A stretch of 64,000 bases of DNA. It comes from Phellopilus nigrolimitatus. Lineage: Eukaryota; Basidiomycota; Agaricomycetes; Hymenochaetales; Hymenochaetaceae. The DNA is taken from positions 1 to 64,000 of the forward strand of contig JAJOHG010000072.1 in assembly GCA_021029095.1 (NCBI GenBank), written 5' to 3'. This document shows positions 1-64,000 of this stretch, one piece after another (position 1 is the first letter of the stretch; each line of letters begins with the position of its first letter). The notes below the pieces were generated by a model. The model searched no databases, was not told the DNA's origin, and was given only the letters and a program-made list of their open reading frames with translations. Made by a program: the position numbers and the translations under genes.

Positions 1-1260
1 CCCGCGCCGCCGACCTGCCTCGGGGCGTCTCCATCTTCCACACACACCGCAGCGTCATCAAGGAACGACGCATCAGCCCCGACGTGGCGGAGCACCTTCC
101 ACACGTGGCGCGACGGGAGCACGACCCTGCATATATTGCGGTGCGCACCGGGCACGACGACGAAAAGGGGAAACCCAAACGCGGCGTCGTCGTCGAGACA
201 CGCCGCAGCGGCGAGGGCGTCCTCGAGCCTCCCGGGGCGCGCGTGCGCCGCGGCGGCCTCCTCGAGCGCGTACGCCCATTTCTGGGGCACGGGCGTGAGC
301 GCGTACGCAGGGCGCGGCGCGGGGCCGTACGCGGCGACAAAGTCCACGAGCGCGCGCGCGGACAGCCAATGGGCTGTTTTCTGGAGCGTGGCGCTGGGCG
401 GGAGGGCGGCGTCGGGTCGTGTCAGCACTGCCATCAGAGAAGGAGAAGAGAGAAGAAGACGCGCACCCCGCAAGGAGCTCGGGAAGCGACCAGGGCTTCA
501 CGAAGTACTTGGACGCCGTGGGCTTCTTGCGTAGCCATGCCATGCTGTCCCTTCTCGGCGGCGCGGCGTGAACGATGAAACGGCCGAGATTGAGCACGTC
601 CACGGAGACGTCGTCGTCGGCGAGGCACCACGCTGCCTCCGGGACGAAGTCGCGAAGCTCGGCGCGGTAGGGCGCCCGCGCGCCGCCGACGCGGAAGACG
701 CCGTCGTCATTCACGATGTAGAGGCTCTTGCTCCGATTCTGGAAGACGGTCTGCTGGCCCGCGAGCATGCGGAGACAGAGCACGAACTGCAAGAACAGGC
801 TTTTCCCTGCATAATGAGTATTATATTAAATAGTGCTCTGAGTAAATTGGGCGACAGACGTACCGATACCCGGGTGGCCAAAGACTGCGACGCCTCTGGC
901 TCCAATTTGATGCTCATTAGTAGAGGCGTTGCCGAGAAATGGATTGGTGAACTCGAGGGGCAGAGCGCTTGCCGTGTCTTCGCCATGGACGGGGAAACGG
1001 GCAGTATAGTCTGTTGAAAGGACGATGATGTCCTGGAGCGCCTGGAGATACTCATTCCGGACGAGTATTCCGTCGACATTAGGATCTCCAGGCAGCACTC
1101 TACAGACGAGACACTGGCGCGGAACGGGCGTCGAGTCGCCCTCGCTGGGCGAGATCTCCCTCTTCTCGAATACAGACTCAAAGGGCTTGCGCCAGGCGAT
1201 ATCGTAGAGCTCTTTTACTCGATCTCTCTCTTCCTGGAGGCGTAAAGATTCCAAAGACAT
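1..1260 (-). CDS. Crinkler/RHS-type P-loop NTPase, copy A (3' end beyond the window edge)
   Basis: I read three exons: 1260-864, 806-467 and 393 to the window edge. The Walker A motif GHPGIGKS is split by intron 1 exactly as in the copies at 1659-3610 and 16828-18800. Exon 3 must use the acceptor at 394-395; this restores the frame and aligns with the other copies (TLQK against MLQK, then the shared AYGP/KYGP motif and the downstream PSRHV/PSKHV motif). The C-terminal nuclease-like part lies off the window. Compared with the other copies it lacks the acidic Asp/Ser-rich insert before the P-loop, and exons 2-3 are very GC-rich. Family knowledge: such proteins combine a STAND-like NTPase with a restriction-endonuclease-fold domain and are proposed effectors or genome-conflict proteins. 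The role here is unknown. Confidence 0.7.
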
Positions 1261-1450
1261 TGTGCGAGACACACGTAATGAAATCTGCAATAAGAAAACC
1301 AGCTCAGTCTAGACGGTGCAAGACTGAGATGCGCATATAGACAGTCAGCCACTCCGCGGTCATAGGCAAGACAAAAGGAAATACTTGCCACCGACACGCG
1401 AGCTGCTTATGTCACACATACAACACGAACGTTTCGTCGTCCAGTTACAT

Positions 1451-3698
1451 TTTTGCCCATTCCGAATAGCAAACATTCGACCTACCCACCTGCCTCTTCC
1501 CCGGCCGACTGTAAGATGTCTAAGTACAAATGAGAAGAGACTGCACCATCGCGAGGCAACTAATCAGGCTCATGTGAGTGCTAAAATACATTGCAAATCT
1601 TAACAAATACAAAATCATAAAGATAATGGTAGCGGCGAAAATACTGAGGTGATATCTATCACTCCATGTTAAAAACGAGAAGATATTTGTCGGGCGCGTT
1701 ATGTTTCTCCTCCACAGGCTTCGCCTTTTCGGCTCTGGGAAATATAAACCCAACGTCGCTGCCAGGCGGAGCCACAGCGACAAAGCGGAACGTCTTAACG
1801 CCAAGCTTTTCCGACCAATCCAGTCCTTCTTTTTTGACTGCACGCCTAAAAGATCCAGCCGTTGCCTGAAATACAGTAGCCCTCTTCTCCTGAGCCTCGT
1901 AGACAAAGGCATTGAACGTTTCCTGGTTTCTAGCAGGACAGTAAAGTCCATCTTTGAGCTCCAGATTCTGCCCATGCACAAAGTAGGTTGCAGTGACAGG
2001 TTGCGGATCTCCTGGAAGCTTCGTGTTTGAGATCTGTAAGACCTTTCCACCAAACCCAAAGCAAAGCCACGTAAATGGCGCCTCCGACGATGGCTTTGCC
2101 CAGGCCACATTTTGTTCGCCGGCATTGCCGCGTGTCAAAGGTTTAATCGACCATTGTCCGCCTTTACGAAGCGCGATTTGGAATTCTTCGTCCAATATAT
2201 ATCTCGCAGCAGCCCGTAAGATTATTCGATCAAGAAAGTTGTAGAGGACCGCAGCGCCGTGTTCAACCTGTAAGGCTCGTGACTGACGGAGCAAATCGTA
2301 AACATGTTTCGAAGGGATCGTGATTGAAACCCGCCGACGGAAAGCACCGGGGAGGACAAGGAGGATTTTGTGCGATAGATCGTGATTCAAATCGAGCAGC
2401 ATAGAATCGCGAAAAATGTCCTTGAGCTGTTGGAGGCTTCTGAGGGAGCCGATGGTATCTTTTAATTCGTCCTCATATTTCAAGGGCAACGGAGCCCAAG
2501 TATATGCAGACCGAGCTGTAGGGCCGTATTTGACGAAGAAATTCTCGAGTTGGCGTTCGGTCAACATCTCGGAATTTTTCTGAAGCATCCGACTGAAGGG
2601 TGTTATTTAGGCGATCGATGGTAATAAAGAGAAGCGTACCCTGCAATGAGCTCGGAAAGAGTCCAGGGCTTCATGATATATTTCGACGCCGTAGGATATT
2701 TCTTTAACCACTGCAAATGATGCTTCCTTGGTGATGCGGCTTGAACAATGAAAAATGGGAGCCGGAGAGCAGCCTCTGAGACACCTTCCAAATGGATGCT
2801 CGAATCGATTAGGTACCACGTCGACCTCGGAAGAAATTGATGAAAAACGTAAGGGTCGGTTTGGCCAGGACAGTCAACCCTAAAAACGCCTTCATCGTTT
2901 ATAATATATAGATTTTTGGCTTGGTTTTGGAAAATGGTTGGTTGTCCTGCAAGCATGCGAAGACAAAGTATGAAATGCAAAAAAAGGCTTTTCCCTGAAT
3001 AATACTATCTACAAATCACACCATTAAAAAAATTGCACAACATACCGATCCCTGGATGACCAAGTACAGCGACACCGTCTGCCCCATTTACATTCTCGTT
3101 AACAGAGTTATGGGTGAGAAAAGGATTTCTAAAATCCAGGGGTAAGTCGTCAGGACGCAAGCCGCTGCCAACATTTGCTTCATCATCCGCAGTCTGGTCC
3201 ACGCTAGTATCTACACCACTGTCCACTTGCATGCTGTCAAATCCATCGCGCCCACTTCCACTAACAGATGAGCTCGCAGCCACATCCTCGTCATCGTCAT
3301 CGACCGCAAAACGCAAAGTATGGTTTTTTGAAAGTGCGATCACGTCGTGCAGAGCTTCCAGGTACTCGTTCCGGACGAATATTCCATTGACATCCAAGTC
3401 TCCAATTGGCCCTCTGCAGACCAGACACTGGCTTGGAACGGGCGTCGAGTCTGTAACTTTGTCGTTGCCCTCGCTGCGTTGAATTTCCCTTTTCTCGAAG
3501 ACGGTTTCAAAGGGCCTACGCCAAGTGATATCGTAAAGCTCTTGCACTTCATCTCGCGATCCTTGCAGATGAACGGCAAGCGTAGAATCCAGAAGAGATT
3601 TCAAAGCCATTGTTAAACTGAGACAGAGCTGGATGTTAGAGGCCACTTGTGGTATCGCGTATTTGTAGTTATTATGCTTTGTCATTCGGCAAACTCGG
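1451..3698. repeat. Duplication unit B, containing Crinkler-like copy B
   Basis: The whole stretch, including about 200 bp of 3' flank and about 90 bp of 5' flank, is highly similar to 16609-18888 in the same orientation. Similarity begins at the shared word CCGAATAGCAAACATTCG and ends at GGCAAACTCGG. Beyond that point the two copies carry different but related terminal-repeat sequences, both containing TATTGCACACC. Confidence 0.8.
1659..3610 (-). CDS. Crinkler/RHS-type P-loop NTPase with C-terminal REase-like domain, copy B
   Basis: Three exons (3610-3046, 2994-2640, 2592-1659) give 617 codons in one frame. The start is the ATG at 3610, conserved in copies A and C; an in-frame upstream ATG at 3781 lies outside the duplicated unit. 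An acidic spacer precedes the Walker A motif GHPGIGKS (residues 184-191, spanning intron 1). A hydrophobic strand ending in Asp, YLID at about 249-252, is a Walker B candidate. The C-terminal part has an EE pair at about 442-443, DGLY with Asp at 521, and VFQAT around 548-552, a spacing reminiscent of the PD-(D/E)XK nuclease of Crinkler/RHS proteins. Classification is by motif and layout, not by search. Nothing indicates its partners or regulation. It is intact as read. Confidence 0.72.
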
Positions 3699-3704
3699 TC
3701 GAGG

Positions 3705-3960
3705 TGGGTCCAGAAAGTATTGCACACCGCCTTATATGGAACATGTTCACCCGCACGGAGAAACCAGCCAACATGCCGCATCCCGGTTCAACTTCACACA
3801 AAATGGCCATTTAAATTTCAGAAAGAACACGGAAAGTTGTGGAGTGTCTGTCGTATATACAGATGATAGCAATGCAGATATTTTCGACTCGACATGGCAT
3901 GTTGGATTTTCTTCTAGGTATGTTGCCATATAAGGCAGCGTGCAGTACTTTCTGGACCCA
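3705..3960. mobile_element. MITE-like element with imperfect 35-40-bp terminal inverted repeats
   Basis: The left end starts TGGGTCCAGAAAGTATTGCA and the right end, reverse-complemented, starts TGGGTCCAGAAAGTACTGCA; similarity continues through CCTTATATGG on both sides. It is 256 bp with no coding capacity. No clear target duplication is visible, so exact ends are uncertain. It sits about 95 bp upstream of the start of copy B. Confidence 0.6.
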
Positions 3961-4030
3961 TTTGTATGTGTAGAAAGTAGACTCAAATTTGATTTTGAGA
4001 ATCTCAACTCTCAAGCTCAACTTTGAGCCC

Positions 4031-4303
4031 CTACAAGTGGATTTAATAAGTTACGGACCGGCCGAAAAAGGAAATTGCTCATACCAGCTCTTGAGCACCC
4101 TGCAATGCCAGTATTTTTTTTAGGGTATGGCTCCTGCGGCTTGGCTGCGGAACAAATAAACAAGAACCACAGTGATAATGAGGTTTTTCTTTGGCGAGTT
4201 GAGACTTTTTATCACGCATGAGCGGTGAGATCCACAGTTTTGACGCGCGCCGACACGCCTTCCCTTTGACGGCCTGTCCGTAACTTTTTAAATCCACCTG
4301 TAG
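4031..4303. mobile_element. MITE-like element with 34-bp terminal inverted repeats
   Basis: The arm at 4031-4064 (starting CTACAAGTGGATTTAATAAG) pairs with the arm at 4270-4303 with about four mismatches. The interior of about 200 bp has no supported gene. The target duplication is not evident. Confidence 0.55.
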
Positions 4304-4563
4304 TTTACGGCCCCCCTTAATAAGGAAGATGGTTCCCGTCCGCGTCCCGCACACATACGTTTCCTCCGTTGTCATTCACCACTGCCTACGGCACACCTCC
4401 AGCTCAAGTCGCTTTAAAATACATTCTATATTATGTAGTATCTGCATGAGGCCTTCATCGGATCTGCAACCGAGCTGGAAAATGTGGCCAGGCCTACAAC
4501 CTAGCTCACGTGACAGAAATGGAAAGCAAACGGTACAACCTCGAATTGACCGTGTATATGTTT

Positions 4564-4960
4564 GACGGTCGTTACTGGACAAAATAGTGGACTTAGACTT
4601 GAGATAGTGATGATCATCGATGATCATCGATGATCACTAGTGATCACTAGTGATCACTGGTGAAAACCAAGTCTAAGAGCTATTCATCGATGATCACTAG
4701 TGATCACTAGTGATCGTCGATGAATGGGCACTTGGGTTTCATCGTTCACTAGTGATCACTAGTGATCATTAATGAATGGTTCATTGTTCATCAGTGATCA
4801 TCAATGAACATTGTGTTTCGACTTGAGCGTTCACCAGTCATCGATGAACAGTGAAATTCTATCTATTCAAGTCTAATAAAAAGCCTCATAAATGAGCAAT
4901 GATCGGTGAATGGACTTGACTGGCGTTCACCATTCACCGATGAGTGGTGAATGCCTCAAA
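4564..4960 (+). repeat. GATC-rich palindromic repeat block, left arm
   Basis: The block is made almost wholly of overlapping palindromic words (TGATCA, ACTAGT, ATCGAT) arranged as TGATCACTAGTGATCATCGA-type strings. It begins with GACGGTCG and is matched, inverted, by the block at 8945-9319. Shared landmarks in the same order are GACAAAA, GGACTT, GAAAACCAAGTC, AAGAGCTATTCATCGATG. The two arms enclose the zinc-finger gene at 5400-8611. Confidence 0.7.
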
Positions 4961-5399
4961 TCCGAGATCATCCGACAAAAAGACTATAATTTAATAATTA
5001 GTAGTAACACAGCCGCAAACTGTGATCGACGTTCTGCTTCGTCCTGTTACGCGATATCGGGCGGACGCCGGACACTCGCCCTCGTTCCCACGCTCTCGTC
5101 CAACCCAGCTCCTGAGGTTTCGAGACAATCTCCCCGTCTCGTCTGCACAGTCCATCATGTCCGGACGCAGCTTTGGAAGCAGGCGCTTAACGCTGCGCAT
5201 GCGTCGACTACGACAGCCTAAGTTTGTCCGACACCTCGTCGCTCGTGAGCTTGGACGAATACAAGAACCGCAATAGCAGCGGCTCTCCGCTGTCTCTTTC
5301 GTTCGGATCGGCGGTGCACACCGAGCCGGAGGATGATAGCGTCCCTGTCAGCTCGAGGGACACCGGGTTACTTGTTTTTTAAGAAAAACGAAGACAGTC

Positions 5400-8300
5400 A
5401 TGAACGGCGGGAGCTGGTCGACAGTGCAGGATTTCCACTCCTTGTCCGGATTGGAGTCTGAGTTTGACGCAAGCGCGTTCGATGGTACGTCCTTGTTGTT
5501 CAAATCTCTGTTTCGTTTTTTGTTTTGTTTTGTTCTAATATTAAGAAAAAAGCGTGGTACTCCGCGGATCCTTCTGCAGATTTCGAGCGGCTGAAGTTGT
5601 CCGAATCCTCCGAGTCCTTCGAGCGAAACACGCAATGGCTGCGCGACCAGACGTCGCGCGCTATCAACGGCATCATGACATCCGAGTTTGTCGTCTCCAA
5701 TGGTTCCTCACTTGCGCTGAGCGGCGACAATCTGGATGCGCAGAGCCCGTTTGACGGCGACCTCGCACTCCAGCAGGACAATGGCCGTTACTATTACACG
5801 TACACCTCCGGGAGCTCGTCGTCTGCCGCGTCCGCGTCAGCTGCTCACGACGACGTCAGCATCGGCGAGCACGGCAGCCACCGCGTCGCGGACTGGCGCG
5901 ATCCGAAACTACACTGGCTTGCGTCTCAGAAGACCCAGTCCAAGTCTGGCTCGTCCGACTATCCCTCCCCCTCCTCGTCGTCGAATCGCCAATCCGCGTC
6001 CTCGTCGACCTCCGACCCTCTTCCACGCACCGCAGACACCCCACCCGAGGTCCGACAGCTCGTGCCGCCCGCGTGCACGGACTGCTCCGCGTGCGGCGTT
6101 TTGCTCGACGCATTCCGCTACGTGTGCTCGACGTGCGGGGAGCGCACGCCGCGCCCGCGTGCGAGCGCCGGGGCGAACGGCCATGCGAACGGTTATGCGG
6201 ACGGAAAGGGCAAGGCGCGCGCCGACGTCGTCGACGTGTCAATGTTCGACCCGCTCGCGTACCCGCCGCGCGCACACACGAACGGTAAGCCGTTCCCCGC
6301 GCGCCCGCGCCCGCTGCCCACGCTCCCCTCCGCACCCTCCGCGCCCTCCGCGTCGTCCGCGTCGTCGTCGTCGACGGTCGCGGGCGACGGCGGGTACGAG
6401 CTGTGCCCGGGCTGCTTTGAGACGGCCGGCGTGCTGCATGCGCTGGCGGGCGGCGCAGCGCCCGACGAGCCGACCTCCGCCTCGCCGGAGGATCAGCGCA
6501 CGCTGAGCCAGCTGCGGCGCGCGGCGCCGAGGCAGAAAGGCCACTTCCGCCATGCGTACCTCGAGAAGCTTTGGAGCGCATCGGGGTGGAAAGACGTCGG
6601 TGCGTGACTCGTCTCTTTTTGATCTCGATATTAGCGGATGCTGAGTAGTCTGGATGGTGCAGAGCAAGACAATATAAGCGAGTGTACGATCTGCAACACC
6701 TCGCTGACGGCGCCGCGCTACAAATGCGCATCGTGCAAGAACGTTGTACTCTGCCGCGCATGCTACAGGTCCGTGCCATGGCTTCGCATTATCTTCAGGA
6801 GAGGGAAATCCATCTAGTAGGCGCGGCCCCATAACCGAGGGTGACTGATAATCGGCTGAATACTGCTGCTCGAGAGGCACTGTCTTAGAGTGTCCCTTTT
6901 CATAAGCCTCAGACCATTTAGCAAGAAAGAGCTACTTGAGTCCTGTGCGCAAAATGTCGTATCGAGTTTTTTTGATAGCTCCAACGACGGCGGAATTGAA
7001 GAAACTTGCTCAAGTCAACACGTATCACAGGAAAACGGCGTCCTCATCTGAAATAGCTGAGGACAAAAGGTTGACAACACCTGAGCTTGACCGTCAAACC
7101 TGCATTGATCGAGCTGCTACGCAGCCTGAGGATACTGTTGATGACTGGATTTTACCTCCAGCAACTCTTGACGCGGCGAGCCAGCGGATTTCAGAAATGT
7201 ACCAAAACATTATTTTCGCTGATGAAGAAGAGGAACAGAGTGGGTACGAGGGAGAAGAGAGCGGGTGGGATGACTCGCAGCTGAAAGGTGACGAAATCTC
7301 ACATGCAAGTGTGTGCTCACCTCCATCCAGAACGTGCAAAATCGGCTTACTTCGTGTCCTTCAGTCGCGAAGGAGGGCACTCTGATTTCATGGCCCCCGA
7401 CCAACCTTGAACATACGCGCTCGCAGATGTCCTTAGCTCGGACATAGGGCCTCTCCCGTGTCAATACCAGTACTCAATTTGAAACTCAGGAGAATTCTAA
7501 GTTTGAGTCGTACGCGCACACGTCGACCTCTTCGATCGCGGCGCTTCCAATGTTTATTATCAACCTGCATACTCTTGCATCCCTTTCTACTCTCGTTTCC
7601 ATTACAACTGCACCTGGTCCGACGAAATTCACACCCAGCAGACGCGTGCGCGCGGACTCGCTTCGGGAGGCCGATGCAGTCACCATCATCGGGTCCGGCT
7701 CGAAACATGCACGCGGCAGCTGCTGTGATTACAAGACGCTCGACCTCCGCATCGCGTGCAAGGGGTGCAACCAGAGCAACGTCAGCGTGCGGTTCCAATG
7801 TGCGACGTGCCCTGCGACGAAGACCCAGTCGTATAGCTTGGTGCGTTTTCCCTATATTTGCAAAATGATGCGGGGCTTACTGGAGTTGTTGTTCGCTCTT
7901 CGTACTGCTCTGTTCAGTGCGCCACCTGCAAGCAGCGATTGTATCTTCTTCACGACCCAATGCATATTTTCTTTAAGCTACCGCGGCCCATGGATCGTCC
8001 AATTGAGTCGCAATTTGCCATTCTGCCAATCCTGTACGTCCCCATCGCTTTCCTTCACATATCGTGTTTCGTAAACTAACGTCTGTTCGCGGATGTTAGG
8101 TACAGGCAGCCCGCAGGTCCAGCAGGTCGACTCAACTCCGCTCATCCCAAAGGTCCGTACGCCCTTCCGTGTCCGGAAAACCAGTCCTCTTTTTCTGACA
8201 CAGTTTCATCTGCTGTTCCAGCTTATGTCACAACGCTCTACCACAACGTGGCGCTGTGTGATCACTGCATGGACCGCATCAAAGGCGTGTGGTTCCGTTG

Positions 8301-8611
8301 TGTGTACTGCGCGAAGGATCTCTGCGATGTGTGTGAAAACTTGAATCCGCACGCGCATGATCGCACCCATTTCTTCTATGTTTTTAAGGCGCCGGTGAAT
8401 ACTTTGTTCTCTTGTGCTTTAAGTTTTTGTGTCTCTTATTATTACAACTCGGCTTATTTTATTTTAGGTGGATATGCAGATTTTCAGGTGAGAATAAATG
8501 TGTCTGTGTCATGTTTTATCTGACCGTTCGTTGCTTCGCAGGATCGTCGCAGAGCTGGATAATCTGGAAGGGAGTCTGCCGGTGCTGAAGTATCCCGTGT
8601 ATTACTCGTAA
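5400..8611 (+). CDS. ZZ-type / multi-zinc-finger protein
   Basis: A multi-exon gene read from the ATG at 5400 (exon 5400-5484, then 5553 to about 6595) to the TAA at 8609-8611. The long second exon is Ser/Pro-rich and carries Cys pairs (CTDCSACG, CSTCGE, ELCPGC). Later exons add CTICN..CASCKN..CRAC, CKGCN..CATC, CATCKQ with HDPMHIFFKLPRP, and CDHCMDR..CVYCAKDLCDVCE with HAHDRTHFF. These Cx2C pairs plus a terminal His pair are the signature of ZZ zinc fingers, usually protein-interaction modules. The join at about 6595/6635 needs a weak GTCGGT donor, and the 6920-7290 part changes frame near a T-run, so exon structure is uncertain there. Upstream of 5400, coding-like sequence (about 5213-5363) in another frame suggests a missed first exon or a homopolymer frameshift. 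Confidence 0.65.
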
Positions 8612-8944
8612 TGTCACTTCTGTTCGCTAACATTTTATTGCCAATTAGCATCACATGTATTTTGTCTTCCTGTACTTCCAGTGCTTGTTGTATATGTAGC
8701 GGATGCATTTCAATCTTCTTGGAAAATTCATGGGTTGGCTCAGAGTGCAAAAAAGCGTAAACAAGACATAGAAACGTGTTGAGGGGCACTCTGATTTATG
8801 TTTGTTTGGAAAAGAAAACTAGACGATGGATTGTTCAAGAGTGTGGCTCCGGGATCTACCCTATGACGTGCCACCGACTGCAGCTTCGAAATGATGTGTC
8901 GTAAGGACATCGGGTCTGGTCGGAAAAGAGGTTATTTGTAATAA

Positions 8945-9319
8945 AACTGGTCTTTCAAAGTCGTTTTCATTGATCATAAATGAACAATGATTAAGATTTG
9001 ACTTTTAAAAATCATTACTCACTGATGATCATCAATGATCATCAATGATTAGTAATCACTAGTGATCACTAGTGATCAATGAAAACATAACTTTTTTCAT
9101 TGATGATCATTGATGACTGGTGAATTCCAAGTCTCCGTTCATTGATATTCATCGATGATCACTAGTGATCACTAGTGATCATCGATGAATAGCTCTTGGA
9201 CTTGGTTTTCACCAGTGATCACTAGTGATCATCGATGATCATCGATGATCATTGATGAATTTCCCAAGTCAAAGTCCAAAATCCCCAAGTCCAATGTTTT
9301 TTGTCCGATAGCGACCGTC
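8945..9319 (-). repeat. GATC-rich palindromic repeat block, right arm
   Basis: Inverted partner of 4564-4960. Read on the minus strand it gives GACGGTCG, GACAAAA, GGACTT, then the same run of CATCGATGATCACTAGTGAT words and GAAAACCAAGTC-AAGAGCTATTC. Divergence between the arms is moderate, with indels. Confidence 0.7.
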
Positions 9320-9854
9320 ATATATATGTTGTATTTCTATCATATATGCCCGAAAAGAAGTTTTTCACAGTTAGACATCCCGTTCAGCATTTTCTTAGAT
9401 GTGCGGGCCGTAGACTTTCTACACCCACTTCAACAAAATCACGAGAAAAAAAGTTTACACATAGGAGAATCTAGACAAATGATCCTCTACCCACGCAGCT
9501 CGCGCTCGCTAGACTCGTCAAGTCAATTGGCAACGTCGTGCGGTTCAAATCGCAGGCATTGCGTTGAGTGCCAAAGACTAGGACGACATGAAGCGCGCAC
9601 TTGACCCTCGACAATTCTGAAACGGCTCACGCACACCGAGCGCGTACCAAGCGCCAGCTCATTGTAAGCACGGCGGCGGCGACGGGGGCAACGACGTCGA
9701 CGACCCGCCGCGGACGAGTGATTTACTAATCACGACCATGTGGTCCAATTACCTGATGATGGCTATGTTGTGCACGTATGTTTTTCCGCTTTTCCCCATC
9801 CGAGTCAGCATATACCCTCACGTCCTTTCTGACCCCCCAGTCCGTCCACCATCA
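9320..9854. other. Intergenic, no gene supported
   Basis: No conserved coding sequence is seen. The stretch near 9660-9720 is GGC/GAC-rich. The upstream part of the following gene lies here; no specific promoter element can be named with confidence. Confidence 0.5.
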
Positions 9855-10630
9855 ATGGCAGCGACAACACCCCCGCCCACCTTCACCCTCCCCAGCGTGC
9901 GCTACGGCGTCCCGCCCCCGGGGCAAGCCTCCAGCTCGCTTGGCCCACCGCTCCCCGACCCCGCCTCCGACAGCGTGCTCTACTTCTCTGCCACCGGCGC
10001 CGCCATCCCCCGCGGCGCCGACGTGCGCGACCGCACCGGGCGCACGCGCTTCCGCCTCTCCAGCGCCGGCCCGGGCCAGATGTCGCTCGTGGACGCTGCC
10101 ACAGGCGCCGACCTTGCGCGCGTCGAGCGCGGCCGTGTTTTCTACGGCGACGCGGAGCACCCCGTCAAGGCGACGCGCTTCGTCGCGCGTAACACCCCCG
10201 GGAACACGTGCGTGCCCCCCCGTCCTATCTTTTGTTGCCCGGACGGCTGAGCGGAACGCAGCGGGCCCGTCCTGACGCATGACGGGCAGACGTACGAGTG
10301 GGTGCAGGAGATCTTCTACGCGCTCGTGCGTGTCCCCTTTCTTCTCAAAAAAAGCCAAAACATCTGACCCCAGCCCCGCCCCGCCAGGTCCGCACGACGC
10401 CCGGCGCAGAGCGCGTCGCCGTCATCTACAACTATAAGCGCAACCCCGTCGTCGAGATGCTGCCCGCCGGGCAGCGCGTCCCCGGGCTCGAGGCGCACAT
10501 CCTCTTCGCTGCGGCGCTTATTGAGTCCAAGGTCGCGAGCGAGAAGCGCGTGGGCGCCGGCGCAGGAGGCGGGGTCGCCAGGGCCCTCCGCGGTGTCCTC
10601 CCCGGGAAAAACAAGTCTATAACTGCTTGA
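9855..10630 (+). CDS. Small basidiomycete protein, DUF6593-like
   Basis: Three exons (9855-10207, 10262-10325, 10388-10630) give 219 codons with clean GT..AG introns of 54 and 62 nt. The first 40 residues are Pro-rich. Then follows a compact beta-rich region (DRTGRTRFRLSS, ARVERGRVFYGD, DGQTYEWVQEIF) and a conserved end with VIYNYKRNPVVEMLPAG and an alpha-helical tail (LEAHILFAAALIESK). This layout resembles basidiomycete DUF6593 proteins, whose function is unknown. There is no signal peptide or membrane segment. Its 3' end lies about 120 bp from the convergent PUF6 stop codon. Confidence 0.7.
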
Positions 10631-10748
10631 AATATGGATGTAACATTGCACATGTGTAGCACAAATCAAAGCATACAATGAGAAAATAGGCATCGGACGA
10701 GAGAACCCCTCATACGATCGAAAAAAGCACTCAAAAGCGAGAAACCCG

Positions 10749-13306
10749 CTACAGCGCATCCAACGCATCCAACAGCACCTTCTTCCCCTTCACCTCGCCC
10801 TCCTCTACCGCCCTCCTCCACTCGTCCCCAAACCAGCCCCTCAGCTCTCCCCTCTCCTCGGCCGTCCCCTCCTCCCTAACGCGCTCCGCAAGCGCCCCAA
10901 CCACAAATGCGCCGCCCGCCTGACCAACCGCGCGCGTGCGTGCCTCACCCACGCGCGCAAGCCACGCGCGCGCAAAGCCCGCCGCGTTGTGCGCGGACGC
11001 CGGCGCGCGCTCGATCACGCGCGCCTGCTGCGAAAAATGCCCGCCCTGCAGCAGCGTCTTGTACGCGCGGCTCGCGTGCGGCACGTCAAGTACGTGCGGC
11101 GGCGCGCCCGCCGGAGCGGGGTACGGAGCGTCGAGCAGCCCGAGGAGCGCCGCCGTCGCCCCCGCCTTGTCTGTGCGTGTCTCCCACGTCAGAAAAAACC
11201 GTGCTGGCCGGAGGAAGAAAAAAAAACGCACCACCCTCCGCGTACAGCATTACCTCCACGACGAGCAGGCTGCCCCCGGGGTCGCGCACGAGTGCCTCCG
11301 CGCGCGCGGGGTCCTCTAATAGAGCGACAAGCGGGGCGCTCGCGGCCGCGCGGAGCTCGTTCGTGCGCAGCGTTGCGTCCTTCTTGCTCGTGCGAGCGCG
11401 CGCGGCGTCCGTCTCCGCGAGGCGCGCGCCCAGCGCGGGCGTGAAGTGGCGCGGCACGCGCGGGATGAGCAGGTACAACAGCGCGCGCCGGCCCTGCGGC
11501 GACGCGTACAGCTCGCCCGCGCGCGATGTGACCTCCGCTACGAGCGCTTTTGCCGTGAGCTTGGTGTCGCTGTCACGGTCGGGTCGGGTCAGGCAGCGGG
11601 TCGGATAGAATAAGATAGATGAACGCACTCGATCACGTCCAGTGCGGTGAACAGGACGAGCTGTGCCTCCTCGTCCTTGCATATCCGTTCTATGTGCGGC
11701 TTGAGCACCTTCACAACCTGTTTTCGATCCTAGAATACTGAAATTAGAAACGATGCATATCCTTTCCCTCAACATAGAACGCACTTTTGCCGAGCCCTGC
11801 GCAATGAACTCCCGCACGACGCGGCTCCCGTCTTTTGTGTGCACCATCTCGGCGAGCACTTCCTGGCACCTAGTCCATTATCCGTATTAGAAACAAAAAA
11901 CGAACGCTCGGTTATAAGATAGCTTACGCCTCAAAGAGCTCATGGCGGAGCTTCTCCTGCAGCGCCTCATCATCGAGCGCGTTAACCTCCACGAGGTACT
12001 CCCACAGCACGCGGTGGAATATCGCATGCGAGATCGCGCCCTTCTCCGGGTTATTCAACCTGCAGACGATAAAAACATAAATAAAAACCACACCGCAAGA
12101 AGAAAACAAGTCCGCCGCACACGAGCTCCACGTTCTCCTTCACCGCCGCAAGGATGCGCCGGCGCCTCTCCGCGTCCGCGCCCTCCAGCACGCCCGCGAG
12201 GCCTTTCTTCAGCTGCGCCTTCTCGCGCTCGTCCGCGCGGGCGGCGGCGCCCCCCGCAAGCGCGGGCGCAGCGAAGAGCGCGGCCTCACGCCCGTAGAAG
12301 TCGTGCAGGAGGAGAGCACGCTCGAACGCGTTCGCGTGCAGCTCGTATGCGTCCGCGAGCACCGCGCCCGCCTCGCGATGCAGCAGCAGGCGCACGACGG
12401 CCCCGCGGAACTCGAGCAGGAGCGCCGCGCGGTGCGCGGGGCAGCTGCGGATGAGCTTCGTCACGAGAAACTGTCCGTGCGGCGAAAATACGATTAGTCT
12501 TATTGTAGGACGTCTCCTTCTGGCGGAGCGGACACACACCTTCGAGTACCGGCTCTGCGCGAGCTCCTTGAACCGCCCCTTCAGTTCGCCTGCGACCTCG
12601 TCCCTCTCCGCCTGGCTGCCGTACTTCACGAGCGTCTGCACGATGCGGCTCGCGTCGTGCTTGAACACGACGTCCTGGACCTTCCCGCGGACGACGCGCA
12701 TGAGCTCCGTGATGAGCTTTGTGCGCTCGGCGCGGGGCACGTCCTTCCTGCGTACCTGCGCCCAGAGCGCCTTCGCCTCTGCGAGCAGCGCGGCGTGCGT
12801 CTTGGCCGCGCGCCGCTCGTTCTGCAGCGCTTTTTGTGCCTTGTGCGCCTCCCGCGTGCCTAGGCAGCAGCGTCAGCTTCTTTATTTGTCGATTTAATTG
12901 AAAAAAGGGGCGGACTTTTAGGATCCTTTTGAGGGGCGCCGCCGCTCTTGTCCTCCACGACGTCCATCTCCTCGTCCTCATCTTCGTATCCGTCCTCCTC
13001 TCCCAATCCCTCCCCCTCCCCCTCCATATCTTCCCACTCATCCCCACCGTCCTCATCCTCATCTTCCTCATCCACGTACGCAATCCGGGTACTCGTAACA
13101 GGCATCTTCCTCGTTACTCTTTTCCTGTCCTCCCTCAGGGCGGGGGCGGGGGCGTTTTTCCTCGCAGACTTGGGCTTGTCCGAGTGCGACTTAAGCTTCT
13201 TGCGCGCGGGCCCGTCACCATCTGTCTGGGAATGCGCGGCAGCGACCGCCGTCGCTGCGGGTGCGGCACGTTTCTTGGTGTGTTTTGCTGAGGCTGCTAC
13301 TGCCAT
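10749..13306 (-). CDS. PUF6: Pumilio-homology RNA-binding protein PUF6
   Basis: Eight exons (13306-12916, 12859-12540, 12470-12121, 12059-11928, 11869-11785, 11729-11629, 11569-11232, 11170-10749) join in frame to 712 codons. The N-terminus is basic then strongly acidic (Asp/Glu runs, about residues 70-120), as in nucleolar proteins. It is followed by PUF-like helical repeats (DVVFKHDASRIVQTLVKYG, FLVTKLIR, DGSRVVREFI) and a C-terminal CPL domain with LLVVEVMLYAEG and the terminal VKGKKVLLDALDAL. Family knowledge: yeast Puf6 binds ASH1 mRNA and acts in 60S ribosome biogenesis. The donor of exon 7 has two in-frame choices three nucleotides apart; the one giving YAEGD fits the family better. 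It appears intact. Confidence 0.85.
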
Positions 13307-13560
13307 GAGTGTATGTGCCTCAGTAGACTCGCAGTCGAGCGATGATCGACGAGAAATTCTTGCTTATGTAACGATTGTCTAGCAAAACATCTGGACAGAG
13401 AAAAGACCTCACGAATTCAATATTACATGCCGGCGTACATGTACACGTACTTACGAACATACAAAAAAACAAGTACAACATCTCTTCTGCGTTATTTATT
13501 AACCCTTTCCAAACCTGTTTATTAAAGAAATAGCGCATACACCCGCTGCGTACAGATTTA

Positions 13561-14235
13561 TCACTTCGGCTCCGCGACCGTCCCGCACACACCGCATTTC
13601 CTGAGGCTCTCGTCCGTCATCCAGGCGTGGATGAGGGGCTTGAGCTGAGAGCCGAGGTCCGTGACGTGGAAAGCATCCTCGCGGATGACCGTCGGGGTTG
13701 TGTGGGTGTCGGAGCGACAGTACCAGCGCAGACGGTCTGTGGGCGATTAGTCACTTATAAGCAGAATTTAGGAAGAGGTGCACCAATGGCAATGTCTGGG
13801 CGGACGCGCTCGATAACGAGTCCGACGGTGTCTGCGAAGCGCACGGGGTTGTGTGGGGTGTTTCCTGGGGTCGAGGTCAGTCTGGATTGAATAGGAAAGG
13901 GAAGAGGGGACGGACCAGGAAGGAGGAACATCTCGCCCTCTGCGATGTGGATGTCCCTGAACAAGTCACCGTCGACGACACGGAGGAGCATGGCTCCCTT
14001 GTGCTGGTAGAACCACTCCTGGTGGAGGGGCTCGCAACGGCGCCGGAAAGGGACTGGAGCGAGGGCGCACCTCTGTCTCGTTGACGTGGTAGTCGTTGCG
14101 TTGGTTGGGCCCGCCGACGGCCATGACGATGAAGTCAGAGCCGGAGTAGAGGCAGAAGTTGTTGACGGGGGGCTGGAGCCTGTCGCCGTTGTCGGCGAGC
14201 CATTTGGAGAAGTTGAGCGGGGGCGCGAGAGGCAT
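13561..14235 (-). CDS. BNA1: 3-hydroxyanthranilate 3,4-dioxygenase
   Basis: Four exons (14235-14071, 14018-13916, 13864-13784, 13736-13561) give 174 codons. The cupin-fold dioxygenase motifs are present: [20 protein letters not shown], the metal-ligand stretch [27 protein letters not shown] with the third ligand His, and the C-terminal rubredoxin-like Cys sets WYC and CGVCG. The enzyme opens the ring of 3-hydroxyanthranilate on the kynurenine route from tryptophan to quinolinate and NAD. Length matches fungal enzymes of about 170-190 residues. It is divergently placed to the broken gene starting near 14.4 kb and looks intact. Confidence 0.92.
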
Positions 14236-14403
14236 AGTGGTGGACGAAGCTGAGCTTACGGAGGAGCTGCTCAGACATGCTCAGACATGTACAGTCATCC
14301 ACACCACTCGATGAGACTTCCAGCTAAGAACTCATTTTTCCCGTCCGTTTTTCTCATTCCTTTCGAGTTCTCGAAATAAAAACCAACTTCGAGCCAGTAT
14401 CGC

Positions 14404-16539
14404 TTGAGATATTTTCATGCACAAAAATGTACAGGTGAGTCAGAAAACTCTTCGCCCTTTCGTTCGCCGCCTTTAGGGACAGGGAACATCCCTGCGTTGT
14501 CCGCACCAGGAGGCCATCCTTTTATATTAGATGGAGTCCGTGCTACTCTACCAACAAACCCGCATCATGGATCGGCAGCTCGGGCGTCTTGTCATGAATC
14601 ACGGGTGGAAGACCCAGGATGGGTCCTGCAATTTTGTCGAATTTCCTTACTGAAAGTGTAGGCTCGCGTCCGAGTCGCGCCCACCGAGTGCTGAAGAAAG
14701 AAGCATAGGCAGAAGAGAACAGACGACTTCGAAAGCGCGACCTCTTTCCTAGACGAGTGAGGTTTTCTCGAGCGCAGTCCTTTGATCTCTGTCAAAATAC
14801 GTGCTCACATGAAGAAGGGACTCAAAAGACATTCGCGAATCTCAGAGACCTTGTCTTGAAGCATGTTTGAGGTTTCTCTTATTTTCAGACGGCGGCCGAC
14901 GCGGTCAAAAGCCAAATATTGACTCTGGCACTTCTGACGAGGATGAGCCGATGGACACGAACAAAAGCAAAGATTTTCCTGCGTCTCTGATTCGCGACCA
15001 CCCCAATCTTGCGGAGCCAAGGTCGTCGCAGGGTGTTTTTGGCCCTGATGGTAGGCCGTTTGCCTGCCCTATTTGTATCATGAAACTTGATCGCTTTCGT
15101 AGGCCAACTTGTCTGTATCTTCCAGTCTCCTCCTCGTCTAGTAAAAGCTGTACAGTCACATGACATAAGTTTATTCCGGGTGTGACAACCATGAACTCCT
15201 CGAAATTTGTTTGCACTATTACTCCACAACTACAAAATAAATTATCAATCTAACACTTGGTGGATCCTCCTTTGACCTCCATTATCTGCTCCACATGTTT
15301 AGGCATGCTAGAAATAAGAGAATAATTATTTTAGTGTCAATCTTTTCACATTCCTCCAAAAGTGCCCTCTTCAATTGTCTCTTGTTCTGGAATGTTTCTG
15401 GTCTTTTTCTGGTTGGAATTTTTATCAGATACCAAAGATGTCCACTGGGGTTAATGTCTAATGATTGAGCTGGGTGGATAAATGTCTCCAGGAAATTGCT
15501 GTCCCTGATTGTTTTCACTGCATTGAATCTGTGAACTGATGCCCCATCTTCCATGACATTTACAAACCACATCTCCTCATAAAACTCCACATAAATGCCC
15601 CAGAAGGGTTCTGTTATGATCAAATACACATAACCATTTCTCTTTTGGCTATCTTTGGGCATAAAAATGAGTGGGCCTGCTTGCTATATGCAATGCACCC
15701 CCAAATCATAGCTCTCGACATTCCTGACTTAACAGTGGCTGCCAGACACTTCTTTTCAAGCTCCTCCTTGAAGTGTTTCCATACTAGAGGGATCCTGTAG
15801 CTCTCTCAAAGCTTTACTAGTGATATTACTGACCAGATGACTCTGTGCCATTCCTCCTTTCCATGGGGTAAAATTGTGGTTATTTGTGCAAGCCATTTCT
15901 TTTTATGCTTGTCTCTCAGGGTGGGTTTTTTTGCATGCATAGTGTGCATATATTCCCAAGTAACAATGTTAACCCCTCTGAATAGCCCTGGGGGCTGCTG
16001 GGGAGGAGAGGCTGATGTTGGAATTATGGGTGTTGTCGACAAGTGTTTTACATCTGTTGCCATCAAGTGACCACTGAAAATTATGCAAACCCCTATTCTT
16101 AATTTTGTTCAGACATACACTCCTGGGTATGTCATTTACATGGCCTCAATTGTGATAGTTCTGGAGAACCTGACAGACAGTCAAATCAGAGTGTTGGATG
16201 GTTTAGCCATTTAAGACTGAATTAGATAAGAATTAGCTGAATTAACTACAGCATGACATTCAGCTGGAGTGCGGTAACATTCTCCGAGTTGTTTGAGCAT
16301 GATTAAATCAGTAGTTGTTGTGATATGAGGCAAAGTTGTCGTATTGAGGCATGAGAACCGGAATAAACTTATGTCATGTGACTGTACCTCAAGACTTGTC
16401 TGCCACGCCTGCGATATCATCGCAAACTGACGGTGTGCCGAGGCTCTTCCAATCGCCTCTACAACTTTCGAAAGCCGTCTCTCGTCTTTCCGAGGCTGTC
16501 CTTCAGGGTGTGGATGCGAGTGCAAGGATGGGATCGTAG
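14404..16539 (+). pseudogene. Unknown gene interrupted by a Tc1-like element
   Basis: Two coding-like stretches of unknown function flank the element at 15153-16384. The upstream part (about 14888-15100) reads an acidic segment (SGTSDEDEPMDTNKSKD) and GVFGPDGRPFACPIC. A short exon starting after the acceptor at about 15137 reads SPPRLVKAV; its frame continues straight after the transposon as PQDLSATPAISSQ to a stop at 16539. Removing the element plus one TA copy therefore restores an open exon. Further upstream, around 14530-14652, is a short ORF beginning MESVLLYQQTRIMDR. I cannot identify the protein and the 5' exons are uncertain. Confidence 0.4.
15153..16384 (-). mobile_element. Decayed Tc1/mariner-type transposon
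   Basis: 1232 bp with perfect 27-bp terminal inverted repeats (starting CAGTCACATGACATAAGTTT) and a TA duplication on each side (15151-15152 and 16385-16386). It belongs to the same family as the intact element at 39929-41162. The minus-strand transposase is broken into several ORFs. Recognisable pieces are an N-terminal LIMLKQLGECYRTP block, a central KEEWHRVIW block and a C-terminal block with EDGASVHR. The third catalytic position reads DINPSGHLW, where the intact copy has the Glu motif NPIEHVW. Confidence 0.85.
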
Positions 16540-16608
16540 TTTGATTTTCTTTCTCGACAAATGTTATGGACTGGTTATGTACTACAGTAAGCGTAACTGA
16601 TTTACTTT

Positions 16609-18888
16609 TTTTTGCCTATTCCGAATAGCAAACATTCGACCTATCCACCTGCCCCTGCCTTTTTCCCCTGCAGACTGTAAGATGTATCAGTACAAAATGA
16701 CAAGAAACTGCAGCATCGCGAGGCAAAAGAAAACAGGTTCATATAAGTGCTAAAATACATTGCAAATCTTAACAAATACAAAATCATAAAGATAATGGTA
16801 GCGGCGAAAGTACTGAGATGATATCTATCACTCCATGTTAAAAACGAGAAGATATTTGTCGGGCACGTTATGTTTCTCCTCCACAGGCTTCGTCTTCTTG
16901 GCTCTGGGAAATAGAAACCCAACGTCGCTGCCAGGCGGAGCCACGGCGACAAATCGGAACGTCTTAACGCCCAGCTTTTCCAACCAATCCAGTCCTTCTT
17001 CTTTGACTGCGCGGCTAGAAGATCCAGCCGTCGCCTGAAACACAGTAGCCCTCTTCTCCTGAGCCTCGTAGATAAAGGAATTGAACGTTCCCTGGTTTCT
17101 GACAGAAGGACAGTAAAGTCCATCTTTGAGCTCCAGATTCTGCCCATGCACAAAGTAGGTTGTAGTGATAGGTTGCGGGTCTCCTGAAAGCTTCGTGTTT
17201 GAGATCTGTAAGACCTTTCCTTCAAACCCGAAGCAAAGCCACGTAGATGGCGCCTCGGACGATGGCTTTGTCCAGGTCACATTTTGTTCGTCGGCTTTGA
17301 AGCGCGTCAAAGGTTTAATCGACCATTGTCCACCGTTACGAAGCGAGATTTGGAATTCTTCGTCCAATATATATCTCGCAGCAGCCCGTGCGAATGGGGT
17401 TCGAACAAAAAGGTTGTAAAGTACCGCAGCAGCGTGTTCAATCTGTGAAGCTCGTGACTGACGGAGCAGATCGTAAACATGTTTCGAAGGAATCGTGATT
17501 GAAAACTCGTCACGGAAAGCGCTGGGGAGGACGAGGAGGATTTGGTGCGATATATCGTCGTTCAGATCGAGCTGCACAAAATCCTGAAGGATGTTCTCGA
17601 GCCGTTGGAGGCTTCTGAGGGAGCCGATGGCAGATTTTAATTCGTTTTCATATTTCAAGGGTAACGGAGCCCAAGCATATGCAAACCGAGCTGTAGGGCC
17701 GTACTTGACGAAGAAAATTTCGAGTTGGCGTTCGGTCAACATCTTAGAATTTTTCTGAAGCATCCGACTGAAGGGTGTTATTTAGGCGATCGATGGTATT
17801 AAAGAGAAGCGTACCCTGCAATGAGCTCGGAAAGACTCCAGGGCTTCATAAAATGCATGGAAGCATTAGGACATTTCTTTAACCACTCCAAACAATCCTT
17901 CCTTGGTGATGCGGCTTGAACAATGAAAAACCCGAGCTCGAACGCAGTCTCTGGGATATTTTTCAAATGGATGCTCGAATCGATCAAGTACCACGTCGAC
18001 CTCGGAAGAAATTGATGAAACTCATAAGGGCTGGTTTGGGTAGGACAGTCAACCCTAAAAACGCCTTCATCGTTTAGAATGTAGAAATTTTTGGCTCGGC
18101 TTTGGAAAATGGTTGGTTGTCCTGCAAGCATGCGAAGGCAAAGTATGAAATGCAAAAACAGGCTTTTCCCTGAATGATACTATCTATCAAATCACTCCAT
18201 TATAAAATTGCAGGACATACCGATCCCTGGATGACCAAGTACAACGACACCTCTAGTCACTTTGTAATTATTTTTCCCATAGTTATCGGTGAGAAAAGGA
18301 TTGAGAAATTTTAGGGGTAAATCGTCAGGACACAAGCCGCTGCCAACATTTGCTTCATCATCTGCAGTTTGGTCCACGCTAGTATCTACACCACTGTCCA
18401 CTTGCATGCCGTCAAATCCATCGCGCCCACTTCCAGTAACAGATGGGCTCGCAGCCACATCCTCGTCATCGTCATCGTCAACAACACCATCGACCGCAAA
18501 ACGCATATTAAGGTCTTTTGAAAGGGCGACCACGTCCTGCAGAGCTTCCAGGTACTCGTTCCGGACGAGTATTCCATTGACATCCGAGTCTCCAATTGGC
18601 GCTCTGCAAACCAGACACTGGCTTGGAACGGGCGTCGAGTCTGTAACTTTGTCATTGCCCTTGCTGCGTTGAATTTCCCGTTTCTCAAAGACGGTTTCAA
18701 AGGGCCTACGCCAAGTGATATCGTAAAGCTCTTGCACTTCATCTCGCGATCCTTGCAGATGAACTGCAAGCGTAGAATTCCGAAGAGATTTCAAAGCCAT
18801 TGTTAAACTGAGACAGAGCTGGATGTTAGAGGCCACTTGTGGTATCGCGTATTTGTAGTTATTATGCTTTGTCATTCGGCAAACTCGG
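16609..18888. repeat. Duplication unit C, containing Crinkler-like copy C
   Basis: Direct duplicate of 1451-3698, about 15.2 kb away in the same orientation, covering the gene, its two introns and both flanks. Identity looks close to 90% by eye. Small in-frame indels are visible, for example in the acidic spacer. Confidence 0.8.
16828..18800 (-). CDS. Crinkler/RHS-type P-loop NTPase with REase-like domain, copy C
   Basis: Three exons (18800-18221, 18169-17815, 17767-16828) give 624 codons with introns at the same positions as copy B. Walker A (GHPGIGKS) spans intron 1; the acidic spacer is a few residues longer than in B. The region after the NTPase keeps an EE pair in ILDEEFQ, DGLYCPSV and TVFQAT. 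Differences from B are mainly substitutions that keep the frame, so both copies may be under some constraint (inference). The tract just before the P-loop differs strongly (YGKNNYKVTRG against VNENVNGADG). Function is unknown; the family is discussed as nuclear effectors or anti-mobile-element proteins. Confidence 0.72.
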
Positions 18889-18899
18889 CATCTTGGATA

Positions 18900-19258
18900 C
18901 AGTGGCTCACAAATGTATTGCACACCAGTATATGCGTATGAACATAACAGACACAATGTTTTGCTGTACTTTAACTTTGTAAGTTCACTCTAGTCTCTTC
19001 TCTATAAAATGCTCTTAGTGGTAAAAAATATTATAAGAAATGCAACCAGTAAAGCTAGATTACAAAGACAACGTTTTTCGGGACTGCAGATAATTGTTCT
19101 ACCTAAAATAAAAATCAGAATAAAACGGTTGAGAAGTTCTCTACAAGCTGCAACTTAAATCGCAAAAATCCGTTCGGCGGTTTCTGTGATATGCGCCTTA
19201 CAAAGTGCCATTTTAGCAACAAGTACATTGTATTACTCATGTCATTTGCGAATGGCAG
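18900..19258. mobile_element. Possible eroded Tc1-like/MITE element
   Basis: The left end reads TA followed by CAGTGGCTCACAAATGTATT, a Tc1-type terminus. The proposed right end (CATTTGCGAATGGCAG then TA at 19259-19260) matches the inverted left end only partly. The interior is AT-rich and non-coding. Confidence 0.3.
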
Positions 19259-19260
19259 TA

Positions 19261-20050
19261 CAGTCATTCACCGGTCAATGGGACACCAAATCGCCATCGC
19301 GAACTCAACCACATGTTTTCCCTTTTTCACGAAACAAAAAATACTGGAAGGTAAACAAACTACTTTAGAATGTCCTTACAGAATTTTGTGTAAAATAAAG
19401 GAGATATGAAAAAGATATAGTGAAAACAAAAAGTTGTGACGTTTTTGCTCCTCACCGCTCAATGGGACAGTAGCTTTCCCACGACCCTTACCACAATAGT
19501 AGAGTAACTACGGGTGGTACTAGCCACCAAATAATATGGTAAGTGCATGTACTGGTAGCTACAGATGTCCTCTTCGTGAATATGCCTCTAACCATGGATT
19601 TATATAATGTTGAATAATTAAATTGTCTTCGAAGCCATCTAGGACACATATGGGACTTCTGTAACACCTGTGACCTCTCGATAGAGCATATATACTGTCA
19701 TTCTCAAGATCTGTTCAGATTCTCCTTCATATAATGTCATTTTTATGTTACAGACATATTCTCCTCTCATTATATGAAAAATCAGTGTAGATCCAAAGGG
19801 AGAAAATTTGTGCAGAAGGCAGAATGTATTGTATCACACCAAGTTGCAGTTACCATTTTAGTACGATTTGACTGTATTTGAGCATTTCTCAAGCAATACT
19901 GAGCCTTGCTGGCTCACACTTGGTATACAGTACTTTGACATGCATTCAAGCTCGAAATCGCAAAATTAATTGGAAAAAATGGTTGAGAAATGGGTATTTT
20001 AGGCGGGTGTCCCATTGAGTGGTGATGTCCCATTGACCGGTGAATGACTG
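19261..20050. mobile_element. Non-autonomous TA-flanked DNA transposon, 790 bp
   Basis: The ends are perfect inverted repeats starting CAGTCATTCACCGGTCAATG and continuing GGACA, bordered by TA at 19259-19260 and 20051-20052. The motif CAATGGGACA recurs inside each end (near 19461 and, inverted, near 20009), suggesting internal transposase-binding repeats. No transposase ORF is present. Tc1/mariner/pogo class by termini and TA target. Confidence 0.8.
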
Positions 20051-20180
20051 TACCTAAATCGCTAAATCGGGAAGTGAAGGGATCGACGTGCTGAATTTTG
20101 CATCGGTTGACCTCGACGCGACGAACAGCGAGCTCGGCACTTTCTAAAGCGCCGAAGTTGCTTCAACACCCGACGCCAGC

Positions 20181-22487
20181 ATGGACTCGCTTATAGCCAA
20201 AGCGGATGCCGTGCGTCCGCGCAAGCACTCCAGACCAGATTCCTCAAAAAAGGCGGGCCCGTCGTCGCTGCCCGCTCCCGACCGAACGTCCACCTCCATC
20301 CATTCCACCACCTCCCTCCCGCGGTCCCTCCGTCCCTCAGAGCCCCTGCCAAAAAAAGGTGTCAAGTCCCATGCCCACATCCCCAACAAATCCCTCCGTC
20401 TCGAGCTCGACCGCCGCGCCGCCCATGCCGTCCGTACCAAGGCCGCCCGCGACGACGCCGCCCTCCTCACCGCAGCCGTCGGCGCAGAGCCCGGCCGCCT
20501 CGAGGCCGATGGCGACATGGAACGCACATGGCGCGTCGGCCAGGCCGAGATCGCCCGTGCTGTTGGCGCAGAGGCAGCCAGCCAACGCCGAGAATGGGTG
20601 CTCGACGGCGGGCCCTACCGTACCCGCTACACGCGCAACGGCCGCCACCTCGCCATCGCAGGCAGGAACGGCCACGTCGCCTCTTTCGACTGGCAGACCG
20701 GCACCGTGCACGCTGAGCTCCAGCTCCGCGAGACCTGCCGGGACGTGACGTGCGTTTCCTCACATTTCCTTCGCCTGCCTTTTTATTTAATTTCTGACCG
20801 CAGATACCTCCACGACCAGTCCCACTTCGCCGTCGCACAAAAGAAGTACGTCTTCATCTACGACCAGAACGGCGTCGAGCTGCACAAGCTCTCCCACCAC
20901 GTCGAGCCCACGCGGCTCGAGTTCCTCCCCTACCACTGGCTCCTCGCCTCCGTCGGAAACGCCGGGCACCTCAAGTACCAAGACACCTCCACCGGCCAGC
21001 TCGTCGCCGCGCACCGCACCGCCCTCGGGCCGTGCACGACCCTGACGCAGAACCCGCACTCCGCCGTGCTTTATCTCGGCCACCAGAACGGATGTGTCAC
21101 GCTCTGGACGCCGAACCTCGCGCACCCCGCTGTGCGCCTCCAGGCCCACCTCGGCGCGCTCGCGGGCGCCGCCGTGGACCCGCACGACGCCGGCCGCTAT
21201 CTCGCCACCGCCGGCGTCGACGGGCGCGTCAAGGTCTGGGACAGCCGCATGTGGGGCGTCGTGCGCGAGTGGTCTACCCGCGGCGGGGGCGGCGAGGTCG
21301 AGTGGAGCCAGAAGGGCGTACTTGCCGTCGCCTCAGGCGGGTCCGTCAGCGTACGTCCTTATCCTCATGCCCCATTCTAAGAGGGCTCTAATCCTAACCG
21401 GAAATCCAACAGACATACAACCCGCCGCACAACCACACGCCCGTGCGGGCGAACGCGCTCGCGCCGCCCCCGCTGTACCTCACGCACCCGCTGCCCGCGG
21501 GGCGCCCGCTCACCTCGCTGCGCTTCTGCCCGTTCACCGACGTGCTCGCCGTCGGACACGCGCGCGGCGTCTCGAGCCTGCTCGTGCCCGGCGCGGGCGA
21601 GGCGCACTTCGACAGCGCCGAGGCGGACCCGTACGAAAACCGCCGCATGCGCCGCGAGCGCGAGGTCCGCGGACTGCTCGACAAGGTGCGTTTTCGTCTT
21701 CTTTCGTTTTATTTATTTTCTGACATGTGTACGCAGATTGCGCCGGAGCTGATCACGGTCACCGGGCCCGCGCCCGGTGCACTCGCCCCGCCGTCCGCTG
21801 TGACACTTCCTGGTGGAGAGGGCAGGACGCCAGACGTGCCCTTCGCACGCCGCCCGCGTGTCGAGCGCCTGCGTCTCGAGGGCAAGTACGCGGAGCAAGA
21901 TGATAAGGAGGAAGGGGAGGAGGGGAGCGAAGAGGAGGGAGGCGGGAGTGGGAGTGAGGAGGAAGGAGAGAAGGAGGCGCGGAAGGCTGCTGGGGAGAAA
22001 AAGGCGCTGAAGGCGCGCGCGGAGAGGAAGATGCGCGGAAAGAACAAGAGTATGAAGCGGTGCGTCTCGTTTCTCCTATGTTTCCTTTCTCTCCTTTCTT
22101 TTTAGCGCTATTGTATTTTTTTATGGCAATGCGCATTTCACATTTCTCTTTCTTTTCTTCTTCTTTCTACCTCTCATACTCCAAACTACATCATCGGTCC
22201 CCCAAACTACGGAGAATTCAAAGCTGACTGTGTTCGTCCCCCCAGCTACCTGCGCAAGCACCGCAAGAACGTCATCGACCCGCAGACGGTATGTGTCCCT
22301 CTCCACCTTCCTATTTGCTGTCCACACAAATTACTGACACTCCCCAACCTACAAGATCGCCGTCCGCGCGAAGCTCGAGACGCAGCGCGCTGAGCGGCGC
22401 CGCGCCCTGGCCATTGCACGCGGCACCGGCGACGATGGGGCGCGCCGGCCGAGTGTGCTGGACCGCTTCAGGCGGCAGCAGAAGTAG
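20181..22487 (+). CDS. UTP7: U3 snoRNP / SSU processome WD40 protein Utp7 (WDR46)
   Basis: Six exons (20181-20749, 20804-21350, 21413-21685, 21737-22059, 22246-22288, 22356-22487) join to 628 codons. After a basic N-terminus come WD40 blades with family-diagnostic stretches: NGRHLAIAGRNGHVASFDWQ, FAVAQKKYVFIYDQNG, EFLPYHWLLASVGNAGHLKY, TLTQNPHSAVLYLGHQNG, VDGRVKVWDSR. The BING4 C-terminal domain follows (RFCPFTDVLAVGHARGVSSL, VPGAGEAHFDSAEADPYE), then an acidic Glu-rich tract and a basic tail. Utp7 works in the nucleolus in 18S rRNA processing. Intron 1 has no in-frame stop, so an unspliced reading would be longer and wrong. The gene is intact. Confidence 0.92.
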
Positions 22488-22730
22488 TTCGCGTGGTTGT
22501 GTGTTGCGTGTACATACATACATACGTACGCTGTTTGTGCTCTTTCTGTGTGTGAACCTTCTGTGGTGGTTACAATGTATTCCACTTGCGTGTAATCGCT
22601 TGACTGTTGATCTCGTTCAAATTGTTTTCTCATATCGTTGGCCTGTCTAAAAATGGGTGCGTCAGCACCATAAACAGACGGTCGATCACGACTCAATCGG
22701 AGTTCTAAACGATTGTCGCTCGAGCGCCTA

Positions 22731-23305
22731 CAGTGTAAGCAGTCAAAATACGGTAGCTCGGCAAGCTCCATGAAACTTTTTTTTCAGAGGTCGTAATATC
22801 CCGCATTCAACTCCTTTTTCCAATTACATATGCCTGAATACTATGTACCTTGTATCCTTGTTGCTAAGTTTTGATTCAGCCGAAGTTTAAAAAAATCAGC
22901 CTCCGAAATTTTGAAACATGCAATATACTGCCTTTTATGGAAGGTAAAAATATGACGTAATGTCGGTTATTGTTTTACAACAAGTCTGGATGGCAGCTTC
23001 AGCCTTTAGATGGCCTTGCGAACCTTCAGAACCTCAGGGATTTGACAATTGGACTTATATTACCTTACATCCCATCCAGATTCACAGCAATTTTTCAGAA
23101 TAATTCCACGAAGGTGCCTCTCAAAAGTGTAGAAGGTCTTTTTTTCTTTTTTTTTGTCCGAAAATTTGAAACAAAACTTGCTTAATCGGGAAAGTGCTTA
23201 AATTTGCGTTTCTCTCTTACTTATATTATGAAAATTAAAATCTCAGACCAAAATTCGTAAAATTGCGGCCCCTATAGAGGTGCCGCTTTTTGCCTGCTTA
23301 CACTG
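22731..23305. mobile_element. TA-flanked MITE, 575 bp
   Basis: The terminal inverted repeats share CAGTGTAAGCAG, then T or G, then CAAAA, and are flanked by TA at 22729-22730 and 23306-23307. The interior is AT-rich with no credible ORF. Confidence 0.65.
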
Positions 23306-23639
23306 TAGTCTAAGCGAGTCGCCGTCCAGCCTTGCAATGCTGACAGCGTCAGCCTCCCTGGCCTTCGCGTACGCCTCAGGGCAGCGCAAGACTCCTTTTG
23401 TCGTTTTGGACTTTCCACAACTTGCTTCATCGGTATGGCACGTGCGATTCTCCCCTCAACGTGTGTTTGACAGTTATCTCATTCGCCGTACATCTCTGAC
23501 GTCGCCTTGCGTTGTTGGGAAAAAATGAGAGTATATACTTCATTTGTCGTGTGTCCCGCGTATGTTCCGGGTATGAAACCCGTGTCTTGCAAATCAACAT
23601 TGATATTACTGTACCTTCATCCAGCATCTCGTTAGTGAT

Positions 23640-25650
23640 TACCATGTAGTAGTGGTTACATCCTTATAAGCAGAGCATCTACAACCTGCCGTAGATATGC
23701 GCTGGTGGCCAGTCGCGAAAACGACTCGTTCGGAGCAATCAGGCACTGTTTGAATTGAATGGGATTTGGTAACTTGGCAATCCAAGCGTGTGCAACCTCT
23801 GTTTGGAATGGAGCATCGTGCGACAAAAAGATCGGCGGAGAAATAACAGAAATATCGGAGGAGATACGTATATCGCCCATCCAACAGGACATTAATAATT
23901 CACATCTCAGGCACGCTTGTGGCTCGGCAGACGTAAAAATAGCACGGCCATCGAATGTGATCATCGCATCACACCGGAAATGATCTGCAATACCATATGC
24001 ACGTTGCGTGCCACCACACTCCATCTCCTCATGATGCAGACCAGGGCTTTGAGTCCAAAGGGGTAGAGACATTCAAATGGACGAAGCGCATACTTCGTCG
24101 GGACAAAGATAAGCTTAAGATGCATGCCAATGCGATCTTCGGGCACGCCGTGCACATGCAGTGTGCATACTGTACATATGGGGACCGGAAGCTGCGGTGA
24201 AAGTGACCGAAGCTCGGGCAGGAATAGTATCCGCGGAAATGATACCATAATCATGATAGCAAATATCAGTATTTGGTGCGCAGATATCCAGCCTCCTGGA
24301 CGTCGTGATGATCAATATAGGGATTATAAATCCAGCTGAACGCAAAGGGGGAATATCCTCGGAAAGAGTATATCATAATGATTGAAGAGACTCGCTGGCA
24401 GAGAGCATCCGGTTTTTAACTTTATCGGGTCCGCCATAAAAGATGTAGCAGTCGCGGAAGCATCTCTCTTCCGAGCTTTGGAGATCCCGAGCCTAGCTTC
24501 GTGGAGACCTTGATACCACCGAAAGTAAAAACGCACCTTACGGGGCACAGCCGTCGGGCCCGGGATGTATCGAAGCTCGTTTGCTGACCAAGTCAGCCCA
24601 GATGGGCTTAGGCTCGTAACCAGCCGCCACAGCGGCAGGGTGAGCTAAAGGCAAGCTTCGGATACCGCAATGCCTTGCTGGGGATATGTTTCAAACGTGC
24701 AAGCATGGTTGCTGTGTGGCTGAACCGTAAAGAACCTTCCCCCTTTCCCCCCTGGAGCAAGACTCACCACGTCGTCGTTTTTTCTGACATTGTTGGGAAA
24801 TAAACAGAAGGTTAGGTCGTGACGAACCGCCACAGTCGGTAGTATACAGCGGAGTATCATGATGGACTTGAGTGGGGGGACTGATGAACGAACGGCAGGA
24901 ACAAAATCCAGTAGCATCCACTCTGTCCTGCGGAGTTAGGATGGCGAGAACCAAAAATACAGTCACGCATGCTGATCGAGAAGGAGGCGCTGAGTTCATC
25001 TGCCGCGCGCAGGGGTCCTATTAACACGCTTGTATAAATGAGATGGACTCCGCTGTCAAAGTTAATCAGACTACAAGACTTCCTCCTATTGACGAATACC
25101 TAGGATGTATGTGACATGCTCCGCAGGAGCGGCACAGGAGAACCCGATTGTTCGTGGCCCAGGAGCACGCAACGCGTATGCCAGCCGCTTGTCTGCTCAG
25201 TGGACACTTGAGTTCCGCGTCTTGGGGGGAACCAGTTTAAGTTCAGTCTGAGAGTGAGCTGCAGTTCATTAAATCGGCTGGTTATTGGCGACGAAGGCCA
25301 TCCGTATACTCGAATTCCGTTTCATCTAGATATACGGAAAAGACCAATGTCCGAGTCATTGCATGTATCGAGCCAAAATACTTCAACCGCGAAAGCTCCT
25401 TGGAGACGCGCAATGCCAAAAAAGGCGAAGAGCTGAGTATTGACGGTTACGGTATTGACGATAGCGTGTGCTGAGGGACGGGGAAGAAATCTGAACGTAG
25501 CTGCGAAATATAGACTGCTTAGGTACTCGATTGTCGCGTACGAGTGCCAGTGCAGTGCAGTATCGTTAAACCAAGCATCGAGTCCCGACAAGATTAGAAC
25601 ACGAATAAGCTTCGAGTTGTACTGGGGGAAGGGTATAGGGTTGCTCACTC
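23640..25650 (-). other. Possible decayed protein-coding gene, unidentified
   Basis: The minus strand holds several short, protein-like ORFs that could be exons of one gene: 25648-25322 (starting MSNPIPFPQYNSKLIRVL), about 24548-24330 (with RFYFRWYQGLHEARLGISKA), 24254-23961 (with LPVPICTVCTLHVHGV) and about 23990-23660 (ending AYLRQVVDALLIRM). The style resembles mushroom F-box/LRR proteins, but no motif is decisive and a continuous frame could not be built. Confidence 0.25.
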
Positions 25651-27058
25651 AGGAGAATCAGCTCACCGAGTCAATGAAGGCCACTGCGTGTGCGTGCTCG
25701 AGATAGCCCATGCATCTGAGGCTGGACGCGCGGCACACGCTTCATTCACGCATAAACGGATTTCCCCAGAATCCGAGAAGGGTCCAGACCAATTCATCAG
25801 CGCGAATTTCAAATGCTCGGGGAGGTTAGGAGGTTCGGAAGCGTGCGTGCGAGTTGCGGGGCGCGCCTAACCTCCCGGCTAGCTGTCTGGGTTGAGAAGG
25901 ATATTTAGCATTAGCGAAGAATGATGGAGGGTGATTGCGGATGCTATGCGCACACATCGTCTGACAATTTCGGGAGGTCTGGAGACATAAAAGGCCTACG
26001 AAGTAAGATGATTTTTGAGCACAGGTGTTGTACTCAGAGTTTATTGCCACGGCGACGGGAAAATAATGCCGTCAGTGGGAGAAAAAGAACTTTCGAGAAC
26101 ACAAAAAGGAAAAAAGTGGTACGGTGCATTGCGTTTGCCTCCGAACTCGGAGAGACCTGCAAGTGCAAGTATGCTTGGCAGCGCGGGGTATGCGAGTGCT
26201 TTAGTCCCGAGAAGTACGCTTGAGAACGCTTGAGGTCGATTGAGGTCAACAGCCGGCTTCTTTTATGCTTGCGAGAGGAAGCAAATTTATTTCATTCAAA
26301 ACGTGATCCGAACGGCGAAGAAAGATGTTGACGCATGTTGAAGGCGACGCCCTCCGATAATATCGCATGCAGCGTGGGGGAGATTCCGGGACATCTATCG
26401 GGTGGGGTGACTCATCAGTTCTTCTCTCGTTGAGCATGAGGATATAAAGTTGAACTTGAAGTACGAAATTTATAGAAGCATTTTCCGTAATAAAGTTGCA
26501 GAGAGAGCAGCCGCAAAGTCAGAGGGCAGAAAGGGCGCGGGTGGCGGGGTTAGGAGCGTTCGTTTAGGAAACGCGGCGCGAATCATACATTGATGCGGCT
26601 GATCTAGACCAGAATATGATACCCTAATGTTACGATCTCAGGCTTTGCACTGTTCACCAACCCCAGCTCGCTGCGTCTAACATCTTACATATCTCGTCGA
26701 CACGAACGATAACAGAGTGAATAAGGAACAGACATATCAAGAAAGAAAAGAAAAGCACACATTTTATTTTTAGCATGATGAAGAAGAAGAAATAGACGAG
26801 CGTCGGCAGAAAATACTAGGTTCGGCAGTAAGCGTGGGACTGTATGTGTCCGTATAAGGGAAACCATGCATCGTCTTATCCTTTATTCCTTACTCCTCCC
26901 CTTTTCTCCTTCTCAACCCTCTCGACACCTCATCTCCCCGTCGTTTATAATAACCAGTCCTTTTTCTTCTCCCCATTTCATATCTCTTTCCCCCCACTCG
27001 ACTGCTGTTCATTTGACGACTTCTCTCCTCGTAATCTCTTCCTCTTTCCTTCGAAGCC
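25651..27058. other. Intergenic; CT-rich leader of the oxidase gene
   Basis: No gene is supported. From about 26868 to 27058 the sequence is pyrimidine-rich (runs of CTTCTCC, TTTCCTTC), typical of the region just upstream of highly expressed filamentous fungal genes. It ends at the ATG at 27059. Confidence 0.45.
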
Positions 27059-29437
27059 ATGATCTCTCGGCAGTCATGGCTCGCCGCCTGGCTGCTCGCG
27101 CCCCTCCTGCCCCTGCTGCCCGCCCTCGCCCAGACGCCCGGCTCTATCGTTGACGGCGGTGATACTCAGATCTCTGCAATGATGGTCTGTGTTCTATTTA
27201 ATATCAATGTCGTTTTGACTTCGGCTGACAGTAAGTTCAGATGTTCGTCGGTAACGACAAAAAGGTCTACATGCTCGACAAGTCCGAAGGCAACGCCGCG
27301 CAAATCAATGGGCACCCCGCCTGGGGCTCTGTCTGGGACTTCGAGACTCGTACCTCGGAAGTCATCGACGTCGTTACCAATGTCTTCTGCGCTTCCGGCA
27401 TGCATCTCCCCAACGGTTCCTTCATCACCCTCGGCGGCAACGCCGCGATCGGCCCCACCGGCGCCCTGGGCAGCGTTAACAACGGCTACGAAGGCACATT
27501 CGACGCGACATACCAGGATTATGACGGCCGCAAAGCCATTCGCGTTATTAAACCCTGCACAGGCAACGTTTCTTCTTGGGATACTAGCTGCCAATGGTTC
27601 GACAATCCCGCCGAGCTTGCAATGCAGAAGAATCGTTGGTACTCCGCAGCCGAACCCCTCGGTGACGGCTCCGTCGCAATCATCGGTGGTTTCGTGAACG
27701 GCGGCTACATCAATCGTAACTACCCGAACACTGATCCTGCCACCGAGGGTGGTGCCGCAGAGCCGACGTACGAGATCTACCCCTCCAAGGGCACTGCCGC
27801 AGTCATGCAGTTCATGGTAGACACCTCTGGCCTCAATGCGTACGCGCACACCTTCCTCATGGCCTCCGGAAAGATGCTCGTCCAGGCTAACGTGTCCACG
27901 AGTGCGTACTTTTTGTGCTTAATGTGTAAAATAATATTCACACATTTCTTCCTTTTTTTTAGTGCTCTGGGATCCTCTGACCAACCAAGAGACCAGGCTG
28001 CAGAACATGCCCGGCAATTTCGTTCGGGTCTACCCGGCCTCGGGTGCGACTGCAATGCTCCCGCTGACGCCACAAAACAACTACTCGCAAACCGTCATCT
28101 TCTGCGGTGGTAATGACATGCCCGACTCGGCGTGGGGTGACTATTCCTTCCCGGCGATTAACACTTGGGACTACCCCGCGACGAAGGATTGCCAGCGTCT
28201 CACTCCTGAGCCTGTCGATGGCAGCACTCCGGCCTATGAACAGGATGACGACATGCTTGATGCCCGATCCATGGGTCAATTCATTGCGTTGCCCGACGGC
28301 ACTCTCTTGGTTGTGAACGGTGGTCGTAACGGCACTGCTGGCTACGCACAGGCAACGGGCCAGACCCCCAACTTCAGCGGCATGGCGTACGGCGAATCCC
28401 TCTGCGCCGACCCCGCCTTCACCCCAGCCATCTACAACCCGAACGCCGCCAAAGGCTCCCGCTGGTCAGACGCTGGTCTCCAGGCATCGACCATTGCGCG
28501 TCTTTACCACTCCTCCGCAATCCTGCTTCCTGACGCCTCCGTCCTGATCGCCGGCTCGAACCCGAACGTCGATGTCAACACAAGCACGATCTTCCCAACG
28601 ACCTACAAAGCAGAGATATTCTACCCGCCATACTTCGGCTCGACGCGCCCCGTCCCCACCGGTGTGCCGACCACGCTCACCTACGGTGGTAGCTACTTCA
28701 ATGTGACTATCCCGGCCTCATCGTACAGTGGCTCTGCCAACGACGCTGCGGCGAACACGACCGTCTGGGTGATGCGCCAGGGCTTCACGACGCACGCGAT
28801 GAACATGGGCCAGCGCGCGATGGCGCTTAACTCGACATACACTGTTAACCAAGATGGCAGCTTCGTCCTGCACGTCTCGCAGCCGCCGCCGAACCCGAAT
28901 CTTCTCCAGCCCGGTCCCGTTTTCATCCACGTCACCGTCAAGGGCATTCCGTCTAATGGCACATACGCGATCGTCGGAAGCGGCGATTTCGGCACGCAGC
29001 CGACGCAGGGCGTACAGGCCCTCCCGAATCCTGTCCGCCTCGACAGCGCTTCTGGCTCCGCAGGCTCCAACCAAAGCTCGTCTGGTTCTGGTTCGACCTC
29101 CAGCACGAGCCACACCGGCGCAATTATTGGGGGCATCGTTGGCGCGGTTGTCGTCATCGGCGCGATCGGCGCGATCATCGGTATCTGCATGAAGAGCCGT
29201 AAGCGTAACGATGCGCAGACCGCGCGTAATGTGGGTGGTTATGGCGGAGGTGCACCTGGTATGATGCGCGAGCGTGATTCGGATGCGACAATGATGCCGC
29301 TGCAAGACAGTAACTGGGCTGCAAGCAGCGCAGACTTGCGTGCGCCGAGTCCGTACAAGGACTATGGTGGACGTGCGACGCCTAGCGGCGAGTTCGACCC
29401 GTACACTCATCAACCAATGGGCCGACCAGGATATTAG
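27059..29437 (+). CDS. Copper radical oxidase (glyoxal-oxidase-like, AA5_1) with C-terminal membrane anchor
   Basis: Three exons (27059-27184, 27241-27901, 27963-29437) give 753 codons. A signal peptide ends near residue 25 (PALAQ). The radical-cofactor residues are recognisable: Cys92 in NVFCASGMHLPNG and Tyr176 in NRWYSAAEPLGDG, with copper ligands Tyr444-His445 in RLYHSSAILLPD and His540 in GFTTHAMNMGQR. Family members oxidise small aldehydes or related substrates to acids while producing hydrogen peroxide for lignin-degrading peroxidases. After a Ser/Gly linker there is a Gly/Val/Ile-rich transmembrane helix (about 648-671) followed by KSRKR and an 80-residue cytoplasmic tail, so the enzyme is probably cell-surface tethered rather than secreted. 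The exact CRO subclass is not assigned. Confidence 0.88.
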
Positions 29438-32150
29438 ACTGCTAGAAGTCTATTGTCTGATATCGTTTCCTCCCCGCCGTGGATGTAGTGGATGGACTCT
29501 TTAGAGCGTGCTGCGCTTCAGTTGGTTTGTGTTGTTTCTAGTTGTGTCGTCGTCGCTCGCTCGCACCAGTCGCTCCCTCATTTTTTCTCTATCGCATGAA
29601 CCCAAAGATGTACCTATTGCCCATTAACGGACCAGCTAGTATGTCGAGTCTTAATCATCCGCCCTACCCTTTTCTTTTAGTTTCACGAATCCTCTTCTGT
29701 TGACGCGGGCGTCTCCTGCGGGGACGCTTGCACGGACTCTATTCTTTTCTGTCGCCTTTTCTTTCTTGTCTGGTGCTCTGCTTGCACCCGGTGCTATAGG
29801 CCTTCCGTGCATCTCCCCGTGTCGCTCGCTTAGCCCCACTGCCCCACACTCCTTTGTCTGTCTCGCGCTCTCCGAGCTACCGCCTGCCTTAGCCCACCAA
29901 TGGCTTTACCCAACCAACTCGATGAATAGCAGCGTCTTTGGGTCGAATAAACCGGAACTGGAATAGACATGATTGCTTTTTGCTCTGGGTCATGCAGCAA
30001 CGCTCCGTATGCCTGCACATCGTTCCGTCTTCCCATCGTCGACATTCTAACTTGCCTTCCCAACCCACCTACCGAACCCTTTATTTTCTCTCGGGCTTCG
30101 CCTCTCCCATCGACTCGACGTATTGCACCTGGCTTCGCTTAGCATAGTACCGTATCCTTTTTACCCCTTTTCTTATTCCGTTTTTACAACATTCTTGTTC
30201 TTTGAACAACTCGCCGATCTCTTGGGTCCTGGTTGCTCTTAGCTGTTGAGTATTGCCGTGCGCGTAAAACACCTTTTGTCATGAACGGACGATTCGCGTA
30301 TATATTTGTGGTGTGTTTGTGGATCTGGAATATTGGCATATTGGGAGTGGAAATTCAATCAATTAAAAAATGGAAAATGGAGCTTCTCCAAGGCCCCCAT
30401 GCATATCAATGGAAACGGTCAAGGTCCGAAGATGGGTATCAATGCCATCTTTGTCCCGTGCCATTCCCCAGAAAGATAAAATATGAACGTCTATATTCCA
30501 TGTACAGTACGGTGTACTACACCTCCTTTAAGACACCACCCGTCCTTTAGACACTTCGCTTTTCTTTTTCATTTCTTGATCTTTTGGCTTGAAATTTTAT
30601 TGCCGTTTTCATAATTGTTGGCGGAGTTCGAAATATCAACTTTTTTGGCCTCGAAGCTTAAAAAATATGCTGCTCACTCAATTCTTCACATTTTCCTTTT
30701 GTGCAAGCTGGTAAATAATTGTATATACTGTATCAATCATCACCTGTGACCCTACCCTTCACGCTATCTACTTAGAGGTGACTTGTGAGTTCTTACTCGC
30801 GTCTAGTTAGGTCTTATTGCACCTGATCTCCTCTACTTTCTATAATACTTGTAATAATTATAAAAAACCTGGTAATGTCAACCAAGGCCCTGAGGGGCCC
30901 TGAGGGGACCGGCTACTCGACATCGCCGCCGGCCTCGCCACCACGCGCGGATCGCCGGCGCTGCCGCACGGTGATCACGCGACTTCACGTCGCCATCAAC
31001 ACACGCCGCCGGCTTCCCTGCGCTGCCCAGTGACAACGACATAGTCGTGCTCGTCGTGCCGCACGATGAGCACGACTATCTCACTCATTTCTCCATCGTT
31101 TCCCTTCGTTTTTTTCGCATTGTACTTGTATTTTAGATTAGATTACAAACTAATAAATCGATTTTCAAATATATTACACGAAGTATGCACCGCCGCATTT
31201 CTGCTTTCGCACACAACAGCAAGCTCCGCTTTTTTGTCCGTTTTGTATTTCCAATGTATATCTATTCTGATTATAATACTACAAGAAATATGAATTTACG
31301 CTAAGCATTCCAATGGGGGGAGGGGGATTTTGCGCTCGCCGTCCCCGCCGCACGTTGTGTCTCGGTGCCCAACCGCCCGCCGCGCATTGCGTATCAGCAC
31401 TCGACCGCCCGCCGCGTGTCACGTCTTGACGATCAACCACCCGCTGTACCAGTGTACCACTGGCTACCTTCCGATATTGTTGCGAAGCAGGTACAGGATC
31501 GCGGTTGAGCACTGAGACAGATCGAGGATCGAGGACGAGCACAGAGGATCGAGGTCGAGCACTGAGACGGACTGAGGATCAAGGTCGAGTACGGACATGG
31601 ATAGAGGATCGAGCGCGATCGCGGACGCGGACGAAGGATCGAGGATCGACGCAGATGACACAGGGATGATGAGTCGAGTCGCGGAGACATCGCGGAGCAC
31701 TCTTGATCAGTTTCCTTACAGGGATCGCGCACGGACCATAGACACAAAGATCGAGTAGGTATTTAGTTGAGATAGAGGCATCTTTGTACGAGGTCCCCCC
31801 CCCCTCTGGGGAGTCCCCCCCCTTTCGCGATCTATATAGGGTCTTCCCCTTCGCGATCACGACACTGAATAGGATTGACACACACTTCTCATCTTCTCTC
31901 TTCTCGACCTCCCGTTCGCTCTTCTTGACTTCGCGATCGACACTTGATCCGTTTCTCGACACCGTCTTCAGTTCTGAACCTTACTCGACACCGTCGTCCA
32001 TCCCGAACGGTCCGCGACCACGACCTCACTGGGTCGCCGTCTCAACAGCATCGATAGAGAGGGAGCGAGTCAGCGTCGCGTCGTCCCAGTGTTGAGTCCC
32101 CCTGTCGGCTTTTCTCTCTTCTTGATCAAGGCACCGTAGATTCCCCGAAC
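29438..32150. other. Gene-poor region with low-complexity tracts
   Basis: No gene is supported. It contains AT-rich sequence, a GC-rich patch at about 30890-31080 (CCGGC/CGCC words with CCCTGAGGGG repeats), the minisatellite listed separately, and C-tracts near 31796-31823. Confidence 0.45.
31495..31660. repeat. Degenerate minisatellite of GAGGATCGAGG-type units
   Basis: Imperfect tandem copies of a unit of roughly 30 bp built on GAGGATCGAGGTCGAGCACT and ACTGAGACGGA. It produces a repetitive LDPxSxSVLDLDP reading on the minus strand that I regard as non-coding. Confidence 0.6.
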
Positions 32151-32338
32151 CCTGTGGGCTGTCTTCGACCGTCTGCGCTACTTGCCCGAAAGGGTCTCGT
32201 AAACCGCCGCCTGGCTCGCGGAGCGCTGGCGCACGGGTGCGGGCTTCATCGCGCAGCCGCGGCTTCCATTGCCGAGGGTGGACGACACGGAAAAAACGGC
32301 GTGCACCGCGGGCGCGGGCATCATCGCACAGTGCTGCA

Positions 32339-33146
32339 TCATGGACGCCGAGCGTGTGTGGTGGTACGCGCGCGAGGCCGGATGCTGGAGCGCGGCAGCT
32401 GTGGCGCTTGCACTGGACGTGCCATTCGGGCTACCGGGGAAGAACATGGGCGAGGGGCCGGGGGCGAGCACGAGCCCAGCGGTGGGCATGGTGCGCCCTG
32501 AGGAGGCCGGTGAGGACGCGCCCAAGCCAGGGTTGGATGTTGGGTGCACGGGACGGAGGTGGACGCGGAGAAGGAGAAGTAGCCGTCGGGGCTGGTCGGC
32601 GCGAAGAGGCTCTGCCTGCGCATCAGGGTGACGATGCTGCCCTTGAGCCCGCTGAGGTTGGAGCGCAGGCTGGCGACCACCTGTGCCTTTGTGGCGAGGA
32701 GGTTCTTGTGCCAGCAGAGGTCGCTGTTGAGCTTCTTGCAGATGAGGTCGCCATCGACGAGGCGCGAGCGCAGCTGCTGCTCAGTGCCCTTGGCGACTTT
32801 GGCGGCCTCTGAGTGCGCGATGTGGTTCATGAGGATGGCGCGCAACAACAGGTCCGAGAGCTGGATGGCGGTGTGTTGCTACAAAACGAAACATTTTCAG
32901 TAAGCGGGAGATAAGGCAGATAGACGGAAGTGATATGCGCACCTGCTGGTCACTGCCGTGTTTCGTCCTGTCCACGCCCAGCCATTCCAACAGCTCCTTC
33001 TGGAGGGCCTGCACCTCTCCAGTGCTGCAACGCTTGGTGGTGATTTTTGCAACCTTTTTCTCGAGCTCGACAGCGAGCCGCACAGAGCAGAAAAGCCCGA
33101 GAGAGCAGCAGAGAGTGTGGTCACGCAGGAGAGAGCGTGGCCGCAC
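32339..33146 (-). pseudogene. Coiled-coil protein gene remnant, 5' end missing
   Basis: Two exons (33146-32943 and 32878-32339) join in frame across a 64-nt GT..AG intron. The product has heptad-like helices (LAVELEKKVAKITTK, AIQLSDLLLRAILMNHIAHS, GTEQQLRSRLVDGDLICKKL) and then a Pro/Ser-rich tail. No ATG begins the open frame. The 5' side runs into the hAT-like element whose end lies at 33168, so the start may have been separated or lost. The family is not identified; a coiled-coil structural or adaptor role is only a guess. Confidence 0.4.
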
Positions 33147-33167
33147 AGCAGTGGGACAAATGAGGGC

Positions 33168-34084
33168 TAGGGCTCTGCACGGGTCGATCCTGTGGGTTGA
33201 CCCGGACCCGTTTGCACGGGTATGAGATTTTCAAAACTCAGACCCGGACCCGTGCATGACCCAGATCCGTGGGTCATGTACGACCCACGGATCTGGGTCT
33301 GGTGGGTCCGGGTCAGGATGGGTATGGCGGGTAACCTGTGGGTCACTTTACATTTTGTTTTAGGTTTAATTACAACTTTTTTTATCTCATAAGATTGAAT
33401 TTGAATCCCCACACTACATTCATGGCGGCGAAATACCAGTGATGCACCTGGTGTGTACTATTGTGCTGCGGCTACTGTGCAGAGTACGCAGCAATGAGCG
33501 CGTCCATTGCATCCTGTGAGGAGTGCAAGATGTTGTCGCTCAGGTATGGTGGCAGCAGCTGGCCGTCTAGTGACAGCTTGTGCCCAGGTTGATGTCGCTG
33601 CTGCCCATCGTCAGGCATATCAAGCGGCGAACACTGCCATTCTGTATGGACCTATGGTGGCCGAATGCCATGCCAAGGCCGCCAGGCGGGGACGGCCACT
33701 GAGCATTGAGTTTCGCATTTCCGAGCAAAGCGGAGGAAACAAAGTTGCTGAGTCAGGCGGGTGAAGGCCCATCTCACCCATCAATGTCTTACCATATATG
33801 AAACACAGTTACTTTATTTGGATAACATGAGAACAATTCAGTACAACTCAGCAAAAACTTGCTTGAAATTCCGACAATCTATATACATATGTCTCATTTA
33901 GACACGGGTCCTCGATACCCACGGGTAACCTGTGGGTCTGTAAATTCTGCAAAAATTCAGACCCAGACCCTTGACTGACCCATGGGAAACGGATCACCCA
34001 TGCACGGGTGACCCATACCCATGGGTATTCCCACGGGTCTACCCATGGTGACCTGCGGGTATACATGACCTGTGCATAGCCCTA
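33168..34084. mobile_element. hAT-type non-autonomous element, 917 bp
   Basis: The ends are TAGGGCTCTGCACGGGTC and, reverse-complemented, TAGGGCTATGCACAGGTC. Flanks are ATGAGGGC (33160-33167) and ACGAGGGC (34085-34092), an 8-bp duplication with one mismatch. Subterminal regions are packed with GACCCGGACCCG/ACCCATGGGT words, as in many hAT elements and as in the 2195-bp elements at 48709 and 51998. No transposase is present; a short internal ORF (33507-33764) is unidentified. Confidence 0.8.
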
Positions 34085-34787
34085 ACGAGGGCAGCAAGGG
34101 AGATGACAAGGAGACGACGAGGGACACGACGTGCAGACAACGTCGACGTGTCGCTATCGGAACTGATTGGCACTCCAAATCAAGTAATGATTTGCTTTGC
34201 CGAGCTACTGCCGAGCTTGTGGCTCGATGGAATGGACATAAATATATTCAATTCTGCTCGTTCGGTGCCGTATAAAAAAGCCGTAAAATTATTAAAATTT
34301 AATTTACATTATAATTCATCAAATATTGCTTTTGTGAGCTCCAGGAGTGATTGAATATCGAGTTATAAAGGAAACTACACTGGTAAGATGCTTTCACCAC
34401 CAATACATCCAAGGTCTTTGATTTTTATAAAATGATCGTGCCAAGCTAGAAAGCTCATATTTTGAACAATAGTGTAAATAAGTATTCCAGACATACTTAA
34501 AAAACTGTAAGCTGATAACTGAGCTCTTCGGCACTCAATAGTCAAAATGTGCGTGATTTCATGTCATTCTAGTGAATTCAGGTCTGAAACGGCCATTTTT
34601 TGTCTTATTTTAATTCTTCCTCAGCATTATAAGTTCTAATATTCTGGTGCATACATATTTACATATAAATAAATCATTTTCAGGTGTTATATTGGAAAGT
34701 TAGAGGAAGCGGGTGATAGAGTAGGTGTTTGAGCTGGACAATGCAAGTTTGCAACATAATTTGCACGCCGTTCATGCTCTCTGTCAC
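34085..34787. other. AT-rich intergenic sequence
   Basis: Nothing coding is recognised. Short ORFs here have no protein-like features. Confidence 0.4.
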
Positions 34788-37700
34788 GATCCGTTCACCC
34801 TCATTCCTCGGCTAACCGAACCTGTGACACAAACCAAACCTCCGGACACCTCGAACGGCCTTCGAACCCCTTGTCCTTCATTCCTCTGGACTTCGTTCGG
34901 CTCGAGCCCTCTTCGTTCAGCAGTTTCGGCTCGAATCCCCTTCGTCTGGCGGGAATCCTCTCCATTCGGTCCGAATCACTCGTCCTCCGTTCATCCGGAC
35001 TCGTAGCCTCTCCGTTCGGTTCGAACTGCTCGTCCTTCGTCCCTCTGGACTCATGGGACTCAGATCCCCTTCGTTCGGCGGGATTCCTCTCGGTTTGGTT
35101 CAAACCTCTCGTCCTTCGTTCCTCTGGACTCGTACGACTTGGATCCCCTTCGTCACTCCCCTCCGTTCGGCAGGGATCCCCTTCCTTCGGCCTGAATCCT
35201 CTCCGTTCAGCTCAGCCCTCCTTCGTTCAGCAGGGATCCTTTCTGTTCGGCCCGAACCCTCTTCGTTCGGCTTGGTCCTCCTTCGTCCAGACCAATCCTC
35301 TTGGCTCCGAACTCCAGACTACGGGTTGCCAGTCCGAAGGCCTCGACTGACCATGAACGAACCACGTGACATCCGGGCTCGCGATCAGAGACGGACCGAG
35401 TGCCGGATTCGGCCCATACCCCGGACACGAGTAGAACGCACCGCAGGCATGTGCCAAATTCAGATCCAGCTGAGAGTATCGGGAATCGAAGATGTGACCG
35501 CGTTCGCCGAACCTCGTGCCCGGCTCGCCTACGCGACTCGCCACTCCGATTGGTTCACGTTGGACTCCACCCCTCGTGCAGAACGCACCACTCCGCAGTC
35601 GAACGGCGAGTTTCTACGACTCATCGAACTTGCCTAGTGATAGGAAGGAAAGGACAGACTTTTGTATATATACGACTCGGACATGTACTTCATACCTTAG
35701 CCTGATTATTGAAGTCTTCTTCTTGAAGTCTCTCTTGCTTCTGAAGTTTCTTGACGGCCTCCCTTCGGGGGTCGTCCGGCACTCTCTCTGCGTGTCGACC
35801 GATCCTGCGACCTCTCGTCAATCCGAACGAACCTCGAACTCGTCGAACGACTCGGTTCGGTTCTGAACCTTTGGACCGACTTCGAACCTACCGGACTTCG
35901 GCCACTCAGCGCTCGGGCTCGCCGCCCATCTCCTTCCCTGCCGATCTGCAGCTTGTGATTCTGTTTCCCTCGCCGATCGGGGCTCTCCCCACGTTCCCCG
36001 GTCTTTCGCTGGTCGAACCGACTGCGAAGCGACTCCCGATCGTCCCCGTTCTTCGATCGCAGGTTCGGTCCTGACGGAATAATCAGGCTAACAAGACTTG
36101 CTGCAGATCTTTCCTCATCCTCGTCGGGTCATCATTGCCTTCGTTCCCGACTCCCCCTCCTGATCCTGTTCTACTCCCCCCCGACACGGTCGAACCTTGC
36201 CCCCTCAATCCCGACTCGAGGTACAACCCCCGGCAAAACCCTTCAGCCCAATCCATTCACCTGTTCAAACCTTTTCCGGCTTTGGTGGTCTCCCATCTAC
36301 TCCGGACGGCCGACCGTACACCCCGAACTTCAATCCCAAACGATTCGGCCAATTAAATTTCTTTTCCCGCCGAACGCCCTGGTTCGAACCTGACACCAAT
36401 GTCTCCTCTCCTTCGCTTCTCCGATCCCCGATCCCTCACACCTTTGTATCCTTTTCCTTCCTAGACTCTTTGTTTCCGTATCCTTTCTGTTCCTTGATTT
36501 TTTCATTCTCACACTCCACCTTTTCTGAATGCTTACTTTCTATATTGTCCCACGAACTATCACTTTGTACTCAGATTTTTCTGATCCCCCGTTTCATGCT
36601 CTCTGAATAACTCACCTATTATCGTTCAGTTTTCTGATATTCCGTTCCTCTGACCATTCCTCCAATTCTTCATCTATTCCTTTTCGCTCCGCCTCTTTAT
36701 CCCATTTCATTCAATTTTCGTGTGGAGCAGCATTCCCCATCTTCCTCTCTGACTTCCTTCTGTTCACTTTTCCTTCTAACCTTTTCCCTCGAATTCGTTC
36801 TGCTGATTTATTCCCCTCCGACTCCCCGGTTGGATCTTAACTTTGCTTTTCGTTCAATTTCGTTTCCTTTCAATTCTCTGTGCCAATTCCCCATTCTTGA
36901 TTTCTGTTTTTTTGATATCCCCTCTCCGATCCCAGTTCTTGTTGATTCCCCCCTTTTGATTTCATCCTTTTTTAATTCTCCCTTTCGATTCTAACCTTCA
37001 TCCCTGATTTCTTACTCTAATTTTCTATTTTCCCTTCGATTTTTCCTTCCAATTTCCTTTTCATTCACATCACCACCTCTCGGGGCTCGGTGCTGGAGGA
37101 GGGAATACACAGCCACACCGATTTTGGCTTTGTTCCGATTCGGGTGCACCCCCCTGGATCTCGAACGATCCCCTTCGCACTGCTCGGGGCCCCCTCACCC
37201 TCTTCTCCAGTGTTCGGACCACCCGAACGCACTCTCTTCGGTCCCACCTCAAATCCGAACAACCGAACGAGCTCCCCGGACTTCACCTCCACGAGTTCGG
37301 CTGATCCAAATCCCATCCCGCCGAGCAGCCAGACCTCGAACAAACTTGTTTGTGCCGCTTGGGCCCCCTCGCTCCCTTCTTCAGTGATTCGAACCCCCAG
37401 GATTCGGCCCCGAAAGAACTCGGTCACCCGAAGGGCCAGATAACGAACGAGCCACCACTAGCTTCAGTTTTGAGGTTTTCACAGAAGTTCGGGGACAGCT
37501 AAGCCCTCTGTTTCGTTTTTTTTACCTCGATCCCTACACCATCCCCTTCCGATTCTTTCCCTTCTCCTTATCCTTCTTACGTTTTGATCCCTCCATTCAC
37601 CCTTTCTCCGACCCCCTCCTATTTTTCCTCCCTGATCCCTTCATTTCCCATGTCTCCTCGAACCCCCATCTGATTCCCTTGTTCATATATTCACCTCTCG

Positions 37701-38820
37701 GGGCTCGGTGCTAGGGGCGGGAATATGGATTACATCCTCTCCGACTTCAACCCAATTCAATTTGCACCACTCCCGAACCCCCCTTCTCCTTTCCGGCTTC
37801 GCACCTGCTCGAAAAACCGGCCCCGGGTGACCCCCTCGAACCCGGGCGACTACCCTGCCCGAACTGTTCCCCTCTCCGTCTGATCGGCCGAATCCCAGTG
37901 ATTACACTAGGCCGTCACTCCCCCCACACTCCATTTTCATGTTTCATGGTTCAGGAATTGCAGTTCGTGATTGTGCACGCCCGGACTCGCTCGACTCACT
38001 CCCTCGAAACCCTCCGAACCCATCTGTCCATATCCACTCCGTTCCTCAATCCAATCGTCGAATCCCTCGATTGACCATGTCCATATTCTCTTCGCACCCG
38101 CGAATGGTCGTCCCGCCGACCAGTACATACCCTCAAGTCTTTTGCTGACGAGCACTACGACTCCACCGTCCCGGCACCATCCTGTCCTGAGTGATCTGAG
38201 CATCCTCGATTTCCTGTCGCCTTCGCGAGGCACAACATCCTGTCCGAGTAAATTGTCCCTTCAGTCCGTAGGTGGAGAAGACTCACCCCCCCCGTTCGAA
38301 TCCCCTCAGTCCATAGGCGGAGGAGAACTGTCCACCCGGACACCTGTACATCCTTTCATCTCATCCTTTTGTCTCTTCCTTTTGTCTCTTCCTTTTGTCT
38401 CATCCTTTTGTCTCTTCCTTTTGTCTCCTTTTCATCTCATCCTTTCGTCTCTTCCGTTCGTCTCATCCTTTCATCTCTTCCTTTCATCTCTTCCTTTTGT
38501 CTCTTCCTTTTGTCTCCTTTTTGTCTCCTTTTTGTCTCTTCCTTTTGTCTTTTCCTTTCGCCTCATCTTTTCCTCTCTCCCGTTTGAATCCCCTCAGTCC
38601 GTAAGGGGAGGAGAACTGTCCGCTCCGGACACCTGTATATTTTCTCCCTCTAGACACCCTCTGTACAGCTTTCGGATTCGCCCCCGAACCGCCCGAGCGG
38701 CCGATTTTCAGGATATCCGATCAACCGATCCCCCCGAAATCCCCTCGAACTTCGCTGTTCTTCGCAATCCGACACTCATAGACTTCTTCCACGACACAAC
38801 TCGTGAACATAGACAGCATC
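34788..38820. repeat. Pyrimidine-rich, non-coding repeat, possibly an LTR-retroelement derivative
   Basis: It begins TGTCACGATCCGTTCACC, an LTR-like start, and an LTR-like end could lie near 36074 (GTTCGGTCCTGAC). Between about 34975 and 35300 a unit including CTCGTCCTTCG and CTCTGGACTC repeats imperfectly. A 14-bp inverted pair (TTAGCCTGATTATT near 35697 and its complement near 36080) brackets part of it. Further right the plus strand is C/T-rich with two copies of CACCTCTCGGGGCTCGGTGC (about 37075 and 37692). No gag or pol is seen. Assignment to a retroelement derivative is tentative. Confidence 0.35.
38345..38585. repeat. CTTCCTTTTGTCT minisatellite
   Basis: Tandem imperfect copies of CTTCCTTTTGTCT/CATCCTTTCGTCT with a period of about 10-13 bp. 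It is flanked on both sides by near-copies of a 50-bp segment (CCCCTCAGTCC.. GGAGAACTGTCC..GGACACCTGTA) at about 38302 and 38589. Confidence 0.7.
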
Positions 38821-39099
38821 TGTGAGGCGAAGTGGTCTCACAACAAACACAGACAGTGACCTGAGTCCAATGGATGAGTGCAAAAGATAATATATTATGG
38901 AAACTAAACATGCCTGAGTCCAATGGATGAGTGCAAAAGATAGAGAGCACCATCCATGGGACTCTGCCGCTTCAAGGGAAGCATTACATAATACATCAAC
39001 ATGTCAGGTGACGCAGAACAACAAGTCAGGAGTTCAAGTCACCCGGTATGCAAAATAATAAAAGGAATAAAAGTGTCCAAGATCATACTATATCCAATA
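38821..39099 (-). repeat. Copia LTR (3' LTR of the minus-strand element)
   Basis: On the minus strand it starts TATTGGATATAGTATGATC directly after a polypurine tract (GATCAGGGGGGAG) that follows the pol stop, and ends CGCCTCACA. An internal 46-bp direct repeat (CTGAGTCCAATGGATGAGTG unit) is visible. A copy about 98% identical lies at 45893-46170 but in the opposite orientation. Confidence 0.8.
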
Positions 39100-39928
39100 C
39101 TCCCCCCTGATCTGACACGCCTGTCAATCATAGAAGACCTAGCATGCCACGCATCTCAATCACCTTCACGCGTCCAAGCGCCTTGGTCATGATGTCAGCC
39201 GGCATAGACTTGGTGGGGAGGTAGCGAATGTCAATAAGACCTGACTCGACCACATCTCGCAGCCAGTAGTGCTGCAAGTCCAAATGCTTCATCCGTCCAT
39301 GGTGTTCAGGGTTCCTGGCAACAGCAAGGGCAGATTGGTTGTCCACATAGAGTGTGGAAGGCGCATTGAACTCATAGCCAAATTCTGAGAACAAGTTGCG
39401 CAACCACATAATCTCCTGACCACCCTGGACAGCAGAGATGTATTCCGCTTCAGTGGTCGAGAGAGTGACAATAGTCTGAAGTCGACTAGCCCAGCTGATA
39501 GCACCAGTTCCCATCTTAACCACCAGGCCGCTTGTAGAGCGCCTGTCATCCTCATCCCCTCCATGGTCCGCGTCAGTGAATGTAGTGAACAATTCAGACG
39601 AGTTCTTGTCAGGCGCATAAGTCAACTTCATGTCTTTGGTACCCTGAAGATAACGACACAAGTGCTTAGCAGCCTTCCAGTGAGCAGGACCAGGATTAGA
39701 ACTGAAGCGCGCAAGAAGTCCAACCGCATAGGAGATGTCAGGACGCGTTGCCACAGCCAGATACATGAGTGCACCAATCAGCTGCCTGTAGGGGACAGTC
39801 TTCATGAATGCGATCTCTTCTGAAGTGAGGGGACCTATGGACTTGCTGAGACGATGGCTTTCTGGTAGTGGAGTGGAAACCTCACCGCATCCAGCCATTT
39901 CAAAGCGCTCAAGCAAGTCAGTGATGTA

Positions 39929-41162
39929 CAGTCACATGCCAAAAGTTTATGCCGGTTGTCACGTCACACCACAACAACTTCGCCTCGTACCACAACCACC
40001 ACTGATCCGATCATGCCCAAAGAGATTGGAGAACATAACCTTACTCCTTCTCAACGTTATGCCATAGTTAATTTGGCTAATTCTCATCTAAATCAGGCTC
40101 ATATTGCTACTGCTCTCCAGTGCTCTGAACGGACTGTCCGTCAGGTTCTCAAGAACTACCGCGATCGAGGCCATGTTGATGACTTACCCAGGAGTGGACG
40201 CCCACCCAAAATTGATGACAGGGGCTTGCGTCGCCTGGAGCGCTCAGTTGATGGCAACAGACGCCAAACACTTGCCGACATCACCCATGATTTCAACAAC
40301 AATCTCTCCTCCCCAGTGGCACCCAGGACCATCCAAAGGGCCTTACATCGTAACTTGGGCCTGTATTCACGCCATGCACGCAAAAAACCCTTCCTGACCG
40401 ACGACCATAAGAAGAAACGGCTTGAATGGGGAACCACAGTAAAACACTATGGAAAGGAGGAATGGCACAGGGTTGTTTGGACAGATGAATCATCAGTAGA
40501 ACTTGGGAAAAGCTCAAGGGCCCCTCTGGTATGGCGACGCCCTCACGAGGAATTCGACGAGAAGTGCCTGGCACCCACTTTCAAGTCAGGAAGGACGAGT
40601 GTCATGGTTTGGGGGTGCATTGCCTACAACAAGAAGGGCCCCCTCATTTTTATGCCCAAGGACAAGCGGACAGGCAAGGATTATGTGGAGTTGATCATGG
40701 CAGGACCCCTCTGGGACTTTTATGCGGAGTTGTATGAGGAGAGGGGGGTTGCAAAGGTCATGGAAGATGGGGCACCAGTTCACAGATGCAATGTGGCAAA
40801 AAGATTCAGGGACAGGAACTTCATGGAGACATTTCCCCACCCAGCTCAGTCACCAGACATGAACCCCATTGAACATGTTTGGTATCTGATAAAAATCGCA
40901 ATCAACAAGAGGCCGGAAAAACCCAGGAGCGAGGAGGCATTGAAGAGGGCGCTTTTGGAGGAATGGGAGAAGATTGACATTGAAATAATTAATTCTCTCA
41001 TAAACAGCATGCCTAAACGTGTGGAGCGGGTACTGGAGGCCAGAGGAGGGTCCACCAAGTATTAGATTGGCAATATATTTTGTGGTTGTGGAGTAATGGA
41101 GCAAAAACTTTTCGAGAGTTACATGGATGTCACACCCGGCATAAACTTTTGGCATGTGACTG
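39929..41162 (+). mobile_element. Apparently intact Tc1-like transposon nested in the Copia element
   Basis: 1234 bp with 27-bp perfect terminal inverted repeats starting CAGTCACATGCCAAAAGTTT, flanked by TA (39927-39928 and 41163-41164). Deleting it with one TA rejoins the Copia reading frame (..SQRQY to ITDLLERF..), which shows precise insertion after Copia was in place. Confidence 0.95.
40013..41065 (+). CDS. Tc1-type DDE transposase (DD34E)
   Basis: 350 codons from the ATG at 40013; upstream codons in frame lack another ATG. The N-terminal paired-like helix-turn-helix DNA-binding region includes LTPSQRYAIVNLANSHLNQ and CSERTVRQVLKNYRDRG, followed by the GRPPK hook. The catalytic triad is D158 (VVWTDESS), D252 (VMEDGAPVHR) and E287 (DMNPIEHVW) with 34 residues between the last two, the canonical Tc1 spacing. 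No stop or frameshift is present, so the enzyme could be active. It cuts and pastes elements carrying its 27-bp ends and could in principle mobilise related non-autonomous copies. Confidence 0.95.
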   Translation: MPKEIGEHNLTPSQRYAIVNLANSHLNQAHIATALQCSERTVRQVLKNYRDRGHVDDLPRSGRPPKIDDRGLRRLERSVDGNRRQTLADITHDFNNNLSSPVAPRTIQRALHRNLGLYSRHARKKPFLTDDHKKKRLEWGTTVKHYGKEEWHRVVWTDESSVELGKSSRAPLVWRRPHEEFDEKCLAPTFKSGRTSVMVWGCIAYNKKGPLIFMPKDKRTGKDYVELIMAGPLWDFYAELYEERGVAKVMEDGAPVHRCNVAKRFRDRNFMETFPHPAQSPDMNPIEHVWYLIKIAINKRPEKPRSEEALKRALLEEWEKIDIEIINSLINSMPKRVERVLEARGGSTKY

Positions 41163-44100
41163 TACTGGCGCTGAGATAGGGATAGGGATCGGATTGAGCG
41201 GTCTCTCTCAATATGGACGCCAAGCAGGAAGGAGGTAGGGCCGAGGTCGCGCAGTTTGAAGTGCTTTTCAAGTTCGCGCTTGACAAACAAGAATTGCTCC
41301 TTCGACTTTGCAGCAATGGTCATGTCATCCACATAGACTGCGATGATGATGCGCACATCGTCACGTCTGTAGACCCAAATGCTGTTGTCGCAGCGAACCA
41401 AAGAGAATCCCATGCCCTTCAACACAGAGTCAAGTTTCTTGTGCCATTGGCGCCCAGCTTGCTTCAAACCATAGATCGCCTTAGCAAGCTTAAGCACAAA
41501 ACCGGCACCATAGTACTCCTCAAACCCTTCTGGCTGGTCCATATAAACGTCATGATCCAAGTCACCATTGAGGAACGCAGTGGAGATGTCAATACTGAAC
41601 AACTCCAGGTCCTCAATTGCAGCCAAGGCAAGTATAGCGCGAAGTGCAGCCCACTTGGCAGTAGGAGCAAACACCTGTGCAAACTCTAAGCCAGGGTGCT
41701 GTGAGTAGCCCTTTGCCACCAATCGTGCCTTGTGCCTGTCCACTGAGCCATCTGCCTTGCGCTTGAGTTTGAACACCCACCGACAGCCAATGGTCTTACG
41801 ACCAGAAGGAAGTCTGACTGGGGTGAAGGTGCCATTCTCAACAAGACTGATAAACTCGTCCATTGCAGCCTGTTCCCAGAGGGAAGCGTCAGGGCGTCCC
41901 TTGATGTCTCTCCAGTGTACTGGCTCAGGACCATACTGGGTGCGCACCTCCGCAGAGAAGACATGCTCAAAGCAGTTTGTAGACTTCAACACATGATTGT
42001 GTGCGTCCTCAAAACTGATGTAGCAGTCCTCAAGTGCCGCATTTGCCCCAAAGTCCATAAGCCCAGCAAACATAAGTGCCTCAGCCTGCATTTCATCCTC
42101 AGACATGATGTCTAACTCATCACTGCGCTCAATCACAGGCTCAGGTGTAGGTGCTGCTGCTGGTGCTGGTGCAGCTGGAGTCCTAGGAATGCGACGACCT
42201 GGATAATCTGCAAGTGGATTAATCACTGCATCTCTGTACCCATGCATGGGACGCGGCTGAGGTCGCCAGGACGTTGAAGGCCAAGAAGGCGCTTCAGGTG
42301 CAGGTGTAGACTCAGGTGCAGGAGTGGGAGCAGGAGGTTCCTTGGGTCGTTTTGCAGGTGGAGGGTGAGCAGAAGGAGAAGACACAGGAGGGTCAGGAGG
42401 GACATCAGATGGTGCTCGCTCGCGCTTTACAGCAGGCCGAGTTGGAGTCACCGGAGGTGGTGCAGGACGAAAAGGAGGAGTGACTGGAGCTGGTGGGGGA
42501 CGAGGAGGAGGAGTAGCAGGACGAGGAGGAGGAGCTGGTGGATTAGCAGGGAGAAGAAGTGGCGGAACATCATCCACATCGCCATCTCCCCCTTGTTCCG
42601 GCACAGCTGTAGCCTCTGGAGGAGTTGGAACCCTTAAGTCAACAGGAGACCTGGTATTTCCAGGGAACACGCGCTCATCAAACTGGGCAGAGTCACTAAT
42701 GACCTCTTTGCGCATTATGGAGTTCCAGAATATCCAGCCTTTGTAGTTCTCAGGGTAACCAATGAAGGAGCATTTCTGCGTGTGTGACTGGAGCTGTTTG
42801 CGCATATCTTTCTTGACATGCACATAGGAGGTGCAGCCAAATACTCGAAAATGCGACACATCCGGCTTGGAATTGTGCCACAGCTCATAGGGTGTCTTGC
42901 CCTGAACAGCAGAAGTAGGAGAGCGATTGTGCACATGAACAAAAGCATTGACCGCGTCCCACCAGAAACTGGCAGGTAGGTGTGCTTCGTTCAGCATGGT
43001 GGTAATGCCCTCAGCCAAAGTGCGATTTGCTCGCTCAGCTACTCCATTCTGGTGGGGTTCATCACGAACAGTGTGTTGCCGGTGAATCCCTTCAGAAATG
43101 CAGAATTGCTCCCATGCCTTGGGCATGTACTCTCCTCCCTTGTCATCGCACGTCGCTTTGATCTTCAGGTTGAGCTGGTTCTCTGCATGTGCTTTGTAGT
43201 GCTTGAAAGCGTCAAACACATCGCTTTTCTTCTTAAGGGGTATGACTCCCCAGCGCCGACTGTAATCATCAATGAATGTGATCCAGTAACGATAACCATG
43301 CCGAGTTTGAACTGGCAGAGGGCCATGCACATCAGAGTGGACCAGCTGCAACAGACCAGTAGAACGATGGGATGCAAGTCTTGAGACATTAGACCTATGC
43401 TGCTTGCCTGCAATGCACGGCTCGCAGATTGGGTCAGGCGACTCCATAGACTTCACAATAATCCCCTTAACCATGTCATGATCAATCAGTCTCTTGACAT
43501 CCCCATGATTCAAGTGCGCAAAACGACGATGCCAGAGCGTTAAGTCGAGTGGACAGGTGCTAACCATGCCAGAGAATTGGGTCATGGGCACAACTTGTCC
43601 ATTGAGGAACGCGGCGTAGTTGGTTGAAAGAGCGGACAGTCCCCATTCCAACTGAGTAAATAACGTCGTTGTTGGCAAGGCAGATGGGTGTGCGATTAGG
43701 GGTATATTGGTTGAACCAATGACGATGAGGTGTCATGTGGCAAGTGGCGCCTGTATCAACAATCCAGTCAAATCCTGCATCAGAGAGGAGGGGCGAGTTG
43801 GGATTTGTGAAGTCATGGGTACTTGCATTGCCAGCAAATTCAGCAGACTGAGTCGACTCAGTGTCCTCCTGCGCCGCATTCGCCTTTGTCTTGCCTCCCC
43901 TCTTCTTCTTGTCCTTCAACTCCTTCATTGCATCACGACGCTTGTAGCAAGTTGCTTCAAGGTGGTTCTTCATGCCGCAAAAATCACAGACAAGAGGCTG
44001 AGATGAGGAGGAAGACGATGAAGTTGATTTGGAGGGTGGAGCAGAGGCCTTGAGAGCGAGTGCAGAGTCTGCAGCACGAGGGCCACTGGCTTTCTGCTCC

Positions 44101-44892
44101 TGCGAGAACGCTTTCTTGACTGTCTCGAGGGTGAAGGTAGGCATGAGAAGGAGGGCAGATCGAAAGGCTTTGTACTCGTCTGGGAGGGCGCGAATAAGAC
44201 ACATGGACGCAAGCTCATCCTCAAACTGGACAAGGGTGAGCTTGGAGCTGCGCGCATTCCTGAGCTTGTGCAACGACTCCTCAACACGAGCAGTGAGAGC
44301 AGTAAGCGACTCGTCCTCGGCTTTGGCAATGCTGAAGAACTCGTCATAGGCAATAAAACACGATGCTGCATTGTCCTGCTGGTTGAGCTCCTTCAGCTTC
44401 TTCAACATCTCCACTGGGTTACCCAAATCGTCCTGAACTAGGATCTGCATGCCATGCTCGAGTTTTCCGTAGATAAAGCCAGCTGCTTGCTCCGATTTCT
44501 CCTCCCATGCCTCCTGCTCCTCTGCCTTTGATGGTTTCATTGCAATGCCAGAAGCGATGCGCCAGAGAGTCTTGGCTTGGAGAGCAGCTCGCATTTCGAG
44601 TTTCCATGTTGCATAGTTGCTGTCATTGAGCTTAGCGAAGGAAAATGTCGATTGCGAGTCGGAGGTGGTAGATGCGGACATGGTGATGCGAATGATGGTA
44701 GATGATGGTGATGCGAGTGAGAGTGCGAAGTTGGGGATCAATCGGACAAGTGGTTGGGGCGTGATGGCCGAAAATGTGTACAAGCCGAATTATGTGATTT
44801 GCAGATATCAGGTCAACTTGGGTAGTGGCCACTGCTTCGCATGGCAGGTTACGATCCTGGTTGGTAGCCAGTTCGAGTCATTCCCATCATGG

Positions 44893-45315
44893 CACTGCAG
44901 GCATCCACTTAGAATCCCCCCATGGCAAGTTGATTGGATGTTTTATTTAATTGTGGCTTTCTTCACACATCATAGTTTAACACTTTTGGACACTTTTATT
45001 CAGATTGATTTTTAACTTCCTTAAGCCTTTCTCCACACAGTATAGTTAAACTTTCTTTTTGCCTTTGTCCACACAAAAAAGGCTTATCAAAGGGGTGCTT
45101 TGACGAAAACATGCCTTTGTTAAGCCTTTCTTGTGTGGACAAAGGTAAAAAAAAAAGTTTAAGTATATCATTCAGAGAAAGGCATAAGAAAGTTAGAAAG
45201 TCATTTGGATAAAAGTGTCCAAAAGTGTTAAACTATAACGTGTGGAGAAAGCCACAATTAAATAAAACAACTAATCAACTCACCATGGGGGGATTCTAAG
45301 TGGATGCCCGCAGTG
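44893..45315. mobile_element. Foldback element, near-perfect 423-bp palindrome
   Basis: The left arm starts CACTGCAGGCATCCACTTAG and the right arm is its complement ending CCCGCAGTG, centred near 45104 with only a short unpaired middle. It is flanked by TGG on both sides, so CACTG termini with a 3-bp duplication point to the CACTA/CMC class (inference). It lies immediately upstream of the Copia gag leader. Confidence 0.75.
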
Positions 45316-45480
45316 TGGTTTATAGTAATTTGATGATAGAGAAGCGAGTTCTGATCCGATTGCAATAATATTACAACAGAAATGATAAAGGACTGGGAAT
45401 GTCCCAGGTCATATCTGTGCAGAATTGTCTCCACCTTCATGTGCAGGTTGGGGCATTTGAGCCTGGGAAAGTGGTATTGG

Positions 45481-45815
45481 CCAAAACTTCGGATTTGTGC
45501 ACTTTATAACTCAGCAACCACCCAATGCTTCGGCATGCTGAATACACCATTAGAAAGGTATTTCAGAGTACTGTTGAATGATGTAAAGAGACCAGAGAAA
45601 AGTGAAAAGGTCCAAATGTCTGAAGCCAGACAAAATGCTCAAAGCAGCCAAAACTTCGGACTTGTACACTCTATAACTCAGCAACCACCCAATGCCTTGG
45701 CTTGCTGAACACACCATTAGAGAGGCATTTCAGAGTATTGTTGAATGATGTAAAGAATCTGGAGAAAAGAAAAGAGACTTAAATTGTTGAGGCCGGACAA
45801 AATGCTGATTTGACA
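45481..45815. repeat. Tandem duplication, two units of about 167 bp
   Basis: Both units begin CCAAAACTTCGG and share TATAACTCAGCAACCACCCA and GTTGAATGATGTAAAGA, with roughly 85% identity by eye. Non-coding. Confidence 0.75.
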
Positions 45816-45892
45816 GGGTTTTCAAAATTGAATTCTGAGCTGAATACCAAACGGATGGGAGAGATAGATACACCATCTGGAAGGCCTGAAGT

Positions 45893-46170
45893 TATTGGAT
45901 ATAGTATGATCTTGGACACTTTATTTCCTTTTATTATTTTGCGTACCGGGTGACTTGAACTCCTGACTTGTTGTTCTGCGTCACCTGACATGTTGATGTA
46001 TTATGTAATGCTTCCCTTGAAGCGGCAGAGTCCATGGATGGTGCTCTCTATCTTTTGCACTCATCCATTGGACTCAGGCATGTTTAGTTTCCATAATATA
46101 TTATCTTTTGCACTCATCCATTGGACTCAGGTCACTGTCTGTGTTTGTTGTGAGACCACTCCGCCTCACA
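45893..46170 (+). repeat. Copia LTR copy in inverted orientation
   Basis: Reads TATTGGATATAGTATGATC..CGCCTCACA on the plus strand, so it faces opposite to the LTR at 38821-39099. It is followed by GGTTATGAGCCTTGCACTG, which could be a primer-binding site of a plus-strand element. No gag follows. Confidence 0.8.
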
Positions 46171-47626
46171 GGTTATGAGCCTTGCACTGTAACTTCACAA
46201 CAACGTTCAGTACATCGTCGACAACCTCCTCCTTGATTTTTGTTCAAATCGGAGTTGATCTGGTCCCTCTGCAAAGTTCTGGGTGTTCGGATTGGGCTGT
46301 AATCGCAGGGTTGGGTTCTGTGGTGTGTCCATCGTCTTTGTGTCGATTTTCGTGCCGCCATTCGCACTTGCTGGCACTCTACATCCCTCTGCATCGACAT
46401 CCATCCTTATCATCCCCTCATCTGCACACTCTGCTTTTCGTCTCATCGCTCAAAATCGGCTGGACGGATTGTGCTGAAACTTCGCACGTCGTCTCCTTAC
46501 TCTGGTCCCACTCGTCGTACCAACTTGTGGCCGATTCGACTTCGATTTGAGGGTGCTGCATCGATTTCGACTTTTGCAGTCTCTATCTGTCTGTTTGTCT
46601 GCTCCCTGCATCGTTTTTGCATAGCGGACTCAGTTCTTGCTCGATCGCTCTGCGATTTTACACACGTGCTCGTGTTCACGTCGTTTCGGTGTGTGTTGAT
46701 TTGCGTCTCAATCGCTCCACCTGTTCCCTCTCTGTGTCGCGTTTTGCGCGGTTTGCCAGCTCTGGTACTTGGCAGTTCAGACCCATTTACGATTACTGAG
46801 TTTACGAAGAATCGTTTTTTGTAACTGAGCGTTTTCACCAGCAGTGGCTGTGCAAATGTGGCAGTGTTCATTACAAAAAGTGTACAAAATTGAGCGCGTT
46901 CCGAAGTAAGATTGTACACTCCTTCACAGCCACCACTCGGCTTTTTCCGGTGATGGTCCTCAGCGATGCTCACTTTTGAATTTCACCTGTAACTTTCTTT
47001 CTGCGATGCATCCATCCAATGTCTTTGCTGGTATGGGTAGGGATATAGTGTTTCTGTCTGAATGTCAAAAAAAAATGAGTTAAGGTGTGCTGTATCAATA
47101 AAGATGAAGAGATTTTACTACATCGCCTGTTATTTACATACTACTTCTATTTTCTTAACTATTTATTTCTCTAAAATCTGCAAATGGCCACGAATATGCT
47201 GAGAATCTCATCCAGGGACAGCATTGTTCTAGTTCTTTTATGATGGCCTCCAGCTAGATAAATGGCTCACATGGAAGCTCAATCTAGCCCATAAGGCTCA
47301 GGTTGTCTAGATTTGGTGAATTTAACAGATTTTCATGGTTCGTTGTCCTTTTCTTGATCATATTTTTTTAATTCTATATTGATCTTATTTTTCCTCAGTC
47401 CATTTCGTAGCTAGCAAATAATGCCTTTTGATTAGTATCTTATTTTTTTTACTCCCTGTGTAAGTTTTATTGCGCTTAGATGGTGCACGACTTTTGTTAT
47501 ATAGCTGTCTGTTCTTTTTCACATCATCCCCTTCCTTTTATTTAATTTGAGTACGGTAAAGAATTGACACTTTGTAACACTACATTGACTCAGTTTATAA
47601 GGAATCCCCACCCATAATGTGTATTT
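46171..47626. other. Region after the inverted LTR, no gene recognised
   Basis: The first 800 bp could be an internal leader of another Copia copy. ORFs at 46182-46550 and 46471-46824 have no recognisable Gag features. From about 46980 the sequence is AT-rich and featureless. Confidence 0.35.
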
Positions 47627-48871
47627 CTATTCCTTCAGATACTCTACACAACTAGCACAGTAGTTTTCTACTATATCTTTTGTTCTTGGCTCAAAACGCA
47701 AAGCGGATTTCCATTGTTTGGGCTTCCTTGGCTGCTTTGCGCCAGTACGTATTTCATTTAGATGGGTTTGGTACCAGTCCTCACAGGTTTGTGTCCAGTA
47801 CCCTACACTCATCCCACTTGCTAACCAGGGCTTGTACTTTGGCCACCACGACATATCGGTCATTTGGTTTTTGATAACTAAACTTTTTTCAGCCTTGTCT
47901 TCTGTTACTTGACAAATACTGCTTACCAGTTGCCACTTTGTAAACCCCACAAACTAAATCTGTCTCATCCTGTGTAAGTTCATCATCCCATACCTCATTG
48001 CCCATTAAGTCCATACTGCTGCCATATTTTGAAACATCGTCTGAAGGTCCTTCTATCACAACCTGTAATCCTAGACTCTCCATTGCCAACCTCCAGACTA
48101 TACCTCCCTTCAGAAGTGCTGCTCGACCTCTTGGTTGTTGAAGAAAGTTATTCCGAGCAGCCTCGTATGCTGCATAATCTGCTGCAGTGAATGTATAGGA
48201 TTTTGGTCGGTATCCAAGCACATCCCATTCAACATATCGTATGAGGAGGTCGCGTTTGATACCTGGTATTCTTTCCATGGTCCTGAACTGCATTCCGTTC
48301 TGAACCAGGGTTTGTATGATAGTGTATACCGAGTTATCAGCCCGACGCAGAAGGAAAAGGACAATACAGGCATTAGGAATGAGGATCCAATACTTTGTGT
48401 CTGCAAAGTCTTTTGGTTCAATACAATACCAAGAATGACCATTGACTTCACAGATAGTGTATCTCGCTTGAGATGGTATTCTGCCAATATATCTGCTGCT
48501 CATTGGGTTGAAGTCATTGTATAGATACGTGTTCTTCTTGTTGACCAAATGTTCCAAGTAATCCATCATGTGCTGGATTTCAGATTCATCTCCTTGCAGA
48601 CTGATATTGCGGTCTTTCATCAGGATATTAGTGCGTATACATTCCATTGCATATTCTCGAGTCTCAGTCAGACTGGCTGGAACAGATGTTGGATTTATAT
48701 ACCCATAATAGGGCATACCACGAGTCCCTAGAACCCGTGGGTACCCATGACCCGACCTGGACAACAGATCCGCATTCACGGATCGCCCGTGTACGGGTGA
48801 TCCGTGGGAAACGGATTGTCGCGGGTCCGGGTTGAGATTTTTCAAATTTTCAATACCCGTGGGTAATTTCC

Positions 48872-49259
48872 ACGAACAACGTCTCCTTTGCGCTCTTCCA
48901 CCCGAACCTGCCGCTGCTCATCAGCGGCAGCGAGGATGGCACCATCGAGAACACGCACAGCTACGCGCTCGAGCGCCCGTGGTGCGTCGCCGTGCACCCG
49001 CACGCGAACGACGTCGCGGTCGACTCCGGTGAGGGCGTCGTCGTCGTTAAGCTCGGTCGCGACGAGCCCCCCCTCAGCATGGACCCGCCGACAAGCTCAT
49101 CTACACGCGCAGCACCGACGCGCTCTCCGCGAACCTGCAGGCCGCCGTGGACGTCGAGATCCCTGAGGGCCAGCGGATCCAATTCCCCGAGCTCGAGCTC
49201 GTCTCGACGGAGCTCTACGCAACCTCGCTGCAGCACTCCGAACGGGCGCTTTATCACGC
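48872..49259 (+). pseudogene. SEC27: Captured fragment of coatomer beta' (beta'-COP), in Pack copy 1
   Basis: It reads NNVSFALFHPNLPLLISGSE, DGTIE, then YALERPWCVAVHPHANDVAV, VKLGRDEPPLSMD, then in another frame LIYTRSTDALSANLQAAVDV and TSLQHS..NGRFIT. This is the WD40-to-central-domain junction of beta'-COP, a COPI vesicle coat subunit. The stretch between DGTIE and YALER that normally holds WHSNTYR-like sequence is missing, and at least two frameshifts are present, so no functional coat protein can result. Only a small part of the gene of about 850 residues is included. Confidence 0.75.
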
Positions 49260-49448
49260 TGCGCTCGAATCCGGCGCTGATATCGGAGACAAGGGTGTTG
49301 AGGAAGCTTTGGCCATCATCGCGGAGATCTCAGATAAGTACGTTTGTTCTTGCCTTTCATTGATTGGACCTCCCTCGCTGAACCTCATAGAATACTAATT
49401 GGCCGTTCCTCGTCCTTCACCACGATGCCTGAGCCTTCCCGCCGCACT

Positions 49449-50111
49449 TGCCGCCATTTCCCGCTCTCTACCTCTACCCGCTCAACAACTCTTTCGTTCC
49501 CAAGCACATCAGCCTTCTCAACAACCAGCGAGTAAAGATCGGACGACAGACCAACGCGAAAGACCAACGCGAAAGAATGTCCCCGAGAACACAATGGCTA
49601 TTTCGACTACAAGGTCCTCAGTCGCCAGCATACCGAGGTCTGGGAGGAGAGCAACAAATTCTTTATAAAGGATGCCAAGAGCTCGAATGGCACATCAATA
49701 AACGGCGAGCGTCTGTCTGCAGAGGGTGTCGAGTCAGAACCGTACGTGCTTAAATCGGACAAGTCAGTAGTCCTCTTCTACCTTCTCCCTTCCCGCGCAT
49801 CATTAGCCTAACAAGAATTTGGTATCGACATAGTTGGATGTGAATGATGACGAGCGCAGTGCACGGCGACATGAGCTCGGTCGGCCACGAACACCTGAAC
49901 CGTCGTCGCTTGGCATGCACGAAGACGATTACGAGTGGGAGCGGTAGCGTGGACGGATGCTACCTTCGCAGCCTCCCGGTATTCCAGACGAGATGACACG
50001 ACGTCTCGCATTCCTTTCTGACCAGCTTGAGTCTGCCCTCGAGTTGTCGCGGAACCTGCAGGCACAGCACTCCGCTGCACAACAAACCATTGATTCTCTC
50101 GAGAACAAGGT
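49449..50111 (+). pseudogene. Captured FHA-domain / coiled-coil gene fragment, in Pack copy 1
   Basis: It reads LYPLNNSFVPKHISLLNNQR, KIGRQTNAK, then in a shifted frame NGYFDYKVLSRQHTEVWEE and KDAKSSNGTSINGERLS. GR, SRQH and SSNGT/ING are the phosphothreonine-binding motifs of an FHA domain. After an intron (about 49763-49831) come a hydrophilic stretch and the coiled coil RLAFLSDQLESALELSRNLQ. A perfect 13-bp tandem duplication at 49549-49574 breaks the frame inside the FHA domain. The source resembles fungal SLMAP/Far10-type FHA proteins (inference). Confidence 0.7.
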
Positions 50112-50645
50112 ACTCTGCGCGCGTGCTCATCTTGCGGCATGCACGGAGCGCGGGCGCCCTGCCCCGCACGTGCTGCGGGGGCGTGTGATAAAGGAGATGC
50201 CCGCGCGCGGCGCGGATTCAGCAGAGGGCGGGGAGGAGACGCAAGGAGGGGGAGAAGGCGCGGAATACGCAGAGGAAGGAGGCGGGAGGACTGCAGAAGG
50301 CTCAGTGAGCGACAAGGAGGATGAGGAGGAGAACGAGGCGCTGTACGCTCTCGTCAGGTGCCTCGCGTTCAGTCCTGACGGCCAGTGGCTCGTGACAACA
50401 GACGACCGCTGCCAGACGCACATCTTCAACCTGGGCGCCGAGCAGGTATCGTCCCCCTCCTCTCGTTTCGTCCATTCCCGAAGCCGTGCTGACGCGAACA
50501 AACGCAGCACCATACCACGCTGCCCACGTCGCCCGCGCCCATCGGCACGGGAGGGTAGCGGCAGCGCAGGGTGCTCCCGCTGCTCACGTACACCGACACG
50601 ACGCTCGTGGTGTTCGACGTCGAGGCGCGGCGCTTCCCCGTGCTA
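50112..50645 (+). pseudogene. UTP4: Captured fragment of WD40 processome protein, UTP4-like, in Pack copy 1
   Basis: A Glu/Gly-rich acidic tract leads into EALYALVRCLAFSPDGQWLV, TTDDRCQTHIFNLGAEQ, a GT..AG intron (about 50446-50506), then HHTTLPTSPAPIGTGG, a stop, and further on TDTTLVVFDVEARRFPVLTR. This matches a mid-protein WD40 region of Utp4/cirhin, part of the t-UTP complex in the nucleolus. The in-frame stop and missing flanks make it non-functional. The assignment is from memory of family motifs and could be a related WD40 protein. Confidence 0.55.
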
Positions 50646-52255
50646 ACCCGCTCAATAACATCTAACATATTTTCTTTTGTCTTTATAATTATAATAAATC
50701 TATATTTAATTGGTTTAAGATCCGCAGGGAGCCGTGAACAAACCCGTGACCCCCGTGACCTGGACCCACGGGTTTGGGGCGACCCGTGAATCCGAGTCCC
50801 AACGGGTCCAGGTCAAGCCGGGTCCGGGTTGAGGATTTTGGGTCACGGGTAGATCCGCCAACAGGTCCGGGTCAACCCGGGGATCGACTCGTGGTATGCC
50901 CTAACCCATAATGCATGTATAGAGCTTGGTTGACCGTTGTTGCTGTGAACCTAATATGTGCAGAGGTACCCTCAATTTGATATGAAAGTTGAACCTCGTG
51001 TTCCCATTGCTGGGCTGACGCTAACTCTTGTTCTTCATGTGGAGGTAGACCTGAACCTATTCTCAACTCCTCGGTTTGGATTTCCTGTGCGTCCTCAGTT
51101 GGCTGATTGTTGTTATCGCAGGAGCTGTCTGTAGGGTCGATGTCTGTGCACATATCCCATTCATCTGTGTCCGCGTTGTACACCTTTTGTTTGTCATTGA
51201 AGTACTTCCAATCCACATAAACAAGGGTGTTGCGAACAGGTACTCTCAGCCTATGACCGAAGACATTGCACACATCCCATCGATAAACTCTTGCTCCACG
51301 AGCTTGCGGGCATGCCATAGAGTCTGCACGAACCTGCCTGTTCTCTCTGACAATACGTCTGTGAGATGACTCCATTGTACGCTTCTTTTCATGCTCCAGT
51401 TTCTGCCGAGCTAAGAAATCCATGACATTTTCACCTCTCAGCTGACGAGTACCGTGTATGGGCTCTGGGTATGGATTACCATTCGGGTCTGCAATTGGTC
51501 GTTGGTTTGAGCTCAGAACCCAGGTATTGTGGTTCATATCATAGCTAGGTACAGGTGGGATCTCGATGTGTCGAGAAGCAATGAATCTCTCTCTAGATGG
51601 GCGAATTCTGTCTGCCAGCAAATGCCCCATTCTGAAATTTGGGTCACCTGTTCCCCAGTGAATCCAGATGGGTGCTTTTGCTAGCACAAGCTGTCGGAGC
51701 ATGCTAGGTGTGAGATTTGTTTGAAATGTATTGACAAATGCGCCTGCTCTCTGGATTGTGATGTCGCCCACATCTGACAATAATAGATCATTCACCCATG
51801 CTGGATGGGCGCCTAGTCCATCTGTCAGCAGCTTAACCCAAGGTAGTGGGCCGTCCTCAGCAGGATTGTGTGTTTCTGAGTGGTGCTCCATAATTGCAGA
51901 TGTACACATTGCCATGAGAGGGAGAAATGCGTCTCTAGATCTCAGAGCTTTCCTCAATGCCGTCTGGGGATTATTATGGTGACTTTGATATCCAAATTAG
52001 GGCATACCACGAGTCGATCCCCGGGTTGACCCGGACCTGTTGGCGGATCTACCCGTGACCCAAAATCCTCAACCCGGACCCGGCTTGACCTGGACCCGTT
52101 GGGACTCGGATTCACGGGTCGCCCCAAACCCGTGGGTCCAGGTCACGGGGGTCACGGGTTTGTTCACGGCTCCCTGCGGATCTTAAACCAATTAAATATA
52201 GATTTATTATAATTATAAAGACAAAAGAAAATATGTTAGATGTTATTGAGCGGGT

Positions 52256-52789
52256 TAGCACGGGGAAGCGCCGCGCCTCGACGTCGAACACCACGAGCGT
52301 CGTGTCGGTGTACGTGAGCAGCGGGAGCACCCTGCGCTGCCGCTACCCTCCCGTGCCGATGGGCGCGGGCGACGTGGGCAGCGTGGTATGGTGCTGCGTT
52401 TGTTCGCGTCAGCACGGCTTCGGGAATGGACGAAACGAGAGGAGGGGGACGATACCTGCTCGGCGCCCAGGTTGAAGATGTGCGTCTGGCAGCGGTCGTC
52501 TGTTGTCACGAGCCACTGGCCGTCAGGACTGAACGCGAGGCACCTGACGAGAGCGTACAGCGCCTCGTTCTCCTCCTCATCCTCCTTGTCGCTCACTGAG
52601 CCTTCTGCAGTCCTCCCGCCTCCTTCCTCTGCGTATTCCGCGCCTTCTCCCCCTCCTTGCGTCTCCTCCCCGCCCTCTGCTGAATCCGCGCCGCGCGCGG
52701 GCATCTCCTTTATCACACGCCCCCGCAGCACGTGCGGGGCAGGGCGCCCGCGCTCCGTGCATGCCGCAAGATGAGCACGCGCGCAGAGT
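52256..52789 (-). pseudogene. UTP4: Captured UTP4-like WD40 fragment, in Pack copy 2
   Basis: Mirror of 50112-50645, with the same intron and in-frame stop. Confidence 0.55.
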
Positions 52790-53452
52790 ACCTTGTTCTC
52801 GAGAGAATCAATGGTTTGTTGTGCAGCGGAGTGCTGTGCCTGCAGGTTCCGCGACAACTCGAGGGCAGACTCAAGCTGGTCAGAAAGGAATGCGAGACGT
52901 CGTGTCATCTCGTCTGGAATACCGGGAGGCTGCGAAGGTAGCATCCGTCCACGCTACCGCTCCCACTCGTAATCGTCTTCGTGCATGCCAAGCGACGACG
53001 GTTCAGGTGTTCGTGGCCGACCGAGCTCATGTCGCCGTGCACTGCGCTCGTCATCATTCACATCCAACTATGTCGATACCAAATTCTTGTTAGGCTAATG
53101 ATGCGCGGGAAGGGAGAAGGTAGAAGAGGACTACTGACTTGTCCGATTTAAGCACGTACGGTTCTGACTCGACACCCTCTGCAGACAGACGCTCGCCGTT
53201 TATTGATGTGCCATTCGAGCTCTTGGCATCCTTTATAAAGAATTTGTTGCTCTCCTCCCAGACCTCGGTATGCTGGCGACTGAGGACCTTGTAGTCGAAA
53301 TAGCCATTGTGTTCTCGGGGACATTCTTTCGCGTTGGTCTTTCGCGTTGGTCTGTCGTCCGATCTTTACTCGCTGGTTGTTGAGAAGGCTGATGTGCTTG
53401 GGAACGAAAGAGTTGTTGAGCGGGTAGAGGTAGAGAGCGGGAAATGGCGGCA
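52790..53452 (-). pseudogene. Captured FHA/coiled-coil fragment, in Pack copy 2
   Basis: Mirror of 49449-50111. It carries the same 13-bp tandem duplication (53327-53352), so that lesion was already present in the source element. Confidence 0.7.
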
Positions 53453-53641
53453 AGTGCGGCAGGAAGGCTCAGGCATCGTGGTGAAGGACGAGGAACGGCC
53501 AATTAGTATTCTATGAGGTTCAGCGAGGGAGGTCCAATCAATGAAAGGCAAGAACAAACGTACTTATCTGAGATCTCCGCGATGATGGCCAAAGCTTCCT
53601 CAACACCCTTGTCTCCGATATCAGCGCCGGATTCGAGCGCA

Positions 53642-54029
53642 GCGTGATAAAGCGCCCGTTCGGAGTGCTGCAGCGAGGTTGCGTAGAGCTCCGTCGAGAC
53701 GAGCTCGAGCTCGGGGAATTGGATCCGCTGGCCCTCAGGGATCTCGACGTCCACGGCGGCCTGCAGGTTCGCGGAGAGCGCGTCGGTGCTGCGCGTGTAG
53801 ATGAGCTTGTCGGCGGGTCCATGCTGAGGGGGGGCTCGTCGCGACCGAGCTTAACGACGACGACGCCCTCACCGGAGTCGACCGCGACGTCGTTCGCGTG
53901 CGGGTGCACGGCGACGCACCACGGGCGCTCGAGCGCGTAGCTGTGCGTGTTCTCGATGGTGCCATCCTCGCTGCCGCTGATGAGCAGCGGCAGGTTCGGG
54001 TGGAAGAGCGCAAAGGAGACGTTGTTCGT
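53642..54029 (-). pseudogene. SEC27: Captured beta'-COP fragment, in Pack copy 2
   Basis: Mirror of 48872-49259 with no difference seen, including both frame breaks. The shared breaks show that they arose before the two insertions. Confidence 0.75.
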
Positions 54030-55094
54030 GGAAATTACCCACGGGTATTGAAAATTTGAAAAATCTCAACCCGGACCCGCGACAATCCGTTTCCCACGGA
54101 TCACCCGTACACGGGCGATCCGTGAATGCGGATCTGTTGTCCAGGTCGGGTCATGGGTACCCACGGGTTCTAGGGACTCGTGGTATGCCCTAATCCAAAT
54201 CTGTGTGGCAATGGGAAAAATCCAGAATCCAGATGGTGTAGTCCACCTGCATGCTGGGTCAAATAACATGCCACAGTGTGCAGCCTAATCTCGAGTGAAA
54301 ACCACCTCTCAGCCAAAGTTCGGTCAAGGTAATAGAAGTCGTCAACTTTTTCAATCGGAAGACGATGACCGAGTCGATCGAAGATGTCTCCCTCAAATTT
54401 AGGCCTGCGAGGAATCAGGGCCATAAATGGGTGTTTATCTGTAAATTGCTGGGGCTGTTTGAGTTCTCGAAGTGGGATTTGCGTCTGCATCAATGGGAGC
54501 TCAGGTACATAGTTTGCATTAAATGCTAAGAAGCAATGCCCTTGGTAATACAATATGTTTGACATATCAGCCAGTTGCACACGTGGTTGGATTTCCTGAG
54601 TCAATTGTATAAGTACTCTATTTGTTTGTTAGACATGTCGTGATGATGTGACTTACTGCCATGGAACCCCTGTGTATCTTGTCCCCTGCAAGCGAAATGC
54701 TAAGACACTCTGTGTTTCCTATTGCAGTACGAACCAAGCCCAGTCCAATTACGATGTTTGCTGATGTTGCAAGATGTGTCGGAAGATGGCTCAGTTTGTG
54801 ACTGTAATACAATCACAACCTGGAGCGGGGAATAATGATGCAGATGCCTGGCGACAAGTCCTTTGGATTCTACTGCAAATGTCCTTAAGTGTTTTTTGCA
54901 AATGCAGATGAGTACTTTGGTGTGCTCTCTATTGGGTATGAGGGAAAGTACTTACTGAAGTGGCTCCTGGTGTCGGAAAGCAAGCTGCAAGGATGATGTT
55001 ACGAGTTGAGCCCAAAACAGCTTCCCGAAACAGCTTTCGAACTCTGTTACAATAATGAAATTCAAATGAATATTTTCTACCATTACACACGCAA

Positions 55095-55953
55095 CTATGA
55101 CAATCCATATAGCCAGACGTCTCCAATGTCCATCTCAGTATTATCACTGTCCCATACACCATCAATTTTTGACCATGCGTAGACGTACCCAGATTCAATA
55201 TCTTCACCACCAAATGATCTGCTTTCCCACCCTTCAACTTCTGCCCTATCGTCATTTGGCATGCATTGCAGTGATATGAACGCCAGCTCTGAATGTGCAG
55301 GAAGTTTACTGGTCACATATGCATGGAATTCTGTAATCGCTTCCTCACTGTCTGGAGGCATGATTGGATATTCGTATACACTCAACGAGAATGCTTTGAG
55401 ATGAGGGAATTGAGCCAGTTGTGCAGGAAAAGCTTGGAGGTCCCAAAAGCGATAGGGCTCAACGGCTCGAGGATCTCGCTGCAAATTTGTTAGTATCTTT
55501 TAATGCCAAATAAAAGTTGAACTTTTGTACCCAGGTTGCAGCAGGGCTGTCATTTACATCGAGACATAGGATTCTCAATGTATTAGAAATGATTGGTTGT
55601 AGGGCCGCAAGTCTAGCGAAGCCATCCAGGTCGTCGTGATGACAATCAATACACATGCAATCCAACCTGTGTAGCCGTTTGAGTGTGACTTCGAGTCCCA
55701 TGCGCATGTCGGGAGTCAAATTGTGCAGTGGGAAATGCAACACAAGGTTCAATACACCTCTGGAACCTGGTTTTCCCATGCAGCCTGCGTCGGTTAGGCC
55801 ATTTGGTTCTGCATTCCACCCCATGGTTCGGAAGAACATCTTTGCCCTCCGAGGATACAACTCAACATGTCTGTAGGCCTCTTGTATGACAGGTGTAGAC
55901 AGAGCAAACCATCGGTGGGTGCGGATAAGTGCAAAGACATCTGATCGATTCAT
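55095..55953 (-). CDS. F-box-like mushroom protein, uncharacterised
   Basis: Two exons (55953-55531 and 55478-55095) join in frame to 268 codons, ending DVWLYGLS then TAG. The start MNRSDVFALIRTHRWFALST resembles the second helix of an F-box; in-frame sequence just upstream (PAPAEIIVEIAKNM) would complete it, so another 5' exon is likely. The rest has LRR-like leucine spacing (VTLKRLHRLDCMCIDCHHDD, NTLRILCLD). F-box proteins recruit substrates to SCF ubiquitin ligases; mushroom genomes carry many lineage-specific copies. No partner is visible. Confidence 0.5.
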
Positions 55954-56666
55954 GTTCTTCGCAATTTCAACAATGATTTCTGCCGGTGCTGGCGTCCTCT
56001 ATGAGCTTATAATATTTAATGTCTCTTGTACTCTTACTTGTCATCAATCCATTGCTTTCCATTTTGAAGAAGAGTGCCAAGACGTGCAAGTATAAAAGAT
56101 AGCAGAAGGATGTCTGTTGCATGTATACTAACATGAGGTCATGAAAATTATATTTTATGCTGACTCACCGGAATCTGAGAGGCGTGACAAGACTGAGAAG
56201 ACTGTAGGAAATCAGTTAGTGTGTTTACAAGGCTTCTAAGCCCTATCAGACAATAGTCTGGTAGTGGGACTGACAAGTTGAAGGATTGATGACGTCCTAG
56301 AAAAACTAATGGAAAAGTCGGTGGTTGTACTTTTGAAAGGTAAACCATAACTGTGCTTACCAAGTATGACTGGAAGACGTTGTAAGACAAGTCAGACAAA
56401 TGTCCAAAATCTACTTGGCAGGTGTAGAAGTAATTGTGCTTTTGCAAAATGGGGACAGGAAGAGATACAGGAAGAGATGGTGTGCGTGCATGCATGTCAA
56501 CAGGGGTAACTCCTATTTGGAGTTATGACATAATTTCTCACATCCTCATCAGCATTTTTTATTTATTTAATATTACATCTATTCCACAAATCTCTAATGT
56601 CTGTCTCACGCTGCGTGATGATATCGAGACAAGCCGCCAGAAGGTCTGCCACCACATCGTGCACAA
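55954..56666. other. Intergenic, possible upstream exons of the F-box-like gene
   Basis: Minus-strand sequence around 56570-56680 reads a helix-rich stretch (VADLLAACLDIITQRETDIR), but no consistent exon can be drawn. Nothing else is supported. Confidence 0.3.
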
Positions 56667-57340
56667 TCAAACGATGATCACATAGTGGAATAAGCAATTT
56701 GTTGAACACAATGGAGATATGAGGGTGGAAGCATGTAGAATTGTGTAGAGCGAGTTCTTTGAATGTCGTGAAGGCGCACCAGGCTGTCCAGGCCTCGCAC
56801 TAACACAGTTACCGTTCGTCTGCGGAGGTGGCCCGGTAGGAAAGTACCCATAGCCAAGGTCACACGGTTCAAAAGGTGAACCGCGCACTTGACACGGCGG
56901 CGGCGGCGGTACGGGCGACGGCACACGGCGGACGGGAGGCTGTAGTACGCAAGGTCGCGCTGATACTCATGACCTCCTTGCCATTTGCGGATGATGCAGC
57001 AGGAGGCTCCGCGGTGTACCCCGTGGCCCACGTGAGCGGCTGTGCTCGCGCGGCGAAAACACTTCGCGCACAGGCACACGGTCGATGTTCATCAGCGCGA
57101 GCGTTGTGTGATTGGCTCCCCGACGGGTGTCATCAAGTATAACAGGTGGCGGTGGCCCACCGCGGGAGGGCGGCGGAGCGTGCTGGGCATGCGGAGAGGG
57201 AATTGACAATCCATTCTCGTTGATGTGCGGGCAGCGATCGTCCGTAGATGATATAGAGAGAGTAAGAGGCACCCTAGCGAAAAAGAATCATGATATCTTG
57301 TTGTCACTGTCGTGGTCAGAGTCGTGCTGGCCGTTGTCAT
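56667..57340 (-). other. Pro-rich coding-like tail of the neighbouring membrane-protein gene
   Basis: Low-complexity reading frames (SIPSPHAQHAPPPSRGGPPP; PSPVPPPPPCQVRG) follow the chimeric gene on the minus strand and may be its last exons. Frames change more than once and no fold is recognised. Confidence 0.3.
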
Positions 57341-57356
57341 CTGGCAGGAGAATCCT

Positions 57357-58873
57357 TTAGAGAATATTCAACATATCAGCAGATATAGGTGGCTTACCGG
57401 CGTACATGTCATAGTCATCGTCCTCGCCTAGATACGGGCATTCTCGATCCGGAGGAGGTGAAGATCGCGACGAGGACGTTGACGAAGAGCTCTCCTCCTT
57501 TTGAGACGAGTGCACCAAGCGTACTGATGGTACCGAATGTGCGGAGTGGATAGAGTGCGCTGAGATGCGCGCAGTCGGCAAGTCGCCGTCCGGGCGCGGC
57601 ATGCCAAACGGCGAGCCCCCGAAAAGGTTAAACGGCATGCCGCCGCGAGCCCGCCACAGAACCCGCCACCGAATCCACCGAATCCCCTGTTCGCGCTGTC
57701 GCCGAAGCCCGCGTGCGAGCGACCGTGGGTGTGACCACGCGTATGCTTTTTGTGCACGCCAATTCGCGTCATTCCCAAGTGCACGGTGGCCGTCGCCATC
57801 GCGGCCTTTCCCAACTCTGCATTGCCCAGGTCCCGATAGCGGTCGCCCGAAGCAGCGCGCTGTGTCGGATCTGGCTTCCGCGTCTCGCAGATTTTTTCAA
57901 TCCACTTTTGGGCGACCGGCATGTAGTCACTAATAGTAAGAGCCGAATAGACAAGAACGACGATAGCGACGAGAACCCAAGCCGCATTGATGCCGGCGTG
58001 GATCGCTTTGAACGGACGAAATATGACAACGACGGCATGAGGGTTGCATGGCGCAGTTTGGCCAGAATGTTCAGCAGTGATGAGTATGGCGAAGGCCAAG
58101 GCCAAGAGGACATAGGACTGTACAATGTAAAGGAACTTGAGGGTCTCGCGATCCACGATTTCAACGTCGCGCGCGACATGCACATCAGTCAGAGGATTAT
58201 CGCCAGTTATCATTATGCACTATCCAAAGAAATGAGCAATCTCATTCAAGCCTCAGATATTTAGATAAAACGCACCCTATGTGAAGACTCCGCAAGCATT
58301 TTGAGTGTCTCGACAGTGTCTTCCTTTAGCGGACCGTGGAAGACAAGAAAGCCAGCAAAGTTGAGCTCGCTTTTGACCTGTTCGCGTGCAAGGTGATTAA
58401 TCTGGAAAAAGCTCATTAGTTAGCGACCCGAGTGAGAGACCAGGAGTACGGCATACCTTATCATTTCCGTTCCCTATCTCCTTCCCTGCGAGAGCGAGCA
58501 CACGGCTTCCGCGGCGAGTGAAGTACTTATACGTCTCGTCGTACTCTTTTTTTACGCACACGAGCATTGTTTTAATCAAAAAGTGACGTTCTGCCAATTT
58601 CATTGCCTCCCTCTTGAACTTTGCCTCCGCGTCCTTGAGTATAGCTTCACGAAGTCCTGGACAGATGAGGTATTTGATCTCCGAAAGAGATGCTGGTTTT
58701 GACAGAGGCGCGCGGGACTGCGTGTCAGGCATGTCAGGGAGGCGAGGCATGTTAGATTGATCAAGTAAGTCAGTGTTGGGCGACTTCATTGATGTCTGTG
58801 ATGAGAAGAATGAAAGGATGATGTGATTGGAGGCCAGTCTCAACAACAAGCTCTTTTTCTGCTCATAGAACAC
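57357..58873 (-). CDS. Candidate chimeric gene: unknown N-terminus + P5A-ATPase segment + two-TM membrane protein
   Basis: Exons 58873-58457, 58401-58276 and 58219 onward join in one frame. The middle part is a clear piece of a P5A ATPase (Spf1): YDETYKYFTRRGSRVLALAG, EQVKSELNFAGFLVFHGPLK, then CIMITGDNPLTDVHVARDVE and the end EIVDRE. There the P5A similarity stops and the frame runs straight into a protein with two hydrophobic segments (YVLLALAFAILITAEHSG and NAAWVLVAIVVLVYSALTIS) and a His/Gly-rich tail. A second frame (FNLFGGSPFGMPRPDGD..) continues from about 57638 to 57357, so a frameshift or intron lies near 57640. The N-terminal 90 residues are unrelated to P5A as far as I can tell. 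Whether it is expressed is unknown. Confidence 0.5.
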
Positions 58874-59034
58874 GGTAAGTCACGCAGTTGTCACGACGCA
58901 TGCCTTTTGTAGACAATCCAGACTAAAACATCTATCTACCTCTAGTAGATGTAATTAGCATCATTAGAATACATTATATAGTTGGAGCTAAGTCCGTCGC
59001 TCTCCGATGGTTCGCTACCCTGTCTATCTCTCGT

Positions 59035-60436
59035 TCATTTCTCCTTCTTTGCTGCCGCTTCCGAATCCCGCGCAACCGCCTCTGCGAGCCGGCGTTGTTC
59101 CCTGCGCTCGCGACCCCGCGTGATCATCTCCTTCGGTTCGAGGTCCGCGAAGAGGTGTTTGCACACGACCTCGACGAGCCAGCAGCCCACGAAATCCACG
59201 ACCATCACAGCGACCAGGCGGAATTTGAACTATAGTCATAGGAAGAGATTTCAATTTCATTCTATTTTTTGTGCGCATCATAGAAAGGCCGAGAGAGCAC
59301 TCACGAATGTCTGCATTTCAACAATCTGCAGCCAGCGCGAAAATTCTGGCACGAAGTCCGTCGTGCCCGAGAATGCGACAGCGCTCGCACCGACCAGTCC
59401 CCAGTAGAGCGCGGGGTTCTCCCTGATGCCCTTGCGGAATGGTCGACCCTGCGGATTAGAAATTAGAGGTCATAATTTTACACCAGTTACGTGAGCGAGA
59501 AAATACGACGAACCTGAAAGTTTATCGCAAAGGTTGAGACCTGCTGTGATAGACCAAGAAGGTAGATAGCGGTGTTTAGCAGATTCGGCTCGAACTTCAC
59601 CTCAAGGTCTATAGGACCGCGCCTGCAAGTCGGTAACAATTGGCATTCAGCAAAACGAGTAAAGGAAATGATGTCAATGCAAAATAGGAAAAAGAAATGC
59701 GCACTCTTCGTTGGCATTCGAAAGCGTAGTGATGTAGACCAGCGACGCGATGTGAATCGCGAACTGAATCAAAATTGAAAGTAGGACATAAAGATTGAAG
59801 ATGTTGCCTAAAGGGCGCTCGCGCGACAGCTTTTCTACAGGCTGCGCAGCAAAGGAAAAGAAATTTAGAAGCATAAGTCAACACAATTAGGTTGTACATA
59901 CAAAAAAGCTGGGCGTACCTTCGCACGCGAGATGCACAGGAAGCAAACTGACATGAGCATGCCCGTTATCGTCACCTGGTAGTCGCCATACTTAATACCG
60001 TCGAGATATTGCACGTTCAGCGCGTACGCGGAGATCAGACAGTTCAGCGCGAGAATCTTGTACATCTGCACCGTCGCGACGTGCATCGGCCCTGACAGAT
60101 GATGTGCGCAACTAGAAAAAGTAGCCATGATTAAGCATTATTGAAGGAAAAAGATAGGGACGTACTGCTATTGACATTCGAAAGCTTGGAGGTGAACGGA
60201 GCGCCTCAAGCGCGACATTTTCCATCGGGTCGCCAACAATCATGCCGTCATCGAGACGCACGAGCGCGTGCGCCGCGACGAGACACAATGCAGTTTCGCG
60301 CCTAGTTTCACAAACAGATACGAGGCGGCGCGCAAGGCTCCCTCGACAACAAGACTCTCAGCCGTGATCGTGTCGGTTTTGTCGAACACGCAGACTTCGA
60401 CGCGGTCCGCGAATGGGATGCGGACCGTGGATCATA
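59035..60436 (-). pseudogene. SPF1: P5A-type ATPase (Spf1) pseudogene, C-terminal half with internal deletion
   Basis: From about 60436 it reads RIPFADRVEVCVFDKTDTIT, where the invariant phosphorylation motif is DKTGT. In shifted frame follow LVAAHALVRLDDGMIVGDPM and ALEAL. It then jumps to the membrane region: PFTSKLSNV, a 4-nt loss near 60090, VQMYKILALNCLISAYALNV, GDYQVTITGMLMSVCFLCIS, NIFNLYVLLSILIQFAIHIA, FEPNLLNTAIYLLGLSQQVS and a C-terminal KEMITRGRERREQRRL with stop at 59035. The nucleotide-binding middle is absent here but a piece of it lies downstream at 58573-58147. Spf1 is an ER helix dislocase; this copy cannot work. Introns are retained, so it is a DNA-level copy. Confidence 0.8.
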
Positions 60437-60639
60437 ACGACGAGCTTGCGCTTGTGCACGCGGGTGGGCCGCATGTGCAAGTGGAGGTGAATCCATCGGT
60501 GGGTGGCGGTGAATCTGCCAAAAGTGCGGGCTCAAGGCCGCAAGATGCTCTCCATATGGGCCACTCGCCGTCCAGTGCTGGCCCGGTCCTGTCGCACCAG
60601 CGGGACCGACAAAGGCGAGCGCTCACTCACGGAGTGCTG

Positions 60640-61135
60640 CCGTGATAACTTCTCCACCTTCTTGTCTCCGACCTCGCCGTAGCCCACACCGAACGAGAGT
60701 GTCGGCACGTTCGGCTGCGACACGTCAAACGAGTCGTCCCCGTCGTCGATCACCTTCATGGCCTCGATTGCGCGCCACGCGCTCGACGCGAAGTGCATGC
60801 GCAGCTCCGCCTGCGCGGGCCCGCCGCTCATGATGCGCTTCACGAAGCACAGCATGACCTTCGCGAAGCTCAGCGAGCGGTCTTCTTTGACACGCTACTT
60901 CATCTCCGGCGGCATGAGGAACGCGAGCAAGTAGAGGTCCAGGACGAGCTTCTCGAGGTAGCTCATCCACGACTCCTCGCGGATCACGAGCTTGTAGTCG
61001 TGGTCGGTCGGCAGGCGATGGACCAGCGCTTCGAACAGGCGCCACAGCCATTGCTGCGGCACTGAGCTAGAAATGATCTTGCGGTTCGAGTCCGGCTGGC
61101 TGATGCGTGTGAACACCTCCAATGCTGCATCAGGC
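60640..61135 (-). pseudogene. Gene fragment with premature stop, possibly an RSC9/ARID-type chromatin-remodeller subunit
   Basis: It reads ALEVFTRISQPDSNRKIISS, VPQQWLWRLFEALVHRLPTD and YLEKLVLDLYLLAFLMPPEM, hits a TAG at 60895-60897, then continues in the same frame RVKEDRSLSFAKVMLCFVKR and MPTLSFG-like text (VPTLSFGVGYGEVGDKKVEK). The armadillo-like pattern recalls basidiomycete ARID/RSC9-type proteins, but the identification is from memory and weak. The stop and missing flanks mark it as a relic. Confidence 0.45.
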
Positions 61136-61197
61136 AACAACGGCGCTCGCGGATGCGGAGGTAAGGGAAGACCGGACTGCATTATCCACGCAAGCGG

Positions 61198-61660
61198 ATT
61201 AAGGGTCGTCGAAAAGACCGAAGCCAACACCGAGCAAGAACTCGTGTTCCATTTTGTTGAGCTCGTCGAGTGGGATTGCAGATACGTCAGACCATGTCTT
61301 GTTCGTATACGTATTACTGTAAAAAGTTGAAATCAAAATTAGAATAAATTAGAATAAAAGACAAAAACATTGATTGGAAGATTTTCAATACGCACTTGTC
61401 AACAAATTTATTCGCAAGCATGAGAGCACAGACAGCGACGCGGAATTCACTACCAGGTTTCCCTAGAGTGAAGTTGTTGCGCTGTTTGAGGCGGAAAATG
61501 TAATGCAACGAGAGCACAATGACGCTCTGGCTGACCTGGGTGTTCTCGAGTAACTTCTGCATGAACGCAACAAATTCACGGGACACGCAGAATTGCAAGC
61601 TGGCCGTGCGTGCATTGCTTAATGGACGAGCTGCAAATGGCAGGGAGCCGGCACTCGAGG
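61198..61660 (-). pseudogene. Pho80-type cyclin fragment
   Basis: Two exons joined by a GT..AG intron (about 61320-61398). They read SREFVAFMQKLLENTQVSQS, VIVLSLHYIFRLKQRNNFTL, SEFRVAVCALMLANKFVD, then NTYTNKTWSDVSAIPLDELN and MEHEFLLGVGFGLF, ending in a stop two residues later. This is the core of the Pho80-like cyclin box that activates Pho85-type kinases. The C-terminal helix after GLF is missing. Upstream, an acidic stretch (DEDDDEQYDPMDDAQDELEL) is in another frame, so the 5' side is damaged or has an unseen intron. Confidence 0.7.
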
Positions 61661-62319
61661 CCGAGTTCGAGCTCGTCCTGGGCGTCGTCCATCGGGTCGT
61701 ACTGCTCGTCGTCGTCCTCGTCAATTGGCGAGGGCGAGATGCGCTCGCGGTCAAGGGAGAGTGAAGGCGCGACGGGCCCGGTTTTGAGTCGCGCCACGGA
61801 GGCTCTGGAGGTCGCGAGCTGTCGTCTCAGGGCCAGCGTGGAATGCGAACCTGGAGGAAGTTGATGTAAAGGTACGAGGAACCGCGTGTGCAATTGCAGG
61901 CCGGTAGGAAGACGATGATGGGGGAGGCGTGGGTACAAACCTGTCAATCATACTGGATAGTAACTTATTTTGAGGTTAGCTCACCTTGCCCCTTGCTTAG
62001 CCCCATATCGATTCCCTTCGCGTCGTCCGCGAAACCTCCTCTGTCTTGCTTAGCGTCACGATCGGCTCGACAAACGAGCCGATATCGAAACGTGCTGTCG
62101 TTATCCGTAAGTGTTTGCTTTTCTTCTTAACATACCAAAAATATAAATTAAACTTACCAGTCGAAACTTTTTTTTTGCGCAGTGCAGCGAGCCGACGGCG
62201 CGGAGATCTTGCATGCGAGAGTCGGGACTGACGGGAGACGAGCGGTGAGCGACCGTCGGTGTGGTGTGCTACATCGACGTCCCCGTGGTGTTCCGACGCT
62301 ATCGGGTGCCGCCGGCACG

Positions 62320-62371
62320 TCTCGACCTGCATGACATAGTGCGTACAGACTACGTCATGCATGTCGAGACA
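62320..62371. repeat. 22-bp imperfect hairpin
   Basis: GTCTCGACCTGCATGACATA (62320 on) pairs with the complement of the stretch ending at 62371, with two mismatches and an 8-nt loop. It lies just upstream of the aldehyde dehydrogenase relic. Confidence 0.55.
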
Positions 62372-62404
62372 TGCATCACGTGAGGTTGACTAACGTTTTT
62401 AGGC

Positions 62405-63495
62405 ACGTGGGCGAAGACAACCGACATCCCGGGGTGCGATCTAATGCCTGCGTACCACGGCGGGGAAGGTCATCGAGGTCGACGAGAGCAAGCTCGCGTA
62501 TACACGGCAATCGGCGTGTGCGGGCAGATCATCCCGTGGAACTTCCCCCTCATGATGATGGCGTGGAAGCTCGGCCCCGCACTCGCGACGGGGAACACGA
62601 TCGTGCTCAAGCCGTCCGAGTTCACGCTGGGCATAGCGCCGCTGATCATCGTCAACGGATATGGATCCGACGCGGGCGCGGCGATTGCGGCGCACCCCCA
62701 CATCGAGAAGGTCGCGTTCACCCGGGAGCGCGCTCGTCGGGCGGTGGATCGTGGACATTGCGTCGCAGACGAACCTGAAGAAGGTGACGCTCGAGCTCGG
62801 CGGGAAGAGCCCGAATATCATCTTCGACGACGCGGATATCACGCAGGCCGTCAAATGGGCGGCGCACGGCATCTTGTACGTACTTGCCGATTATGTTCTT
62901 GCATTTGCTGACCTTGAACAGCTGGAATCATGGCCAGCCGTGCTGCGCGGGCACGTGCATCTTCGTCCACGAGAAGATCTACGACGATTTCCTAGAGAAA
63001 TTCATGGCGAAGGCACCCACTATCAAGATTGGCGACCCGTTCGGCGTGGACACCTACCAGGGCCCGCAGGTCTCGCAGCTGCAATTCGACGTGCGTGCCT
63101 CCTATTAGCATTCTAAAGTCTTACGCTAATTTTCCTCGCTGCACGTCATGCACTACATCAACTCGGGCCGCTCAGAGGACGCGACGCTGCAAAACGGCGG
63201 CGAGCGGCACGGCGAAGAGGGCTACTTCATCCAGCCGACGATCTTCACGGACACGCACACGGAGATGAAGATCGTGCGCAAGGAGATCTTTGGGCAGGTG
63301 GGCGAGTCCGGCAGGCAAATGACTCGCAGTACGGGCTCGAAGAACATCGACCAGGCGCTGCGCGTCGCGCACAAGCTGCACGCGGGCGCGGGGTGGGTGA
63401 ACTGCGCGAACACGCTAGACACGCAGGTGCCGTTTGGTGGGTACAAGCAGAGCGGCATCGGGCGCGAGCTAGGCGAGTATGTGTTGGCAAAGTGA
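62405..63495 (+). pseudogene. Aldehyde dehydrogenase pseudogene, truncated at both ends
   Basis: Strong ALDH motifs in order: [57 protein letters not shown] (general-base Glu), NHGQPCCAGTCIF (catalytic Cys), HGEEGYFIQPTIFTDTHTEM, IVRKEIFG and VPFGGYKQSGIGRELGEYVL. Lesions: frame change near 62500; about 17 residues missing before VNGYG; an extra base near 62719 shifting VAFTGS into VAFTRE; a deletion after KEIFGQV. Two introns remain (about 62876-62922 and 63091-63147). The coenzyme-binding N-terminus and the last exon are absent. Confidence 0.88.
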
Positions 63496-63569
63496 GCAGT
63501 CTATTCTGCACTGCGAGGTCATTGGAGCTGATTTTGTTTGGAGTTTCTCGGCTGTCTTTTCTCGTGTGC

Positions 63570-63635
63570 GGAGCCGTCCCCTTGCTCGCTGCTACCGCTA
63601 CTGCAAGATCAAGCCTTTTCCCAAAGGCAAGGGTG
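63570..63635 (+). pseudogene. RPL10: Ribosomal protein uL16 (RPL10) N-terminal fragment
   Basis: The reading RPLARCYRYCKIKPFPK matches the highly conserved start of uL16 (ARCYRYCK.KP.PK). Only about 20 residues are present and the sequence then diverges. Confidence 0.4.
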
Positions 63636-63739
63636 GAAATACTCACGTTTGGTACGTCGTAATCCTTTGTTTAAATTTTTCGTTTTCTTTCGTACTTATA
63701 CATTTCCTGTATGTCTCGCCGAGCGTATGCCATGTGCTA

Positions 63740-63961
63740 GGCTATGAGCCAGGTGGGCTTGTCAGGAAATGTATGAGCGACTTCTGCCACCCCAGCGACA
63801 CGGTTCCGCTTCTCCGTGAGCTCAAGGAAAGCAGCCTCGCACCCGAGCAGGTCACATCCGTGGAAAATGCCGCCCCAACAACTGGTAAAAGCAGCAATTC
63901 TCCAACTCACGCCTGCTATCACACAAAAACACCGGCGCGGTCCCTGCAACCAGGTCAGCAC
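63740..63961 (+). other. Unidentified open frame at the window edge
   Basis: An open plus-strand frame reads GYEPGGLVRKCMSDFCHPSD, TVPLLRELKESSLAPEQV and continues off the window. Unidentified; may be another gene fragment. Confidence 0.25.
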
Positions 63962-64000
63962 ATCGTCAATCTTCTCTTCCGCATGCGCACTAAGGCTGGC

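Follow-up and report, generated by a model that had tools for sequence, protein, structure and literature searches.

The two near-identical elements that lie in opposite orientation in the window, the whole 64,000-nucleotide stretch of Phellopilus nigrolimitatus DNA that was analysed, are very probably a single Pack-TYPE hAT element (copies A and B) that was moved in trans and inserted twice into one host gene, with genomic DNA of three host genes as its cargo. Both copies are exactly 2195 bp long in window coordinates and bear the perfect 18-bp terminal inverted repeat (TIR) TAGGGCATACCACGAGTC, and pairwise comparison of A with reverse-complemented B revealed a difference at 1 of 2195 bases, namely, position 732 of A (window position 49440), which on A's strand is C in A and T in B. 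The coordinates of the features are collected in Table 1.

Table 1. Features of the twin elements and of the interrupted host gene, in window coordinates (TSD, target site duplication)
Feature	Coordinates	Strand	Basis
Element A, nonautonomous Pack-type hAT	48709..50903	+	TIRs and 8-bp TSD; ends common with transposase-bearing element
Element B, inverted second copy with one mismatch to A	51998..54192	-	Direct comparison with A
TIR of A, first end, 18 bp	48709..48726	+	Sequence comparison
TIR of A, second end, 18 bp	50886..50903	-	Sequence comparison
TIR of B, 18 bp	51998..52015	+	Sequence comparison
TIR of B, 18 bp	54175..54192	-	Sequence comparison
TSD ACCCATAA, left of A	48701..48708	.	Single copy in both empty sites
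TSD ACCCATAA, right of A	50904..50911	.	Single copy in both empty sites
TSD ATCCAAAT, left of B	51990..51997	.	Single copy in both empty sites
TSD ATCCAAAT, right of B	54193..54200	.	Single copy in both empty sites
Coatomer beta' (COPB2) fragment in A, internal deletion	48871..49376	+	PDB coatomer beta' 1.8e-18; 83-84% to C23, C612
FHA-domain-gene fragment in A, two pieces and internal deletion, intron kept	49406..50136	+	88% and 90% to C555 donor
WD40-gene fragment in A	50131..50640	+	82-88% to C1 and C176
229-aa chimeric ORF in A, FHA-gene coil part and WD40 gene in frame	49957..50646	+	Open frame
229-aa chimeric ORF in B, same as in A	52255..52944	-	Open frame
Family-wide end region, about 157 bp	48709..48865	+	Matched by all 19 other elements compared
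Family-wide end region, about 171 bp	50733..50903	+	Matched by all 19 other elements compared
Interrupted host frame, 3' part	47889..48708	-	777-codon frame intact in both empty copies
Interrupted host frame, middle part	50904..51997	-	777-codon frame of empty copies
Interrupted host frame, 5' part	54193..54628	-	End approximate, mapped from L011

Two insertions in one host gene

Each element is flanked by a perfect 8-bp TSD of its own, that of A differing from that of B. The genome contains the host segment twice more, at C598 and C390 (42 and 45 mismatches to the interrupted segment in 4111 aligned bases), and both of these copies are empty at both insertion sites. The duplications are real, because each empty copy holds one ACCCATAA and one ATCCAAAT at the corresponding positions, and the same comparison sets the TSD length at 8 bp. 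At each of the two sites the host DNA occurs once and in the same order as in the two empty copies, in each of which a 777-codon frame runs intact across both insertion points; this frame had no Pfam match and as a full-length query recovered three distant relatives, while a fragment query recovered itself and one weak match. The different TSDs and the doubly empty host copies therefore support two separate, recent insertions into one host gene, although gene conversion could have homogenised A and B and made the insertions older than they appear. A first-pass annotation of this DNA had described two 2195-bp elements with 18-bp TIRs, one base apart, each with its own perfect 8-bp duplication, as independent, very recent and opposite insertions in one gene; its coordinates and single mismatch were reproduced, and the remainder of that description is borne out by the distinct TSDs and the two empty host copies.

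We suggest that the two insertions, which are oppositely oriented and 1.1 kb from each other, probably arose when the element hopped locally by cut-and-paste at about the time of DNA replication. It is very unlikely that the arrangement is an assembly artefact, with only one insertion present or with two single-insertion alleles merged into one contig: the assembly comprises 635 contigs and near-identical matches are paired on different contigs, as from a dikaryon, but a false copy would be without a TSD of its own, an argument that leaves merged alleles compatible with the data. Less probable still is a single insertion followed by inverted segmental duplication, or by recombination that copied the element beside itself; the near identity, proximity and inverted orientation of A and B would suit such an event, but it was rejected in view of the differing perfect TSDs and of sites that are single-copy and colinear with two empty host copies.

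Gene fragments carried by the elements

The cargo of A and B joins intron-containing pieces of genes for coatomer beta', an FHA-domain protein and a WD40 protein, with donors elsewhere in the genome, and the five sense-strand frames of A that were scanned contained no transposase domain; host gene fragments and the lack of a transposase had both been proposed from the first reading of the sequence. Element A thus holds host gene DNA between family ends without a transposase, as Pack-TYPE elements do. The coatomer donor at C23 contains a 398-aa frame that matches coatomer beta' at 1e-142, and a similar copy is present at C612. A further candidate, C603:30800-34500, was rejected because its 251-aa frame did not match coatomer at 1e-10 and the match to coatomer in that region is broken; C23 is the better donor. 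Structure searches gave no name for the WD40 donor, which we tentatively liken to UTP4/cirhin.

As inferred from the reading frame and GT-AG borders, the cargo of A retains one intron of the FHA gene and the beginning of another from the coatomer gene. It is extremely improbable that a Helitron acquired this DNA, or that it came from transcripts, instead of being taken up from the genome by a TIR element. Helitrons, which reportedly capture genes in Pleurotus, have no TIRs and no TSD and insert between A and T, whereas A and B display 18-bp TIRs with 8-bp TSDs, which are not Helitron features. Capture of histone H3 by fungal hATs has been described as transcript capture in one report (PMC6710886), but such a route is contradicted for the FHA piece because its intron was retained, and the start of the coatomer intron argues in the same direction; both routes were rejected on the basis of the introns, TIRs and 8-bp TSDs. 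The cargo would instead be genomic DNA of three host genes, introns included, that was put together earlier and has been drifting since; capture may have proceeded by repair with template switching or by nested insertion and re-mobilisation.

The frame of the chimeric ORF is open in A and B and also at C24 and C18. Its WD40 part gave dN/dS values of 0.87-0.96 against the donor, and the ORFs of A and C24 gave 1.02 on 8 changes; drift is therefore the default for the chimeric ORF, for which a function was also considered. The C18 and C24 ORFs differ by 1 synonymous and 11 nonsynonymous changes, too few for a reading. The dN/dS was 0.19-0.25 on 55 codons for the coil part and 0.42-0.49 for the FHA parts, values that may stem from constraint acting on the lineage of the donors.

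The TIR family and its transposase-bearing members

A genome search with the 18-bp termini, which the first-pass annotation had put forward as a check, returned 164 matches with at most one mismatch (79 forward and 85 reverse), against 0 forward and 0 reverse matches for the reversed TIR in the same search. Perfect 8-bp TSDs were present in 30 of 33 fetched elements, A and B included; the other three were C564 (4 of 8 matching) and both C423 copies, in which inversion could explain the missing TSD. Both ends of A were common to 19 of 19 other elements compared, the interiors differing, and one nested family member bears its own TSD. The cargos within this one TIR family are varied, as expected of Pack-TYPE elements: host-gene matches of several kinds were found in 7 of the 13 elements scanned, with no Pfam domain in the other 6, and pieces of CPSase, RpS19-Argonaute, EF-G, ARPC3 and FTR1 occur in other members, the donor of another cargo being located at C2 (94%). 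The sequences constitute a large Pack-TYPE hAT family, of which the twin elements are one part; it extends across the genome and combines many cargos with partners that encode transposase.

These partners are relatives of 5.6-6.6 kb that share the ends of A and encode a hAT transposase. The elements at C423 and C603 have 18-bp TIRs identical to those of the A/B family, and their spliced transposase C termini matched Dimer_Tnp_hAT at 40.8 and 35.2 bits (cut-off, 21.4 bits), in agreement, together with the 8-bp TSDs, with the initial assignment to the hAT superfamily. Three introns are possible in C423, and the 62-bp intron was chosen because C603 permits only the corresponding one. The unspliced Dimer_Tnp_hAT exon fell below the cut-off and had no PDB match, and the N-terminal and catalytic exons had no Pfam match as single frames; a genome-wide Dimer_Tnp_hAT search did not recover the transposase of this family, in which the domain is split by an intron. 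We infer that a longer relative of this kind, located elsewhere in the genome, supplies transposase in trans to A and B.

Significance and comparison with known systems

Gene-fragment shuffling by TIR elements has so far been studied mainly in plants. A single 56-Mb genome here unites varied cargos with introns, transposase-bearing partners, donors, empty sites, a nested compound element and very recent twins, and the question of gene pick-up is therefore directly testable in a small genome. We raise, with considerable doubt, the possibility that this mushroom-type fungus has an active hAT system that repeatedly copies, fuses and re-inserts genomic pieces of many host genes (coatomer, FHA, WD40, CPSase, RpS19, Argonaute, EF-G, ARPC3 and FTR1); chimeric ORFs would arise in frame, and perhaps also transcripts with an effect on the donor genes.

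Pack-MULEs of plants likewise enclose fragments of a single gene or of more than one between TIRs, but they belong to the Mutator superfamily and have Mutator ends and 9-bp TSDs, in contrast to the hAT affiliation and 8-bp TSDs of A and B. The Pack-hATs of maize and rice (Gisby and Catoni 2022, PMC8903248) are nonautonomous hATs that have TIRs and 8-bp TSDs and contain captured DNA of genes; that account reports that members of the same cluster had inserted locally and that DNA was acquired via neighbouring insertions, and its main text contains neither "fung" nor "animal". These elements are from plants, however, and 12 of 15 local pairs in maize have the same orientation, whereas A and B are inverted. 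Among the reports examined, fungal cases comprise transcript-derived histone H3 in hATs and, in a Tc1/mariner element, a single open reading frame (PMC3538342, PMC6710886). The histone H3-carrying hAT of Pyrenophora tritici-repentis, with a 5.6-kb form containing transposase and a 2.3-kb form, was termed the first fungal DNA-transposon transduplication (Manning et al. 2013, PMC3538342); it resembles A and B in being a fungal hAT whose TIRs enclose a captured host gene but has one cargo gene, in contrast to the many cargos, genomic DNA and three-gene fusions found here. Histone H3 hATs also occur in Pseudocercospora, Cercospora and Sphaerulina (Dhillon et al. 2019, PMC6710886), and those of Pseudocercospora fijiensis and its relatives, with TIRs of 18-20 bp, resemble our family in their 8-bp TSDs and in having captured coding sequence of the host, but carry one transcript-derived gene in elements of about 9.5 kb with RIP-damaged copies. 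The initial view that gene-fragment capture is hardly described for fungal hATs is qualified by these histone H3 precedents. The matches listed in the open-licence literature included no hAT family of a basidiomycete with gene fragments as cargo. The Pack-hATs of plants and the H3 hATs of Dothideomycetes are precedents; what looks new is that a family in a basidiomycete has captured genomic DNA as many different cargos.

The inverted twin and its host gene

Elements A and B lie at the coordinates given in the first-pass annotation, each 2,195 bp long; as it had stated, one is the reverse complement of the other with 1 mismatch, and both bear the perfect 18-bp terminal inverted repeat (TIR) TAGGGCATACCACGAGTC, with a different perfect 8-bp target duplication around each. 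A genome search placed the A-B spacer at two further sites: contig C598, colinear with the window from ~46.8 kb to its end at 64 kb, gaps included, and contig C390, colinear from ~46.8 to 58.6 kb, with only scattered pieces beyond. Both copies are empty and carry one 8-mer copy at each site, which upholds the earlier reading of two separate insertions. A 777-codon frame spans both sites and is unbroken in C598 and C390, so that each element landed in an open frame; the interrupted protein matched no Pfam family, and of the three distant relatives retrieved for it two are named (Favolaschia and Mycena).

Over three aligned blocks around the sites, the window differs from C598 at 42 and from C390 at 45 of 4,111 bases, and at these divergences the probability of no more than one difference in 2,195 bases is ~4e-9 and ~1e-9, respectively. 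The likeness of A and B therefore postdates the host-copy split, whether through insertion or through later gene conversion. Each empty copy could be an allele or a paralogue of the host segment. Paired near-identical matches on separate contigs (for example C68/C16, C335/C128, C31/C478, and C33/C633) suggest that the assembly keeps alleles of a dikaryon unmerged. In C598 and C390 the corresponding flank of the host segment is crowded with relatives of the window's Copia-type copies. DUF6534, presumably a basidiomycete family, gave 39 matches in this genome versus none in 14 control genomes.

Coordinates and flanking 8-mers of the features discussed
Feature	Location	Strand	Flanking 8-mers
Tc1/mariner-type transposase, open 369-aa ORF (HTH_Tnp_Tc3_2, DDE_3)	window 39956-41065	+	
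Copia-type retroelement frames (gag_pre-integrs, rve, RVT_2)	window 40850-44783	-	
Element A	window 48709-50903	+	ACCCATAA
229-aa chimeric ORF	window 49957-50646		
Element B	window 51998-54192	-	ATCCAAAT
Second inverted twin, 6.6-kb elements	C423:5721-19284		GCTCAAAG/GCTCCAGG (one copy); CTTTGAGC/CCTGGAGC (other copy)
Nested pair, outer element	C434:196381-200639		GTTGGTAG
Nested pair, complete inner member (TIRs with 2-3 mismatches)	L039:721-2804		AGAGACGC
Region of ~3 kb with further ORFs, upstream of transposase	L040:51-3288; L058:983-3300		
Upstream ORF scanned	L058:1910-2563		

Captured gene fragments and the wider family

The host gene fragments previously noted in the elements proved to derive from three donor genes located elsewhere, fused in A and B in one orientation. 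The coatomer beta' piece of A (PDB match, 1.8e-18) matches its donor on C23 at 83-84%, and a 398-aa frame there matches coatomer beta' at 1e-142; two pieces (88% and 90%) correspond to an FHA-domain gene on C555 (FHA domain, 54 bits), and others (82-88%) correspond to a WD40 gene on C1, with a near copy on C176. WD40 Pfam matches in A itself fell under the cut-off. A and B keep an FHA-gene intron (donor gtcagt...ctaacag) and the beginning of one from coatomer (gtacgt), both judged from reading frame and border sequence, so that the capture was of genomic DNA. The 229-aa ORF joins the coil part of the FHA gene in frame to the WD40 part; it is also open in B, C24 and C18 each extend it by 11 codons, and no selection is apparent from rates of change. 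Beyond C23, C612, and the examined elements, coatomer beta'-like DNA occurs in twelve further fragments (82-86%; two on C623 and one each on C603, C434, C35, C83, C631, C625, C555, C162, C170, and C334), perhaps other carriers or decayed copies.

A genome-wide search for the termini, as had been proposed, returned 164 places with at most one mismatch (79 forward and 85 reverse) and none in either direction for a reversed-TIR control. Pairing drew on 100 of the 164 places, 78 of which form 39 elements (14 of 431-474 bp, 22 of 1,786-2,897 bp, and 3 of 4,259-6,592 bp), with 22 left unpaired. Where both flanks were read, the 8-bp duplication was perfect in 30 of 33 elements, the exceptions being C564 (4 of 8 bases alike) and both C423 copies. 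The two ends of A (~157 and ~171 bp) are common to all 19 other elements compared, and most interiors differ; its nearest relatives are C24 and C18 (97-99%), followed by C57 (84% over 1 kb).

Scanning of the longest ORFs gave a host-gene domain or match in 7 of 13 elements and no domain at cut-off in 6 (C614, C90, C13, C83, C334, and C346). Besides the coatomer match of A, the cargo comprised FHA (C57; 39.8 bits), the CPSase pre-ATP-grasp domain (C38; 132 bits), RpS19e and Argonaute Piwi (C43; 83 and 151 bits), S1 (C255; 23.3 bits, cut-off 22), FTR1 (C564; 26.5, cut-off 25.3), and, in the nested C434 pair, EF-G domains III and IV (inner) and ARPC3 (outer; 27.2, cut-off 25). The C38 cargo has a donor on C2 (94% over 1.3 kb), a contig with no exact TIR among the matches listed. 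An RpS19 piece is common to C83 and C43, and coatomer-derived pieces of A recur in C90 and C614. The Argonaute part of C43 has 32 other places at 72-90% identity among the matches listed, some probably on duplicated contigs, and P. nigrolimitatus appears to possess a large Argonaute-like family.

Transposase-bearing partners, twins, and nesting

No hAT domain was detected in the five frames of A scanned, in keeping with the reported lack of transposase. Two 6,592-bp elements on C423 share the 18-bp TIRs; the ends of the one read fully match those of A at 87% and 85%, and its C-terminal exons, spliced over a 62-bp GT-AG intron, match Dimer_Tnp_hAT (40.8 bits; cut-off 21.4), as do the joined C-terminal exons of a 5,556-bp element on C603 (35.2 bits; same cut-off). 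Seven transposase places are at least 78% identical to the C423 piece, and four (two on C423 and those on C603 and C488) sit inside elements with these TIRs. C488 and C603 may be one locus assembled twice, because their left flanks are the same and the C488 contig stops short of the element's right end. On C622 a TIR lies ~3.7 kb off, versus 0.5 kb in C603; among the matches listed, the closest TIR on C290 is >9 kb off and there is none on C4. A search with a 191-aa piece of the transposase gave 38 relatives (E <= 0.001), and the ten with a named organism (Polyporus, Cerrena twice, Pleurotus, Schizopora, Earliella, Armillaria, Mycena twice, and Lyophyllum) are all from mushroom-forming fungi. 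The ORFs upstream of the transposase are alike in C423 and C603, and the one scanned had no Pfam match.

The C423 elements form a second inverted twin, with a 380-bp gap and opposite transposase frames, in which the flanking 8-mers are exchanged between the copies. Exactly this exchange would result if two elements had inserted independently, each with a perfect 8-bp duplication, and the DNA between them had then been inverted; recombination between twin elements thus probably happens in this genome, and the focal pair is without it. Five neighbouring pairs, 380-7,741 bp apart, occur among the 39 paired elements against 0.31 expected, a count reached in 0 of 20,000 random placements, in a test that leaves out the focal pair and is weakened by TE-rich regions and duplicated contigs. 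Differing perfect duplications in the C13 and C90 neighbours indicate that these also are separate insertions.

Proposed mechanism and known systems

We suggest that the shared ends serve as recognition sites for the hAT transposase, which would mobilise the short elements in trans. The spacing of A and B, 1.1 kb, fits local transposition around replication, which is known for Ac/Ds. Cargo was probably gained at the DNA level, through repair with template switching or through nested insertion and re-mobilisation, both of which fit. The nested C434 element is the sort of intermediate predicted by the model of Gisby and Catoni, in which neighbouring insertions are re-mobilised (PMC8903248).

The same paper describes Pack-hATs in maize and rice (PMC8903248), and the family presented here is alike in design to the Pack-TYPE elements of plants but belongs to a different kingdom. 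The view that such capture is hardly described for fungal hAT elements must be qualified, since a 2013 study reported histone H3 captured by a hAT element in Pyrenophora, and called it the first fungal case (PMC3538342), and a 2019 study reported such capture in Pseudocercospora and its relatives; the authors of the latter treat both as transcript capture (PMC6710886). It stands to the extent that searches of the open-licence literature showed no hAT family of a basidiomycete with varied gene-fragment cargo. Multi-cargo genomic capture by a fungal hAT family, unseen in the available portions of the histone H3 reports, is what looks new here, on a Pack-TYPE design.
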